A stretch of 45,765 nt of DNA from Clostridia bacterium (GTDB taxonomy: Bacteria > Bacillota > Clostridia > Oscillospirales > CAG-272), in assembly GCA_017456985.1 (NCBI GenBank), contig JAFTIH010000035.1, positions 1-45,765 of the forward strand, given 5' to 3'. Below are positions 1 to 45,765 of this stretch, in pieces. Positions within the stretch are counted from its first letter, which is position 1; each line of letters starts with the position of its first letter. The notes beneath the pieces were generated by a model. The model was given only the letters and a program-made list of their open reading frames with translations. It did not search any database and was not told where the DNA came from. The position numbers and the translations under genes were made by a program.

Positions 1-542
1 CCAAGACCGTCCACGACGAAGCGGAGCTGGCGGTCGTTCATATCCACGCATCTCTTCCAGGTGATGCGGCGGGGGTCGATGCCCAGCGCGTTGCCCTGGT
101 GGATGTGGTTGTCAAGCATAGCGGCGAGCAGGTTGTTTGCCGCGCCGATGGCGTGAAAGTCGCCCGTAAAGTGCAGATTGATGTCCTCCATCGGGACGAC
201 CTGGGCGTAACCGCCGCCTGCGGCACCGCCCTTGACGCCGAACACGGGACCGAGCGAGGGCTCGCGCAGGGCAACCGCGACGCGCTTGCCGATGCGGCGC
301 ATGCCGTCCGCAAGACCGATGGTGGTAGTGGTCTTACCCTCGCCCGCAGGGGTGGGGGTGATGGCGGTCACGAGGATGAGCTTGCCGTCCTTGCCCGCCG
401 TTTCGCGCAGAAGCGCAGTATCGATCTTTGCCATATGCTTGCCGTATTGCTCAAGATACTCCTCGGGGATGCCTGCGGTCTTGGCAATTTCGGTGATGGG
501 CTGCATTTTGGCGCTTTGTGCAATTTCAATATCCGTTTTCAT
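1..542 (-). CDS. fhs: Formate--tetrahydrofolate ligase, N-terminal part (runs off the window edge)
   Basis: The ligase makes 10-formyl-THF from formate, THF and ATP in the cytoplasm, feeding purine synthesis, Met-tRNA formylation and, in acetogens, the Wood-Ljungdahl methyl branch. About 180 residues are visible. They begin [16 protein letters not shown] and include the family's ATP-binding loop [10 protein letters not shown] near residue 62 and the stretch [19 protein letters not shown]. Both are characteristic of monofunctional bacterial FTHFS. The start is preceded by AAGGAGA at a good distance. It is divergent from a Crp/Fnr regulator with overlapping promoters. The rest of the roughly 555-residue enzyme lies outside the window. 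The identification rests on motif recognition and is very likely right. Confidence 0.96.
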
Positions 543-581
543 AATCTTCTCCTTATCAAAGTCATAGGAAATCCAAGAAAT

Positions 582-610
582 ATTGTATCAAAATCCTTTT
601 CGTTTGTCAA
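582..610 (-). promoter_or_regulatory. Promoter of fhs
   Basis: On the minus strand TTGACA (605-610) is followed after 17 bp by TACAAT (582-587), about 40 bp upstream of the fhs start. Its -35 box lies back to back with the -35 of the divergent regulator gene. Confidence 0.75.
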
Positions 611-614
611 GCCC

Positions 615-643
615 TTGACGCGAAAGAGAAAATCTGATATAAT
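615..643 (+). promoter_or_regulatory. Promoter of the Crp/Fnr regulator gene
   Basis: TTGACG (615-620), a 17-bp spacer, and TATAAT (638-643) preceded by TGA (an extended -10). Together with the divergent fhs -35 it forms the dyad GTCAAG-CC-CTTGAC at 606-619, so one protein bound here could control both promoters. Confidence 0.75.
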
Positions 644-668
644 AAGGAAAAACGACGGGGGAAAAACG

Positions 669-1334
669 ATGAAGGTAACGGAGCTTCCCGAGGGCGCCAA
701 ACGCCACGCGCTCTTTGCGGGACTTTCGGACGAGGCGTGCATTCGTGCGCTTACCGTTCTCGACGCGCGCGTGAAAAAATACGCGAAAAACGAATACCTT
801 TTGACGGCGGGCGAGCCCTTTTCTTCCTTCGGCATCGTGTGCTCGGGCGGTGTGCAGGTCTATATGGAGGACATCGACGGCGAGCGGCTGATGATGGCGA
901 GCGTTGACGTGGGGGACTCCTTCGGTGAGTCGCTTGCGTATCTCGATACCGCCGAGAGCCCCGTTTCCATTTTTGCCGTTGCCCCCAGTGAAATCCTCTG
1001 GTTAGATGCCCACGCGCTCCGTCGGGCGAGTGGCGCGGGAGATGCGCTTGCGTTTGATCTTTACGAGCGATTGACCCGCGTGCTTGCCGTGCGTGCGCTT
1101 TCGCAAAACGACCGTATTCAGATTTTGAGCCGCGCCACCATCCGCGAGCGCCTGCTTGCCTTTTTCACCCAGTGCGAGCACCGCTATGGGAGCCGCACCT
1201 TTACCGTCCCCTTCGACCGCGAGGGGCTTGCCGTGTATCTCGGCGTCAACCGCGCGGCGCTCTCGCGCGAGCTTTCAAACATGAAGCGAGAGGGAGCAAT
1301 CGACTATTTCCGCTCCACCTTCCGCTTGTTGTAA
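669..1334 (+). CDS. Crp/Fnr family transcriptional regulator
   Basis: 221 residues. The N-terminal half (about residues 15-125) is a cyclic-nucleotide-binding-type beta barrel, with features such as GEPFSSFGIVCSGGVQVY and GDSFGES. The C-terminal part (about 150-221) is a Crp-type winged helix-turn-helix, with a recognition helix around YLGVNRAALSRELSNMK and a wing ending FRSTFRLL. No cysteine cluster typical of oxygen-sensing Fnr is evident. The open frame extends further upstream, but this ATG is chosen because a GGGGGA site precedes it and the predicted promoter ends just before. Divergent placement suggests autoregulation and perhaps control of fhs; that is inference. The effector is unknown. 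Confidence 0.9.
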   Translation: MKVTELPEGAKRHALFAGLSDEACIRALTVLDARVKKYAKNEYLLTAGEPFSSFGIVCSGGVQVYMEDIDGERLMMASVDVGDSFGESLAYLDTAESPVSIFAVAPSEILWLDAHALRRASGAGDALAFDLYERLTRVLAVRALSQNDRIQILSRATIRERLLAFFTQCEHRYGSRTFTVPFDREGLAVYLGVNRAALSRELSNMKREGAIDYFRSTFRLL

Positions 1335-1335
1335 G

Positions 1336-1614
1336 GGGCGGATTCCGTGATATGCTTCACTTTCCCTCCTTGCAGTATAAAATACAGCGGCGGCGCGAAA
1401 GCTCGCCTATCGCAAAATCCGCACCCTTAGGCGGCTTTTGACAGAGGGCGGATTTCGTGATATGCTTCACTTTCTCTCCTGCAGTATAAAATACAGTGGC
1501 GGCGCGAAAGCTCGCCTATCGCAAAATCCGCACCCGTAGGCGGCTTTTGGCAAAGGGTGGATTTCGTGATATGCTTCGCTGTCTGCTCCTTGCAATATAA
1601 AATACAGCGGCGAA
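1336..1614. repeat. Tandem repeat, about 110 bp, two full copies and one truncated
   Basis: Copies start at 1336, 1446 and 1555 and share GGATTTCGTGATATGCTTC, a TATAAAATACAG core and, in the first two, GGCGGCGCGAAAGCTCGCC. The ends of a full unit are partly complementary (GCGGAT near the start, ATCCGC near the end), so each could fold into a long hairpin. The third copy diverges after about 60 bp. The array fills the gap between the Crp/Fnr gene and the ABC transporter. No convincing gene lies in it. Confidence 0.8.
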
Positions 1615-1617
1615 ACC

Positions 1618-1690
1618 TCGACCCCTCTTTCCGTCTTTGCCTTCGGCAATTCCACCTCCCTCGGGGAGGCGAGGGGCTTCTGGTGGCTTT
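1618..1690. repeat. Possible remnant of a dispersed palindromic element
   Basis: After the third tandem copy the sequence changes to a stretch with short hairpins (CCTCC-CTC-GGGGAGG and TTGCC-TTC-GGCAA). It resembles the short dispersed palindromic repeats common between genes in gut Clostridia. Only one copy is in the window, so dispersal cannot be shown here. Confidence 0.3.
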
Positions 1691-1711
1691 CGTTTGGCAA
1701 AAAATATTCTC

Positions 1712-1741
1712 AACTTCGTTGCAATTGCAACGAAGTTTTTC
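1712..1741 (+). terminator. Intrinsic terminator or attenuator ahead of the ABC operon
   Basis: A perfect 26-bp palindrome (13-bp arms, AACTTCGTTGCAA at 1712-1724) is followed directly by a T run. It sits 50 bp before the substrate-binding protein start. It could end transcription from upstream or attenuate the ABC operon. Confidence 0.65.
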
Positions 1742-1792
1742 TTTATCATGCAGTACAATAGAAGCGAAAACAAAGAAAGGAAACCTTTTATT

Positions 1793-2785
1793 ATGAAAAA
1801 AATACTTGCTTTACTTCTCTCCTTCGTTTTGCTCGTTCTTCCGCTTGCGGCGTGCGCGCCTGATCTTGAGGGTGCCGCCGTACGCATTGGCGGTATGACG
1901 GGTCCCACCTCGATCGGTATGGCAAAGCTCCTTGCCGATGACAAGGCGGGCGAAACGGAAAACGATTACGATTTCACGCTGGTGGGTGACGGCGCACAGA
2001 TGAAGACCAAGCTCTTGACGGGCGAGGTGGATATTGCCGCGATCCCCGCCAACCTTGCCGCCGCGCTTTACAAGGCGACCGAGGGCAAGATCAAGATCAT
2101 CGCCGTCAATACGCTTGGCGTGGTCAGCTTGCTGGAAAAGGGAAACACGGTCAATTCGCTTGCCGATCTTCGCGGCAAGACGGTCTATGCGCCCGCGAGC
2201 GCAAAGGGCTCCATTCCCGAGATCGTTTTCACCTACCTTTTGAAGGAGGCGGGTCTTACGGTCGGTGCGGACGTGCAGATCGAGTGGGTAGCGACCGTCG
2301 CAGGACAGACGGGCAACCCGCTTGCGCCTAAGCTCAAAACGGGTGAGGTCGTGCTTTCTCCCGAGCCTGCGGCAACGGCGTTGCTTTCTGCCGTTGAGGG
2401 CGCGCGCCGCGCGGTCAGCTTTAACGACGTCTGGAAGACGCTGGATAACGGCTCCGAGTATATCACGGGCGTGACGGTGGTGCGCACCGAGTTTGCCGAG
2501 GCGCATCCCGATGCCGTCAAGCTGTTCCTTGCGGATTACGAAGCATCCATCAAGTTTGTGGGCGAAAAGCCTGCCGATACGGCGGCGCTCGTGACCGAAT
2601 TCGGCATTCTCTCGCAGGGCGCGGCTTTGATCGAAGCGGCGATCCCCGCTTGCAACATCGCTTTCCTTGACGGAGAAGAGATGAAGGCGGCGCTCTCGAA
2701 GTATTACGAACTTCTCGTTCCCGTGCTTCCCACCGCCTTTGGCGGTACGACGCCTGACGAGGGGATCTACTATATCGCAGATTGA
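1793..2785 (+). CDS. ABC transporter substrate-binding lipoprotein (SsuA/TauA/NMT1-like)
   Basis: 330 residues. A signal peptide with lipobox LAAC (Cys about residue 20) predicts a lipid-anchored extracellular binding protein. The body has the NMT1/SsuA-type pattern: GPTSIGMAKLL early, GEVDIAAIPANLA, then SLADLRGKTVYAP at the hinge. This family binds small organic solutes such as sulfonates, nitrate or pyrimidine precursors of thiamine. The substrate cannot be told from sequence alone. The ATG at 1793 is chosen over an upstream in-frame ATG because GAAAGGAAA precedes it and the signal peptide starts there. Its stop overlaps the permease start by one base (TGATG), so the genes are translationally coupled. 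Confidence 0.9.
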   Translation: MKKILALLLSFVLLVLPLAACAPDLEGAAVRIGGMTGPTSIGMAKLLADDKAGETENDYDFTLVGDGAQMKTKLLTGEVDIAAIPANLAAALYKATEGKIKIIAVNTLGVVSLLEKGNTVNSLADLRGKTVYAPASAKGSIPEIVFTYLLKEAGLTVGADVQIEWVATVAGQTGNPLAPKLKTGEVVLSPEPAATALLSAVEGARRAVSFNDVWKTLDNGSEYITGVTVVRTEFAEAHPDAVKLFLADYEASIKFVGEKPADTAALVTEFGILSQGAALIEAAIPACNIAFLDGEEMKAALSKYYELLVPVLPTAFGGTTPDEGIYYIAD

Positions 2786-3555
2786 TGGACGCAGTGAAAG
2801 GCTTTTTTCATCAAAAATGGGTGCAAAAGGGAGGCGCCGTTTTGCTGGCGCTCCTCGTTTGGCAGGGAGTGGCACTCGCGATCGGGGAGGTTTTGATCCT
2901 CCCCACCCCTCTCGCCGTCCTTGCGCGCCTGTTTACCATTTGGACGGAGAGCGGCTTTTGGGGTGCGGTGGGCTTAACCGTGCTTCGCATCGCGCTCGGC
3001 TTTCTCGCCGCATTCGTGCTTGGCGTTCTCCTTGCCCTTGCGGCAGGGCGCTCGCGCGTGGTGGAAACGCTGTTGTTTCCGTATATGGCGGTCGTCAAGG
3101 CGGTCCCTGTGGCTTGCTTTATCGTGCTTCTTTACGTGTGGCTCTCCTCGCGGAGCATCGCGAGCTTTATCGCCTTTTTGATCGTGCTGCCTACCGTCTA
3201 TACGGGCGTGCTTTCGGGCATCCGCGCTGAGGACAAGGCGTTAAAAGAGATGGCAGACGTTTTTTGCCTTTCTCCCGTTCGTCGCTTTCTTTCGGTGCGC
3301 CTGCCGCAGCTTGAGCCCTACGTGATCTCCGCTGTCAGCCTCGGCACGGGACTTGCCTTCAAGTCGGGCATCGCGGCAGAAATTCTTTCTCTTCCCGCGG
3401 GCTCGGTGGGCGAGATGCTTTATTACGCAAGCCTTTGGCTGCAAAGCGTGGATCTTTACGCCTGGACGGTGGTGCTGGTGCTTGTCAGCATCCTCTTTGA
3501 GAAGCTTGCCGTCCTTCTGTTTCGCTTGGCATTTCGGGGGATCAGAAACGTATGA
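2785..3555 (+). CDS. ABC transporter permease (SsuC/TauC-like)
   Basis: 256 residues with about six hydrophobic segments and a BPD_transp_1 fold. The cytoplasmic EAA-type loop is around residues 150-175 (GIRAEDKALKEMADVF). It forms the membrane channel for the binding protein encoded immediately upstream and the ATPase downstream. The gene starts within the preceding stop codon and overlaps the next gene by four bases (ATGA). Such one-ATPase, one-permease importers of the nitrate/sulfonate/taurine class act as homodimers; that is family knowledge. Confidence 0.92.
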   Translation: MDAVKGFFHQKWVQKGGAVLLALLVWQGVALAIGEVLILPTPLAVLARLFTIWTESGFWGAVGLTVLRIALGFLAAFVLGVLLALAAGRSRVVETLLFPYMAVVKAVPVACFIVLLYVWLSSRSIASFIAFLIVLPTVYTGVLSGIRAEDKALKEMADVFCLSPVRRFLSVRLPQLEPYVISAVSLGTGLAFKSGIAAEILSLPAGSVGEMLYYASLWLQSVDLYAWTVVLVLVSILFEKLAVLLFRLAFRGIRNV

Positions 3556-4115
3556 TAATACTTCAAAATGTAAACAAACGGTATGAAAATAAGGTGATTT
3601 TGAGCAATCTTTGCCTGGAAATCCCAAGCGGCGAGTTTACCGCTCTGATGGGCGCCTCGGGCGTCGGCAAGACCACGCTCTCGCGCCTCCTTTTAGGACT
3701 GGAAGAACCCGACGGGGGCAGTGTGACGGGCGTTCCCGAACGCCGCGCCGCCGTCTTCCAAGAGGATCGGCTGATCCCGTCGCTTTCGGCGGTGCAAAAC
3801 GTGCGCCTTGGTAAGCGCGGCGCTACGCGCGCCGCGGCGCAAAGACTTTTGTCGGCGCTGGGACTGGAAAAGGACGCCGAGAAGCCCGCGTCCGCCCTCT
3901 CGGGCGGGATGCGCCGCCGCGTCGCGATCGCGCGCGCGCTTCTCGCGGATGCGGACTTTTATCTGCTCGACGAGCCCTTTTCGGGGCTTGACGACGAAAC
4001 GAAGGCGCAGGTGATGGACGTCGTCAAGCGCGCCCTTGCGGGCAAAACCGTCCTTCTCATCACCCACGACGAGGCGGAAGCGCGCTTCTTTACCGAGCGA
4101 GTCTTGTACCTTTGA
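3552..4115 (+). CDS. ABC transporter ATP-binding protein (SsuB/TauB-like), short
   Basis: 187 residues, shorter than the usual 240-260 of the SsuB/TauB family. All ATPase motifs are present: Walker A GASGVGKTT (about residue 34), Q-loop FQED, signature LSGGM, Walker B FYLLDEP and H-loop THD. The protein stops soon after the H-loop, so the C-terminal tail seen in longer relatives is missing. It overlaps the permease gene by ATGA and is followed within 25 bp by a strong terminator, making it the last gene of the three-gene importer operon. Confidence 0.93.
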   Translation: MIILQNVNKRYENKVILSNLCLEIPSGEFTALMGASGVGKTTLSRLLLGLEEPDGGSVTGVPERRAAVFQEDRLIPSLSAVQNVRLGKRGATRAAAQRLLSALGLEKDAEKPASALSGGMRRRVAIARALLADADFYLLDEPFSGLDDETKAQVMDVVKRALAGKTVLLITHDEAEARFFTERVLYL

Positions 4116-4136
4116 GTGGCGCTCGCTCCATCTTTG

Positions 4137-4171
4137 AAAAACGGAGGGGACATCGTCCCCTCCGTTTTTTT
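4137..4171 (+). terminator. Terminator of the ABC importer operon
   Basis: Stem ACGGAGGGGAC / GTCCCCTCCGT with a three-base loop, flanked by A4 and T7. It is also usable from the other strand for the small minus-strand gene. Confidence 0.93.
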
Positions 4172-4193
4172 GTTTTCATCTCACGCCGCTTTT

Positions 4194-4442
4194 TTACATC
4201 TCGGTGCGGGCGCGGTTGGGAACGGGCGGGTTCTGCACCCTGCCGCCCGAGCCGTCGGGCGCGTCGTCGCCAAGGTTTTCGGGCGCCGCGGTGCGGTCGC
4301 TCGGCGTGGGCGTATTCGCGGCGGGGGAGTCGGCTTTGCCATTCTTCGCATTCGTGCTCGGCGTGCCTGCGGGCATCTTGCAGACGCCGCCGCTCGTGCG
4401 GCTGTTCTTTTCGTTTTTTGCATTCTTTTGGTTCTTTGCCAT
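4194..4442 (-). CDS. Small polar, low-complexity protein of unknown function
   Basis: 82 residues, starting MAKNQKNAKNEKNSR, rich in Asn, Lys, Pro, Gly and Ala, with no hydrophobic segment and one Cys. The start has a good ribosome site (GAAAGGAC, 6 bp upstream), which is the main reason to call it a gene. The opposite strand is also open, so coding status is not certain. Asn/Lys-rich starts of this type occur in small spore-associated or hypothetical proteins of Clostridia, but no family can be named. It ends next to the bidirectional terminator at 4137-4171. Confidence 0.55.
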   Translation of the reverse strand: MAKNQKNAKNEKNSRTSGGVCKMPAGTPSTNAKNGKADSPAANTPTPSDRTAAPENLGDDAPDGSGGRVQNPPVPNRARTEM

Positions 4443-4522
4443 TTTTCGTCCTTTCGTGTGGGAAGGCTTCCCGCGTATAGTATGCCCCGAAAAATAAAAA
4501 ACAGTAAAAAAGCGTTTTGCAC

Positions 4523-4551
4523 TTGACAGAAAAGAAAAAGTGTGCTATGCT
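4523..4551 (+). promoter_or_regulatory. Promoter of the MFS transporter gene
   Basis: TTGACA (4523-4528), 17 bp, TATGCT (4546-4551) with an upstream TGC extended -10. This is a near-consensus sigmaA promoter. Confidence 0.85.
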
Positions 4552-4574
4552 ATGTAGCGTTCTCACTGTTATTA

Positions 4575-4593
4575 TATAAAATACTGTTTTATA
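4575..4593. promoter_or_regulatory. Operator-like inverted repeat in the MFS leader
   Basis: TATAAAA-TACTG-TTTTATA is a perfect 7-bp dyad about 25-40 bp downstream of the -10 box and just upstream of the GAGGTG ribosome site. It could be a repressor site; no regulator is assigned. Confidence 0.4.
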
Positions 4594-4607
4594 CATAGAG
4601 GTGTCAG

Positions 4608-5834
4608 ATGAAAGGACAGAGTGTTTTCCAAAACGAAAGCGTGAAAAAGGCCATATCCCTTGGTGTTCTGTGCGCGGTATCCTACCTTGCCGTTTATATC
4701 GCAAGAAACGTTTTGGGTGCCGTTTCCGCACAGATGGAGGGAGCGTTCGGCGCGGCCTTTATCGGCAACCTCGGCTCCGTGTATTATATGTTCTACGCGA
4801 TCGGCCAGTTGCTCAACGGCGTTCTGGGTGACAGGATCAAGGCGCGGAATATGATCAGCTTAGGGCTTTTGCTCGCGGGTATCATCAACGCCTTTTTCGT
4901 CTTTGCGACCGAGATCTCCCGCCCGATGGCCCTCGTCGCCTACGGCGTGACGGGCTTCTTCCTCGCGATGATCTACGCCCCTATGACCAAGGTGGTCTCC
5001 GAGAACACCGAGCCGCATCACGCGGTGCGTTGCTCGCTCGGCTACACCTTCTCCTCCTTCCTCGGCTCTCCGATCGCGGGCGTTCTCGCCGCCGCCTTTG
5101 CCTGGCAGACGACCTTCTTCGTCAGCTCGGGCGCGCTCATCGTGATGGCGGTGGTCTGCTTCACGGTCTTTTTGATGTTTGAGCGTCGCGGATACGTCAA
5201 GTACGGTCAGTTTGAAAAGACGGTGCAGACGGAAAAGGGCGGCACGGTCAAGGTGCTCCTTAAGAGAAGCATCATCAAGTTTACCCTCGTTGCCGCGCTG
5301 ACGGGCGTTGTCCGTACCACCGTGGTAGCCTTCTTTACGATGTATTTCTCGGGCGCACTCGGCTATTCTCCCGAGGACTCCTCCTTGGTCTATACCGTGG
5401 CGACCTTCATCATTTCCGCCGCCGCGTTCGTGGCGATCTTTATGTATGAGCGGATGGGCAGACGGATGAACCTCTCGCTGTTCGTGATGTTCGCGCTCTC
5501 TACGCTGTGCTTGCTCCTCACCTTCTTTGTGCGGGTGCCGCTTCTTAATGTGGCGTTTCTGACGCTGGCGGTGATGTTCTGCAACTGCTCCTCCACCATC
5601 CTTTGGAGCGTGTATTGCCCCAGCCTGTACGATACGGGACGCGTGTCGAGCGCGACGGGCTTCCTCGATTTTATCAGTTATATGGCGGCGGCGGCAGCCA
5701 GCTCCGTGTTCGGTAAGGCGGTGGACATCGGTGTCAGCTGGTGGACGCTGGTGCTCGTCTGGACGGCACTGATGGCCCTCGGCATCCTCGTGGCACTTCC
5801 TTATGACCGCTTCGGCAAGAAAAAGGCGGCGTAA
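4608..5834 (+). CDS. Major facilitator superfamily transporter (GlpT/OPA-like)
   Basis: 408 residues with about 12 hydrophobic segments. The early motif GQLLNGVLGDRIKARN matches the cytoplasmic loop 2-3 signature of the MFS, and the layout resembles organophosphate:phosphate antiporters (GlpT/UhpT), though slightly short. It should move a small solute, perhaps a sugar phosphate or sugar, across the cytoplasmic membrane. It faces the ribulokinase operon across a shared terminator, so a sugar-related substrate is plausible but not shown. Start chosen by the GAGGTG ribosome site 5 bp upstream. Confidence 0.85.
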   Translation: MKGQSVFQNESVKKAISLGVLCAVSYLAVYIARNVLGAVSAQMEGAFGAAFIGNLGSVYYMFYAIGQLLNGVLGDRIKARNMISLGLLLAGIINAFFVFATEISRPMALVAYGVTGFFLAMIYAPMTKVVSENTEPHHAVRCSLGYTFSSFLGSPIAGVLAAAFAWQTTFFVSSGALIVMAVVCFTVFLMFERRGYVKYGQFEKTVQTEKGGTVKVLLKRSIIKFTLVAALTGVVRTTVVAFFTMYFSGALGYSPEDSSLVYTVATFIISAAAFVAIFMYERMGRRMNLSLFVMFALSTLCLLLTFFVRVPLLNVAFLTLAVMFCNCSSTILWSVYCPSLYDTGRVSSATGFLDFISYMAAAAASSVFGKAVDIGVSWWTLVLVWTALMALGILVALPYDRFGKKKAA

Positions 5835-5844
5835 GCCTGATTAA

Positions 5845-5878
5845 AAAATCGCTCTCTCGGTGTCGAGAGAGCGATTTT
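5845..5878. terminator. Bidirectional terminator between MFS and araB
   Basis: 15-bp perfect stem AAAATCGCTCTCTCG with loop GTGT. The T run is clearest in the minus direction (end of araB); the plus direction also has TTTT. Confidence 0.9.
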
Positions 5879-5882
5879 CCTT

Positions 5883-7526
5883 TTATGCGTTTGCCTTGAT
5901 CGCTTTGAGACGCTTCATCACGTCGTTCCCACCGCGACCGAAGTAGTCGTGGAGCGCTATATATTCCGCGTAGAGCGCGTCGTACGCCGCGACGTTCTCG
6001 GGGATGGGGCGATAAACGACGTCCGACACCTTTGCCATCACGCGCGCGGCGTCCTGCATCGTGGGGAACGCGCCGCCCGCGACGGCACCGAACATCGCGC
6101 TGCCCAGCGCGCCCGCCTGTGCGGAGCCCGAGATGCCGATCTCGCGGTCCGTGACGTCGGCGAGGATCTGCATTAAAAGCGGATCCTTTTCCGCAATACC
6201 GCCCGCCGCAAGCAGCTTGCCGACGGGGATGCCGTGTTTTACGAAATTATCAAGGATGGTGCGCGTGCCGAAGGCGACCGCTTCGAGGAGCGCGCGGTAG
6301 ATCTCCTCGCACTTGGTGTTGAGAGTGAGCCCTACGATCACGCCCGAAAGATCCGAGTCCATTAAAACGGAGCGGTTGCCGTTGAAGAAGTCGAGCGCGA
6401 CAAGCCCGCCCTCTCCGATGCGCAGGGCGCTTGCCTTTTCGCGCAAAAGCTTGTGGATGCCTACACCGCGCGCCTTTGCTTCCTCGGTGTAGCTTGCGGG
6501 GACGCAGTTCCCGATAAACCAGTCAAAGTGGTCCCCGAAGCAAGCCTGCCCCGCCTCGTAGCAATAGTATTCCTTCAAAAGCCCGCCCTTTACGATGCCG
6601 CAGATGCCGGGTACGGGGGCTTCCTTCTCGCTCATAAAGATGTGACAGGCGGAGGTGCCGAGGATGAGAAGCATTCTTCCCGTGTCCGTGATGCCCGTGG
6701 CGGGGAGTGCCGCGTGGGCGTCGATGCAGGGAACGGAAACGGGGATGCCCGCGCACAGCCCGACCGTCTTGGCAAACGCCTCGGTGAGCACGCCCGCGCA
6801 CTCGCCCGCATAGCCGATCTCGCCGCTGATCTTGGTGCCGACGATGCCGTGGAGCCTTGGCGAGAGGGCGGTGAGGATGGCGTCGCTTGGGTACCCGTCC
6901 GCGTCGCTCCACATTCCCTTGAAGCCCGCCATACCTGCCGAGCGGCAGGAGGCGCCCGTCATATAGGTGACGAGATATTCTCCCGCCTCGACGAAGTGCG
7001 CGGCGGCGTCAAAGACGGCGGGCGCCTCCTCGGCGGTTTGTGCGATCTTGGGGAAGATGTATTCGCTCGATACCTTGCCGCCGTAGCGCGCAAGTAGGGG
7101 CGTTCCCGCGCAAAGCGCGGTCAGCTTGTCGGCGTATTCCTGCGCCGCGTGGTGCTTCCAGAGCTTCACGTAGGCGTGCGGCTCGTTTTGAAAGCGCGCG
7201 TCAAAGCAAAGCGGCGTGCCGTCCTTTGCTGTCGGAAGCACCGTGCAAGAAGTAAAGTCAATGCCGATGCCTACGATCTCGTCCGCCGTGGCACCGCCCT
7301 CGCGCAAGACCGCGGGGATGGTATGCTCTAATACCTCGATATAGTCGCGCGGGTGTTGGAGCGCGTAATCGGGGGGCAGGCGGCGCCCGTCGAGAAAGGT
7401 GTCCGACATCACCCCGTGGGGGTAATCGTACACCGCCGTGGCGCATTCTTTGCCCGTCGTGACGTCCACGAGCAGCGCGCGTCCTGACAACGTGCCAAAA
7501 TCAATGCCAATGCTGTATTTCTTCAT
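5883..7526 (-). CDS. araB: Ribulokinase (FGGY family)
   Basis: 547 residues. The enzyme phosphorylates L-ribulose with ATP to L-ribulose-5-phosphate in L-arabinose catabolism. The N-terminal phosphate loop GIDFGTLSGRALLVD, then HPRDYIEVLE, GIGIDFTSC and NEPHAYVKLWKHH fit AraB better than xylulo- or glycerol kinases. The C-terminal FGGY half has ILGTSACH and AAGGIAEKDPLLMQI. Length matches AraB (540-570). The gene follows the regulator gene by 15 bp on the same strand and is translated from AAAGG. No araA or araD lies in the window, so the arabinose assignment rests on the kinase family. Related kinases in this branch can act on other ketopentoses. Confidence 0.9.
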   Translation of the reverse strand: MKKYSIGIDFGTLSGRALLVDVTTGKECATAVYDYPHGVMSDTFLDGRRLPPDYALQHPRDYIEVLEHTIPAVLREGGATADEIVGIGIDFTSCTVLPTAKDGTPLCFDARFQNEPHAYVKLWKHHAAQEYADKLTALCAGTPLLARYGGKVSSEYIFPKIAQTAEEAPAVFDAAAHFVEAGEYLVTYMTGASCRSAGMAGFKGMWSDADGYPSDAILTALSPRLHGIVGTKISGEIGYAGECAGVLTEAFAKTVGLCAGIPVSVPCIDAHAALPATGITDTGRMLLILGTSACHIFMSEKEAPVPGICGIVKGGLLKEYYCYEAGQACFGDHFDWFIGNCVPASYTEEAKARGVGIHKLLREKASALRIGEGGLVALDFFNGNRSVLMDSDLSGVIVGLTLNTKCEEIYRALLEAVAFGTRTILDNFVKHGIPVGKLLAAGGIAEKDPLLMQILADVTDREIGISGSAQAGALGSAMFGAVAGGAFPTMQDAARVMAKVSDVVYRPIPENVAAYDALYAEYIALHDYFGRGGNDVMKRLKAIKANA

Positions 7527-7541
7527 TTTGTAAACCTTTCT

Positions 7542-8642
7542 TTACATTTCACTGGGTTCGGTCAGGCTGTATTTGCCGAAAAGAGCAAGCATTTCGCTTT
7601 TGGAGGCGAAGCCGCACGCCGTACAAAGGCGCGAGAGCTTGTATTTGATGCCGCCAACCGAGAGAAAGACTGCCTCTGCCACCTTTTCGTAGCTCTCGCC
7701 CCGTATCAGGCGGGAAAGAATGAGAAGGTCGTTTTCGTCTGCGGTGCGTAAGAGCGCCTCGAGCTTGATCATTTCGCTGACCTCAGGGTCCTCGTAAAAG
7801 CCGTCGCGTACCACGGCGGGGGCGGCGGGCTCGGCGTTATCCTGCGTGGGGGCGGGGAAGTGTCTCGTGCTGTCGCCCGGGGCGATCGCGCTCTCGATGA
7901 GTGCCTCGGCGGTGCTGACGGTGGGGTTTTTGACGAGCAGCCGTGCCAAATGGATCGCCGCGCGACCAAAGTCGCCGTAGCGCGTTTGTAAATTGGTTAC
8001 GGAGGGACGAACGCGTCTTGCAAGAAGCGTTTCGTCACAGCTTGCGACGAGGGGAGCGTCCATCGACGCCCCGTCAAGCGCGCGCAAAAGCGATACGGCG
8101 CAAAGATCGTTGGCGCAAAGGACGGCGTCAAAGCGGTGCCCTTCGCGCGCGAAGGCGGTAAAGCAATCGGCAAGTCCCGTTTCGTTGTAAAAAACGTTCT
8201 CCTCCTTGCCGCCCGCCGCGAGAAAGGCGTTTTTACGGAAGCGGTCGGAGGCGGAGCGGGGATTGATGCCGTAGAGCGCGACGGTGTGTCCGCCTGCGGC
8301 AAGAAGATAACTGTAAAGAGCCTGCACGTTGCGGGAAACGTCCGCCGAAACGACGCTGAAGCGCCCGCTTACGGTGTCCCGCTCGGCGTTGCCTAAAAGA
8401 ACGATGCGATGCCCGAAGCGCTCAGCACAGCGCGAAACGGTGTCGCTTACCCACGCGGCGTCCGTTCCGATGAGGAGCATCACGCCGTCGCTCTCGGGGA
8501 TCAGGGCATCAAGCGCGTCCCCGTTTTCTAAAAATACGGCGTCGTAGCGCTTGCGTTTGATCTCCTCCAACAGTCCGTCGAGGATCCGTTTGTGCCAGCT
8601 GCTTGCGGTGAAGCTCGGCTCTCCCAGACAATAAAAGGTCAT
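7542..8642 (-). CDS. PBP1-type sensor with C-terminal LuxR-type HTH: atypical sugar-responsive regulator
   Basis: 366 residues. Residues 1-260 look like the sugar-binding (periplasmic-binding-protein I) domain of LacI/GalR regulators, with stretches such as GHTVALYGINPRS, FDAVLCANDLCAVSLLRAL and PSVTNLQTRYGDFGRAA. The usual N-terminal LacI helix-turn-helix is absent. Instead, residues 310-360 (LLILSRLIRGESYEKVAEAV, FLSVGGIKYKLSRL, SKSEMLALF) match a LuxR/GerE-type DNA-binding domain. A Pro/Ala-rich linker joins them. It is the first gene of an operon with araB and diverges from the DUF5107-TPR gene, so it likely senses a sugar and controls both directions; that is inference. Start by AAGGAGC and the promoter at 8686-8714. 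Confidence 0.85.
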   Translation of the reverse strand: MTFYCLGEPSFTASSWHKRILDGLLEEIKRKRYDAVFLENGDALDALIPESDGVMLLIGTDAAWVSDTVSRCAERFGHRIVLLGNAERDTVSGRFSVVSADVSRNVQALYSYLLAAGGHTVALYGINPRSASDRFRKNAFLAAGGKEENVFYNETGLADCFTAFAREGHRFDAVLCANDLCAVSLLRALDGASMDAPLVASCDETLLARRVRPSVTNLQTRYGDFGRAAIHLARLLVKNPTVSTAEALIESAIAPGDSTRHFPAPTQDNAEPAAPAVVRDGFYEDPEVSEMIKLEALLRTADENDLLILSRLIRGESYEKVAEAVFLSVGGIKYKLSRLCTACGFASKSEMLALFGKYSLTEPSEM

Positions 8643-8658
8643 AATACGCTCCTTTTTT

Positions 8659-8672
8659 GGCGCAAGTGCGCC
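8659..8672. promoter_or_regulatory. Operator-like dyad in the leader of the PBP1-LuxR regulator gene
   Basis: GGCGCA-AG-TGCGCC is a perfect inverted repeat just downstream of the predicted start of transcription of the minus-strand operon. Its TGCGC half-site recurs in the dyad at 8750-8767. A candidate autoregulatory site. Confidence 0.45.
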
Positions 8673-8685
8673 CGTTTACACCTTT

Positions 8686-8714
8686 ATTATACGAGCTCAA
8701 AAAGCAAAAGTCAA
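8686..8714 (-). promoter_or_regulatory. Promoter of the regulator-araB operon
   Basis: Minus strand TTGACT (8709-8714), 17 bp, TATAAT (8686-8691). Confidence 0.8.
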
Positions 8715-8749
8715 TATCAAAAGAGGACTTTGCGCGAAATCCCGTTTTC

Positions 8750-8767
8750 GTGCGCGCGTACGCGCAC
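8750..8767. promoter_or_regulatory. Operator-like dyad between the divergent promoters
   Basis: GTGCGCG-CGTA-CGCGCAC is a perfect 7-bp inverted repeat, flanked by imperfect outer arms (CCCGTTTTC and GAAAATCGGG). It lies roughly 80 bp upstream of the predicted plus-strand transcription start, a position used by activators. Candidate site for the PBP1-LuxR regulator. Confidence 0.45.
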
Positions 8768-8805
8768 AGACAGAAAATCGGGAAAATTTTACGCGATTTT
8801 CGGAC

Positions 8806-8833
8806 TTGTCAAAGCCGCCCATTTTGGTATAAT
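8806..8833 (+). promoter_or_regulatory. Promoter of the DUF5107-TPR gene
   Basis: TTGTCA (8806-8811), 16 bp, TATAAT (8828-8833). Confidence 0.75.
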
Positions 8834-8866
8834 GAGGGTGAAAAAACAAAAAGGAGAGGTTTTCTT

Positions 8867-11800
8867 ATGGAAATCAAGGTCAAAAGAGAACAGGTGAAGA
8901 TCCCCACCTACGTACCGCGTGCGGCGATCGAGCTTCCGATGTTCTTTGAGCACAAGCCCTATCAGGGCGCAAGCGGACGGTTGTACCCCCTGCCGTATTC
9001 CGACAGCATCAGCGACGACAAAACGGACGTTTCGTACGACATCCTCACACTCGAAAACGAGTACGTCCACACCGAGGTCGCTCCCGAGCTTGGCGGTAAG
9101 ATTCTGCGTGGCTACGACAAGGTCGGTGCGTACGACTTCATTTACTACAACGAGGTCGTCAAGCCCGCTCTCGTGGGTCTTGCAGGTCCTTGGATCTCGG
9201 GCGGTATTGAGTTTAACTGGCCCCAGCACCATCGCCCCACCACCTTTATGCCCCTTGAGGTGACGGTGGAGGAAAATCCCGACGGCTCGAAGACCGTTTG
9301 GACGGGTGAGGTGGACCCCTTCTACCGTATGAAGGGTATGGCGGGCATCACGCTTGACCCTCATCGCTCCTACATCAAGGCGAAGATCAAGGTATATAAC
9401 CGCACCCCCGAAAAGCAGATCTTTATGTGGTGGGCAAACCTTGCCGTTCCCGTCAACGAGAGCTACCGCACCATTTTCCCGCCCGATGTGGAGTGGGTCA
9501 ACGACCACGACCGCCGCTGCGTGATGAGCTGGCCCATTGCGAAGGGCATCAACCGCTCCGCGCGTCCCTTCGACTTTGGCGAGGGCACGGATATTTCGAT
9601 GTACGACGCGATCAAGGTCCCCTCCTCCTTCCTCGTTTCGCAGGGACAGTCGGATATGGACTTCGTAGCAGGCTACGACGGCGGCAAGGGCAAGGGCATC
9701 GCGACCGTTGCCAACCACCATATCTCCCCTGGTAAGAAGATGTGGCACTGGGGCAAGGGCGACTTCGGCGATATGTGGTGCGCCAACCTGACGGACGAGA
9801 ACGGTCCTTATATTGAGCTAATGACGGGCGTCTTTACGGACAACCAGCCCGACTTTACCTGGATCGCGCCCTACGAGACCAAGGAGTTTGAGCAGTATTG
9901 GTACCCCATCCGCGATATTGGCGACGTCAAGTGCGCCACCATCGACGCGGCGATGAATATGGAGCAGCGCGAGAAGGAGCTCTTCTTCGGCTTCAACGTG
10001 ACGGGCGTCTTCGAGGGCGCGACCGTGCGCGTGACGCACGGCGGCAAGGTCGTTTATACCGAAACGCGCGATTTTGACCCCAAGGAAAGCTACTTAAAGA
10101 CGATTCCCTTAGGCGAGATGACCTTTGAGGACGTGACCGTTTCGCTCGTCGCGGCAGACGGCAAGGTCCTCGTGGAATATACCCCCTACGTACGCGGTCA
10201 GAAGGAGCCCATCGAGCCCCGTCTTCCCGTGCTTCGCCCCGCCGAGATCGAGACGGTGGAGGAGCTTTACATCAACGGCTTGCACCTTGAGCAGTACAAG
10301 CAGCACAATTACAGCGCCGTGGATTACTACACCGAGGGGCTTAGAAGAGATCCCGGCGACATCCGCTGCAACACCTCGATGGCGAGATACCACTATAAGA
10401 ACGGCAACTTCGCTGAGGCTGTTCGCTTTGCCGACGTGGCGATCGCGCGCTTAACCTCGCGCAACCAGCACCCCGCCGACGTGGAGGCGTTTTACTTGAA
10501 GGGTCTTGCGCTCAAAGCAGAGGGCAAGCTCGACGAGGCATACGACACGCTCTATCGCGCCGCTTGGGATTATAGCTACCGCTCCGCCGCTTATTTCTCG
10601 CTTGCCGAGATCGACACTGCCAAGTGCCGCTACGCGGACGCGCTTCGCAACCTTGACGAGTCCATTTCTCTCAACGCAGGTCACACCCGTGCGATGAACT
10701 TGAAGGCGCAGATCCTTTATCGCCTCGGAAGAGAGGACGAAGCAAAGGCGCTTGCAAAGAGCATTCTCGCGCTCGATGCACTCGATATGGGTGCGCGCGT
10801 GATGCTTGCCCGCTTCGAGGACAGAGCAGGCGAGATCCACGCGATGTTTGACGCCAAGAGCGAAAACTTCATCGATCTTGCCGCCGCCGCGCTTTCTGCG
10901 GGACTTTGCGAGGAGGCGATCTTTGCCCTCTCGCTCTCGAAGAATGACTATCCCCTTTACGACTATTACAGAGCCTACGCCTACGGCAAGCTGGGGGACG
11001 ACGCCCGCGCTGCGGAGTGTCTTGCCCGCGTTGAGGCAATGGCGGAGGGCTATTGCTTCCCCGCACGTCTTGACGATGTTTCCGTTCTCACCTACGCGAT
11101 CGAGAAGAATCCCGAGGGCGCCAAGGCGTACTACTACCTTGGATGCTTGTATTACGACCGCTTCGGCTACGACCGTGCGATCACCCTGTGGGAAACGGCG
11201 ATCAAGAAGGATGCAACCTACGGCAAGGCGTATCGCAACCTCGCACTCGCGTACTTCGATAAGAAGGGCGATGCGCTGGGCGCCAAGGCTTGTCTTGAAG
11301 CCGCACTGCGTTACCTGCCGAACGAGCCTCGCGTCTTGAAGGAGTACGTACAGCTTCTTAAGAATATGGACGTTTCTCCCGAGGAGCGCCTTGCGGTCTA
11401 TGAAAAGCACGCCGCGCTTGCCGACCTGCGCGACGACTGCTACCTCGATCAGATCACGCTCCGTTGCCTCGTTGGCGATTACGCCGAGGCGATCGCGATG
11501 GCAAAGCGCCGCCGCTTCCACATTTACGAGGGCGGCGAGGGTATGCTCACCAAGCAGCACGCTTGGATGCACGTGCTTTACGCCAACGAGCTTGCCGCGA
11601 AGGGCGACGCAGAGAAAGCGGAAAAAATGTACCTCGACGGCATCAATATGCCGAAGTCCTACGGCGAAGCCAAGACCTTCTTTAATCAGGAGGCGCATAT
11701 CTACTATTACCTCGGTCAGCTCTTTGAAAAGACGGGTAGGGATGCGATGGGCGCGTATGAAGAAGCCGCCGTTTACAAGGCGGCAGTCAGCGAGCTTTCG

Positions 11801-12124
11801 CTCTTCCGCGCCCTTGCTCTTCGCAAGCTTGCCCGCTTCGACGAGGCAAGAGCGGTGCTTGAGGAAATGCTTGAGGGCGCCGAGAGCTTTATCGAGAACT
11901 GCGACCGCCGCACCTACTACGGCGTTGGCTCGCCCTCTCCGATGCCCTTCGAGGACGATATCGTCAAGAATAATTTGATGAGCGGCTACACGCTTGGCGC
12001 GTACGCGCTTCTCGGACTTGGCAAACGCAACGAGGCAGAATCGTATATTGAGAAGGCAAAGGCGATCTTCCGCCACGACTTCCGCGTCTATGCATTTGAT
12101 CAGATCAAAAGCACGGTGATCTGA
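8867..12124 (+). CDS. DUF5107 domain protein with tetratricopeptide repeats
   Basis: 1085 residues, no signal peptide. The first 400 or so residues match the DUF5107 type, a beta-sandwich related to the galactose mutarotase/GH supradomain (ELGGKILRGYDK, GGIEFNWPQHHRPTTFMP, WTGEVDPFYRMKGM, WWANLAVPVNE). Residues about 560-1085 are a long array of TPR-like helical pairs with spacing near 34 (for example AKAYYYLGCLYYDRFGYDRA). The function is not established; the fold suggests sugar binding or an uncharacterised cytoplasmic glycan enzyme, with the TPRs for partner binding. The frame is open further upstream, but the strong AAGGAGAGG site and promoter place the start at 8867. Next to glycoside hydrolase and mutarotase genes. 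Confidence 0.88.
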   Translation: MEIKVKREQVKIPTYVPRAAIELPMFFEHKPYQGASGRLYPLPYSDSISDDKTDVSYDILTLENEYVHTEVAPELGGKILRGYDKVGAYDFIYYNEVVKPALVGLAGPWISGGIEFNWPQHHRPTTFMPLEVTVEENPDGSKTVWTGEVDPFYRMKGMAGITLDPHRSYIKAKIKVYNRTPEKQIFMWWANLAVPVNESYRTIFPPDVEWVNDHDRRCVMSWPIAKGINRSARPFDFGEGTDISMYDAIKVPSSFLVSQGQSDMDFVAGYDGGKGKGIATVANHHISPGKKMWHWGKGDFGDMWCANLTDENGPYIELMTGVFTDNQPDFTWIAPYETKEFEQYWYPIRDIGDVKCATIDAAMNMEQREKELFFGFNVTGVFEGATVRVTHGGKVVYTETRDFDPKESYLKTIPLGEMTFEDVTVSLVAADGKVLVEYTPYVRGQKEPIEPRLPVLRPAEIETVEELYINGLHLEQYKQHNYSAVDYYTEGLRRDPGDIRCNTSMARYHYKNGNFAEAVRFADVAIARLTSRNQHPADVEAFYLKGLALKAEGKLDEAYDTLYRAAWDYSYRSAAYFSLAEIDTAKCRYADALRNLDESISLNAGHTRAMNLKAQILYRLGREDEAKALAKSILALDALDMGARVMLARFEDRAGEIHAMFDAKSENFIDLAAAALSAGLCEEAIFALSLSKNDYPLYDYYRAYAYGKLGDDARAAECLARVEAMAEGYCFPARLDDVSVLTYAIEKNPEGAKAYYYLGCLYYDRFGYDRAITLWETAIKKDATYGKAYRNLALAYFDKKGDALGAKACLEAALRYLPNEPRVLKEYVQLLKNMDVSPEERLAVYEKHAALADLRDDCYLDQITLRCLVGDYAEAIAMAKRRRFHIYEGGEGMLTKQHAWMHVLYANELAAKGDAEKAEKMYLDGINMPKSYGEAKTFFNQEAHIYYYLGQLFEKTGRDAMGAYEEAAVYKAAVSELSLFRALALRKLARFDEARAVLEEMLEGAESFIENCDRRTYYGVGSPSPMPFEDDIVKNNLMSGYTLGAYALLGLGKRNEAESYIEKAKAIFRHDFRVYAFDQIKSTVI

Positions 12125-12140
12125 GTAGGATAAGATAAAA

Positions 12141-12176
12141 AATCGGTGGTTTTGTTCATTGACAAGATCACCGATT
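12141..12176. promoter_or_regulatory. Inverted repeat overlapping the GH gene promoter
   Basis: AATCGGTG (12141-12148) and CACCGATT (12169-12176) flank the -35 box of the next gene. A further CGGTGATC at 12114-12121 matches GATCACCG at 12167-12174. It could be a weak terminator of the DUF5107 gene, but no T run follows, so an operator is as likely. Confidence 0.4.
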
Positions 12177-12187
12177 CGTGCTATACT
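12159..12187 (+). promoter_or_regulatory. Promoter of the glycoside hydrolase-mutarotase operon
   Basis: TTGACA (12159-12164), 17 bp, TATACT (12182-12187) with TGC extended -10. The ribosome site CTTGGAGGTG lies ahead of the start at 12220. Confidence 0.85.
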
Positions 12188-12219
12188 TGACGTAGAAAAT
12201 AACACTTGGAGGTGTTTTT

Positions 12220-13353
12220 ATGGCAAACGTATGGACCCGTGAGCGCGCGTGGGAGTGGTACAACGCTCACCCCTGGCTGCGCGGCTGTAACTTTATGGGA
12301 AGCGATTGCGCCAACCGCATCGATATGTGGCAGTCCCTTCATTTTGAGGAGCGTTTGGCGGTTGCGGACGAGGAGCTGGCTCTTGTTGCAGAAACGGGCT
12401 TTAATACCATCCGCATCATCCCCGAATATATCGTCTGGCGGGACGAGCACGACGCGTGCATGGAGAATTTTGAAAAATTCCTCACCGTCGCCGCAAAGCA
12501 TGGCATCTCCTGTATGGTGGTGTTCGGCAACGACTGTATGCCCCCCAAGGGCGAGGGCTGGCGTCCGCTTGCGCTGGGCGAGCAGCACTACGATTGGGGC
12601 TACCACGGCGGCAGAAAGAATTCTCAGCACGGCAGCTTTTCGACGGTGGGCTACCACCTGCTCGACGAGCCCGAGGAGGCGGAGCGCCACTACGAGTGGG
12701 TGCGCGAGATCGTAGAAAAATATAAAAACGACGAGCGTATCGTGATGTGGGACGTCTTTAACGAGCCGGGCAACTCTAACCGCGCCTCCCGCTCGCTCCC
12801 TCATATCAAGAAATTCTTTGAGATCATCCGCGAGATCGACCCCGTTCAGCCCTTAACGATGGGCATTTACGCCTTCCCCGAGGGCGAGGATCTTGAGCAC
12901 TTCGACATCGAAAGAGATATGGCGTCCTACCCGAAGTACGGCGAGGTCCAGCAGTTCGCGATGGAGAACTCGGACATCGTGTCCTTCCACTGCTACGGCT
13001 CCCTTGAGCGCAACGTGATGATCATCAAGCAGCTCAAAAAGCTTGGACGCCCCATCGTCAACACCGAGTGGCTGGCAAGATGCCTCGAAAACAACGTGGA
13101 AGAGATGTTCCCGCTGTTCTTCCTTGAGGGCATCGGAAACTATTGTTGGGGCTTCGTTGCGGGTAAATACCAGACGTACGAGCCTTGGAACTCGATCTGG
13201 GACAGATACGAGAAGGATCCCAACCTGAAATGGGACTTCACCAAGTGGTTCCACGACCTGTACCGCCCCAGCCTGCGTCCCTACAACCCCAAGGAGATCG
13301 AGATCATCAAGCGTTTTGCGGCACTTGCCGACCGTCAGTTTGAGGGCAAATGA
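12220..13353 (+). CDS. Glycoside hydrolase, clan GH-A (cellulase/xylanase-like, GH5-type TIM barrel), cytoplasmic
   Basis: 377 residues without signal peptide, so probably acting on imported oligosaccharides. The clan-A acid/base motif is visible as WDVFNEPGN (about residues 174-182) and the nucleophile as NTEW (about 285-288). Early GFNTIRIIPEYIVW is typical of the barrel's second strand. Proteins of this kind are often labelled 1,4-beta-xylanase, but the exact family and substrate are not resolved here. It is the first gene of a two-gene operon; its stop overlaps the start of the aldose 1-epimerase gene (ATGA). That coupling suggests the released sugar is handled directly by the epimerase. 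Confidence 0.85.
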   Translation: MANVWTRERAWEWYNAHPWLRGCNFMGSDCANRIDMWQSLHFEERLAVADEELALVAETGFNTIRIIPEYIVWRDEHDACMENFEKFLTVAAKHGISCMVVFGNDCMPPKGEGWRPLALGEQHYDWGYHGGRKNSQHGSFSTVGYHLLDEPEEAERHYEWVREIVEKYKNDERIVMWDVFNEPGNSNRASRSLPHIKKFFEIIREIDPVQPLTMGIYAFPEGEDLEHFDIERDMASYPKYGEVQQFAMENSDIVSFHCYGSLERNVMIIKQLKKLGRPIVNTEWLARCLENNVEEMFPLFFLEGIGNYCWGFVAGKYQTYEPWNSIWDRYEKDPNLKWDFTKWFHDLYRPSLRPYNPKEIEIIKRFAALADRQFEGK

Positions 13354-14255
13354 TCACGCTTGCGGGCGGTGGTTACACCGCAAAAATAGACCCCGCGCGC
13401 GGCGGTAACTGCATTTCGCTCCGCCACGCGCCGACGGGCGCGCGCATTCTGCGCGAGCCCGTTTCCTATCCGCTGGATAACCCCTATCTTTACGGGATGC
13501 CCATCCTCTTTCCCGTCAACCGCATTGCGGGCGGGCGCTTTCTCTTTGAGGGGCGGGAATACCGCTTTCCCATCAACGAGCCGAGCACGGGGTGCCATCT
13601 GCACGGCACGCTTCACGAAACGCCCTTCACCGTCACACAGCAATCGGCGGACGCCGTGCGCCTCGTTTTTGACGCGCCCTATCTTGATTTTCCGCACCGC
13701 TTTTGCCTTTCGCTTGCTTATACACTCTCGGAGCGGGGGCTTTCGGTCATGTGTGAGGTAGAGAATCGCTCGGATGAGAATATGCCCGTCTTTCTCGGCT
13801 ACCACACCACCTTCGCCGTGCCCTTTCTCCCTGACGGCGACGCAGGCGACTGCCGCGTTTTTGCCGACCTCGGGGACGAAATTGAGCGCAATATGGCAAA
13901 TTACCTGCCGACGGGGCGCATCCTGCCGCCCGACGACGTGACGCGGCGGATGCAAACGGGCGAATTTCCCCCTCACGAGAAGCCCATCAGCCGTCACTAC
14001 CGCGCCGCACACGAGGGGCGCATTCGCTTGACGGATACCGCACGCGGCGTGCGCGTGGTGTATGAGAACAGCGAAAACCTTTCCTACCGTCTTTTCTACA
14101 ACGGGCAGGCGGACGTGTATATCTGCCTTGAACCGCAAACCTGTATGGCAAACTGCCAGAACGCGCCCTTTGCACGCGAGGAGGCGGGCTTTGACGTTAT
14201 CCCGCCGAGAGGGAAAAAGACCTATTTTTCCCGCATTTATTTGGAAACTCTTTAA
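13350..14255 (+). CDS. Aldose 1-epimerase (mutarotase)-like protein
   Basis: 301 residues. The family interconverts alpha and beta anomers of free aldoses. The motifs are NRIAGGRFLFEGREY, HLHGTLHETPF (catalytic-type His near residue 90), GYHTTFAVPF (second His) and the late LEPQTCMANCQNAPF, in which the Glu/Gln region resembles the catalytic Glu segment of GalM. Four-base overlap with the preceding hydrolase gene. A strong terminator follows at 14257. Substrate unknown; it may be specific to the product of the neighbouring hydrolase. Confidence 0.87.
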   Translation: MITLAGGGYTAKIDPARGGNCISLRHAPTGARILREPVSYPLDNPYLYGMPILFPVNRIAGGRFLFEGREYRFPINEPSTGCHLHGTLHETPFTVTQQSADAVRLVFDAPYLDFPHRFCLSLAYTLSERGLSVMCEVENRSDENMPVFLGYHTTFAVPFLPDGDAGDCRVFADLGDEIERNMANYLPTGRILPPDDVTRRMQTGEFPPHEKPISRHYRAAHEGRIRLTDTARGVRVVYENSENLSYRLFYNGQADVYICLEPQTCMANCQNAPFAREEAGFDVIPPRGKKTYFSRIYLETL

Positions 14256-14256
14256 A

Positions 14257-14291
14257 AAAACGAGCCAACGGATCAGCCGTTGGCTCGTTTT
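14257..14291. terminator. Bidirectional terminator
   Basis: Perfect 15-bp stem (AAAACGAGCCAACGG) with a 5-base loop, A7 before and T4 after, between converging genes. Confidence 0.93.
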
Positions 14292-14295
14292 GCGT

Positions 14296-15570
14296 TTATT
14301 TCTTTTTGCGGGATGGGAAACGGGGCTTTAAGAGCAGAAAGGCGGCAAAGGCGGCGATGCCTGCCAAAACGCCCAAGCTGATCCAGGTGGAAAGCGTCCC
14401 AAAGCGGTCGAGGTAGTCGGAAAAATCGATCAAGAAGGAGGCGACGGTCAAAAGGGAGATCACGGAAAGGATCTTGCCGAGTCGTGCCTCTGCCTTGGTG
14501 TTTTCACTGCTTTGCAAAATGCCCATCTGGTCCTCGTTGTCGCGCAGGTCGGAAAGCAGAACGTCAATATCTAAGACCCCGTACATCTTATGATACAGGC
14601 TTTGATAGATCCGCTCCTTGGAGATGACCTTGAAAGAGAAGGTGGTCTTTAACTTAACGATGCGGTGGTTGAGGTGCTCAAGCCGCACGCGGTCGCTGAT
14701 CTTGATCTGCGCGATCTCGTCGATGTAGCGCAGCGCGGCGAAGCGCTGATTGAGCAGAAGCAAGAACATAAAGAAGTAGCCCTTTTTTAGGTGCGTGTAC
14801 TTGTAATGGCTGAGAAAATAGTTGTCTTCCACCGCCGCCGAGCAAAGCGTCAGACTGCAAAGTCCTTCTTGCGTGCCGCACCAAACGTCCTCGTGCGAGG
14901 GACGGTAAAGCATATTATAGTCCTCGTCCTGCTCCGTCGCATTCGGGAAGCTCGGGTTGTAGCTGCGCGAAAGGTTGTGCGCCGCTTGCATCCACTCTTC
15001 CTCGGTGTGAAGCGCTTCGTCGTAGCACAGCGTATGGTAGGAGATGGCTTCCTTCTTGAAATCGGCGCAGTCGGTGAAGAAGATCTCTGCCGAGGGGAAG
15101 AAGGAGAGGAGCTCTGCCGAGACGTCGTAAAGGCAGCGCTTGTCCGTGGGAATGGGCGGGATATTCGGGTTTCTCGACGCCTCACGGTAAATGGATTTCT
15201 TGAAGCGGAAGGCAAAGGACATCACGTCCTCGGCACGCATATCATCGCTGTAACGGATGTGGTATTCTAAAAAGCCGACGCCCGTCGCAAAGCAACAAAG
15301 GCGCACGTCAGAGAGCGTGGGCGTGCCGTGAAACTCCCCTGATCCCTCGAACAAAAAGAGGGGAATGCTCGCGGGGTCCCTGTGCGCGAAGCGCGCGCAA
15401 AGCTCCCCGTTTTCCACAAGACCGTCCGCATAGCGCAGAAGATATCCGCTTTCGGTGTCCTCTTCCCGCAAGGGGAGAAAAACGCCGTCCTTACCCAGCG
15501 CGTGGAGAAACCTTTCGTAATCGTCAAACCAAACGGGAACGAGAAAGACAGAAGAATTTGTGAAGACCAT
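14296..15570 (-). CDS. Membrane protein of unknown function with two C-terminal transmembrane segments
   Basis: 424 residues. Residues 1-360 are soluble-looking and match no family I recognise. The C-terminus has two hydrophobic segments, about 371-390 (ILSVISLLTVASFLI) and about 397-417 (WISLGVLAGIAAFAAFLLL), then a basic tail PRFPSRKKK. Long soluble N-terminus plus a helical stretch (residues 310-360) and a C-terminal hairpin recall CorA-like architecture, but the GMN motif is missing, so this is not claimed. Single-gene unit with its own promoter and terminator. Start set by AAAGGATGA. Confidence 0.75.
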   Translation of the reverse strand: MVFTNSSVFLVPVWFDDYERFLHALGKDGVFLPLREEDTESGYLLRYADGLVENGELCARFAHRDPASIPLFLFEGSGEFHGTPTLSDVRLCCFATGVGFLEYHIRYSDDMRAEDVMSFAFRFKKSIYREASRNPNIPPIPTDKRCLYDVSAELLSFFPSAEIFFTDCADFKKEAISYHTLCYDEALHTEEEWMQAAHNLSRSYNPSFPNATEQDEDYNMLYRPSHEDVWCGTQEGLCSLTLCSAAVEDNYFLSHYKYTHLKKGYFFMFLLLLNQRFAALRYIDEIAQIKISDRVRLEHLNHRIVKLKTTFSFKVISKERIYQSLYHKMYGVLDIDVLLSDLRDNEDQMGILQSSENTKAEARLGKILSVISLLTVASFLIDFSDYLDRFGTLSTWISLGVLAGIAAFAAFLLLKPRFPSRKKK

Positions 15571-15614
15571 AGCGCGTCATCCTTTTACCGTTTGCGCCAA
15601 AGGCGCTTTTTTTC

Positions 15615-15643
15615 ATTATAGCATAAAAAGCGGCGTTTTTCAA
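15615..15643 (-). promoter_or_regulatory. Promoter of the 424-residue membrane protein gene
   Basis: Minus strand TTGAAA (15638-15643), 17 bp, TATAAT (15615-15620) with TGC. A short hairpin GCGCC-AAA-GGCGC (15594-15606) lies in the leader. Confidence 0.75.
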
Positions 15644-15690
15644 TAGCCGATGTTTTTTTGAAAAAAATCGGATTTTTTTGCTTTTAGGGC

Positions 15691-15719
15691 TTGACAAAAC
15701 AAAAAAACTTTGCTATAAT
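15691..15719 (+). promoter_or_regulatory. Promoter of the tRNA-Thr gene
   Basis: TTGACA (15691-15696), 17 bp, TGC-TATAAT (15714-15719), 13 bp before the tRNA. Confidence 0.9.
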
Positions 15720-15732
15720 CTTTTCCGTTGAC

Positions 15733-15808
15733 GCTGCTATGGCTCAGTTGGTAGAGCACATCCTTGGTAAGGATGAGGTCCCCAGTTCGAATCTGGGTAG
15801 CAGCTCCA
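15733..15808 (+). tRNA. tRNA-Thr (anticodon GGT)
   Basis: Acceptor GCTGCTA (15733-15739) pairs with TAGCAGC (15798-15804). The anticodon stem CATCC/GGATG encloses the loop TTGGTAA, giving anticodon GGT (Thr, codons ACC/ACU). The T-arm contains GTTCGAATC. CCA is encoded (15806-15808). Own promoter and terminator. Confidence 0.97.
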
Positions 15809-15810
15809 CC

Positions 15811-15838
15811 AAAAACCACCTCAATCGAGGTGGTTTTT
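15811..15838 (+). terminator. Terminator of tRNA-Thr
   Basis: AAAAACCACCTC-AATC-GAGGTGGTTTTT, a 12-bp perfect stem directly after the CCA end. Confidence 0.93.
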
Positions 15839-15850
15839 GTATTTTGGAGC

Positions 15851-16036
15851 GTTACCCGATTCGAACTGGGCTTTCCGCGCACAAAGCAGTGTTTTTTTCA
15901 CGTTGAACAGGCGTTCACCTTGTTTTTCTGCCGCACCCGCGGCGCGGGCGCGGAAATCCGGTTCGCAGTCCCGCGAAGCGGCCTCTGAGTAGCAGCTCCA
16001 CCAAAAACCAAGGGGGTCGAGGTGGTTTTTGTATTT
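15851..16036. repeat. Degenerate second copies of the tRNA-Thr 3' end and terminator
   Basis: 15990-16036 repeats the tRNA acceptor end, CCA and terminator of the intact gene with a damaged stem. 15851-15870 is an inverted near-copy of the T-arm. The 120 bp between them are GC-rich with no gene. This looks like duplication or recombination debris at a tRNA locus. The last bases overlap the stop of the phosphotransferase gene. Confidence 0.6.
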
Positions 16037-16973
16037 ATCGTACTCTTTTTTGAAAAAGCACCTCCAAAAACAAGAATATCGTAGAAAAAAGCGCGCCCAA
16101 AAGTCCGAGCAAAAGAAGGCTTTCGCCCGTCGAAAGCCCGCGGTCGGCAAGGCGGTGGTGGATGTGCGAGCGGTCGGCGGCAAAGGGGTTTTTCTTGTGC
16201 CAAAGGCGCTTACAAAAGACGAAAACGAGGTCGTAGAGCGGCACGGCAAAGCAGAGCGGCAGAAAAAGCGAGAAGCGGGGCGAGGCGCCGAGCGAAAAGA
16301 GCGCGAGCGAATAGCCGAGGAAGGTGGAGCCCGTATCTCCGAGAAAGCTCCGCGTGCGGGGATGCGACGCTCGTGCCAGCGCGCTTGCGGGGCGGTTGTA
16401 GGGGAGAAAGCCGAGCGCGCATCCGAAAAGGAGCAGTGCGCCCCCCTCGCCCGTATGGAGCCAAAGCGTGAGTGCCGCGACTGCCGAAAGAAGCACGGCG
16501 AGGGCGTCGGCACCGTCGATGAGGTTGAAGGCGTTTAAGAGGGTCAAGGTAAAGAAAAAGGCAAAAAGATTGCCGAGCGGGAAGGGAAGCACCCAACCCC
16601 ACGCGCCAAGCGAAAGCGCGGTGGGCGCAAAGCCGAAGGCGATGGGCAACGTCGCGATCGCACCCTGCGCGGCGAGCTTAACGAAGGGGGAGAGGGAAAA
16701 CAAATCGTCCGTCACCCCAAGCGCACAAAGAAGTGCACCGCCCGACAGCCACGCGGCGTAAAGCCGCGTTTCGGGCAAAAAGAAGGCGGTAGAAAGGAAA
16801 ACGGCGGCGAAGAGCGCCAGACCGCCAAGGCGGGGCGTGGGGTGGGCGTGACGCCGCCTGCCGCCGTCGGGCAGATCGACAGCGCCCATTTTTACCGCCG
16901 TGCGCATCGAAAGCGGCGTCAGCAATACGCAGAGAAGCGCTCCCAAGCAAAGCAAAAAAACCGAATACCGCAT
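16035..16973 (-). CDS. Polyprenyl-phosphate glycosyl-1-phosphate transferase (WecA/TagO/MraY family)
   Basis: 312 residues, about ten membrane segments. The family transfers a sugar-1-phosphate from a UDP-sugar to undecaprenyl phosphate, the first membrane step for teichoic acids or other surface glycans. Motifs in order: PDGGRRRHAHPTPRLGG (loop 1), GVTDDLFSL (catalytic Asp pair), NAFNLIDGADAL, GDTGSTFLGY and DRSHIHHRL, the His motif typical of WecA/TagO rather than MraY. The frame is open 87 bp further upstream, but GGAAAGGAAGG before 16973 sets the start. It lies downstream of trpS on the same strand and may be co-transcribed. Confidence 0.92.
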   Translation of the reverse strand: MRYSVFLLCLGALLCVLLTPLSMRTAVKMGAVDLPDGGRRRHAHPTPRLGGLALFAAVFLSTAFFLPETRLYAAWLSGGALLCALGVTDDLFSLSPFVKLAAQGAIATLPIAFGFAPTALSLGAWGWVLPFPLGNLFAFFFTLTLLNAFNLIDGADALAVLLSAVAALTLWLHTGEGGALLLFGCALGFLPYNRPASALARASHPRTRSFLGDTGSTFLGYSLALFSLGASPRFSLFLPLCFAVPLYDLVFVFCKRLWHKKNPFAADRSHIHHRLADRGLSTGESLLLLGLLGALFSTIFLFLEVLFQKRVR

Positions 16974-17083
16974 ATGCCTTCCTTTCCTGCAATATGTAAA
17001 GAAAAGTTTGCATTTTCGGTATTCGGTTTTGCTTTGGGCTTGCTCGCAGAGAAAGCCCAAAGAGTGAAGAGTGAACAGGAAGA

Positions 17084-18082
17084 TCAGATGACGAAGCCGA
17101 CCTTTTTCTTGACCTTGGAGAGGGTCTTGCGGGCGGCGTAGGACGCCGCTTCCGCGCCCTTCTTCATCACGTCCTCAAGATATGCCTTGTCCGCCATCAG
17201 CTTGGCAAACTCGCTTTGCACGGGCGCCAGCGCATCCGCGCACGCCTCGCCGCAGGCGAGCTTGAAATCGCCGTAGCCCTTGCCCTCAAACTCGCGCTCG
17301 ATCTGTTCGTGCGACTTACCCGTGAAGGCGCGGTAGATGGTCATCAGGTTGGACACGCCCGGCTTTTCCTCGGGCGCGTAGCGCACGACGGTATCCGAGT
17401 CGGTGACGGCGCTCTTGAACTTCTTCAAAATCGCGTCGCGCGGGTCAAGGATATACACGCAGGCGTTGGGGTTGGGGTCGGATTTGGACATTTTGGCGGT
17501 GGGGTTGGAGAGCGACGCGATCTTCATCGCCGTGGGGTTCATATACCCCTCGGGCACCACGAAGGTGGGGGAGTACGCTTGGTTGAAGCGGCCCGCGATA
17601 TCCCGCGCAAGCTCAAGATGCTGGCGCTGGTCCACGCCCACGGGAACGAGGTCGGTTTGATACAAGAGAATATCCGCCGCCATCAGAACGGGGTAGGTAA
17701 AGAGTCCCGCGTTGATGTTGTCCGCGTGCTTGGCGCTTTTATCCTTGAACTGCGTCATACGCGACAGCTCACCGAACATCGTGTAGCAGTTGAGGATCCA
17801 CGAAAGCTCTGCGTGTGCAGGCACGTGCGACTGCACGAACAGCGTGTTCTTTTCGGGGTCAAGACCGCACGCCATATAAAGCGCGAGCGTTTCGTAGGTG
17901 CGGCGGCGCAGCTCTGCGGGGACCTGGCGCACGGTGATGGCGTGCAGATCGACCACGCAATAGAAGCAACGGTACTCCTCCGAAAAGGCGCTGAAATTCT
18001 TGATGGCACCGAGATAATTGCCGATGGTGAGGTTTCCCGAGGGCTGGACGCCCGAGAAGACCACTTTTTTTCCGTCTAACAT
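17084..18082 (-). CDS. trpS: Tryptophan--tRNA ligase
   Basis: 332 residues, the normal length for bacterial TrpRS. Class I signatures are visible: the HIGH-like PSGNLTIGNYLG (about 15-26) and KMSKS (about residue 200). VGVDQRQHLELARDIAGRFN is also diagnostic. Promoter TTGACA-17-TATAAT at 18158-18186 and ribosome site AAAGGA. No T-box leader was recognised in the roughly 70-bp 5' region. A 10-bp stem (17032-17062) after the gene lacks a clear T run. Confidence 0.97.
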   Translation of the reverse strand: MLDGKKVVFSGVQPSGNLTIGNYLGAIKNFSAFSEEYRCFYCVVDLHAITVRQVPAELRRRTYETLALYMACGLDPEKNTLFVQSHVPAHAELSWILNCYTMFGELSRMTQFKDKSAKHADNINAGLFTYPVLMAADILLYQTDLVPVGVDQRQHLELARDIAGRFNQAYSPTFVVPEGYMNPTAMKIASLSNPTAKMSKSDPNPNACVYILDPRDAILKKFKSAVTDSDTVVRYAPEEKPGVSNLMTIYRAFTGKSHEQIEREFEGKGYGDFKLACGEACADALAPVQSEFAKLMADKAYLEDVMKKGAEAASYAARKTLSKVKKKVGFVI

Positions 18083-18157
18083 AACAATTCCTTTCTATTC
18101 TCTCCGCCACGGGAAAAACTATACGCTCCGCGCGGCGCTTTTCGTACGTTTGCTTCC

Positions 18158-18186
18158 ATTATACCCGACGGGGAAGGATTTGTCAA
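18158..18186 (-). promoter_or_regulatory. Promoter of trpS
   Basis: Minus strand TTGACA (18181-18186), 17 bp, TATAAT (18158-18163). Confidence 0.85.
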
Positions 18187-18227
18187 TGAAAAAAACAAAA
18201 CAGAATGAAAAAAATCGAAAAAAAGTA

Positions 18228-18256
18228 TTTACTTTTTTATTTAGAAGTGCTACAAT
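18228..18256 (+). promoter_or_regulatory. Promoter of nifJ
   Basis: TTTACT (18228-18233), 17 bp, TGC-TACAAT (18251-18256). An 85-bp leader follows, with ribosome site CGGAGGA before 18341. Confidence 0.7.
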
Positions 18257-18340
18257 ATAAAAAGGTGTGGGCGGTTTGTGCCGCGCTGCACCCAAAGAGA
18301 CGGTTTTTATTAAAAAATATATAAAACGGAGGAACAAAAA

Positions 18341-21300
18341 ATGGAAAGAAAAAAGATTTCCATGGATGGTAACACTTCTGCGGCGCACGTGTCGTACGCC
18401 TTTACCGAAGTTGCCGCCATCTACCCCATCACCCCTTCCAGCCCTATGGCAGAGGTGACCGACACCTGGTCCGCCACCGGTAAGAACGTTGCCGGCGATC
18501 CCGCCAAGAACATTTTCGGCGACAACGTCAAGGTCGTTGAGATGCAGTCTGAGGCAGGTGCCGCAGGTGCCGTTCACGGCTCGCTCGCATCGGGCGCCCT
18601 GACCACCACCTACACCGCATCGCAGGGTCTGCTTCTGATGATCCCCAATATGTACAAGATCGCAGGTGAGCTTCTTCCCTGCGTCATCCACGTTTCCGCA
18701 CGTTGCGTTGCTTCGCACGCGCTGAACATCTTCGGTGACCACTCCGACGTGTACGCTTGCCGTCAGACGGGCTTTGCTATGCTTGCTGAGTCCAACCCCC
18801 AGGAGATCATGGACCTCGGTGCCGTTGCTCATCTTGCAACCATCAAGGGCCGCGTTCCCTTCCTCAACTTCTTCGACGGCTTCCGTACCTCTCACGAGGT
18901 GCAGAAGGTTGCCGCTTGGGACTACAAGGATCTTGAGGAGATGGTGGACAAGGATGCGATCGCCGCATTCCGTAACCGCTCGCTCAACCCCGAGTTTCCC
19001 GTACTTCGCGGCTCGGCTGAGAACGGTGACATCTTCTTCCAGCACAGAGAGGCTTGCAACCCCTACTACGAGGCGCTTCCCGCCATCGTTGAGGAGTACA
19101 TGGCTAAGGTCAACGAGAAGATCGGTACCGATTATAAGCTCTTCAACTACTATGGCGCACCTGACGCTGAGCGCGTGATCATCGCGATGGGCTCCGTTTG
19201 CGACGTGGCTGAGGAGGTCGTTGACTACCTGATGGCACAGGGTGAGAAGGTCGGTCTCGTTAAGGTCCGCCTGTACAGACCCTTCGTTCCCGCAAAGCTT
19301 TCCGAGGCAATTCCCGCAACCGTAAAGCAGATCGCCGTTCTTGACAGAACCAAGGAGCCCGGCGCCCTTGGCGAGCCCCTTTACCTCGACGTCGTTGCAG
19401 GTCTTGGTGAGGTTGGCAGAGCTGACATCAACGTGGTCGGCGGCAGATACGGTCTTGGCTCCAAGGACACGCCTCCTTCCTCCATCTTTGCCGTTTACGC
19501 AAACCTGGCAGAGGCAGCTCCCAAGAACCACTTTACCATCGGTATCGTTGACGACGTAACGGGTCTGTCCCTCGAGGAGAAGCCCGCTCCCGACACCGCT
19601 CCCTCCGATATGATCCAGTGCAAGTTCTGGGGTCTGGGCGGCGACGGTACGGTTGGCGCAAACAAGAACTCCATCAAGATCATCGGTGACCACACCGACA
19701 AGTACATTCAGGCATACTTCCAGTATGACTCCAAGAAGACGGGCGGTATCACCATCTCGCACCTGCGCTTCGGTGACTCTCCCATCAAGTCTTCCTATTA
19801 TATTAACAAGGCCGACTTCGTTGCGTGCCACAACCACGCATATCTGACGAAGTACGATATGATCTCCGACGTTAAGCCCGGCGGCACCTTCTTGCTTGAC
19901 TGCGCTTGGACGGACGAGGAGCTTGACGCACACCTTCCCGCATCCGTCAAGAGCCATATCGCAAAGAACGGCATCAAGTTCTACACCATCAACGCAACCA
20001 AGCTCGCAATCGACCTCGGTAACGCAAAGGTTAAGAACACCGTGCTTCAGTCTGCTTTCTTCGCTCTTGCTAAGATCCTGCCCATCGACGAGGCGATCGA
20101 CTATATGAAGAAGATGGCAACCAAGTCCTACCTCAAGAAGGGTCAGGCTATCGTTGACCTCAACCATAAGGCAATCGACGCAGGCAAGGACGCTCTGCAC
20201 GAGGTCGTCGTTCCCGCATCCTGGGCGGATGCAGGCGTAACGCCCGCAGCCGCAGCACAGACGGGTGAGCGCGCAGATCTCGTTGACTTCGTAAACGGCG
20301 TGGTGATGCCCGTCGTTGGCATGAAGGGTGACTCTCTGCCCGTATCCGCATTCGAGAAGTACGTTGACGGTACCTTCCCGCAGGGTGCTGCCGCTTACGA
20401 AAAGCGCGGCGTTGCCGTTACCGTTCCTACTTGGATCCCCGAGAACTGTATCCAGTGTAACAACTGTGCATTCGTATGTCCTCACGCTACCATCCGTCCC
20501 TTCGCAATGACCGAGGAGGAGGCAGCAGCGGCTCCCGCATCCACCAAGTTCTGCGAGAAGCCCGTTCTTAAGACCAACTACAAGTTCTCCATGGCGATCT
20601 CGCCTATGGATTGTATGGGTTGTACGCTTTGCGTCAAGGCTTGCCCTGTTTCCAACAAGGCGCTTGAAAACGCAAAGAAGACGGTTGCCGCAGAGCATCC
20701 CGAGTACGACGCAAAGACCGCAGCGAAGGAAGCTGCAAAGCTTGCCGCTCCCAAGCTCGCGCTCAAGATGGTTCCTCAGGCACAGGAGATCGATCAGCAG
20801 GCAGCGTTCGATTACGCCGTTGCAAAGGTCACCGAGAAGCCCGAGCTCATCAGCGCGACCATCAAGGGCAGCCAGTTCAAGCAGCCTCTGCTTGAATTCT
20901 CCGGCTCTTGCGCAGGCTGTGCAGAGACCTCTTACGCCCGTCTGATCACCCAGCTGTTCGGTGAGAGAATGTACATCTCCAACGCAACGGGCTGTTCTTC
21001 TATCTGGGGCGGCTCCGCTCCCGCAACGCCCTACACCGTGAACGTCGGCACCGGCCGAGGTCCCGCTTGGGCAAACTCTCTGTTCGAGGACAATGCTGAG
21101 CACGGTCTTGGTATGGCGATCGGTCAAAAGACCATCCGCGATCGTCTGATGGGCATGGTTGCCGAGATGGCTGCTTCCGATAAGGCATCCGCAGAGTTCA
21201 AGGCTGCTGCTGAGGAATACCTCGCAACCAAGAACGACGGTGCCGCAAACGAGAAGGCTACCAAGGCTCTCGTTGTCGAGCTTGAAAAGGCTGCTAAGGA

Positions 21301-22006
21301 AGGCTGCCCCGTAGCGCCCAAGATCCTTGCTGAAAAGCAGTACCTCTCCAAGAAGAGCGTATGGATCTTCGGTGGTGACGGTTGGGCATACGATATCGGC
21401 TTCGGCGGTCTTGACCACGTCATCGCATCGGGTGAGGACGTCAACATCATGGTATTCGATACCGAGGTGTACTCCAACACGGGCGGACAGGCTTCCAAGG
21501 CTTCCAACATCGGTCAGGTTGCACAGTTCGCAGCAGCAGGTAAGGCAATCGGCAAGAAGGATCTTGCGCAGATCGCTATGTCCTACGGCTACGTTTACGT
21601 GGCACAGATCGCAATGGGCGCCGATATGAACCAGACCCTCAAGGCTCTGACCGAGGCTGAGGCTTATCACGGTCCTTCCATCGTGATCGCATACGCTCCT
21701 TGTGAGATGCACTCCATCAAGGGCGGTATGGCAAACTGCCAGGCTGAGATGAAGAGAGCCGTTGAGGCAGGCTATTGGCAGATGTTCCGCTTCAACCCCG
21801 CAAAGAAGGCGGCAGGCGAGAATCCCTTCTCCTTGGATTCCAAGGCTCCTACCGCTTCCTATCAGGAATTCATTATGAGCGAGGCTCGCTATGCGCGTCT
21901 GGCACAGTCCTTCCCCGAAAGAGCGGCAGAGCTCTTCGAGAAGGCAGAGGCAAACGCAAAGGCGAAGTACGAGCGTCTTGTGAAGCTGGGCGAATTCTAC
22001 AAGTAA
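18341..22006 (+). CDS. nifJ: Pyruvate:ferredoxin (flavodoxin) oxidoreductase, single-chain
   Basis: 1221 residues, full length for the homodimeric enzyme. It decarboxylates pyruvate to acetyl-CoA and CO2 and reduces ferredoxin, the central step of clostridial fermentation. Domain order: N-terminal TPP domain (YPITPSSPMAE; QSEAGAAGAVHGS), the middle and linker domains, two 4Fe-4S motifs (CIQCNNCAFVCP at about 703 and CMGCTLCVKACP at about 757), then the C-terminal TPP-Mg domain (SCAGCAETSYARL, GDGWAYDIGFGGLDH). Codon use is more biased than in neighbours, as expected for a highly expressed gene. Monocistronic. Confidence 0.98.
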   Translation: MERKKISMDGNTSAAHVSYAFTEVAAIYPITPSSPMAEVTDTWSATGKNVAGDPAKNIFGDNVKVVEMQSEAGAAGAVHGSLASGALTTTYTASQGLLLMIPNMYKIAGELLPCVIHVSARCVASHALNIFGDHSDVYACRQTGFAMLAESNPQEIMDLGAVAHLATIKGRVPFLNFFDGFRTSHEVQKVAAWDYKDLEEMVDKDAIAAFRNRSLNPEFPVLRGSAENGDIFFQHREACNPYYEALPAIVEEYMAKVNEKIGTDYKLFNYYGAPDAERVIIAMGSVCDVAEEVVDYLMAQGEKVGLVKVRLYRPFVPAKLSEAIPATVKQIAVLDRTKEPGALGEPLYLDVVAGLGEVGRADINVVGGRYGLGSKDTPPSSIFAVYANLAEAAPKNHFTIGIVDDVTGLSLEEKPAPDTAPSDMIQCKFWGLGGDGTVGANKNSIKIIGDHTDKYIQAYFQYDSKKTGGITISHLRFGDSPIKSSYYINKADFVACHNHAYLTKYDMISDVKPGGTFLLDCAWTDEELDAHLPASVKSHIAKNGIKFYTINATKLAIDLGNAKVKNTVLQSAFFALAKILPIDEAIDYMKKMATKSYLKKGQAIVDLNHKAIDAGKDALHEVVVPASWADAGVTPAAAAQTGERADLVDFVNGVVMPVVGMKGDSLPVSAFEKYVDGTFPQGAAAYEKRGVAVTVPTWIPENCIQCNNCAFVCPHATIRPFAMTEEEAAAAPASTKFCEKPVLKTNYKFSMAISPMDCMGCTLCVKACPVSNKALENAKKTVAAEHPEYDAKTAAKEAAKLAAPKLALKMVPQAQEIDQQAAFDYAVAKVTEKPELISATIKGSQFKQPLLEFSGSCAGCAETSYARLITQLFGERMYISNATGCSSIWGGSAPATPYTVNVGTGRGPAWANSLFEDNAEHGLGMAIGQKTIRDRLMGMVAEMAASDKASAEFKAAAEEYLATKNDGAANEKATKALVVELEKAAKEGCPVAPKILAEKQYLSKKSVWIFGGDGWAYDIGFGGLDHVIASGEDVNIMVFDTEVYSNTGGQASKASNIGQVAQFAAAGKAIGKKDLAQIAMSYGYVYVAQIAMGADMNQTLKALTEAEAYHGPSIVIAYAPCEMHSIKGGMANCQAEMKRAVEAGYWQMFRFNPAKKAAGENPFSLDSKAPTASYQEFIMSEARYARLAQSFPERAAELFEKAEANAKAKYERLVKLGEFYK

Positions 22007-22020
22007 TTTCATAACCCCCG

Positions 22021-22055
22021 AGTCCCCGTTTTCGGAAAAGAAAACGGGGACTTTT
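22021..22055 (+). terminator. Terminator of nifJ
   Basis: AGTCCCCGTTTT / AAAACGGGGACT, 12-bp perfect stem, 8-base loop, TTT tail. Confidence 0.88.
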
Positions 22056-22096
22056 GCGCTTTGTTCAAAAAAATATTACATTTTTTGGGAAAATGC

Positions 22097-22125
22097 TTGC
22101 ATTTTTTGGTTTTTTATGGTATGAT
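22097..22125 (+). promoter_or_regulatory. Promoter of the first peptide-LamG cassette
   Basis: TTGCAT (22097-22102), 17 bp, TGG-TATGAT (22120-22125). An AT-rich leader of about 60 bp follows. Confidence 0.7.
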
Positions 22126-22191
22126 GAAAACAATAGTATTATATTTATAATATAGAAAACTATCAACGCTTATCAAAGAGGAGGAGAAAAA

Positions 22192-22332
22192 ATGGAAAAG
22201 AAGTCTTACGAAGCGCCGATCGCCGACGAGATCCAGGTCGAAGAGTCTGACATTCTAAGCGAATCGCAGATCAAGACGAACGTCGAGGGCAGCGCAAGTG
22301 ACAACCCTTGGAGTCTTTTCAATTTTAACTAA
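22192..22332 (+). CDS. Short acidic peptide, paralogue 1; possible RiPP-type precursor
   Basis: 46 residues, pattern MEKKxYEAPxADEI followed by DILSESQIKTNVEGSA and ending DNPWSLFNFN. Ribosome site GAGGAGG lies 9 bp upstream. It is 37/46 identical to the peptide encoded at 26868-27011 and sits the same way, directly before a giant LamG protein gene. There is no hydrophobic signal sequence and no Cys. The leader-like N-terminus has the YxxP motif that RRE domains recognise in lasso-peptide leaders. Conservation is strongest over residues 20-35. Real translation is supported by the conserved frame between copies and by both ribosome sites. Function unknown. Confidence 0.85.
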   Translation: MEKKSYEAPIADEIQVEESDILSESQIKTNVEGSASDNPWSLFNFN

Positions 22333-22361
22333 CCAAAGCAAAAAGAATGGAGAAAAACGGT

Positions 22362-25300
22362 ATGAAAAAGAAAATTCTCAGCATGCTTCTTCTCGTGGCA
22401 ATGATCGTTACGGCAATTCCCGTAATGACGACCGCGGCTGGAGCGGCAGATAACGCAAATGCATATGCAAGCTACGAGGACCTGTACGTGCAGGATCATC
22501 TTGAGAGCTTATATATGGCATTCGTTGGCGACACCTCGTCTCTTTCCCTGGAGACTGCTGGCAGTGGCAGAAATGATAGCTCCTGGGCGAACAAGGTCGA
22601 GGGCGGTGCGAGAGCTTGGCTCAAGAACGATGGCATCAACAAGGGTGTCGCTTGGACGGTGGGCAAGTACGGCGGCGTCGGCTTTGACTACAAGTACGGC
22701 TACCTGGATGCAGAGGGCAACTTCGTTGCTCAGAAATTCTCCTGTCAGGATTCGGGCAACCAGGCGCTCATCTTTAACGGTATTAACGACCAAAATGGTA
22801 TTGCAGCCATGCCCGACGAGGACGTAACGGTTGAGTACGTGGCGGAATATAAGCCCGTTTACGTTGCGGCTGACGAAACGGGTATGACCTTCGCGACCGA
22901 TGCTGACGGCAATCGTATCGAGACCTACGGTGCGACCAAGGCAGACGGCACGCAGTATTATAGCGGTATCCCCGGTTATGATAACTGGCCCGTTGACTCG
23001 CTTGGCTGGTTCCAGGCTTATACTGCCAATATGGACGCATCGACCTGGAGTGGCGGCAGAAACGCCATCCACTTCGTTTTTGACAACAATACGTGGACGA
23101 GCGGCGGCAATGGTAGATGGGTCGGCAGTGGCGATGCTTGGAATGGTAACAGCGGCTTGAATATTCAATCCAATCCCTTCCACAAGCTGGGTAGCATCTA
23201 CTCCTACGCTTACGTGATCGATGAGACCGTCACCACCACGGAGGGTGGGACCACCACCACGGCTCTCTTTGAGCTGTATCGTGACGGTGCGCTGTACAAG
23301 TCCAACGCAAGCAAGCTCAGCAGCTCCGCAAACGGTGTTGCAGGCAACGGTTATTACAATCTCGCTGATAAGGGCAACGGTAACAGCTTCTTCCTTTCTG
23401 CGGGTGCTCCGACCGATTTCTACGTCATTCGTGTTTACTCCGATCTGCTCACAGCAGGTGAGAAGGCACAGAACCATATGGTTGACGTGCTTGCGTACTA
23501 CGACGTGAAGGTTCCTGATTACGATGCGACCATCGAGGGGCTGAAGGCTAACGCCGCAAGCTTTGCCGAGATCGGCTTTGCAAAGGATGACAGCACCTAT
23601 TCGGCAAACAAGACTGCCGTGCAGGCTCTCATAGATGACGCAAAGGCAACGGTCGCATATCAGCTTTACGTTACGGACGGCATCGTTGGTCTGTTCACTG
23701 CGTTTGACGGCGCTGATGACGAGACGGTCAATCTTGCGGCGAAGACTTGGGCAAACCGTGTCGCGGGTAGCTCCTACAACGCTTCGCTCAAGGCAGTACA
23801 CGGCTCTTGGAAGCAGGGTGACTTCGGCGGTATCGGCTTCGATATCTTCCTTGGTCAGATCGCCGACGACGGCACGGTTGGCGCAACCAGCGCGTACAGC
23901 ACGCACAAGGATCAGACCACGCGCCTTGAGTTTGACGTAAATCTCCTTCCCGCAGGCGACTACACGATCGATTACCTCGCTCTGTACCGTCATCTTTACG
24001 TAGCAGACGCTGAGGCTTCTGCTGCGGCCGGCGTTGGCGTGCCCGCAAAGGACGCAAACGGCGCATATCTCAACCCCGTGAACTACCCCGATATCGCCGC
24101 GAGCAGCGACATCGCTACCTGGGACTTCGGCAGCCGTCTGGGTAGCGAGGTTCTCGGTAACTTCCTCGGTATCCACCAGAAGCTCGGTATCTCCGAGGCT
24201 TGGGGTGGCGGCGCCTGGGCGGTTCGTTGGGGCTACGGCTTGGCAACGGGCAGATATAGCAACCCCACCTGGTTTAGCGGTATGAGTTCCGCCAGCGGTG
24301 CGCTCCATAATGGTCCCTCCGATCCTCTCCAGCAGAATGGTGTGCTGCAGTCCTTCTCCTATACGCGTGACGAAACTGCTACGACATATACGGTGACCGA
24401 AACGGTTGACGAAGTTGAAACCGAGGTCACGAAGGACGGCTTCGACACCATCTTCAGCATTTACAGGAATGCAGGTTTGTATAGCAAAGGCTCCGTGAGC
24501 GCGGCAAGCTATACGGCAGGCAACAAAGCCTTTTGGATGTCTGCTCAGCGTCCTGCGGACTTCTTCGCGGTTCGCGTATACGATCGCGTGCTGACCGTCG
24601 GTGAGCTGATGCAAAACCGTGCGGCAGATATCGCGCTGTACTACGGCTTGAATCTGACGCTGGATCTCGTTCAGGATGACGAGCTGAAGGCGAAGCTTGT
24701 GAAGGCGCTTGAGGGCGCATCCTTTGAGCTTAACGCAGACGCAAAGGCAGCAAAGGCACTTGAGCTGCAGGCGACGATCGATGCGATCGCTCCCGTAGAA
24801 AAGCTTGACGGCCTTGCAGATATGTACGTTCAGGGCGGCTTGACCGCGCTCTATACTGCATTTGCAGGTGACGCTTACGTTGACCTTGCAAACGGTACCT
24901 GGACCGACCGCGTTTCGGGTGCGACGGCAACCCTTGGCAACAAGGCTTACTGGGCAACGGGCGCAAACGGCGGTGTCGGTGTGACCCAGCTGTGGGGCTC
25001 TTACGACGGCGGTGTCTTTAATGCAACTGCGGCTACCAACACCTTCGACGTTCTCGGCACGCGCCTTGACTTCGGTATCGATCAGCTTCCTTACGACGAT
25101 TATACCGTTGAGTACGTGGCACAGTATAACAACGTTATGGCTGTGGACGCAAGCGGTAACCCCGTTGAGGCGATCATCAATATCGCGGACGCAACCTGGC
25201 CCTCTAACGCGGCTCTCGGCGGCAACCAGACGATTGCAAACAGCGCGGTAGATGCGCTCGGTAACCTTACGTCCTGGTCTGCCGGCGGACGCGATAAGGC

Positions 25301-26585
25301 ATTCGCCGCAGGTGCCGTGTCTCATTACGGCGGCGTAGGCTCCGTGGCATGGAAGCATAACGACGACCGTGATGTCAATGGATGGAACCACGGTAACGGT
25401 TATGAGTGCCTCTTTAAGGCGTCTGAGCTCTGGCAGACGCGCGGCTCCGTCAACACCTTTGAGATCAGCCGTGATACTACCACGCCTACCTACAACACCT
25501 TTACGCTGACCAAAAACGGCGCGACCTATTCTACGACGACGGATAAGGCTCGTAGCACGGCGGTAGAGCGTTCGTATGACAACGACTACTTCTACCTTGG
25601 TGAGCGTCTTTCCGTGGACTACTATGCAGTTCGTATCTACGACCGTCTTCTGACGGCTGAAGAGAGAACGCAGAACCACTTCGTCGATATCCTGCTGTAC
25701 TACGGTCTGGAAATTCCCGAGGCGTGCCTCAACGATGCGGCGGCAATGGATAGCATTGCAGCTCTGGTGGACGGCACCGCATTTGAGACGGATGCAAGCG
25801 TTTACAGTGCAACCAAGACGACCTTGCAGAACGCTATCGACACCGCATTCGTCACGATCACTGTTATCGTTGACGGTGAGGAAACTGCAACCGCAGTGAA
25901 CGGCGGCGTATGGAATGCTCCCGCTACCGTTGACGGCAAGGTGCTTCTCGGCTGGCAGTTGATGGGCGAGACGCCTGTTCTTTACGACGCAGGCGCATCG
26001 ATTCCCGTAGCTGAGGGCGACGTCCTTCGCGCGATCGCTCTGACCAAGCCCGCAACGACGAACGATTACAGTGTTAAGCTGATGGGCGAGGACGGTCTCG
26101 GTATGCGCTTCACGGCAACGCTTTCCAAGACCGAGTATCTGCTGCTTCTGGAAGCCTATGGCGAAGATAACGTTTCTCTCGGTATGCTCATCACGCCTGA
26201 GCGGTACGTTGAGCGCGCAGGCGTCTTCACCAAGGAAGGACTCAAGGCGTGGGCAGAGAGTCTTAACTCCGACGAAACACCCTACGTTGACATCCCTCTT
26301 GGCGGTGTTTGGAAGATGGAGGGCGACGTTCTGACGCTGGCAGGCTCGCTTTACAACTTCTCCCGGACGACGATTGAGAACAACATCTCTTTTGCTGCTG
26401 TCGCTTACGTTAATATCGACGTTGACGGCGACGGCGTGATCGACCAGACGGTTTACGGCGATTTCGCTGCGGAAACCTGCCGTACTGCAAAGGACGTTAT
26501 GGAATACGTGAAGGATTCGTTCTATGATGATCTTGGCGAAACCCAGCAGGGTTGGCTCAACAGCTTCCTTGCGAATTACAATTAA
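22362..26585 (+). CDS. Giant secreted protein with three LamG-like repeats
   Basis: 1407 residues. A signal peptide (MKKKILSMLLLVAMIV, cleavage near AGA/AD) is followed by three repeats starting at about residues 41, 434 and 820. Each opens with a DLYVQDHLESLYMAF-like line and closes with FYVIRVYSDLLT or YYAVRIYDRLLT, the concanavalin/LamG closing strand. Helical linkers separate them. From about 1166 there is an InlB-repeat-like beta domain (LLGWQLMGETPVLYDAGAS). From about 1237 there is a C-terminal domain (GEDGLGMRFTATLS; GVFTKEGLKAWAE) shared with the second giant protein. There is no sortase motif, dockerin or C-terminal membrane anchor. Probably binds extracellular glycan or protein. 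Start at 22362 because GGAG precedes it; an in-frame ATG at 22347 is the ribosome-site region itself. Confidence 0.85.
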   Translation: MKKKILSMLLLVAMIVTAIPVMTTAAGAADNANAYASYEDLYVQDHLESLYMAFVGDTSSLSLETAGSGRNDSSWANKVEGGARAWLKNDGINKGVAWTVGKYGGVGFDYKYGYLDAEGNFVAQKFSCQDSGNQALIFNGINDQNGIAAMPDEDVTVEYVAEYKPVYVAADETGMTFATDADGNRIETYGATKADGTQYYSGIPGYDNWPVDSLGWFQAYTANMDASTWSGGRNAIHFVFDNNTWTSGGNGRWVGSGDAWNGNSGLNIQSNPFHKLGSIYSYAYVIDETVTTTEGGTTTTALFELYRDGALYKSNASKLSSSANGVAGNGYYNLADKGNGNSFFLSAGAPTDFYVIRVYSDLLTAGEKAQNHMVDVLAYYDVKVPDYDATIEGLKANAASFAEIGFAKDDSTYSANKTAVQALIDDAKATVAYQLYVTDGIVGLFTAFDGADDETVNLAAKTWANRVAGSSYNASLKAVHGSWKQGDFGGIGFDIFLGQIADDGTVGATSAYSTHKDQTTRLEFDVNLLPAGDYTIDYLALYRHLYVADAEASAAAGVGVPAKDANGAYLNPVNYPDIAASSDIATWDFGSRLGSEVLGNFLGIHQKLGISEAWGGGAWAVRWGYGLATGRYSNPTWFSGMSSASGALHNGPSDPLQQNGVLQSFSYTRDETATTYTVTETVDEVETEVTKDGFDTIFSIYRNAGLYSKGSVSAASYTAGNKAFWMSAQRPADFFAVRVYDRVLTVGELMQNRAADIALYYGLNLTLDLVQDDELKAKLVKALEGASFELNADAKAAKALELQATIDAIAPVEKLDGLADMYVQGGLTALYTAFAGDAYVDLANGTWTDRVSGATATLGNKAYWATGANGGVGVTQLWGSYDGGVFNATAATNTFDVLGTRLDFGIDQLPYDDYTVEYVAQYNNVMAVDASGNPVEAIINIADATWPSNAALGGNQTIANSAVDALGNLTSWSAGGRDKAFAAGAVSHYGGVGSVAWKHNDDRDVNGWNHGNGYECLFKASELWQTRGSVNTFEISRDTTTPTYNTFTLTKNGATYSTTTDKARSTAVERSYDNDYFYLGERLSVDYYAVRIYDRLLTAEERTQNHFVDILLYYGLEIPEACLNDAAAMDSIAALVDGTAFETDASVYSATKTTLQNAIDTAFVTITVIVDGEETATAVNGGVWNAPATVDGKVLLGWQLMGETPVLYDAGASIPVAEGDVLRAIALTKPATTNDYSVKLMGEDGLGMRFTATLSKTEYLLLLEAYGEDNVSLGMLITPERYVERAGVFTKEGLKAWAESLNSDETPYVDIPLGGVWKMEGDVLTLAGSLYNFSRTTIENNISFAAVAYVNIDVDGDGVIDQTVYGDFAAETCRTAKDVMEYVKDSFYDDLGETQQGWLNSFLANYN

Positions 26586-26642
26586 GCAAGAACGGACGTA
26601 CTGCGATGCGTTTGCAGCGCAGTAGTCAAAACAGATTCCCGC

Positions 26643-26676
26643 AAAGCGGATACAGCCTTGGCTGTATCCGCTTTTT
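26643..26676 (+). terminator. Terminator of the first cassette
   Basis: AAAGCGGATACAGCC / GGCTGTATCCGCTTT, perfect 15-bp stem with two-base loop, T5 tail. The stretch from here to 26806 shows nothing else recognisable. Confidence 0.92.
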
Positions 26677-26806
26677 GTTTGTGAAACGAAATCAACGCGA
26701 GGGGATTTTCGTTCAAAAGGCGCCGCGAGTGCCATTTTCTTTTTTAAAAAACTTTTTGAAATCAACGGAATTTTCGGCTGATTTAAAAAACTGACGAAGA
26801 AAGATG

Positions 26807-26834
26807 TTGATTTTTTATTTTTTTGTGGTATAGT
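26807..26834 (+). promoter_or_regulatory. Promoter of the second peptide-LamG cassette
   Basis: TTGATT (26807-26812), 16 bp, TATAGT (26829-26834) with TGG two bases upstream. Confidence 0.65.
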
Positions 26835-26867
26835 AAAGTTGAAATGCTGTAAAAGGAGGTTATCGCG

Positions 26868-27011
26868 ATGGAAAAGAAACCTTACGAAGCGCCGAGCGCC
26901 GACGAGATCAAGATCGAAGAAACCGATATTTTAAGCGAGTCTCAGATCAAGACGAACGTCGAAGGCAGCGCCGGCGACAACTCTTGGAGCTTATTTGACT
27001 TTTTTAGCTAA
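26868..27011 (+). CDS. Short acidic peptide, paralogue 2; possible RiPP-type precursor
   Basis: 47 residues, same pattern as paralogue 1 (MEKKPYEAPSADEI ... DILSESQIKTNVEGSA ... WSLFDFFS). Strong AAGGAGGT ribosome site. Compared with paralogue 1 it differs mainly at positions 5, 10, 15, 16, 19, 36, 39, 44 and the very end, where it finishes in Ser rather than Asn. A C-terminal Ser is notable because HprK-like kinases of lasso-peptide clusters phosphorylate a C-terminal Ser, and an HprK-like kinase gene lies at 38580. That link is inference only. The gene is 49 bp upstream of the second giant protein. Confidence 0.85.
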   Translation: MEKKPYEAPSADEIKIEETDILSESQIKTNVEGSAGDNSWSLFDFFS

Positions 27012-27060
27012 TGCACCGCAATCGACCTAAGCAAAAATGAAAAGAATGGAGAAAACGAAA

Positions 27061-30000
27061 GTGAAAACACGCATACTCAGTCTTTTTCTTGCACTCGTGA
27101 CACTTCTTTGCGCCCTGCCCTTTGCGGCACAGGCAGAAGAAGCGGTAACGCCTGCGGCAGAAGAAACGAAAACCGAGCTGGCAGATTTTTACGTCAAGGA
27201 CGGGCTGGTTGCCCTCTTTACGGCGTTTGACGGCTCTTACATCAGCGGCTCCACCTGGACGGACCGTGTAAACGGTAAGAAGGCAACGCTGTCCTCCGTC
27301 AGCAAAAAGCAGTGGAAGCTCCGCGAGGGCGGCGGTGTCGGCTTTGATACCTTCTACGGTATGATCGACCAGTACGGCGTCTTCCAAACGGAGTCCGCTT
27401 ATAACAACGCAAGCGTGAACGCGGTGCGCGTGGACTTCGGTCTGTCCCTCTTTCCCCAGGAGGATATGACGATCGAGTACCTTGCGAAGTATCTGCCCGT
27501 TTACGTGGCGGATACAAGCGGCAATATCGCGCTTGACGAATACAAGCAGCCCATTGAGACCTTTGACGCGATGGGCAACGGTCCCTCGGACTTCGCCTCC
27601 TGGCGTATTGACTCGATCGGCTGGTTCGGCTCCTTTTCAACGCATATCGACGGCTATCAGTCGGGATGGGCGAGCACTGCCGCTGACCGTGGCACGCTGT
27701 TTTTCATTTTTGATATGCCTTATTGGACGGGCTCCAAAAACGGCTGGTGGGTTGGCTCGGGTGACGCGTGGACCTCGTACGGCGGTATGAGCAAAACGGG
27801 TGATCCCTTCCATCAGAACGGTACTATCCGTACCTATGAGTATTCCATCGACGAAACACTGACGGTGGCGGGAGACGGCACGCGCACCGTGACCGCGCTC
27901 TTCTCGATGCGCCGCGATCTTGTGCTGTATAACGACAACTCGAACAATATCAACTCCACGGCAAACGCTCAGGGCGGTGCCTGGTATAAGGAAGATGCGG
28001 ACTCCAATCAGATGTTCCATCTGTCCGCAGACCGCCCCACGGATTTTTACTCCATCCGTATTTACGAGCGTACGTTAAGCGATGAAGACCGTTTGCAGAA
28101 CTATGCGGCGGACGTCATCCATTACTACGGCCTGACGGGCGTGACCGAGGAGACCCTCCCCGCGCTGAAGGCTGTTTTGAAGGGCGGCAATTTCGGCTTT
28201 GCAACGGACGCGACCGAAAAGGCAGCCGTCAAAGCCCAGATCCTCGCTGCGCTTAAGGATGAGGCAATTATTCAGGCGCTGTACGCGCAAGAGGGCTTGC
28301 AGGCGCTTTATACGGCGTTTGACGACACCTACGTGGACCTTGCGGCAGGCACCTGGACGGATCGCATCGGCGGCAAGACGGCAACGCTTGGCAACAAGCA
28401 GTATTGGCATGTGGGCGAAGACGGCGGCGTTGGCTCGCTGATGCTGTGGGGTCAGTACGTTGGCGGCACCTTTACTGAGAGCGCCGTGACCAACAACGCG
28501 GACGTTTATGGCACGCGACTTAATTTCGGCATTGACCAGCTCCCCGCGACGGACTATACCGTGGAATACGTTGCCGAGTACAAGAATATTATGGCGACCG
28601 ACGCGAGCGGCAACCCCGTCAAGCCCATCGTTGAGATCGCGGATGCGACTTGGCCCGCAAACACCTCCTCCTTGAATGGCGGTATCGCCTACGGCTCGGT
28701 AGAGCAGTTCGGCAACCTGTTCGGCTATTCGCTCAAGCGAGATTCCTACTTTACGGGCAGCGACGAGGGCGGCTATTACGGCGGTCTTGGCGGTCTTGGA
28801 TATCAGTACACCATTGCTCGCCGTACCAATAACTGGAACATTGAATCCACCGTCCCGAACAACCAAGGTATCCTGCGGAAAACGGGTGTGGGCAACGTCT
28901 TCCACGAGCGCGGCGCGATCCATACCCTCGAGCTGTCGCGTGACTCGGAAAACGATACCACCAACGTCTTGACGCAGTATAAAGATCTTGCGCTTTGGGT
29001 ATCCGCAACCACCACCAACGTTTCCTGTGCCGACGAGCACACGGGCGGCAACGATTATTTCTATCTCGGTGAGCGCGTTTCGGTTGACTATTACGCCGTG
29101 CGTATTTACGATCGCCTTCTGACGGATGCCGAGAGAAAGTCCAATCGCCTTGCCGACCTCATCTTCTATTATGACCTGAACGCGACGGACGTCGCGAGCC
29201 TTAAGCGCCTTGCAGGGGCAATGGACTTCACGAAGTATCCCTTTGAGACGGATGCCTCCGCCCGTGCGGCAATGAAGACCACTCTCCAACAGCTCATCGA
29301 CCGAGAGGGCACCGAGGTGGGACTGTACGCACAGGACGGTCTGATCGCTCTTTGGACGGCGTTCGGCTCGGCGGACAGCGTCAACACCTCAACGGGTGTC
29401 TGGACGGACCGTATCACGGGAAGAGCGGCGACCCTCACGACGGCATCCCGTTGGTCGAAGGGCGCGCTTGGCGGTGTTGGCTTTAGCGGCCTTCACGGTA
29501 TGATCGGCGCGGACGGCGTTTATACCGCAACGTCTGCGTATAACAACACCAAGGAGGGCGGTCCTCGCCTTGACCTTGGCACCGCTCTCCTTCCCGAGGA
29601 GGACTTCACGGTCGAGTACCTTGCAATGTATCAGCCCATTTACGTGGCGGACGCAAACGGCAATATCGCCACCGACGCAGAGGGCAATCCCATTGAAACC
29701 TACGTTGCCGCAGGCAGCAACGGTAAGACCACGAGCTATGTCAATAGCCACCATAAGTGGCCCGTCGACGCGCTCGGCTGGTTCTCCGCCTTCACCACCA
29801 ACCTCGACGGCTATGAGTCGGGCTGGGGCAACGGCGGCAGAGGCACTATCTACTTTATATTCAATAACGTATATTGGAGCTCGGGTAACCTCGGCAACTT
29901 CGTTGGTCCTGGCGGTAACTACGGTGCAAGCAGCGGTATGAACGTGGCAGGCAACCCCTTCCATCAGAACGGTAGCATCCGCACCTACGAGTATTCCGTG

Positions 30001-32469
30001 GACGAGACGCTGACGGTAGCAGGGGACGGCACGCGCACCGTGACGGCACTCTTTGCTTTGCGTCGCGACCTTACGCTGTATAAGGATAACTCCACTCGCC
30101 TCAACTCTACGGATGGTACGGCGGGAGCGGGCTACTTCGACAAGGAAATTGAAGATGGCTCGTATATGTTCCACCTGTCCTGCTCGCGTCCTACCGATTT
30201 CTATGCGGTTCGTGTGTATGATCGCGTGCTGACGGATGCAGAGCGCGCAGAGAACCGCTTTGCAGATATTCTTAACTACTACGGTGTGGTTCTTCCCGAC
30301 GGCTATATGAACGACGAAGCACAGGTGGCATACACCAAGGAGCAGTTAGCCTCCATCGGTTTTGAGACGGATGCTTCCCGTTATGCGGCGACCAAGGCGT
30401 CCGTACAGGCGGCAATCAAGAGCGTTTACACCAATATTACGGTCGTGATCGGAGAAAAAGAAACCGAGACGACGGTGCTTGGCGACAAATGGCTCTCGCC
30501 CGAGGGCATCGAGGGCAAGATCCTCTTCGGTTGGAAGCTGCTCGGTGAGAACGATACCTATACGACTTACGAGGCGGGTGCGTCTATCCCCGTCAAGGAG
30601 GGCGACGTCGTTCGCGCCTTTGCACTGACCAAGCCCCAGACGATGAGCACGTCGAGCGTTAAGATGATGGACGAGGACGGTCTTGGTATGCGCTTTACGG
30701 CTACTCTTTCCAAGGGCGAATATTTGGAGCTTTTGGATGCGTACGGCAGTGAGAACGTTTCGCTTGGATTGATGATCACGCCCAGACAGTACGTGGAGCG
30801 TGCAGGCGTCTTTACCAAGGAAGGACTCAAGGCGTGGGCAGAGGGTCTTGGCTCGAGCGAAACGCCCTACGTTGACATTCCTCTTGCGGGCGTTTGGAAG
30901 ATGGAGGGCGATGTTCTGACACTGGCAGGCTCGCTTTGCAACTTCTCAAGCGTTACGATCGAGAAAAATATCTCCTTCGCCGCAACCGCTTATATCAACA
31001 TCGATAAAGACGGCGACGGTACCGTGGATCAGACGGTTTACGGCGATTTCTACGCAGGGGCTTGCCGCACCGCCAAGGAGGTTATGGAGACGGTAGATTA
31101 TCTCTACCGCGACACCCTGACCGATAAAGAAAGCGAGTGGCTGGACGCATTCCTTGCGTACTATGAAAACCGCACCTACGGCAACGAGGGTGATAAGACG
31201 GTTGCCGAGCAAAGACAAGAAATTCTCGTGGCAATGCAGATCGCCAAGAGTCAGCAGGTGAACTACACCGTGCATCCCTTCGCCGAGGGCGAGGTGGATG
31301 CGAAGTACGCCCACATTCAGGCGATCAGCTTTGACGGCTTGGATTATAACGGCAAGAAGACGCGCATCTTTGCGTATCTCGGACTTCCCGAGGGCGCATC
31401 TGCCGAAACGCCCGTTCCCGCAGTGGTGCTGATCCACGGCGGCGGCGGTAACGCTTATATGGAATGGGTGCGCCGCTGGAACGCGCGAGGCTACGCGGCG
31501 ATCGCGATGGAAACGACGGGCTATTTCCCCGTTACCCCGGGCGCAAATATCACCGAGGGCGCTTACAGCAACGCGGCACACGCATTCCCCGACTACATTC
31601 TCGAAACGCTTGGCGAGAATGCGGAAAACTACACTCTCGCACCCGATCGCTTCAGCGCGACCGAATACGCCGAGGTTGACACGATGTGGCATTATCACGG
31701 CATCAGCGCGGTTATTCTCGCTCACAACGTTCTGCGTCAGAACGAGGCGGTGGATAACACGAGGATCGGCGTGCACGGCGTGTCCTGGGGCGGTGTTCTG
31801 ACCGCTCACGTCATCGGCTACGATAACCGCTTCGCCTTCGCGGTACCCACCTACGGCTCCGCATACCTCGGCGAAGAGGAAAAGGCATTCTCCTCCTATG
31901 GCAACGCTTACGTAGACGATCTGTGGGCGCCTGAGAGAAATCTCTCGAACGCCACGATGCCCGTTATGTGGTTTGCTTGGGCAGACGACACCTGGTTCAT
32001 TATGAACGGCTATACCAAGTCCTACCTGCACCAGCTCCCGAACAACCAAAGCAGCAACCTGGTGGTGTTAAAGGATTGGGCGCACTCGCACGTGCAGACC
32101 TATTCCAAGGAACACGCTTACGCCTTTGCGGATGCGATCTGCTTTGGTGCGACGCCCTTCGTAACCTTTGAGAGCCAGCCTGTGGGACAAAACGTTTCCT
32201 GCAAGTTGAACGTCCCCGCGGGCGTGACGAACGTGGGCGTTCGTATCCACTACCTGACGGAGCCCATTGCCTACGACAAGGCAGGCTGCCCTTCGTCGCT
32301 CGTTGAGGATTTCAAGACGAATACGACGGCGCTTTCGTTCGATAGCGAACCGGGTATGATCACGGGCACCATTCCCGCTGACGTGAAGTATTACTACATC
32401 AGCGTACTCTTCACGACGGTAGAGGGAAAGAGCCTTGAGGTCTCCTCCACCTTCGTTATGGTGAAATAA
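27061..32469 (+). CDS. Giant secreted protein: three LamG-like repeats plus alpha/beta-hydrolase (esterase-like) domain
   Basis: 1802 residues from a GTG start. GTG is preferred because GGAG stands before it exactly as in the first cassette; an in-frame ATG lies at 27037. Signal peptide, then LamG-like repeats from about 41, 406 and 753, the InlB-like beta domain from about 1125 and the shared C-terminal domain from about 1200 (DEDGLGMRFTATLSK). From about 1413 an alpha/beta-hydrolase follows: oxyanion segment VVLIHGGGGNAY, nucleophile GVSWGG (Ser about 1575), acid in ADDTW (about 1642-1643) and His in WAHSH (about 1675-1677). This resembles acetyl-xylan-esterase/dienelactone-hydrolase or S9-type enzymes. 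A role in extracellular deacylation of plant or host glycans is likely but unproven. No surface anchor is seen. Confidence 0.87.
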   Translation: MKTRILSLFLALVTLLCALPFAAQAEEAVTPAAEETKTELADFYVKDGLVALFTAFDGSYISGSTWTDRVNGKKATLSSVSKKQWKLREGGGVGFDTFYGMIDQYGVFQTESAYNNASVNAVRVDFGLSLFPQEDMTIEYLAKYLPVYVADTSGNIALDEYKQPIETFDAMGNGPSDFASWRIDSIGWFGSFSTHIDGYQSGWASTAADRGTLFFIFDMPYWTGSKNGWWVGSGDAWTSYGGMSKTGDPFHQNGTIRTYEYSIDETLTVAGDGTRTVTALFSMRRDLVLYNDNSNNINSTANAQGGAWYKEDADSNQMFHLSADRPTDFYSIRIYERTLSDEDRLQNYAADVIHYYGLTGVTEETLPALKAVLKGGNFGFATDATEKAAVKAQILAALKDEAIIQALYAQEGLQALYTAFDDTYVDLAAGTWTDRIGGKTATLGNKQYWHVGEDGGVGSLMLWGQYVGGTFTESAVTNNADVYGTRLNFGIDQLPATDYTVEYVAEYKNIMATDASGNPVKPIVEIADATWPANTSSLNGGIAYGSVEQFGNLFGYSLKRDSYFTGSDEGGYYGGLGGLGYQYTIARRTNNWNIESTVPNNQGILRKTGVGNVFHERGAIHTLELSRDSENDTTNVLTQYKDLALWVSATTTNVSCADEHTGGNDYFYLGERVSVDYYAVRIYDRLLTDAERKSNRLADLIFYYDLNATDVASLKRLAGAMDFTKYPFETDASARAAMKTTLQQLIDREGTEVGLYAQDGLIALWTAFGSADSVNTSTGVWTDRITGRAATLTTASRWSKGALGGVGFSGLHGMIGADGVYTATSAYNNTKEGGPRLDLGTALLPEEDFTVEYLAMYQPIYVADANGNIATDAEGNPIETYVAAGSNGKTTSYVNSHHKWPVDALGWFSAFTTNLDGYESGWGNGGRGTIYFIFNNVYWSSGNLGNFVGPGGNYGASSGMNVAGNPFHQNGSIRTYEYSVDETLTVAGDGTRTVTALFALRRDLTLYKDNSTRLNSTDGTAGAGYFDKEIEDGSYMFHLSCSRPTDFYAVRVYDRVLTDAERAENRFADILNYYGVVLPDGYMNDEAQVAYTKEQLASIGFETDASRYAATKASVQAAIKSVYTNITVVIGEKETETTVLGDKWLSPEGIEGKILFGWKLLGENDTYTTYEAGASIPVKEGDVVRAFALTKPQTMSTSSVKMMDEDGLGMRFTATLSKGEYLELLDAYGSENVSLGLMITPRQYVERAGVFTKEGLKAWAEGLGSSETPYVDIPLAGVWKMEGDVLTLAGSLCNFSSVTIEKNISFAATAYINIDKDGDGTVDQTVYGDFYAGACRTAKEVMETVDYLYRDTLTDKESEWLDAFLAYYENRTYGNEGDKTVAEQRQEILVAMQIAKSQQVNYTVHPFAEGEVDAKYAHIQAISFDGLDYNGKKTRIFAYLGLPEGASAETPVPAVVLIHGGGGNAYMEWVRRWNARGYAAIAMETTGYFPVTPGANITEGAYSNAAHAFPDYILETLGENAENYTLAPDRFSATEYAEVDTMWHYHGISAVILAHNVLRQNEAVDNTRIGVHGVSWGGVLTAHVIGYDNRFAFAVPTYGSAYLGEEEKAFSSYGNAYVDDLWAPERNLSNATMPVMWFAWADDTWFIMNGYTKSYLHQLPNNQSSNLVVLKDWAHSHVQTYSKEHAYAFADAICFGATPFVTFESQPVGQNVSCKLNVPAGVTNVGVRIHYLTEPIAYDKAGCPSSLVEDFKTNTTALSFDSEPGMITGTIPADVKYYYISVLFTTVEGKSLEVSSTFVMVK

Positions 32470-32476
32470 GAAAAAA

Positions 32477-32504
32477 GCGAGAATGCTCTCCTGAGCATTC
32501 TCGC
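32477..32504 (+). terminator. First terminator hairpin after the second giant protein
   Basis: GCGAGAATGCTC-TCCT-GAGCATTCTCGC, perfect 12-bp stem, followed by CACGAAAAAA rather than a T run, so weaker for the plus strand. A6 upstream makes it usable on the minus strand. Confidence 0.6.
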
Positions 32505-32508
32505 ACGA

Positions 32509-32547
32509 AAAAAACACGGCAACTCCGAGTGGGTTGCCGTGTTTTTT
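32509..32547. terminator. Bidirectional terminator between converging genes
   Basis: AAAAAACACGGCAAC / GTTGCCGTGTTTTTT, 15-bp perfect stem with 9-base loop. Confidence 0.93.
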
Positions 32548-32559
32548 AAAAATAAATTA

Positions 32560-33036
32560 TCAAACCAAAGTGATCTTTTTGATGCTGGCAAGCTCCTCTG
32601 CCGTGAGCGGGGTGAGGGTAAAGCCCTTGCCGTGCATCTCGACGCCCACGAACTCACTCGCGTCGGCGAGCTTAAGGCGCATCGTGCGCAGGGCGTTGCC
32701 CAGCATAAAGGTGGGAACGGCGGGGACGTGGTCGATAAAGTCCCCGATCACGCGCGCAAGGTCGTCACAGGGGGGATAGCCAAACGTCGCGTAGGTCACG
32801 GCGGCGTGCTTATAGGCGTCAATATCGCCGCCGAGTTCATAGATGGGGAATTTCTCGCACAGAACGTCCGTGATGTGGATATAGTCCTTTTTCGTCAAGA
32901 TCGCGCTGTTGAAGAGATAATAGAACGCCGCGCAAAGGGCGTTGAAGTCTTCTAGCTTCGTCCCCTTTTCAAGAAATAGCCCCGAATAGGGTAAAATCTT
33001 AAAAACGGCGGTGTAGATCTCTTTTTTGTGGCTCAT
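32560..33036 (-). CDS. Hypothetical protein co-transcribed with the folate ECF component
   Basis: 158 residues, starting MSHKKEIYTAVFKILPYSG, soluble, no recognised domain. Start chosen at 33036 because of GGGAGG just upstream, although the frame is open 54 bp further. It follows the ECF S-component gene by 16 bp on the same strand, so it is expressed under the same THF riboswitch. A folate-related or regulatory role can only be guessed from that. Confidence 0.75.
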   Translation of the reverse strand: MSHKKEIYTAVFKILPYSGLFLEKGTKLEDFNALCAAFYYLFNSAILTKKDYIHITDVLCEKFPIYELGGDIDAYKHAAVTYATFGYPPCDDLARVIGDFIDHVPAVPTFMLGNALRTMRLKLADASEFVGVEMHGKGFTLTPLTAEELASIKKITLV

Positions 33037-33052
33037 ACGGAAGCCCTCCCGA

Positions 33053-33685
33053 TTACTTTTTCCAAAGATAGCCCTTGCGCATTCTTTCAAGCGCGGCGGC
33101 GGCGGGCATGACGATCAGCGGGGTGATGACGCCAAGCACGGCGGAGGTAAGCATACCCGACACGAAACGGGCGGAGAGCACGCCCCAAAGCAAGGGGTTT
33201 TCGTCCGACCAGCCGAAGATCTTATAATCCACGTAAAGGGGAAGGGTATTGCAAAGCGTCACGACGACGGCGGAGAGGACGGCAGCCGCCACAGTCAAAA
33301 GGATAAAGAGTGGGGTCTGTGCGCTCGGCTTTGCGGGGGTGAAGCGCTCGTCTGCCTTTGCGCGGCGCCACAGAAACCGACGGATGAAGAGAGCAAATAG
33401 ACCGATCAGCGCGCCGCGCACGATGGCGGGAAGCATCCAAAGGGGCATCGTTACGCTGAAGCCGTATTTGACGAATTGCTCGAGGAAGGAGCCGATCAGC
33501 CCCACGATGGCGCCGTCTGCGGGACCGAAGAGAAAGCCCGCGACCAAGATGGCGAGAGGGGCGACGGTGAACTTGATAAAGCCGAGGTCCACCGAGAAGA
33601 GGGAGAGCGCGAAGAAGAGCGCTGCGAGCATCGCGTTCAGGGCTAAACGGTGAACGTGGCTTGAGATCTTTGCTTTGTTTTGCAT
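33053..33685 (-). CDS. folT: ECF transporter S component, folate type
   Basis: 210 residues with about six membrane segments. The N-terminal HRLALNAMLAALFFAL segment fits the AxxxA-containing helix of S components that contacts the EcfT subunit. S components bind the vitamin and work with a shared EcfA/A'/T module, which is not encoded here. Folate specificity is supported by the tetrahydrofolate riboswitch directly upstream, not by sequence alone. Start at 33685 set by AAGGAGG; two in-frame ATGs further upstream lie before the ribosome site. The hypothetical gene downstream belongs to the same operon. Confidence 0.88.
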   Translation of the reverse strand: MQNKAKISSHVHRLALNAMLAALFFALSLFSVDLGFIKFTVAPLAILVAGFLFGPADGAIVGLIGSFLEQFVKYGFSVTMPLWMLPAIVRGALIGLFALFIRRFLWRRAKADERFTPAKPSAQTPLFILLTVAAAVLSAVVVTLCNTLPLYVDYKIFGWSDENPLLWGVLSARFVSGMLTSAVLGVITPLIVMPAAAALERMRKGYLWKK

Positions 33686-33755
33686 AAAAAAAGTCCTCCT
33701 TTTCATCAGAATCAAGGGTAGTTACCGATGCAAGGAAGATATGCTTCGTTTTTTT

Positions 33756-33850
33756 GCAGCGGGATGCGACGCCGCCACCGCGGAAAAACCTTCGTCCCTT
33801 GGGCAACTCCCCGTCCCAAGGACACTTGACGCGGCAACGTCTACTCTGTT
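33756..33850 (-). promoter_or_regulatory. Tetrahydrofolate (THF) riboswitch
   Basis: Reading the minus strand from 33850, the conserved elements of the class I THF aptamer appear in order: AGAGTAG (33847-33841), GCGTCAAGTG, GGGGAGTTG, ACGAAGG, GCGGTGGCGGC and CGCATCCCGCT (to about 33758). Stems TCCTTGGG/CCCAAGGGA and GCCGC/GCGGC type pairings fit, and CAG/CTG can close P1. Placed between the promoter at 33861-33889 and folT, it should repress folate uptake when THF is abundant. How it acts (ribosome-site masking or termination) is not clear. Confidence 0.9.
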
Positions 33851-33860
33851 CTGTACGTAT

Positions 33861-33889
33861 AGCATAGCACATATCCTTTCTTTTTTCAA
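33861..33889 (-). promoter_or_regulatory. Promoter of the THF riboswitch-folT operon
   Basis: Minus strand TTGAAA (33884-33889), 17 bp, TGC-TATGCT (33861-33866), about 10 bp before the riboswitch. Confidence 0.8.
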
Positions 33890-33907
33890 GGTTTTTTTGA
33901 AAAAAAC

Positions 33908-33936
33908 TTTACTTTTGATGCGAAAAATGGTAAAAT
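33908..33936 (+). promoter_or_regulatory. Promoter of the pseudouridine synthase-tex operon
   Basis: TTTACT (33908-33913), 17 bp, TGG-TAAAAT (33931-33936). The resulting leader of about 260 nt carries the 38-bp tandem repeat. Confidence 0.6.
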
Positions 33937-33970
33937 AGATGGGTAAAGCGTTCTCCCTACGACGGAGGAC

Positions 33971-34159
33971 GGTATTGCCGCAGGGCGGCAGTGGTATTGC
34001 TTCGCAGTGGTATTGCCGCAGAGCGAAAGTGGTATTGCTTTGCAGTGGTATTCCGCAGGGCGGCAGTGGTATTGCTTCGCAGTGATATTGCCGCAGAGCG
34101 ACAGTGGTATTGCTTCGCAGTGGTATTGCCGCAGGGCGGCAGTGGTATTGCTTCGCAGT
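33971..34159. repeat. Tandem repeat, five copies of about 38 bp
   Basis: Copies begin at 33971, 34009, 34047, 34084 and 34122 (38, 38, 37, 38 and 38 bp). Each joins a TATTGCCGCAGGGCGGCAG half, able to form the hairpin TGCCGC-AGG-GCGGCA, and a TATTGCTTCGCAG half. Copies 2 and 4 share variants (AGAGCGA) that break the hairpin. There are no unique spacers, so it is not a CRISPR. A degenerate sixth start lies at 34160. Confidence 0.92.
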
Positions 34160-34202
34160 GGTATTCGCGATGCGAGTGAAAAACGGGAAAGGTGGGAAAA
34201 GA

Positions 34203-34913
34203 ATGCGGCTTGACAAGTTTTTTTCGGATATGGGACTGCTTTCCCGCCGCGACTGCGCCCGCGCCGCCGCGCGCGGCGAGATCACCGTGAACGGTGCGCC
34301 CGTCACCCGTGCTGATGCCAAGATCAACGAGGAAAAGGACGAGGTCTTTTATCGCGGCGAGAGGGTCGCGTTTTCACGCTTCGTTTACGTGATGCTGCAC
34401 AAGCCGCAAGGCTACATCAGTGCGACGGAGGACGGCAACGCGCCCGTCGTGACCGAGCTTTTGCCCGACACGCTGCAAAAAAGAGCGCTTTTTCCCTGCG
34501 GTCGATTGGATAAGGACACCACGGGCTTTTTGCTGCTGACGGACGACGGCACACTCGCACATCTTTTGCTTTCTCCCAAGCGCCACGTGTCCAAGTGCTA
34601 TGCGTTTTCCTTGGACGCGCCGCTTCCCGCGGGAGCGGAGGAGCGCTTTGCGGCGGGCGTGCGCCTTGGAGAGGAGCTTTGTAAAAGCGCACTTCTTTCG
34701 CCCACCGATGACCGCAAGGGCGGCACGATCGTGATCACGGAAGGGAAGTACCACCAGATCAAGCGAATGATGCAAAGCGAGGGGTGTACCGTCACCGCCT
34801 TGAAGCGTACCGCCTTTGCAGGGATCCCGCTTGACGAGGGTCTTGCCCCGGGAGAATGGCGGTATTTCACGGACGAGGAGATCGCCACCCTCGAAAAAGC
34901 CCCCAAAAAGTAA
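34203..34913 (+). CDS. Pseudouridine synthase, RsuA/RluB family
   Basis: 236 residues. An N-terminal S4 RNA-binding domain (MRLDKFFSDMGLLSRRDC; GEITVNG) is followed by the catalytic domain with CGRLDKDTTGFLLLTDDG, where the Asp of GRLDKDT is the catalytic residue of this family. KYHQIKRMMQSEGC is a further family motif. Likely modifies rRNA, position 516 of 16S rRNA if RsuA-like. Start at the ATG after AAAGGTGGG; the frame is open into the repeats upstream but there is no other ribosome site. It precedes tex by 49 bp. Confidence 0.92.
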   Translation: MRLDKFFSDMGLLSRRDCARAAARGEITVNGAPVTRADAKINEEKDEVFYRGERVAFSRFVYVMLHKPQGYISATEDGNAPVVTELLPDTLQKRALFPCGRLDKDTTGFLLLTDDGTLAHLLLSPKRHVSKCYAFSLDAPLPAGAEERFAAGVRLGEELCKSALLSPTDDRKGGTIVITEGKYHQIKRMMQSEGCTVTALKRTAFAGIPLDEGLAPGEWRYFTDEEIATLEKAPKK

Positions 34914-34962
34914 AGAATTGTTTACAATGTGAGCGGATTTTCTCCGCAGGAAAGGAAATACT

Positions 34963-37131
34963 ATGGATATTATTAAGAAGTTAGCCGAGGAGCTTTCGTT
35001 TGCCGAGGAGCACGTCAGCCGCGCGGTAGAAATGCTCGACGAGGGAAACACCGTTCCCTTTATCGCGCGTTACCGCAAGGAGGTCACGGGCAGTATGGAC
35101 GACGAAACGCTCCGCAAGCTTGAGGACCGCTTGCGCTATCTGCGCAACCTTGACGAGCGCCGTGCGGAGATCACATCCTCTATTGAAGCCCAGGAGAAGA
35201 TGACCCCCGAGCTTGCCGCTGCGATCGAGCGCGCGGTAACGCTTGTCGAGCTGGAGGATTTGTACCTGCCTTACCGTCCTAAAAGAAAAACGCGTGCCTC
35301 CGTGGCACGTGAGCGCGGACTGGAACCGCTTTCCACCTTCATTTGCACGGAGCCCGATGCGCTGGAAAAATCGCTTGAGGAGATTGCCGCGGAATATCTT
35401 AATGAAGAAAACGGACTTGCCGACGTCAACGCCGTGCTTCTCGGCGCCTCGGACATCATCGCAGAGGATATTTCCAACACCGCGGACTACCGCAAGATGC
35501 TGCGCACCTATCTTTCGACGGACGGCGCCATCAGCTCCAAGGCGGCGAAGGAGGAGGACTCCGTTTATGCCGACTATTACGAGTACAGCGAGCCCATCAC
35601 CAAGATGCGCCCGCACCGCATTCTCGCGCTCAATCGCGGCGAGAAGGAGGGCTTCTTGAAGGTTGCCCTCGAGGCGGACAACGACGTCGCCGTGGGTAAG
35701 CTTTGCGCGGCGTTTATTAAGAAGGAAGAGTCCCCCGTCAAGCCCTTCTTGCAGGCGGCGGCAACCGACAGCTACTCCCGTCTGATCTTTCCCTCGCTTG
35801 AGCGTGAGATCCGCAGTGATCTGTTCGATGCGGCGGCAGAGGGCGCACTCAAGGTCTTTGGCGAGAACCTCAAAAATCTGCTTCTCATCGCCCCCGTCAA
35901 GGGCAAGACGGTGCTGGGCTTCGACCCCGGTTATGCCCACGGATGCAAGCTTGCGGTCGTCGATAAGACGGGCAAATACCTGACCTCGACCGTGATCTAT
36001 CCCACCAAGCCCCGCGAGGACACGGCGCGTGCATCCCGCGTGCTTCTCGACCTTATTAAGAAATACGGGGTGGAGATCATCGCCATCGGTAACGGCACGG
36101 CGTCCCGCGAGAGCGAGCGCTTCGTTGCCGACCTCATTCGCGAGCATAGCCTTCCCGTTGCCTACACCATCGTGTCCGAGTCGGGCGCGTCGGTGTACTC
36201 CGCAACCAAGCTGGCGCAGGAGGAGTTCCCCGACCTCGACGTCAACGAGCGCAGTGCCGTTTCCATCGCGCGCCGCTTGCAGGACCCGCTTGCCGAGCTG
36301 GTCAAGGTGGATCCTATGGCGATCGGCGTGGGACAGTATCAGCACGATATGAACCCCAAGCGCCTTGCCGAAACGCTGGGTGCCGTGGTCGAGGACTGCG
36401 TCAACTCGGTGGGCGTGGATCTGAACACCGCCTCTGCGTCGCTCCTTTCCTACGTATCGGGCATCAATAAGACCATCGCGAAAAACATCATCGCGTACCG
36501 TGAAGAAAACGGCGAGTTCACCTCGCGTGCGATGCTTCTTAAAGTACCCAAGCTGGGCGCCAAGGCGTTCGAGCAGTGTGCGGGCTTCCTTCGCGTGGTC
36601 GGCTCGGACGAGATCCTTGATAACACGGGCGTGCATCCCGAGTCGTATGCCGTTGCCAAGGCGCTTCTTGCGCGCTTTGACTACACCGAGGACGACGTGC
36701 GCGGCGAGGGGATGAAGCTTCTTCGCTTCAAGGCGGAAAAGACGGGCATCACCCGCCTTGCGGCAGAGCTCGGATGCGGTGAGCCCACGCTTCTCGATAT
36801 CATCGGGGAGCTTGAGAAGCCGGGCAGAGATATTCGCGACGATGCGCCTGCTCCCGTGCTTCGCACCGACGTGCTGGAAATGAAGGACCTTACCCCCGAT
36901 ATGGTGCTTAAGGGTACCGTGCGCAACGTGGTGGATTTCGGCTGCTTCGTGGACATCGGCGTTCACGAGGACGGACTTCTGCACGTCTCCGAAATGTCCG
37001 ACCGCCGTTTCGTCAAGCACCCGCGCGAGCTGTTTTCGGTGGGTGACGTCATCGAGGTCAAGGTCAAATCGGTGGATATGCAAAGAAAGCGCATTTCGCT
37101 CACGCGCAAGGGGCTTTCTTCCGCAAAATAA
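34963..37131 (+). CDS. tex: Tex-family RNA-binding transcription accessory protein
   Basis: 722 residues, full length. Domain order: N-terminal Tex helical region (VPFIARYRKEVTGSMDDE), the YqgF/RuvC-like domain around GKTVLGFDPGYAHGCKLAV, helix-hairpin-helix motifs (VGVDLNTASASLLSYVSG), and a C-terminal S1 RNA-binding domain (VLKGTVRNVVDFGCFVDIG). Tex is a conserved cytoplasmic protein with a role in transcription and stress or toxin expression. Ribosome site AGGAAAGGA. Probably co-transcribed with the pseudouridine synthase gene. Confidence 0.97.
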   Translation: MDIIKKLAEELSFAEEHVSRAVEMLDEGNTVPFIARYRKEVTGSMDDETLRKLEDRLRYLRNLDERRAEITSSIEAQEKMTPELAAAIERAVTLVELEDLYLPYRPKRKTRASVARERGLEPLSTFICTEPDALEKSLEEIAAEYLNEENGLADVNAVLLGASDIIAEDISNTADYRKMLRTYLSTDGAISSKAAKEEDSVYADYYEYSEPITKMRPHRILALNRGEKEGFLKVALEADNDVAVGKLCAAFIKKEESPVKPFLQAAATDSYSRLIFPSLEREIRSDLFDAAAEGALKVFGENLKNLLLIAPVKGKTVLGFDPGYAHGCKLAVVDKTGKYLTSTVIYPTKPREDTARASRVLLDLIKKYGVEIIAIGNGTASRESERFVADLIREHSLPVAYTIVSESGASVYSATKLAQEEFPDLDVNERSAVSIARRLQDPLAELVKVDPMAIGVGQYQHDMNPKRLAETLGAVVEDCVNSVGVDLNTASASLLSYVSGINKTIAKNIIAYREENGEFTSRAMLLKVPKLGAKAFEQCAGFLRVVGSDEILDNTGVHPESYAVAKALLARFDYTEDDVRGEGMKLLRFKAEKTGITRLAAELGCGEPTLLDIIGELEKPGRDIRDDAPAPVLRTDVLEMKDLTPDMVLKGTVRNVVDFGCFVDIGVHEDGLLHVSEMSDRRFVKHPRELFSVGDVIEVKVKSVDMQRKRISLTRKGLSSAK

Positions 37132-37138
37132 AGCATAA

Positions 37139-37156
37139 ATTCTAATTTATTAGAAT
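37139..37156. promoter_or_regulatory. AT-rich palindrome just after tex
   Basis: ATTCTAAT-TT-ATTAGAAT, perfect 8-bp arms, 8 bp after the tex stop. Resembles a small operator (MarR- or Fur-like size), but there is no promoter next to it, so its role is unclear. Confidence 0.35.
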
Positions 37157-37232
37157 ATCTCGGCGTGCTTTTAACCGACTGTTCACCCGATTTTCACGGT
37201 TGTGGGTACGGTTTTGTGCATCTTCACTAAAT

Positions 37233-37284
37233 AGAGGGGCGAAATTTTGGAGAAAAAACCACTTTTCAAAATGCCCCTCTTTTG
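37233..37284 (+). terminator. Terminator-like hairpin after tex
   Basis: AGAGGGGC (37233-37240) pairs with GCCCCTCT (37273-37280); further pairing AAATTTTG with CAAAAT through a bulge, then TTTTG. The 3' arm overlaps the promoter of the next gene. Confidence 0.5.
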
Positions 37285-37291
37285 TTATAAT
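37263..37291 (+). promoter_or_regulatory. Promoter of the MsmK/UgpC-type ATPase gene
   Basis: TTTTCA (37263-37268), 17 bp, TATAAT (37286-37291). Weak -35, strong -10; ribosome site AAAAGGAG before 37338. Confidence 0.6.
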
Positions 37292-37337
37292 ATATAAGGT
37301 AAAAAAATAGTCTTGATAGACAAAAAGGAGAATACAA

Positions 37338-38471
37338 ATGGCAGGTCTTTCTTTAAAGCACATTTACAAAAAGTATCCCGGTGGCGTTACCGCTGTATCG
37401 GACTTCAACCTTGAGATCAAGGACAAGGAATTCCTGATCTTCGTCGGTCCTTCGGGATGCGGTAAATCTACCACGCTCCGTATGATCGCAGGTCTTGAGG
37501 AGATCACCGAGGGTGAGCTCTTTATCGGCGACACGCTCGTCAACGACGTCGCTCCTAAGGACCGTGATATCGCGATGGTGTTCCAGAACTACGCTCTGTA
37601 TCCTCACATGACCGTGTTCGAGAACATGGCGTTCGGTTTAAAGCTGCGTAAGGTTTCCAAGGAGGAGATCAAGCGCCGCGTAGAAGAGGCTGCTAAGATC
37701 CTTGACATCAACCACCTGCTCGACCGTAAGCCTAAGGCTCTGTCGGGCGGTCAGAAGCAGCGTGTTGCGCTGGGTCGTGCAATCGTGCGCTCGCCTAAGG
37801 TCTTCCTTCTCGACGAGCCGCTTTCCAACCTGGACGCAAAGCTCCGTGCTTCGATGAGAACCGAGCTGACCAAGCTTCACAAGAAGGTCGGTACCACGTT
37901 TATCTACGTTACGCACGACCAGACCGAGGCAATGACGATGGCAACCCGTATCGTCGTTATGAAGGACGGTCTGATCCAGCAGGTAGATACGCCTCAGAAC
38001 CTTTACGATTATCCCTGCAACCTCTTCGTAGCAGGCTTTATCGGCAGCCCTCAGATGAACTTCATCACCTCCAAGCTCGTGAAGAAGGGCGACGATCTCT
38101 ACCTCGAGTTCGGCTCCACCTCCATCAAGCTTCCTGCAGAGAAGGCTGCAAACCCCGCGCTTCTTGAGTATATCGATCAGGAAGTCGTTATGGGTATCCG
38201 CCCCGAGCACGTTCACGACGATCCTAACTTTATCTCCAACTCCCCCGACACGCTGATGGAGTCCGACGTCGAGGTTACCGAGCTTATGGGTGCTGAGATC
38301 TACCTGTACCTCGGCTTTGAGGGTCAGGAGGATGCAACCAACGGCAAGACCATTATTGCCCGCGTTTCCTCTCGCTCGCAGTCTCGCGCAGGCGACCACA
38401 TCAAGGTCGGCTTCGACGCAGAGAGAATCCACATCTTCGACAAGGATACCGAGCGCTGCATCGTTCACTAA
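37338..38471 (+). CDS. Carbohydrate ABC transporter ATP-binding protein (MsmK/UgpC/MalK type)
   Basis: 377 residues. Walker [11 protein letters not shown] (about 39), Q-loop [10 protein letters not shown], signature LSGGQKQR, Walker [18 protein letters not shown]-loop THD. A C-terminal regulatory TOBE-like domain (about 240-377, VMGIRPEH) marks the CUT1 family. No permease or binding-protein genes are adjacent and a strong terminator follows, so it is an orphan ATPase. In Firmicutes such MsmK/MsmX proteins often energise several sugar importers. Codon use is strongly biased, suggesting high expression. Confidence 0.94.
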
Positions 38472-38479
38472 GAAAAAGC

Positions 38480-38512
38480 AAAAGGCTTTCGCAATTTGCG
38501 AAAGCCTTTTTT
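38480..38512 (+). terminator. Terminator of the ATPase gene
   Basis: AAAAGGCTTTCGCAA / TTGCGAAAGCCTTTT, 15-bp perfect stem, single-base loop, T6 tail. Confidence 0.93.
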
Positions 38513-38579
38513 GAAAACCGCACGGAGGAATGCGCCGAGCGGGGAAGGGACACCGACCGTTCGGTGGTAAGGAGGGGCT

Positions 38580-39311
38580 ATGCCACGTTACCGTATAGCT
38601 GATTTTCTGTTTGAGATGGCGCCGCGTTATTCGCTGCTTACCTCGGTTTGTGAGAAATATCGCGTCGAAACGGACGCTTCCCCCGACTGTACGGTGCGCG
38701 TGACGGACGAGGAAATCGCCGCCGTTACCGCGCTTCCCGAAGGGTTTGCCGAGGATTACGGAGAAAGCCTTTCGGCTTGCCGCGCCGTTTGTAAATATGC
38801 GACGGAGCACGGCGCGCTGATGCTCCACGCGGCAGTGATCGAGGTGGATGGCAAGGCGTACGCCTTTTGCGCCCCCAGCGGCACGGGTAAAAGCACGCAT
38901 ATCTCGCTTTGGCGCCGTCGCTTCGGCAAGCGCGTGCAGATCATCAACGGCGATAAGCCCCTGCTTCGCGAAAAGGAGGGCGTCTTTACCGTGTACGGCA
39001 CGCCCTGGTGCGGCAAAGAGGGATGGAACCGCAACGCAAGCGCCCCGCTTGCGGGAATTTGCATCATAACGCGCGCGGCAGAAAACACCATTCGGCGCCT
39101 ATCCCCCGACGCGGCGATCGAGCCCATCTTCCGCCAGCTTCTTAAGCCTGCGGATGCCGCCAGCCTTGCGACGACGTTAAGCCTTGCCGACCGCTTGCTT
39201 TCCACCGTTCCCGTTTACCTGCTTGGGTGCAACGTATCCGAGGAGGCGGCGGAAATTGCGTACGCTATGATGACGGGCGAGCCCGTCCCCCCGAAAAAAG
39301 AAGGAGAATAA
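38580..39311 (+). CDS. HprK-like P-loop kinase
   Basis: 243 residues. The first 80 residues are a variable N-terminal domain. From about residue 82 (HGALMLHAAVIEVDGKAYAF) the fold matches the HPr kinase/PEP-carboxykinase-like family with P-loop APSGTGKSTH (about 97-106) and IINGDKPLL, where Asp stands in place of the usual paired acidic residues. Classical HprK N- and C-terminal features (such as K4-type loop sequences) are not recognised, so the target is unlikely to be HPr. Small kinases of this type, next to PqqD/RRE proteins, modify peptide precursors in some lasso-peptide clusters. It is followed after 4 bp by the pqqD-like gene. Ribosome site AAGGAGGGG. Confidence 0.85.
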   Translation: MPRYRIADFLFEMAPRYSLLTSVCEKYRVETDASPDCTVRVTDEEIAAVTALPEGFAEDYGESLSACRAVCKYATEHGALMLHAAVIEVDGKAYAFCAPSGTGKSTHISLWRRRFGKRVQIINGDKPLLREKEGVFTVYGTPWCGKEGWNRNASAPLAGICIITRAAENTIRRLSPDAAIEPIFRQLLKPADAASLATTLSLADRLLSTVPVYLLGCNVSEEAAEIAYAMMTGEPVPPKKEGE

Positions 39312-39315
39312 GAAT

Positions 39316-39579
39316 ATGAAGATCAAAGACGGTTATATGCAAAGCACCGTGGCAGGGCGCGCTGTCGTCGTGCCGCTGGGTCACTCCAATACCTTCCGCA
39401 ATATGATCAAGCTCAACGAAACGGGCAAGTTTTTGTGGACGTTTTTGACGGAGGAAACCACCCGCGATGCGCTCGTAGATGCTCTCGCGGCGGAATATGA
39501 GATCGACCGCACGATCGCAGAGCGCGACGTGGACGCCTTCCTTGCTACGCTTCGTGAGTTCGGCGTTCTTGCGGAATAA
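39316..39579 (+). CDS. PqqD-like (RiPP recognition element) protein
   Basis: 87 residues, the normal length of stand-alone PqqD proteins. Shows the three-stranded plus three-helix pattern with TFRNMIKLNETGKFLWTFL and the helical tail DRDVDAFLATLREFGVLAE-like ending. PqqD/RRE domains bind leader peptides and pass them to modifying enzymes. No radical SAM enzyme, cyclase or protease gene adjoins it; the only partner is the HprK-like kinase four bases upstream, with the AAGGAGA ribosome site inside the kinase gene's end. Its peptide partner may be the YxxP-containing peptides at 22192 and 26868, by inference. Confidence 0.85.
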   Translation: MKIKDGYMQSTVAGRAVVVPLGHSNTFRNMIKLNETGKFLWTFLTEETTRDALVDALAAEYEIDRTIAERDVDAFLATLREFGVLAE

Positions 39580-39599
39580 TTTCTATCATTCATAAATAT

Positions 39600-39640
39600 A
39601 AACGACCCGTTTGCCGATGTGAGAGCAAACGGGTCGTTTT
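39600..39640. terminator. Bidirectional terminator
   Basis: AAACGACCCGTTTGC / GCAAACGGGTCGTTT, 15-bp perfect stem with a 10-base loop and T-rich tail, between pqqD-like and the minus-strand gene. Confidence 0.92.
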
Positions 39641-39642
39641 CT

Positions 39643-39924
39643 TTAATTGATAAAATCCCAGTTTAAGTCGCCAATAACGGGATCGGGGTCAAGCGGGTCG
39701 TACACGGAACCGCTGCTGCCGCCGTTACCGCCATTGTCGCCGTTGCCGCCGTTACCGCCGGTATTGCCACCGTTACCACCGTTACCGCCGGTATTACCCG
39801 CGTCGCCGTTAAAGACGCCGCAAATGCAAAGAATCAGCACGGCAAGGCAAACGAGCGCAACAAGGGAGAGCGTGATCAGTTGAATTTTTTTGGTTCGTCT
39901 TTTGCTTCTTCTATGCTTATGCAT
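39643..39924 (-). CDS. Small single-pass membrane protein with Gly/Asn-rich tail
   Basis: 93 residues: a basic start (MHKHRRSKRRTKK), one membrane helix (IQLITLSLVALVCLAVLILC), then a GGNGGN-type low-complexity stretch of about 30 residues and an acidic end (DPLDPDPVIGDLNWDFIN). Orientation by the positive-inside rule puts the Gly/Asn tail outside. Start at 39924 follows GAGGTG. It lies 69 bp downstream of the CofE-like gene on the same strand and may be co-transcribed. Function unknown. Confidence 0.75.
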   Translation of the reverse strand: MHKHRRSKRRTKKIQLITLSLVALVCLAVLILCICGVFNGDAGNTGGNGGNGGNTGGNGGNGDNGGNGGSSGSVYDPLDPDPVIGDLNWDFIN

Positions 39925-39993
39925 TTGACACCTCACGGTAACGTAATGGGCGTGTGCAACGCTCTTTGCGGGAGCACTGCGCACGTGCGGAGA

Positions 39994-41187
39994 TTACTCG
40001 TTGGTATAGTTATCGAAATAGCCCTGGATCCAGACGATGGGGGTTCCCTTATCGCCCGAGCCCGAGGTGAGGTCGCACAGCGAGCCGATCAGGTCGGTCA
40101 GGCGGCGGGGGGTCGTACCCTCGGATGCCATCTTGCCGACGAGATTGCCGTCCTTTTCCTCGATCTTTTTCTTGATCGCGTCTTTCAGCGCGTCGCCCGA
40201 CAGTGCGGCAAACTCGTTATCTGCCAGATACTTGAGCTTCAGCTCGTTGGGCGTACCGTCAAGACCTGCGGTATATGCGGGAGAAACGATGGGGTCAGCG
40301 AGCTCCCAGATCTTGCCGACGGGGTCCTTGAAGGCGCCGTCGCCATATACCATAACCTCGATCGTTTTACCCGTTGCCTCGTAGAGCTTCTTCTGAATGG
40401 CATCTACGACGGGCTGGCAATCGCGGGGGAAGAGCTTGATCTCGTCCTCGGTCGCCTTGTTGGAACCGAGAAGTCCGTAATCGGCGTTGTAGCCGCTACC
40501 GTCCACGGGGGCGTTTAAGATCTCGTCAAGACCGAAAATGCGCTCGCCGCCTGCCGCCTTGAGGATGCGCTTGGTGCGGAAGCGGGTGTGGATGTCACAG
40601 CAAAGAACGTTTTTCGTATAAGGAAGGATCGCGCGGGCGTCGTTGGCGAAGATGATCTCAACGTCAGCACCGCAGCCGCGGATAAGCTCCTCGTAATACG
40701 CCACGTAATCCACGCCCGTAAAGGGATGCAGAACGTAGCCGAACAGCTCACGGTATTTTTCAAGCGTCAGCACGTCCGAATAGGGGTTGACGCCCGCCTC
40801 ATCCACCGCGTCAAGCGAGATGAGGTGATTTCCGACCTCGTCGGAGGGATAGGAGAGCATCAAAACGATCTTCTTCACCGCCTTGGCAATGCCACGCAGG
40901 CAGATGGAGAAGCGGTTTCTGCTGAGAATAGGGAAGATCACACCGATAGTGTCCTCGCCAAGCTTTGCCTTGACGTCCTTGGCAATATCATCTACCGTGG
41001 CGTAGTTGCCCTGTGCGCGTGCAACGATGGCTTCGGTCATTGCCACGACGTCGTGGTCGCGAAAGGCAATGTCTTCACTCTTTGCGGCGGCAAGGACGGA
41101 CTCGGTCACAACGGACACGATGTCGTCACCCTTACGGATGATGGGTGCGCGTACACCGCGGGATACAGTACCGATCAAACGGCTCAT
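39994..41187 (-). CDS. Coenzyme F420-0:L-glutamate ligase-like (CofE/FbiB domain) protein
   Basis: 397 residues. The N-terminal 220 residues carry the F420-ligase domain (GTVSRGVRAPIIRKGDDIV; HDVVAMTEAIVARAQGNY; VHLMLSYP-like SYPSDEVGNHLI). The remainder has DYGLLGSNKATEDEIKLFPR and VMVYGDGAFKDPVGKIWELADP and is not part of standard CofE (about 250 residues). CofE adds gamma-linked glutamates to F420-0, but Clostridia of this type are not known to make F420, so the substrate is probably another carboxylate or the name is only a family label. Start by AAAGGAGTGA. Own promoter at 41241-41269. Confidence 0.8.
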   Translation of the reverse strand: MSRLIGTVSRGVRAPIIRKGDDIVSVVTESVLAAAKSEDIAFRDHDVVAMTEAIVARAQGNYATVDDIAKDVKAKLGEDTIGVIFPILSRNRFSICLRGIAKAVKKIVLMLSYPSDEVGNHLISLDAVDEAGVNPYSDVLTLEKYRELFGYVLHPFTGVDYVAYYEELIRGCGADVEIIFANDARAILPYTKNVLCCDIHTRFRTKRILKAAGGERIFGLDEILNAPVDGSGYNADYGLLGSNKATEDEIKLFPRDCQPVVDAIQKKLYEATGKTIEVMVYGDGAFKDPVGKIWELADPIVSPAYTAGLDGTPNELKLKYLADNEFAALSGDALKDAIKKKIEEKDGNLVGKMASEGTTPRRLTDLIGSLCDLTSGSGDKGTPIVWIQGYFDNYTNE

Positions 41188-41240
41188 AATCAGGTCACTC
41201 CTTTTTGCATACAAGCAAACAAAAATAAATCAACGGATAT

Positions 41241-41269
41241 AGTATAGCAAAAAAAACAGAAAAAGTAAA
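41241..41269 (-). promoter_or_regulatory. Promoter of the CofE-like gene
   Basis: Minus strand TTTACT (41264-41269), 17 bp, TGC-TATACT (41241-41246). Confidence 0.7.
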
Positions 41270-41368
41270 GTAGAAAATCAATTTTTTTTCTTCATTTTAT
41301 AAAATACGGCAAAAAATACGCCGTTTTCCCCAAAAAGTGAACAAAATGTTAAAACTATAAAGGGGCGC

Positions 41369-41397
41369 TTGACAATTTTTTTTGAGAGTGCTATACT
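41369..41397 (+). promoter_or_regulatory. Promoter of the LeuA-like operon leader
   Basis: TTGACA (41369-41374), 17 bp, TGC-TATACT (41392-41397). A 270-nt leader separates it from the first large gene. Confidence 0.85.
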
Positions 41398-41427
41398 TAT
41401 TCCATACAAAAACAAGGAGCGTCCGCC

Positions 41428-41529
41428 ATGAAAGCAATCCGTTTTGCATACGGGCTAAACGCTGCCATTCTAACGGGGAAAAGCCGTGTGGGTGACAGTG
41501 TTGTTCGTTGTGCCGAAATGGGTGCGTAA
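41428..41529 (+). CDS. Possible leader peptide (33 residues)
   Basis: MKAIRFAYGLNAAILTGK and 15 more residues, with ribosome site AAGGAGC 10 bp upstream and a promoter just before. It ends shortly before two hairpins (41535-41556 and 41572-41604). There is no run of one amino acid that would mark classic attenuation. It may be a regulatory leader or a chance frame. Confidence 0.45.
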   Translation: MKAIRFAYGLNAAILTGKSRVGDSVVRCAEMGA

Positions 41530-41571
41530 AGGAAGCCGAAAAGGTCTTTTTTCGGTTGTAGCTCTCGATTT

Positions 41572-41604
41572 CCACGATGCTTCGCTGCACCGTGGGATTT
41601 TTTA
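41572..41604 (+). terminator. Terminator-like hairpin in the leader of the LeuA-like operon
   Basis: CCACGATGC / GCACCGTGG with one mismatch, 6-base loop, then GATTTTTTATTTT. A hairpin at 41535-41556 (GCCGAAAA / TTTTCGGT) precedes it and could compete. Together they look like an attenuator. Confidence 0.6.
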
Positions 41605-41673
41605 TTTTCTTATCCGCTTTATGAAGCATTGCTATTGAAATCATCGGCAAATGCCGTTATTTAGGAGGAACGT

Positions 41674-43077
41674 ATGCAAAAGATTCGTATCACAGACACC
41701 ACACTTCGCAAGGCAGACGAAACGGCGGAGGTCGCTTACAGCTTCCGCGAGAAGATCGAGATCGTCAAGACGCTTGACCGCATCGGCGTTGACGTGATCG
41801 AGCTTCCTCTTTTCCGCGCCACCCGTGCGGACGTGCTGTTGCTACATACCGTTCTTCCCATCGTAAAAAATGCGACGATCTCGCTGACGCTCGCAGAGCT
41901 TACCGAGGAAGCCGTCCGCGCGGCAGCCGAGGCACTTGGCGGTGCGAAAAACGCCCGCATCCATATCGCGCTCCCCGTATCGACGGTACAGATGGAATAT
42001 CATCTGCACAAAAAGCCCGATGCGGCGCTTGCACTGATCCGCACTCTCGTATCGCTCGCCTGCTCGCTCGTGGATGAGGTGGAATTTTCCGCACTTGACG
42101 CCACGCGTGCCGAGGCGGATTTCCTCACCGAGGCACTGTCCGCCGCTGCGACGGCAGGTGCGGGTATCTTGACCGTTTGTGACAGCGAGGGCAGTATGCT
42201 CCCCGACGAGTTCGTATCCTTCCTTTCCACGCTTCGCGCGGAGGTTCCCGCGCTGGCGGGCAAGGAGCTTTCCGTAGAGTCCTCGGATGCGATGCATATG
42301 GGATGCGCGCTTGCCGTTGCCGCCATCGGCGTGGGTGCGACCGTCGTGAAAACGGCAGTCGGTGCATCGGGTGCCACCCCTCTGCCCGCTTTTGCGGCAG
42401 TGCTGAAAATGCGCGGCGATTCGCTTGGCATCACCTCGTCGCTCAATGCGGCGTCTTTGGGCAAGACGGCAGAGAAGATCTACGCGATGGGCGGCGGTAA
42501 GACGGAAAAGGGTACTGCCCCCGAGGAAGAGAGTGCAGGCGATATTTGCCTGCGTAATACGGACGATGAGGCAACCGTCGCCGCCGCCGTTGCAACGCTG
42601 GGCTACGAGCTTTCCGAGGAGGATATGGCGCGCGTGTATGAGAGCTTCCGCCATCTTTCCGCGAAAAAGGATATTAACGCGCGTGAGCTTGACGTGATCG
42701 TCGCATCCGTCGCGCTTCAGGTCGCGCCCACCTATATTTTGCGCAATTACGTGATCACGAGCAGTAACGTGATCGCCGCCGCCGCACAGATCGAGCTGGA
42801 AAAGGATGGTGAGATCCTTCGCGGCGTCACGCTGGGTGACGGTCCCGTGGATGCCGCCTTCCGCGCTATCGAAGAGGTCGTGGGTACGCACTACGAGCTT
42901 GACGAGTTCCGCATCCGTGCGCTGACCGAGGGCAAGGACGCGATGAGTGAGACGGTCGTTCGTCTGCGCACGGGCGGCAAGGTCTATTCGGGCAGAGGTG
43001 TTTCCACCGATATTATCGGCGCGAGCATCCGTGCCTACATCAGCGCCCTCAACAAGATCTGTTTTGAAGAGGCGTAA
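41674..43077 (+). CDS. 2-isopropylmalate synthase-like protein with altered active site
   Basis: 467 residues: an HMGL-like TIM barrel (about 1-270), linker, and a complete LeuA C-terminal regulatory domain (LGDGPVDAAFRAIEEVVG; YSGRGVSTDIIGASIRAY). In active LeuA, the N-terminal motif is DTTLRDGxQ and a late strand gives HxHND, which bind the divalent metal. Here they read DTTLRKADE and ESSDAMHMG, so the Asp and both His ligands are gone. It is therefore unlikely to do the normal acetyl-CoA condensation, and its role is unknown. Ribosome site AGGAGG. It is 24 bp upstream of the fusion gene and in the same operon. Confidence 0.85.
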   Translation: MQKIRITDTTLRKADETAEVAYSFREKIEIVKTLDRIGVDVIELPLFRATRADVLLLHTVLPIVKNATISLTLAELTEEAVRAAAEALGGAKNARIHIALPVSTVQMEYHLHKKPDAALALIRTLVSLACSLVDEVEFSALDATRAEADFLTEALSAAATAGAGILTVCDSEGSMLPDEFVSFLSTLRAEVPALAGKELSVESSDAMHMGCALAVAAIGVGATVVKTAVGASGATPLPAFAAVLKMRGDSLGITSSLNAASLGKTAEKIYAMGGGKTEKGTAPEEESAGDICLRNTDDEATVAAAVATLGYELSEEDMARVYESFRHLSAKKDINARELDVIVASVALQVAPTYILRNYVITSSNVIAAAAQIELEKDGEILRGVTLGDGPVDAAFRAIEEVVGTHYELDEFRIRALTEGKDAMSETVVRLRTGGKVYSGRGVSTDIIGASIRAYISALNKICFEEA

Positions 43078-43101
43078 CCCTCTTACAAGGAGTAAACGAG
43101 T

Positions 43102-45579
43102 ATGAAGCTTTCATTTTCAACCAACCGCTGGAACGGTACCTCGATGGAGGAGTTTTTCCGTCTGGCGAAGGAATATCGCTTTGCGGGCGTCGAGATCCAC
43201 AGCGTCCGCGAATGCCCCGAGGAAAAGCGCACCGCCCTCTATCACGCGGCGGTGTCGGGCAACCTTTCCATTTGCTGTATTGACGTAGGGGAGTCGATCG
43301 GTGCCGCCGATCCCACCGCCGCGATGGCAGAGCTTGACGAAGCCGTTGCCGCCGCCGTGCGTCTGCACGCTCCTTACGTCCGCTTGCGCGCGGCAGACGA
43401 GGAGGGCGCCAAGGAAAACGCTGAGGCGTTCCTTAAAAAAGCCCTTCCCATCGCGCACAAGGCAGACGTGATCCTTCTGATCGAAACGGTGGGCGTTTAC
43501 GCCAACACCGCTACGCTGCGCGAAACGCTCAACGCGTTCGCCGACGATAACCTTGCGGCGCTCTGGGACTTCTATTATCCCTACACGGTAGCAGGGGAGA
43601 GCGCAGAGGACACCATTCGCAACCTCGGTGCCTACGTTTGCCACGTCCACGTCAAGGACGCGGACGGTGTGGGCGAATATCGCCCCGTGGGTGAGGGGAA
43701 GCTCCCCATCGCCGATTTTATGAACGCGCTCCGCTCCGTCAACTACGACGGCTTTCTCTCCGCCGAGTGGGACCCCGATTGGATGGAGGGTCTTGGCGAT
43801 GCGGATATCATCTTCCCGCACTACGTGACCTATATGTCCCGCTTCCGCGACCCCTCCAAGAACCGCGCCACGCTCTACGACAACAAAGCCAAGACGGGTA
43901 AGTTCGTCTGGAAGAAGGAGGCGCTGATCGAAAAGACCTTCGGCGAGGTGCTCGACACGATGGTGGAGCATTTCCCCGATCAGTACGCCTTCAAATATAC
44001 CACGCTTGACTATACGCGCACCTACGCCGAGTTCCGCGAGGACGTGGACACCTTCGCCCGCGCGCTCATTTCGATGGGTGTCAAGGCAGGCTCGCACGTT
44101 GCGGTGTGGGCGTCCAACGTCCCCGAGTGGTATATCGCTTTCTGGGCGACCACCAAGATCGGTGCGGTGCTCGTCACCGTCAACACCGCCTACAAGATCC
44201 ACGAGGCAGAGTACCTTTTGCGCCAGTCGGATACCCATACGCTGATTATGGAGAAGGGAAGCCGCGACTCGCACTACGACGAGATCATTGCCGAGCTTTG
44301 CCCCGAGCTTGCCGAATTAAAGCCGGGTGAGCCCTTGCACGCAAAGCGCCTGCCCTTCCTTCGCAACGTCATCACCGTTGGCTACAAGCAGAAGGGTTGC
44401 CTTGATTTCGAGGCGGCAACCGCCCGCGCGTCGCGCGTTCCCCGCGAGGAGGTCGCAAGACTTGCGGCGCAGGTGGACGTTCACGACGTTTGCAATATGC
44501 AATATACCTCGGGTACCACGGGCTTCCCCAAGGGCGTTATGCTGACGCACTACAACGTCGTCAATAACGGTAAGTGCATCGGCGACCGTATGGATCTTTC
44601 GACGGCGGACCGTATGATGATCCAAGTGCCTATGTTCCACTGCTTCGGTATGGTGCTGTCGATGACCGCGTCCATGACGCACGGCGTCACCGTTCAGCCC
44701 TTGCCCTACTTCTCCCCCAAATCGGCGCTTGCCTGCATCCACAACGAGCATATTACCGTGTTCCACGGCGTGCCGACGATGTTTATTGCTCTTTTAGAGC
44801 ATCCCAACTTCAAAAAGTCGGATTTCTCGTATATGCGTACGGGCATTATGGCGGGCTCGCCCTGCCCCATCTCGGTTATGCGTGACGTCGTTGATAAAAT
44901 GCATATGAGCGAGATCACCATCGTTTACGGACAGACCGAGGCATCCCCCGGCTGCACGATGAGCTCCACCGACGACCCGCTTGAGGTGCGTGTCGGCACG
45001 GTCGGACGCGCTCTGCCCGAGATCGAGTGCCGCATCGTGGATCCCGAAACGGGCGAGGAGCTTCCCGACAACGTGACGGGCGAGTTCGTGGCACGCGGCT
45101 ACAACATTATGAAGGGCTACTACAAGATGCCCGAGGCGACTGCCAAGGCGATCGATAAGGACGGCTGGCTCCATACGGGCGACCTGGCTTGCCGCACGCC
45201 CGAGGGCAACTACCGTATCACGGGACGCTTAAAGGATATGATCATCCGCGGCGGTGAAAACATCTACCCCAAGGAGATCGAGGAGTTTATCTACACCCAT
45301 CCCAAGGTGGGCGACGTACAGGTCATCGGCGTACCCGACGAGCAGTATGGCGAGGAGATCATGGCGTGCATCATTCTCAAAGAGGGTGAGAGCATGACCG
45401 AAAAGGAAATGAAGGATTATATTCTTGCCCATATGGCAAAGCACAAGGTGCCGCGCTATATTGAGTTCGTGACCGCCTTCCCGATGAATGCGGCGGGCAA
45501 GATCCTCAAATACAAAATGCGCGAGGATGCGATTGAAAAGCTTGGTTTGCAAAAAGCAGGTAAGATCGTAACCGCATAA
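43102..45579 (+). CDS. Fusion: xylose-isomerase-like TIM barrel plus AMP-forming acyl-CoA synthetase
   Basis: 825 residues. Residues 1-255 are an IolE/hydroxypyruvate-isomerase-like barrel (AP-endonuclease-2 fold), with the metal-ligand pattern of that fold visible: LIETVG, WDFYYP, HVHVKD, SAEWD. Residues about 265-825 are a fatty-acyl/medium-chain CoA ligase-type adenylating domain: YTSGTTGFPKG (about 467), YGQTEAS (about 612), HTGDLA, GRLKDMIIRGGENIYPKEIE, and C-terminal Lys in GKILKYK. No stop or frameshift separates the halves. It would activate a carboxylate with ATP and CoA, with the barrel perhaps isomerising a sugar-like substrate first. Ribosome site AAGGAG. Follows the LeuA-like gene; an amidohydrolase gene follows. 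Confidence 0.92.
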   Translation: MKLSFSTNRWNGTSMEEFFRLAKEYRFAGVEIHSVRECPEEKRTALYHAAVSGNLSICCIDVGESIGAADPTAAMAELDEAVAAAVRLHAPYVRLRAADEEGAKENAEAFLKKALPIAHKADVILLIETVGVYANTATLRETLNAFADDNLAALWDFYYPYTVAGESAEDTIRNLGAYVCHVHVKDADGVGEYRPVGEGKLPIADFMNALRSVNYDGFLSAEWDPDWMEGLGDADIIFPHYVTYMSRFRDPSKNRATLYDNKAKTGKFVWKKEALIEKTFGEVLDTMVEHFPDQYAFKYTTLDYTRTYAEFREDVDTFARALISMGVKAGSHVAVWASNVPEWYIAFWATTKIGAVLVTVNTAYKIHEAEYLLRQSDTHTLIMEKGSRDSHYDEIIAELCPELAELKPGEPLHAKRLPFLRNVITVGYKQKGCLDFEAATARASRVPREEVARLAAQVDVHDVCNMQYTSGTTGFPKGVMLTHYNVVNNGKCIGDRMDLSTADRMMIQVPMFHCFGMVLSMTASMTHGVTVQPLPYFSPKSALACIHNEHITVFHGVPTMFIALLEHPNFKKSDFSYMRTGIMAGSPCPISVMRDVVDKMHMSEITIVYGQTEASPGCTMSSTDDPLEVRVGTVGRALPEIECRIVDPETGEELPDNVTGEFVARGYNIMKGYYKMPEATAKAIDKDGWLHTGDLACRTPEGNYRITGRLKDMIIRGGENIYPKEIEEFIYTHPKVGDVQVIGVPDEQYGEEIMACIILKEGESMTEKEMKDYILAHMAKHKVPRYIEFVTAFPMNAAGKILKYKMREDAIEKLGLQKAGKIVTA

Positions 45580-45643
45580 ACCGAAAAAAGCAAACAATTC
45601 TTTACAAAATCAAGGTTTTAACAACCGGAAAGGACGGCTCGCG

Positions 45644-45765
45644 ATGCGCGTCGATGCCCACTGTCACGTCTATCCCGATAAGATCGCCTCACGCGCGGTC
45701 GCGGGGATCGGCTCCTTTTACGATATGCCGCTCGTTCACGCGGGTACGCTCTCGGATCTCGTTTC
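45644..45765 (+). CDS. Amidohydrolase-family protein, N-terminal fragment (runs off the window edge)
   Basis: 40 residues visible, MRVDAHCHVYPDKIASRA. DAHCHVYP is the metal-binding HxH start of amidohydrolase-2/TIM-barrel metal hydrolases. Ribosome site GAAAGGAC. 64 bp after the fusion gene on the same strand, so probably the third gene of that operon. Such enzymes include decarboxylases and lactonases as well as hydrolases; nothing more can be said. Confidence 0.8.
   Translation, partial: MRVDAHCHVYPDKIASRAVAGIGSFYDMPLVHAGTLSDLV

Follow-up and report, generated by a model that had tools for sequence, protein, structure and literature searches.

A family of leader peptides encoded beside genes for predicted secreted proteins in Clostridia and its association with a PqqD/HprK-like kinase set

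Introduction

Two small open reading frames (ORFs) in a clostridial contig, each placed directly before a gene for a very large secreted-looking protein, raise the question of what a peptide of 46-47 residues does beside such a partner. The window analyzed here is the whole of contig 33 (45,765 nucleotides) of the Clostridia bacterium assembly GCA_017456985.1, a genome of 1.8 Mb that is 93.6% complete. It contains two tandem units, each consisting of the peptide gene and a giant of 1.4-1.8 kresidues. A sequence-only reading had described the giants as LamG proteins with the same domain order, had suggested that the peptide itself is under selection, and had offered three options for it: a co-secreted partner, a processed signal or a modified peptide.

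Results

Two tandem peptide-giant units

In the first unit, peptide 1 (46 aa; 22192..22332, forward strand) carries an RRE-type leader (YEAP...SDILSES) and an acidic, Trp-containing tail, and is followed by giant 1 (1412 aa; 22347..26585, forward strand). Peptide 2 (47 aa; 26868..27011, forward strand) and giant 2 (1810 aa; 27037..32469, forward strand) make up the second unit. Both peptide ORFs were confirmed, each with a strong Shine-Dalgarno sequence upstream. Judged from the sequence, the giants are likely to start at ATG 22362 and GTG 27061, both 9 nt after GGAG, which places the likely giant starts 29 and 49 nt after the peptide stops of units 1 and 2, respectively. Both giants begin with a signal-peptide-like segment. 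As to a promoter for each unit, peptide 2 is preceded by a terminator-like hairpin between the units (26643..26674, forward strand) and a promoter-like site (26807..26834, forward strand; TTGATT-16-TATAGT, 9/12, a consensus match only). Upstream of peptide 1, the site scan gave one forward promoter consensus match (22124-22151, 10/12) and reported no terminator-like site.

The two peptides are identical at 37 of 45 aligned residues and the giants share 38% identity over their length, so that the peptides are the more alike, as had been claimed. The Ka/Ks check was also in favor of selection on the peptide: the NG86 method gave a dN of 0.086 and a dS of 1.04 (dN/dS about 0.08), rough values given the few codons compared (45 aligned). 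Each giant has three LamG-like repeats, located in giant 1 at about residues 45-400, 441-777 and 840-1130, followed by a C-terminal domain. The shared domain order thus holds for the repeats and fails at the end of giant 2, which carries an extra alpha/beta-hydrolase (acetyl xylan esterase-like) domain (31279..32124, forward strand; Pfam AXE1 2.7e-7, Peptidase_S9 9.5e-7, DLH 2.1e-4) beyond the architecture of giant 1. The LamG label, used here for three similar repeats per giant, found no support in Pfam: LamG matched neither giant at E<=1, giant 1 belonged to no Pfam family, and antibody chains, at a weak E of 0.3, were its sole matches among solved structures.

By an unscored alignment print, the C-terminal domains of the two giants look much more alike than the remainder. 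When this domain was compared with 49 related giants, a strong match was obtained to L104 alone (1.1e-20), and a profile-based comparison to the 34 giants of the main group gave nothing. A homology of the domain to the related giants was consequently rejected, except for L104.

A peptide family with a conserved leader and an acidic tail

A search of 98 relatives retrieved related short ORFs whose similarity to the window peptides lies mainly in the N-terminal half. A profile of this half matched 57 of the 98 genomes at E<=0.5 among the matches listed, and one genome contained at least 32 leader-profile matches. The leader consensus is MKKKYEAPELEIIKLDAEDIITTS, with the pattern YxxPExEIIxL...DIITTS. 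Across 63 leaders D20 was invariant, Y6 and S25 were conserved in at least 90%, and P or A usually stood three residues after Y. An excerpt of PMC12710340 gives W/Y/LxxP/L/I as the reported RRE recognition sequence.

For the following analyses, 88 peptides (E<0.05) were collected from 80 regions picked among the stronger profile matches listed. Their tails are acidic and usually contain Trp: the net charge was negative in 85 of 87 peptides, Trp occurred within the last 15 residues of 70 of 87 distinct peptides, and Cys was found in 3 of 87 tails. Two L132 and two L171 peptides have their first 30 residues in common, and one spacing value for them is disregarded. One L171 copy has no tail after the leader and looks decayed. 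Searches with 65 family members against Pfam and NCBIfam assigned none of them to a family, yielding single-member matches only (E 0.04 to 0.08), and neither the peptide family nor its pairing with giants was found described in open PubMed Central text. The peptide gene is conserved as such, and the family to which it belongs is unnamed, in line with the remark of the sequence-only reading that it knew of no described family pairing the two.

Tail identity was 0.56 within genomes versus 0.33 between genomes, and leader identity 0.47 versus 0.37; in some genomes the tails resembled one another more closely than the leaders did, in others less closely. One tail type, present in 19 peptides of two genomes, was encoded by 19 different DNA sequences that specify only 5 protein variants, which indicates that in those two genomes the tail is held by selection more than the leader is. 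Codon differences in these 19 tails were 1235 synonymous versus 224 non-synonymous, and in the leaders of the same peptides 841 versus 1204, both counted over pairs that are not independent.

The partners are predicted secreted proteins of varied domain content

We examined the neighbors of the peptide genes, with secretion called by our own hydropathy rule, not by SignalP, a rule with a high background rate (81/265). In the first 80 regions of the genus, half of the peptide genes (44 of 88) come after an ORF that is >=900 aa long, the gap being <=70 nt in nearly all cases, and 22 of 88 come before an ORF with a signal-peptide-like start. An upstream neighbor within 70 nt was found for 50 of 89 genus peptides; 13 of these neighbors were signal-peptide-like, 2 were not and 35 were cut by the region edge. 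Where only a downstream neighbor was present (17 peptides), it was signal-peptide-like in 13 cases. After upstream extension of 20 regions, picked because a giant lay upstream and reduced to 19 by one duplicated locus, 18 of the 19 distinct complete giants (1366-2736 aa) showed a signal-peptide-like N-terminus. The same was true of 18 of 20 complete neighbors upstream of peptides in other families (20 regions from seven genomes, picked from strong matches in genomes with many copies). The corresponding background for ordinary close gene pairs was 21/70 in the first regions, 5/46 around the extended giants and 10/43 in the other families.

The domain content of these partners varies. Six complete partners in relatives were GH95 proteins (two), a BspA-type LRR protein, a calcineurin-like phosphoesterase and an endonuclease/exonuclease/phosphatase, or had no Pfam domain. 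Among 20 regions with LamG-like giants fetched from elsewhere, leader peptides flanked a giant in only 3, and a single genome accounted for all three (scored by eye). A LamG-specific pairing, as originally proposed, was therefore too narrow and was rejected; as far as predicted signal peptides tell, the partner is a secreted protein in general, not LamG as such. The GH95 partners also carry F5/8 domains, and the G024 giant in L265 is a further LamG-like case flanked by a leader peptide.

Co-occurrence with an HprK-like kinase, a stand-alone PqqD and a signal-peptidase-like protein

About 12 kb from peptide 2, the window encodes an HprK-like kinase (243 aa; 38580..39311, forward strand) with a GTGKST P-loop, lying directly 5' of a stand-alone PqqD-type RiPP recognition element (87 aa; 39316..39579, forward strand; PF05402, 67.2 bits), the pair spanning 38580-39579. 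This pair had gone unmentioned in the earlier reading. The kinase scored under the cut-off for the NCBIfam models ScmC (1.5e-7) and HprK_rel_A (2.1e-5), and an alignment of 14 sequences showed G103-K104, T106, H83 and D125 to be invariant. The closest NCBIfam models of the PqqD-type protein, also under cut-off, are lasso PqqD chaperones. No exporter was recognized next to the window kinase.

Kinase and PqqD recur as neighbors. HprK adjoins PqqD in 22 of 30 relative loci, 5 of which also contain a leader peptide match; in 80 named loci, PqqD lay within 1.5 kb of HprK in 53 and a leader peptide match, in some cases weak, was found in 15. The order giant-peptide-HprK-PqqD was observed in L143 and L156. 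Of 196 genomes drawn from across the class, 57 contained the kinase (E<=1e-10) and 28 the peptide (E<=0.01), and all 28 fell within the 57. The two lists were taken as the same draw because they share handles and size. The overlap has a hypergeometric probability of 2e-18, a value that ignores shared ancestry, and the 28 genomes span 17 listed families. In 10 of the 28, a peptide is encoded on the strand of the kinase and at most 1 kb away from it. Among the 29 of 57 kinase genomes without a peptide, 22 have only a longer, partly aligned kinase type (by eye).

A similar association was found with PqqD. Among the matches listed for the genus, peptides occurred in 44 of 51 genomes with a stand-alone PqqD, leaving seven in which none was detected, versus 2 of 9 without (Fisher 2.5e-4; tallied by eye at E<=0.5), and both PqqD-less genomes with a peptide are 59% complete. 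At the order level, tested at the different threshold of E<=0.01, peptides were present in 6 of 12 PqqD genomes versus 0 of 26 without (p 3.3e-4, matches listed); at E<=0.5, weak peptide matches were listed in three PqqD-less genomes (G068, G071 and G087).

A signal-peptidase-like protein was present in 19 of 30 genomes, that is, in 19 of 20 with PqqD and 0 of 10 without; in 16 of the 19, no more than 450 nt separate its gene from PqqD. The copy of the source genome is on contig 27, outside the window; it scores, under cut-off, as an archaeal-type signal peptidase I, hence our label Sec11-like. Within 4.5 kb of the kinase, 86 loci contained PqqD in 38 cases, the peptidase-like protein in 37, an ABC-transporter-like protein in 23 and a nucleotidyltransferase-like protein in 13, the last two being names that we assigned presumptively, from appearance.

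Similar tails on other proteins

An acidic Trp tail was found at the end of 5 of 183 secreted or cut ORFs versus 0 of 308 others, and four of the 5 are giants. For three of these four W-tailed giants, the best match among 88 peptides was the one encoded at the same locus; for the fourth, the local peptide ranked 68. In 98 HprK loci, a small signal-peptide-like ORF lay directly upstream in 30, several of them doubtful, and 6 of the 30 have Trp in the last nine residues. A comparison of tails at 21 HprK loci, which takes in doubtful ORFs and two genomes twice, gave ranks from 1 to 53 of 54 (permutation p 0.003), with a clear match in L223 and L234 and many loci without one. In the window, a Gly-rich membrane-anchored protein (39643..39924, reverse strand; full ORF to 39984) ends in DLNWDFIN, a tail resembling those of the peptides; the window's own peptide tails rank 3 of 54 against it. 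Such tails also terminate small ORFs next to the kinase in several genomes, the products being membrane-anchored or lipoprotein-like; the statistics are mixed.

Discussion

The associations described above point to the peptide being, very probably, a substrate of the PqqD/HprK set. Of the three options offered originally, a modified peptide is the best fit. We also consider it probable that the family comprises RiPP-like, RRE-guided precursors that undergo maturation in trans and are coupled to secreted proteins. In such a scheme, PqqD would bind the [Y/F]xx[P/A] leader and the kinase would phosphorylate the peptide at a Ser/Thr. The signal-peptidase-like protein would cut off the leader behind the ...DIITTS block, and the acidic tail would be exported to act extracellularly together with the secreted protein translated from the same mRNA. 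We regard phosphorylation of the peptide as an even bet; passages of PMC8498205 report that HPr-kinase homologues phosphorylate the C-terminal Ser of lasso precursors, and few of the listed peptide tails end in Ser (by eye). Joint action of peptide and secreted protein outside the cell is proposed a little more tentatively. Since tails are nearly constant within some genomes and have many carriers, we think that the tail is a recognition element for the secretome, either a tether or a receptor ligand, not an antibiotic. That tail similarity exceeds leader similarity in some genomes is unusual for RiPPs and counts against the RiPP-like reading, as do the 29 kinase genomes without a peptide, the seven PqqD genomes of the genus in which none was detected, the decayed-looking L171 copy and the lack of a recognized exporter next to the window kinase.

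Several other explanations were weighed. The tail might be a strain-specific pheromone or reporter, whose released amount would signal how much secreted protein is made, as a copy lies beside each gene. The higher likeness of tails within genomes than between them fits this, as do the peptidase-like and ABC-transporter-like genes at kinase loci (37 and 23 of 86), but at least 32 matches in one genome are many for a signal, and a diffusible signal leaves unexplained why three giants end in a tail most like that of the peptide of their own locus; we hold it to be rather unlikely. That the peptide stays in the cell as a dedicated secretion pilot or chaperone helping the giant through the Sec pathway would agree with its tight spacing to signal-peptide-like genes and with its own lack of a signal peptide. 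Such a role would leave the tie to PqqD, kinase and peptidase unaccounted for, and the domains of the partners differ while one tail type recurs within a genome, which makes it a poor candidate. A short upstream frame that merely regulates translation of the giant is scarcely credible: the spacing in the window would suit it, but the peptide follows the giant in 44 of 88 cases in relatives and its amino-acid sequence is under selection.

A true lasso peptide of unusual sequence deserves closer comparison. A YxxP-type leader is a feature of Firmicutes lasso peptides. The family shares this leader, a discrete PqqD (B1/RRE) and an HprK-like kinase with paeninodin and pseudomycoidin, as far as the available extracts describe them, and its PqqD is closest to lasso PqqD models. 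Nucleotidyltransferase-like and ABC-transporter-like genes accompany the kinase in other genomes, as they do in Firmicutes lasso clusters according to parts of PMC7533575 and PMC8498205. However, of 98 relatives only 4, all from outside the genus, scored above the cut-off for the B2 leader peptidase (PF13471) (best E in the source genome 0.0137, below cut-off), no lasso cyclase (asparagine synthetase-like) was found among the window proteins scanned, and an NCBIfam lasso precursor model hit a single one of the 65 peptides, at E 0.06. A lasso identity is thus very improbable, and the absence of a detectable B2 in the genus is why we rejected the lasso assignment there and kept the peptide out of that class. 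In contrast to the paeninodin/pseudomycoidin type, a signal-peptidase-like protein adjoins PqqD, and the precursors are many, scattered and paired with secreted proteins. The likeness to Firmicutes lasso precursors would be one of leader binding and phosphorylation. Lasso precursors typically have Thr at the penultimate leader position, Gly1 at the start of the core and Asp/Glu at 7-9. Many peptides of the present family read DIITTS-G at the corresponding place; in others the residue after S is P, D, S or Q, and both window peptides have SES-Q there (all by eye).

Two further systems invite comparison with the RiPP-like precursors proposed here. Prochlorosin precursors are likewise scattered over the genome, but their cores vary widely, whereas here one tail type recurs within some genomes and few tails contain Cys; the proposed point in common, going by partial accounts of ProcA/ProcM, is that a solitary promiscuous enzyme modifies the precursors. 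C-terminal sorting tags (LPXTG, PEP-CTERM, type IX CTD) are short C-terminal tails; they likewise sit on secreted and on membrane-anchored proteins, whereas in the present case a small gene of its own, which also specifies a recognition leader, mostly encodes the tail. One could imagine a trans-encoded C-terminal tag system, in which a genome-specific acidic tail on leader peptides, on some giants' C-termini and on small membrane-anchored proteins or lipoproteins beside the kinase is matured by PqqD, the HprK-like kinase and the signal-peptidase-like protein, and tethers, sorts or recognizes giant glycan-active proteins at the cell surface. We regard this as unlikely.

For the kinase/PqqD pair, which is widespread among gut Clostridia (kinase in 57 of 196 genomes) and whose lasso B2 partner was not found in this genus, these results provide a genomic setting and a candidate family of substrates. 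Should the product act together with secreted proteins, it would add a so far unseen layer to the ways in which gut bacteria retain or control their giant proteins, which are often glycan-active. In the sections of the RRE-Finder study consulted (PMC7470986), only about 4,000 of almost 8,000 discrete 'lasso' RREs co-occur with leader peptidase and cyclase, and those sections name neither a kinase nor a secreted partner for the orphan RREs; both occur in the present system, which may account for part of the discrete RREs that have no lasso enzymes. Matches to the kinase were also obtained in Faecalibacterium, Ruminococcus and Blautia.

LamG-like giants and their peptides

In a related genome (G004), giant LamG-like proteins alternate in tandem with leader peptides at three loci (L302, L303 and L304), most clearly at L302, where the order is giant-peptide-giant-peptide. 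This arrangement resembles that of the window, although the spacing is tighter in G004. The source genome of the window encodes a third LamG-like giant of 2602 amino acids on contig 4 (L290:2206-10014), and no leader peptide was seen in its flanks. LamG-like giants without a separate peptide were also found in G009 and G024 (L296, L298, L293 and L294), and they share a GEWEWLLSNEY-like motif as their C-terminal end. At L148 and L169 (G030 and G050), a Trp-tailed giant is followed by a protein of 419 or 459 amino acids without signal peptide, a peptide, and a signal-peptide-like protein. A second leader copy in G011 (L171:4424-4627) is altered in sequence past TTS, which probably reflects decay of the peptide gene or a frameshift in it.

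Anchored proteins preceding the HprK-like kinase

Small lipoprotein-like or membrane-anchored proteins with acidic linkers and acidic tails are encoded directly 5' of the HprK-like kinase gene at six loci (L223, L234, L175, L211, L228 and L231). Their tails match those of the local peptides at L223 (ELPFVPAF vs. ELPFVPAE) and L234 (FGPIIDG vs. FGPIIG). L231 is an actinobacterial locus, from Bifidobacterium tissieri, and its kinase, together with a leader-like peptide (7.4e-4) and the Trp tail on a membrane-anchored protein, suggests that the system has spread beyond Clostridia.

Possible fused ORF at the window end

An 825-amino-acid ORF (window 43102-45579, + strand) combines a xylose-isomerase-like TIM barrel with an AMP-binding acyl-CoA synthetase, and could be a true fusion.
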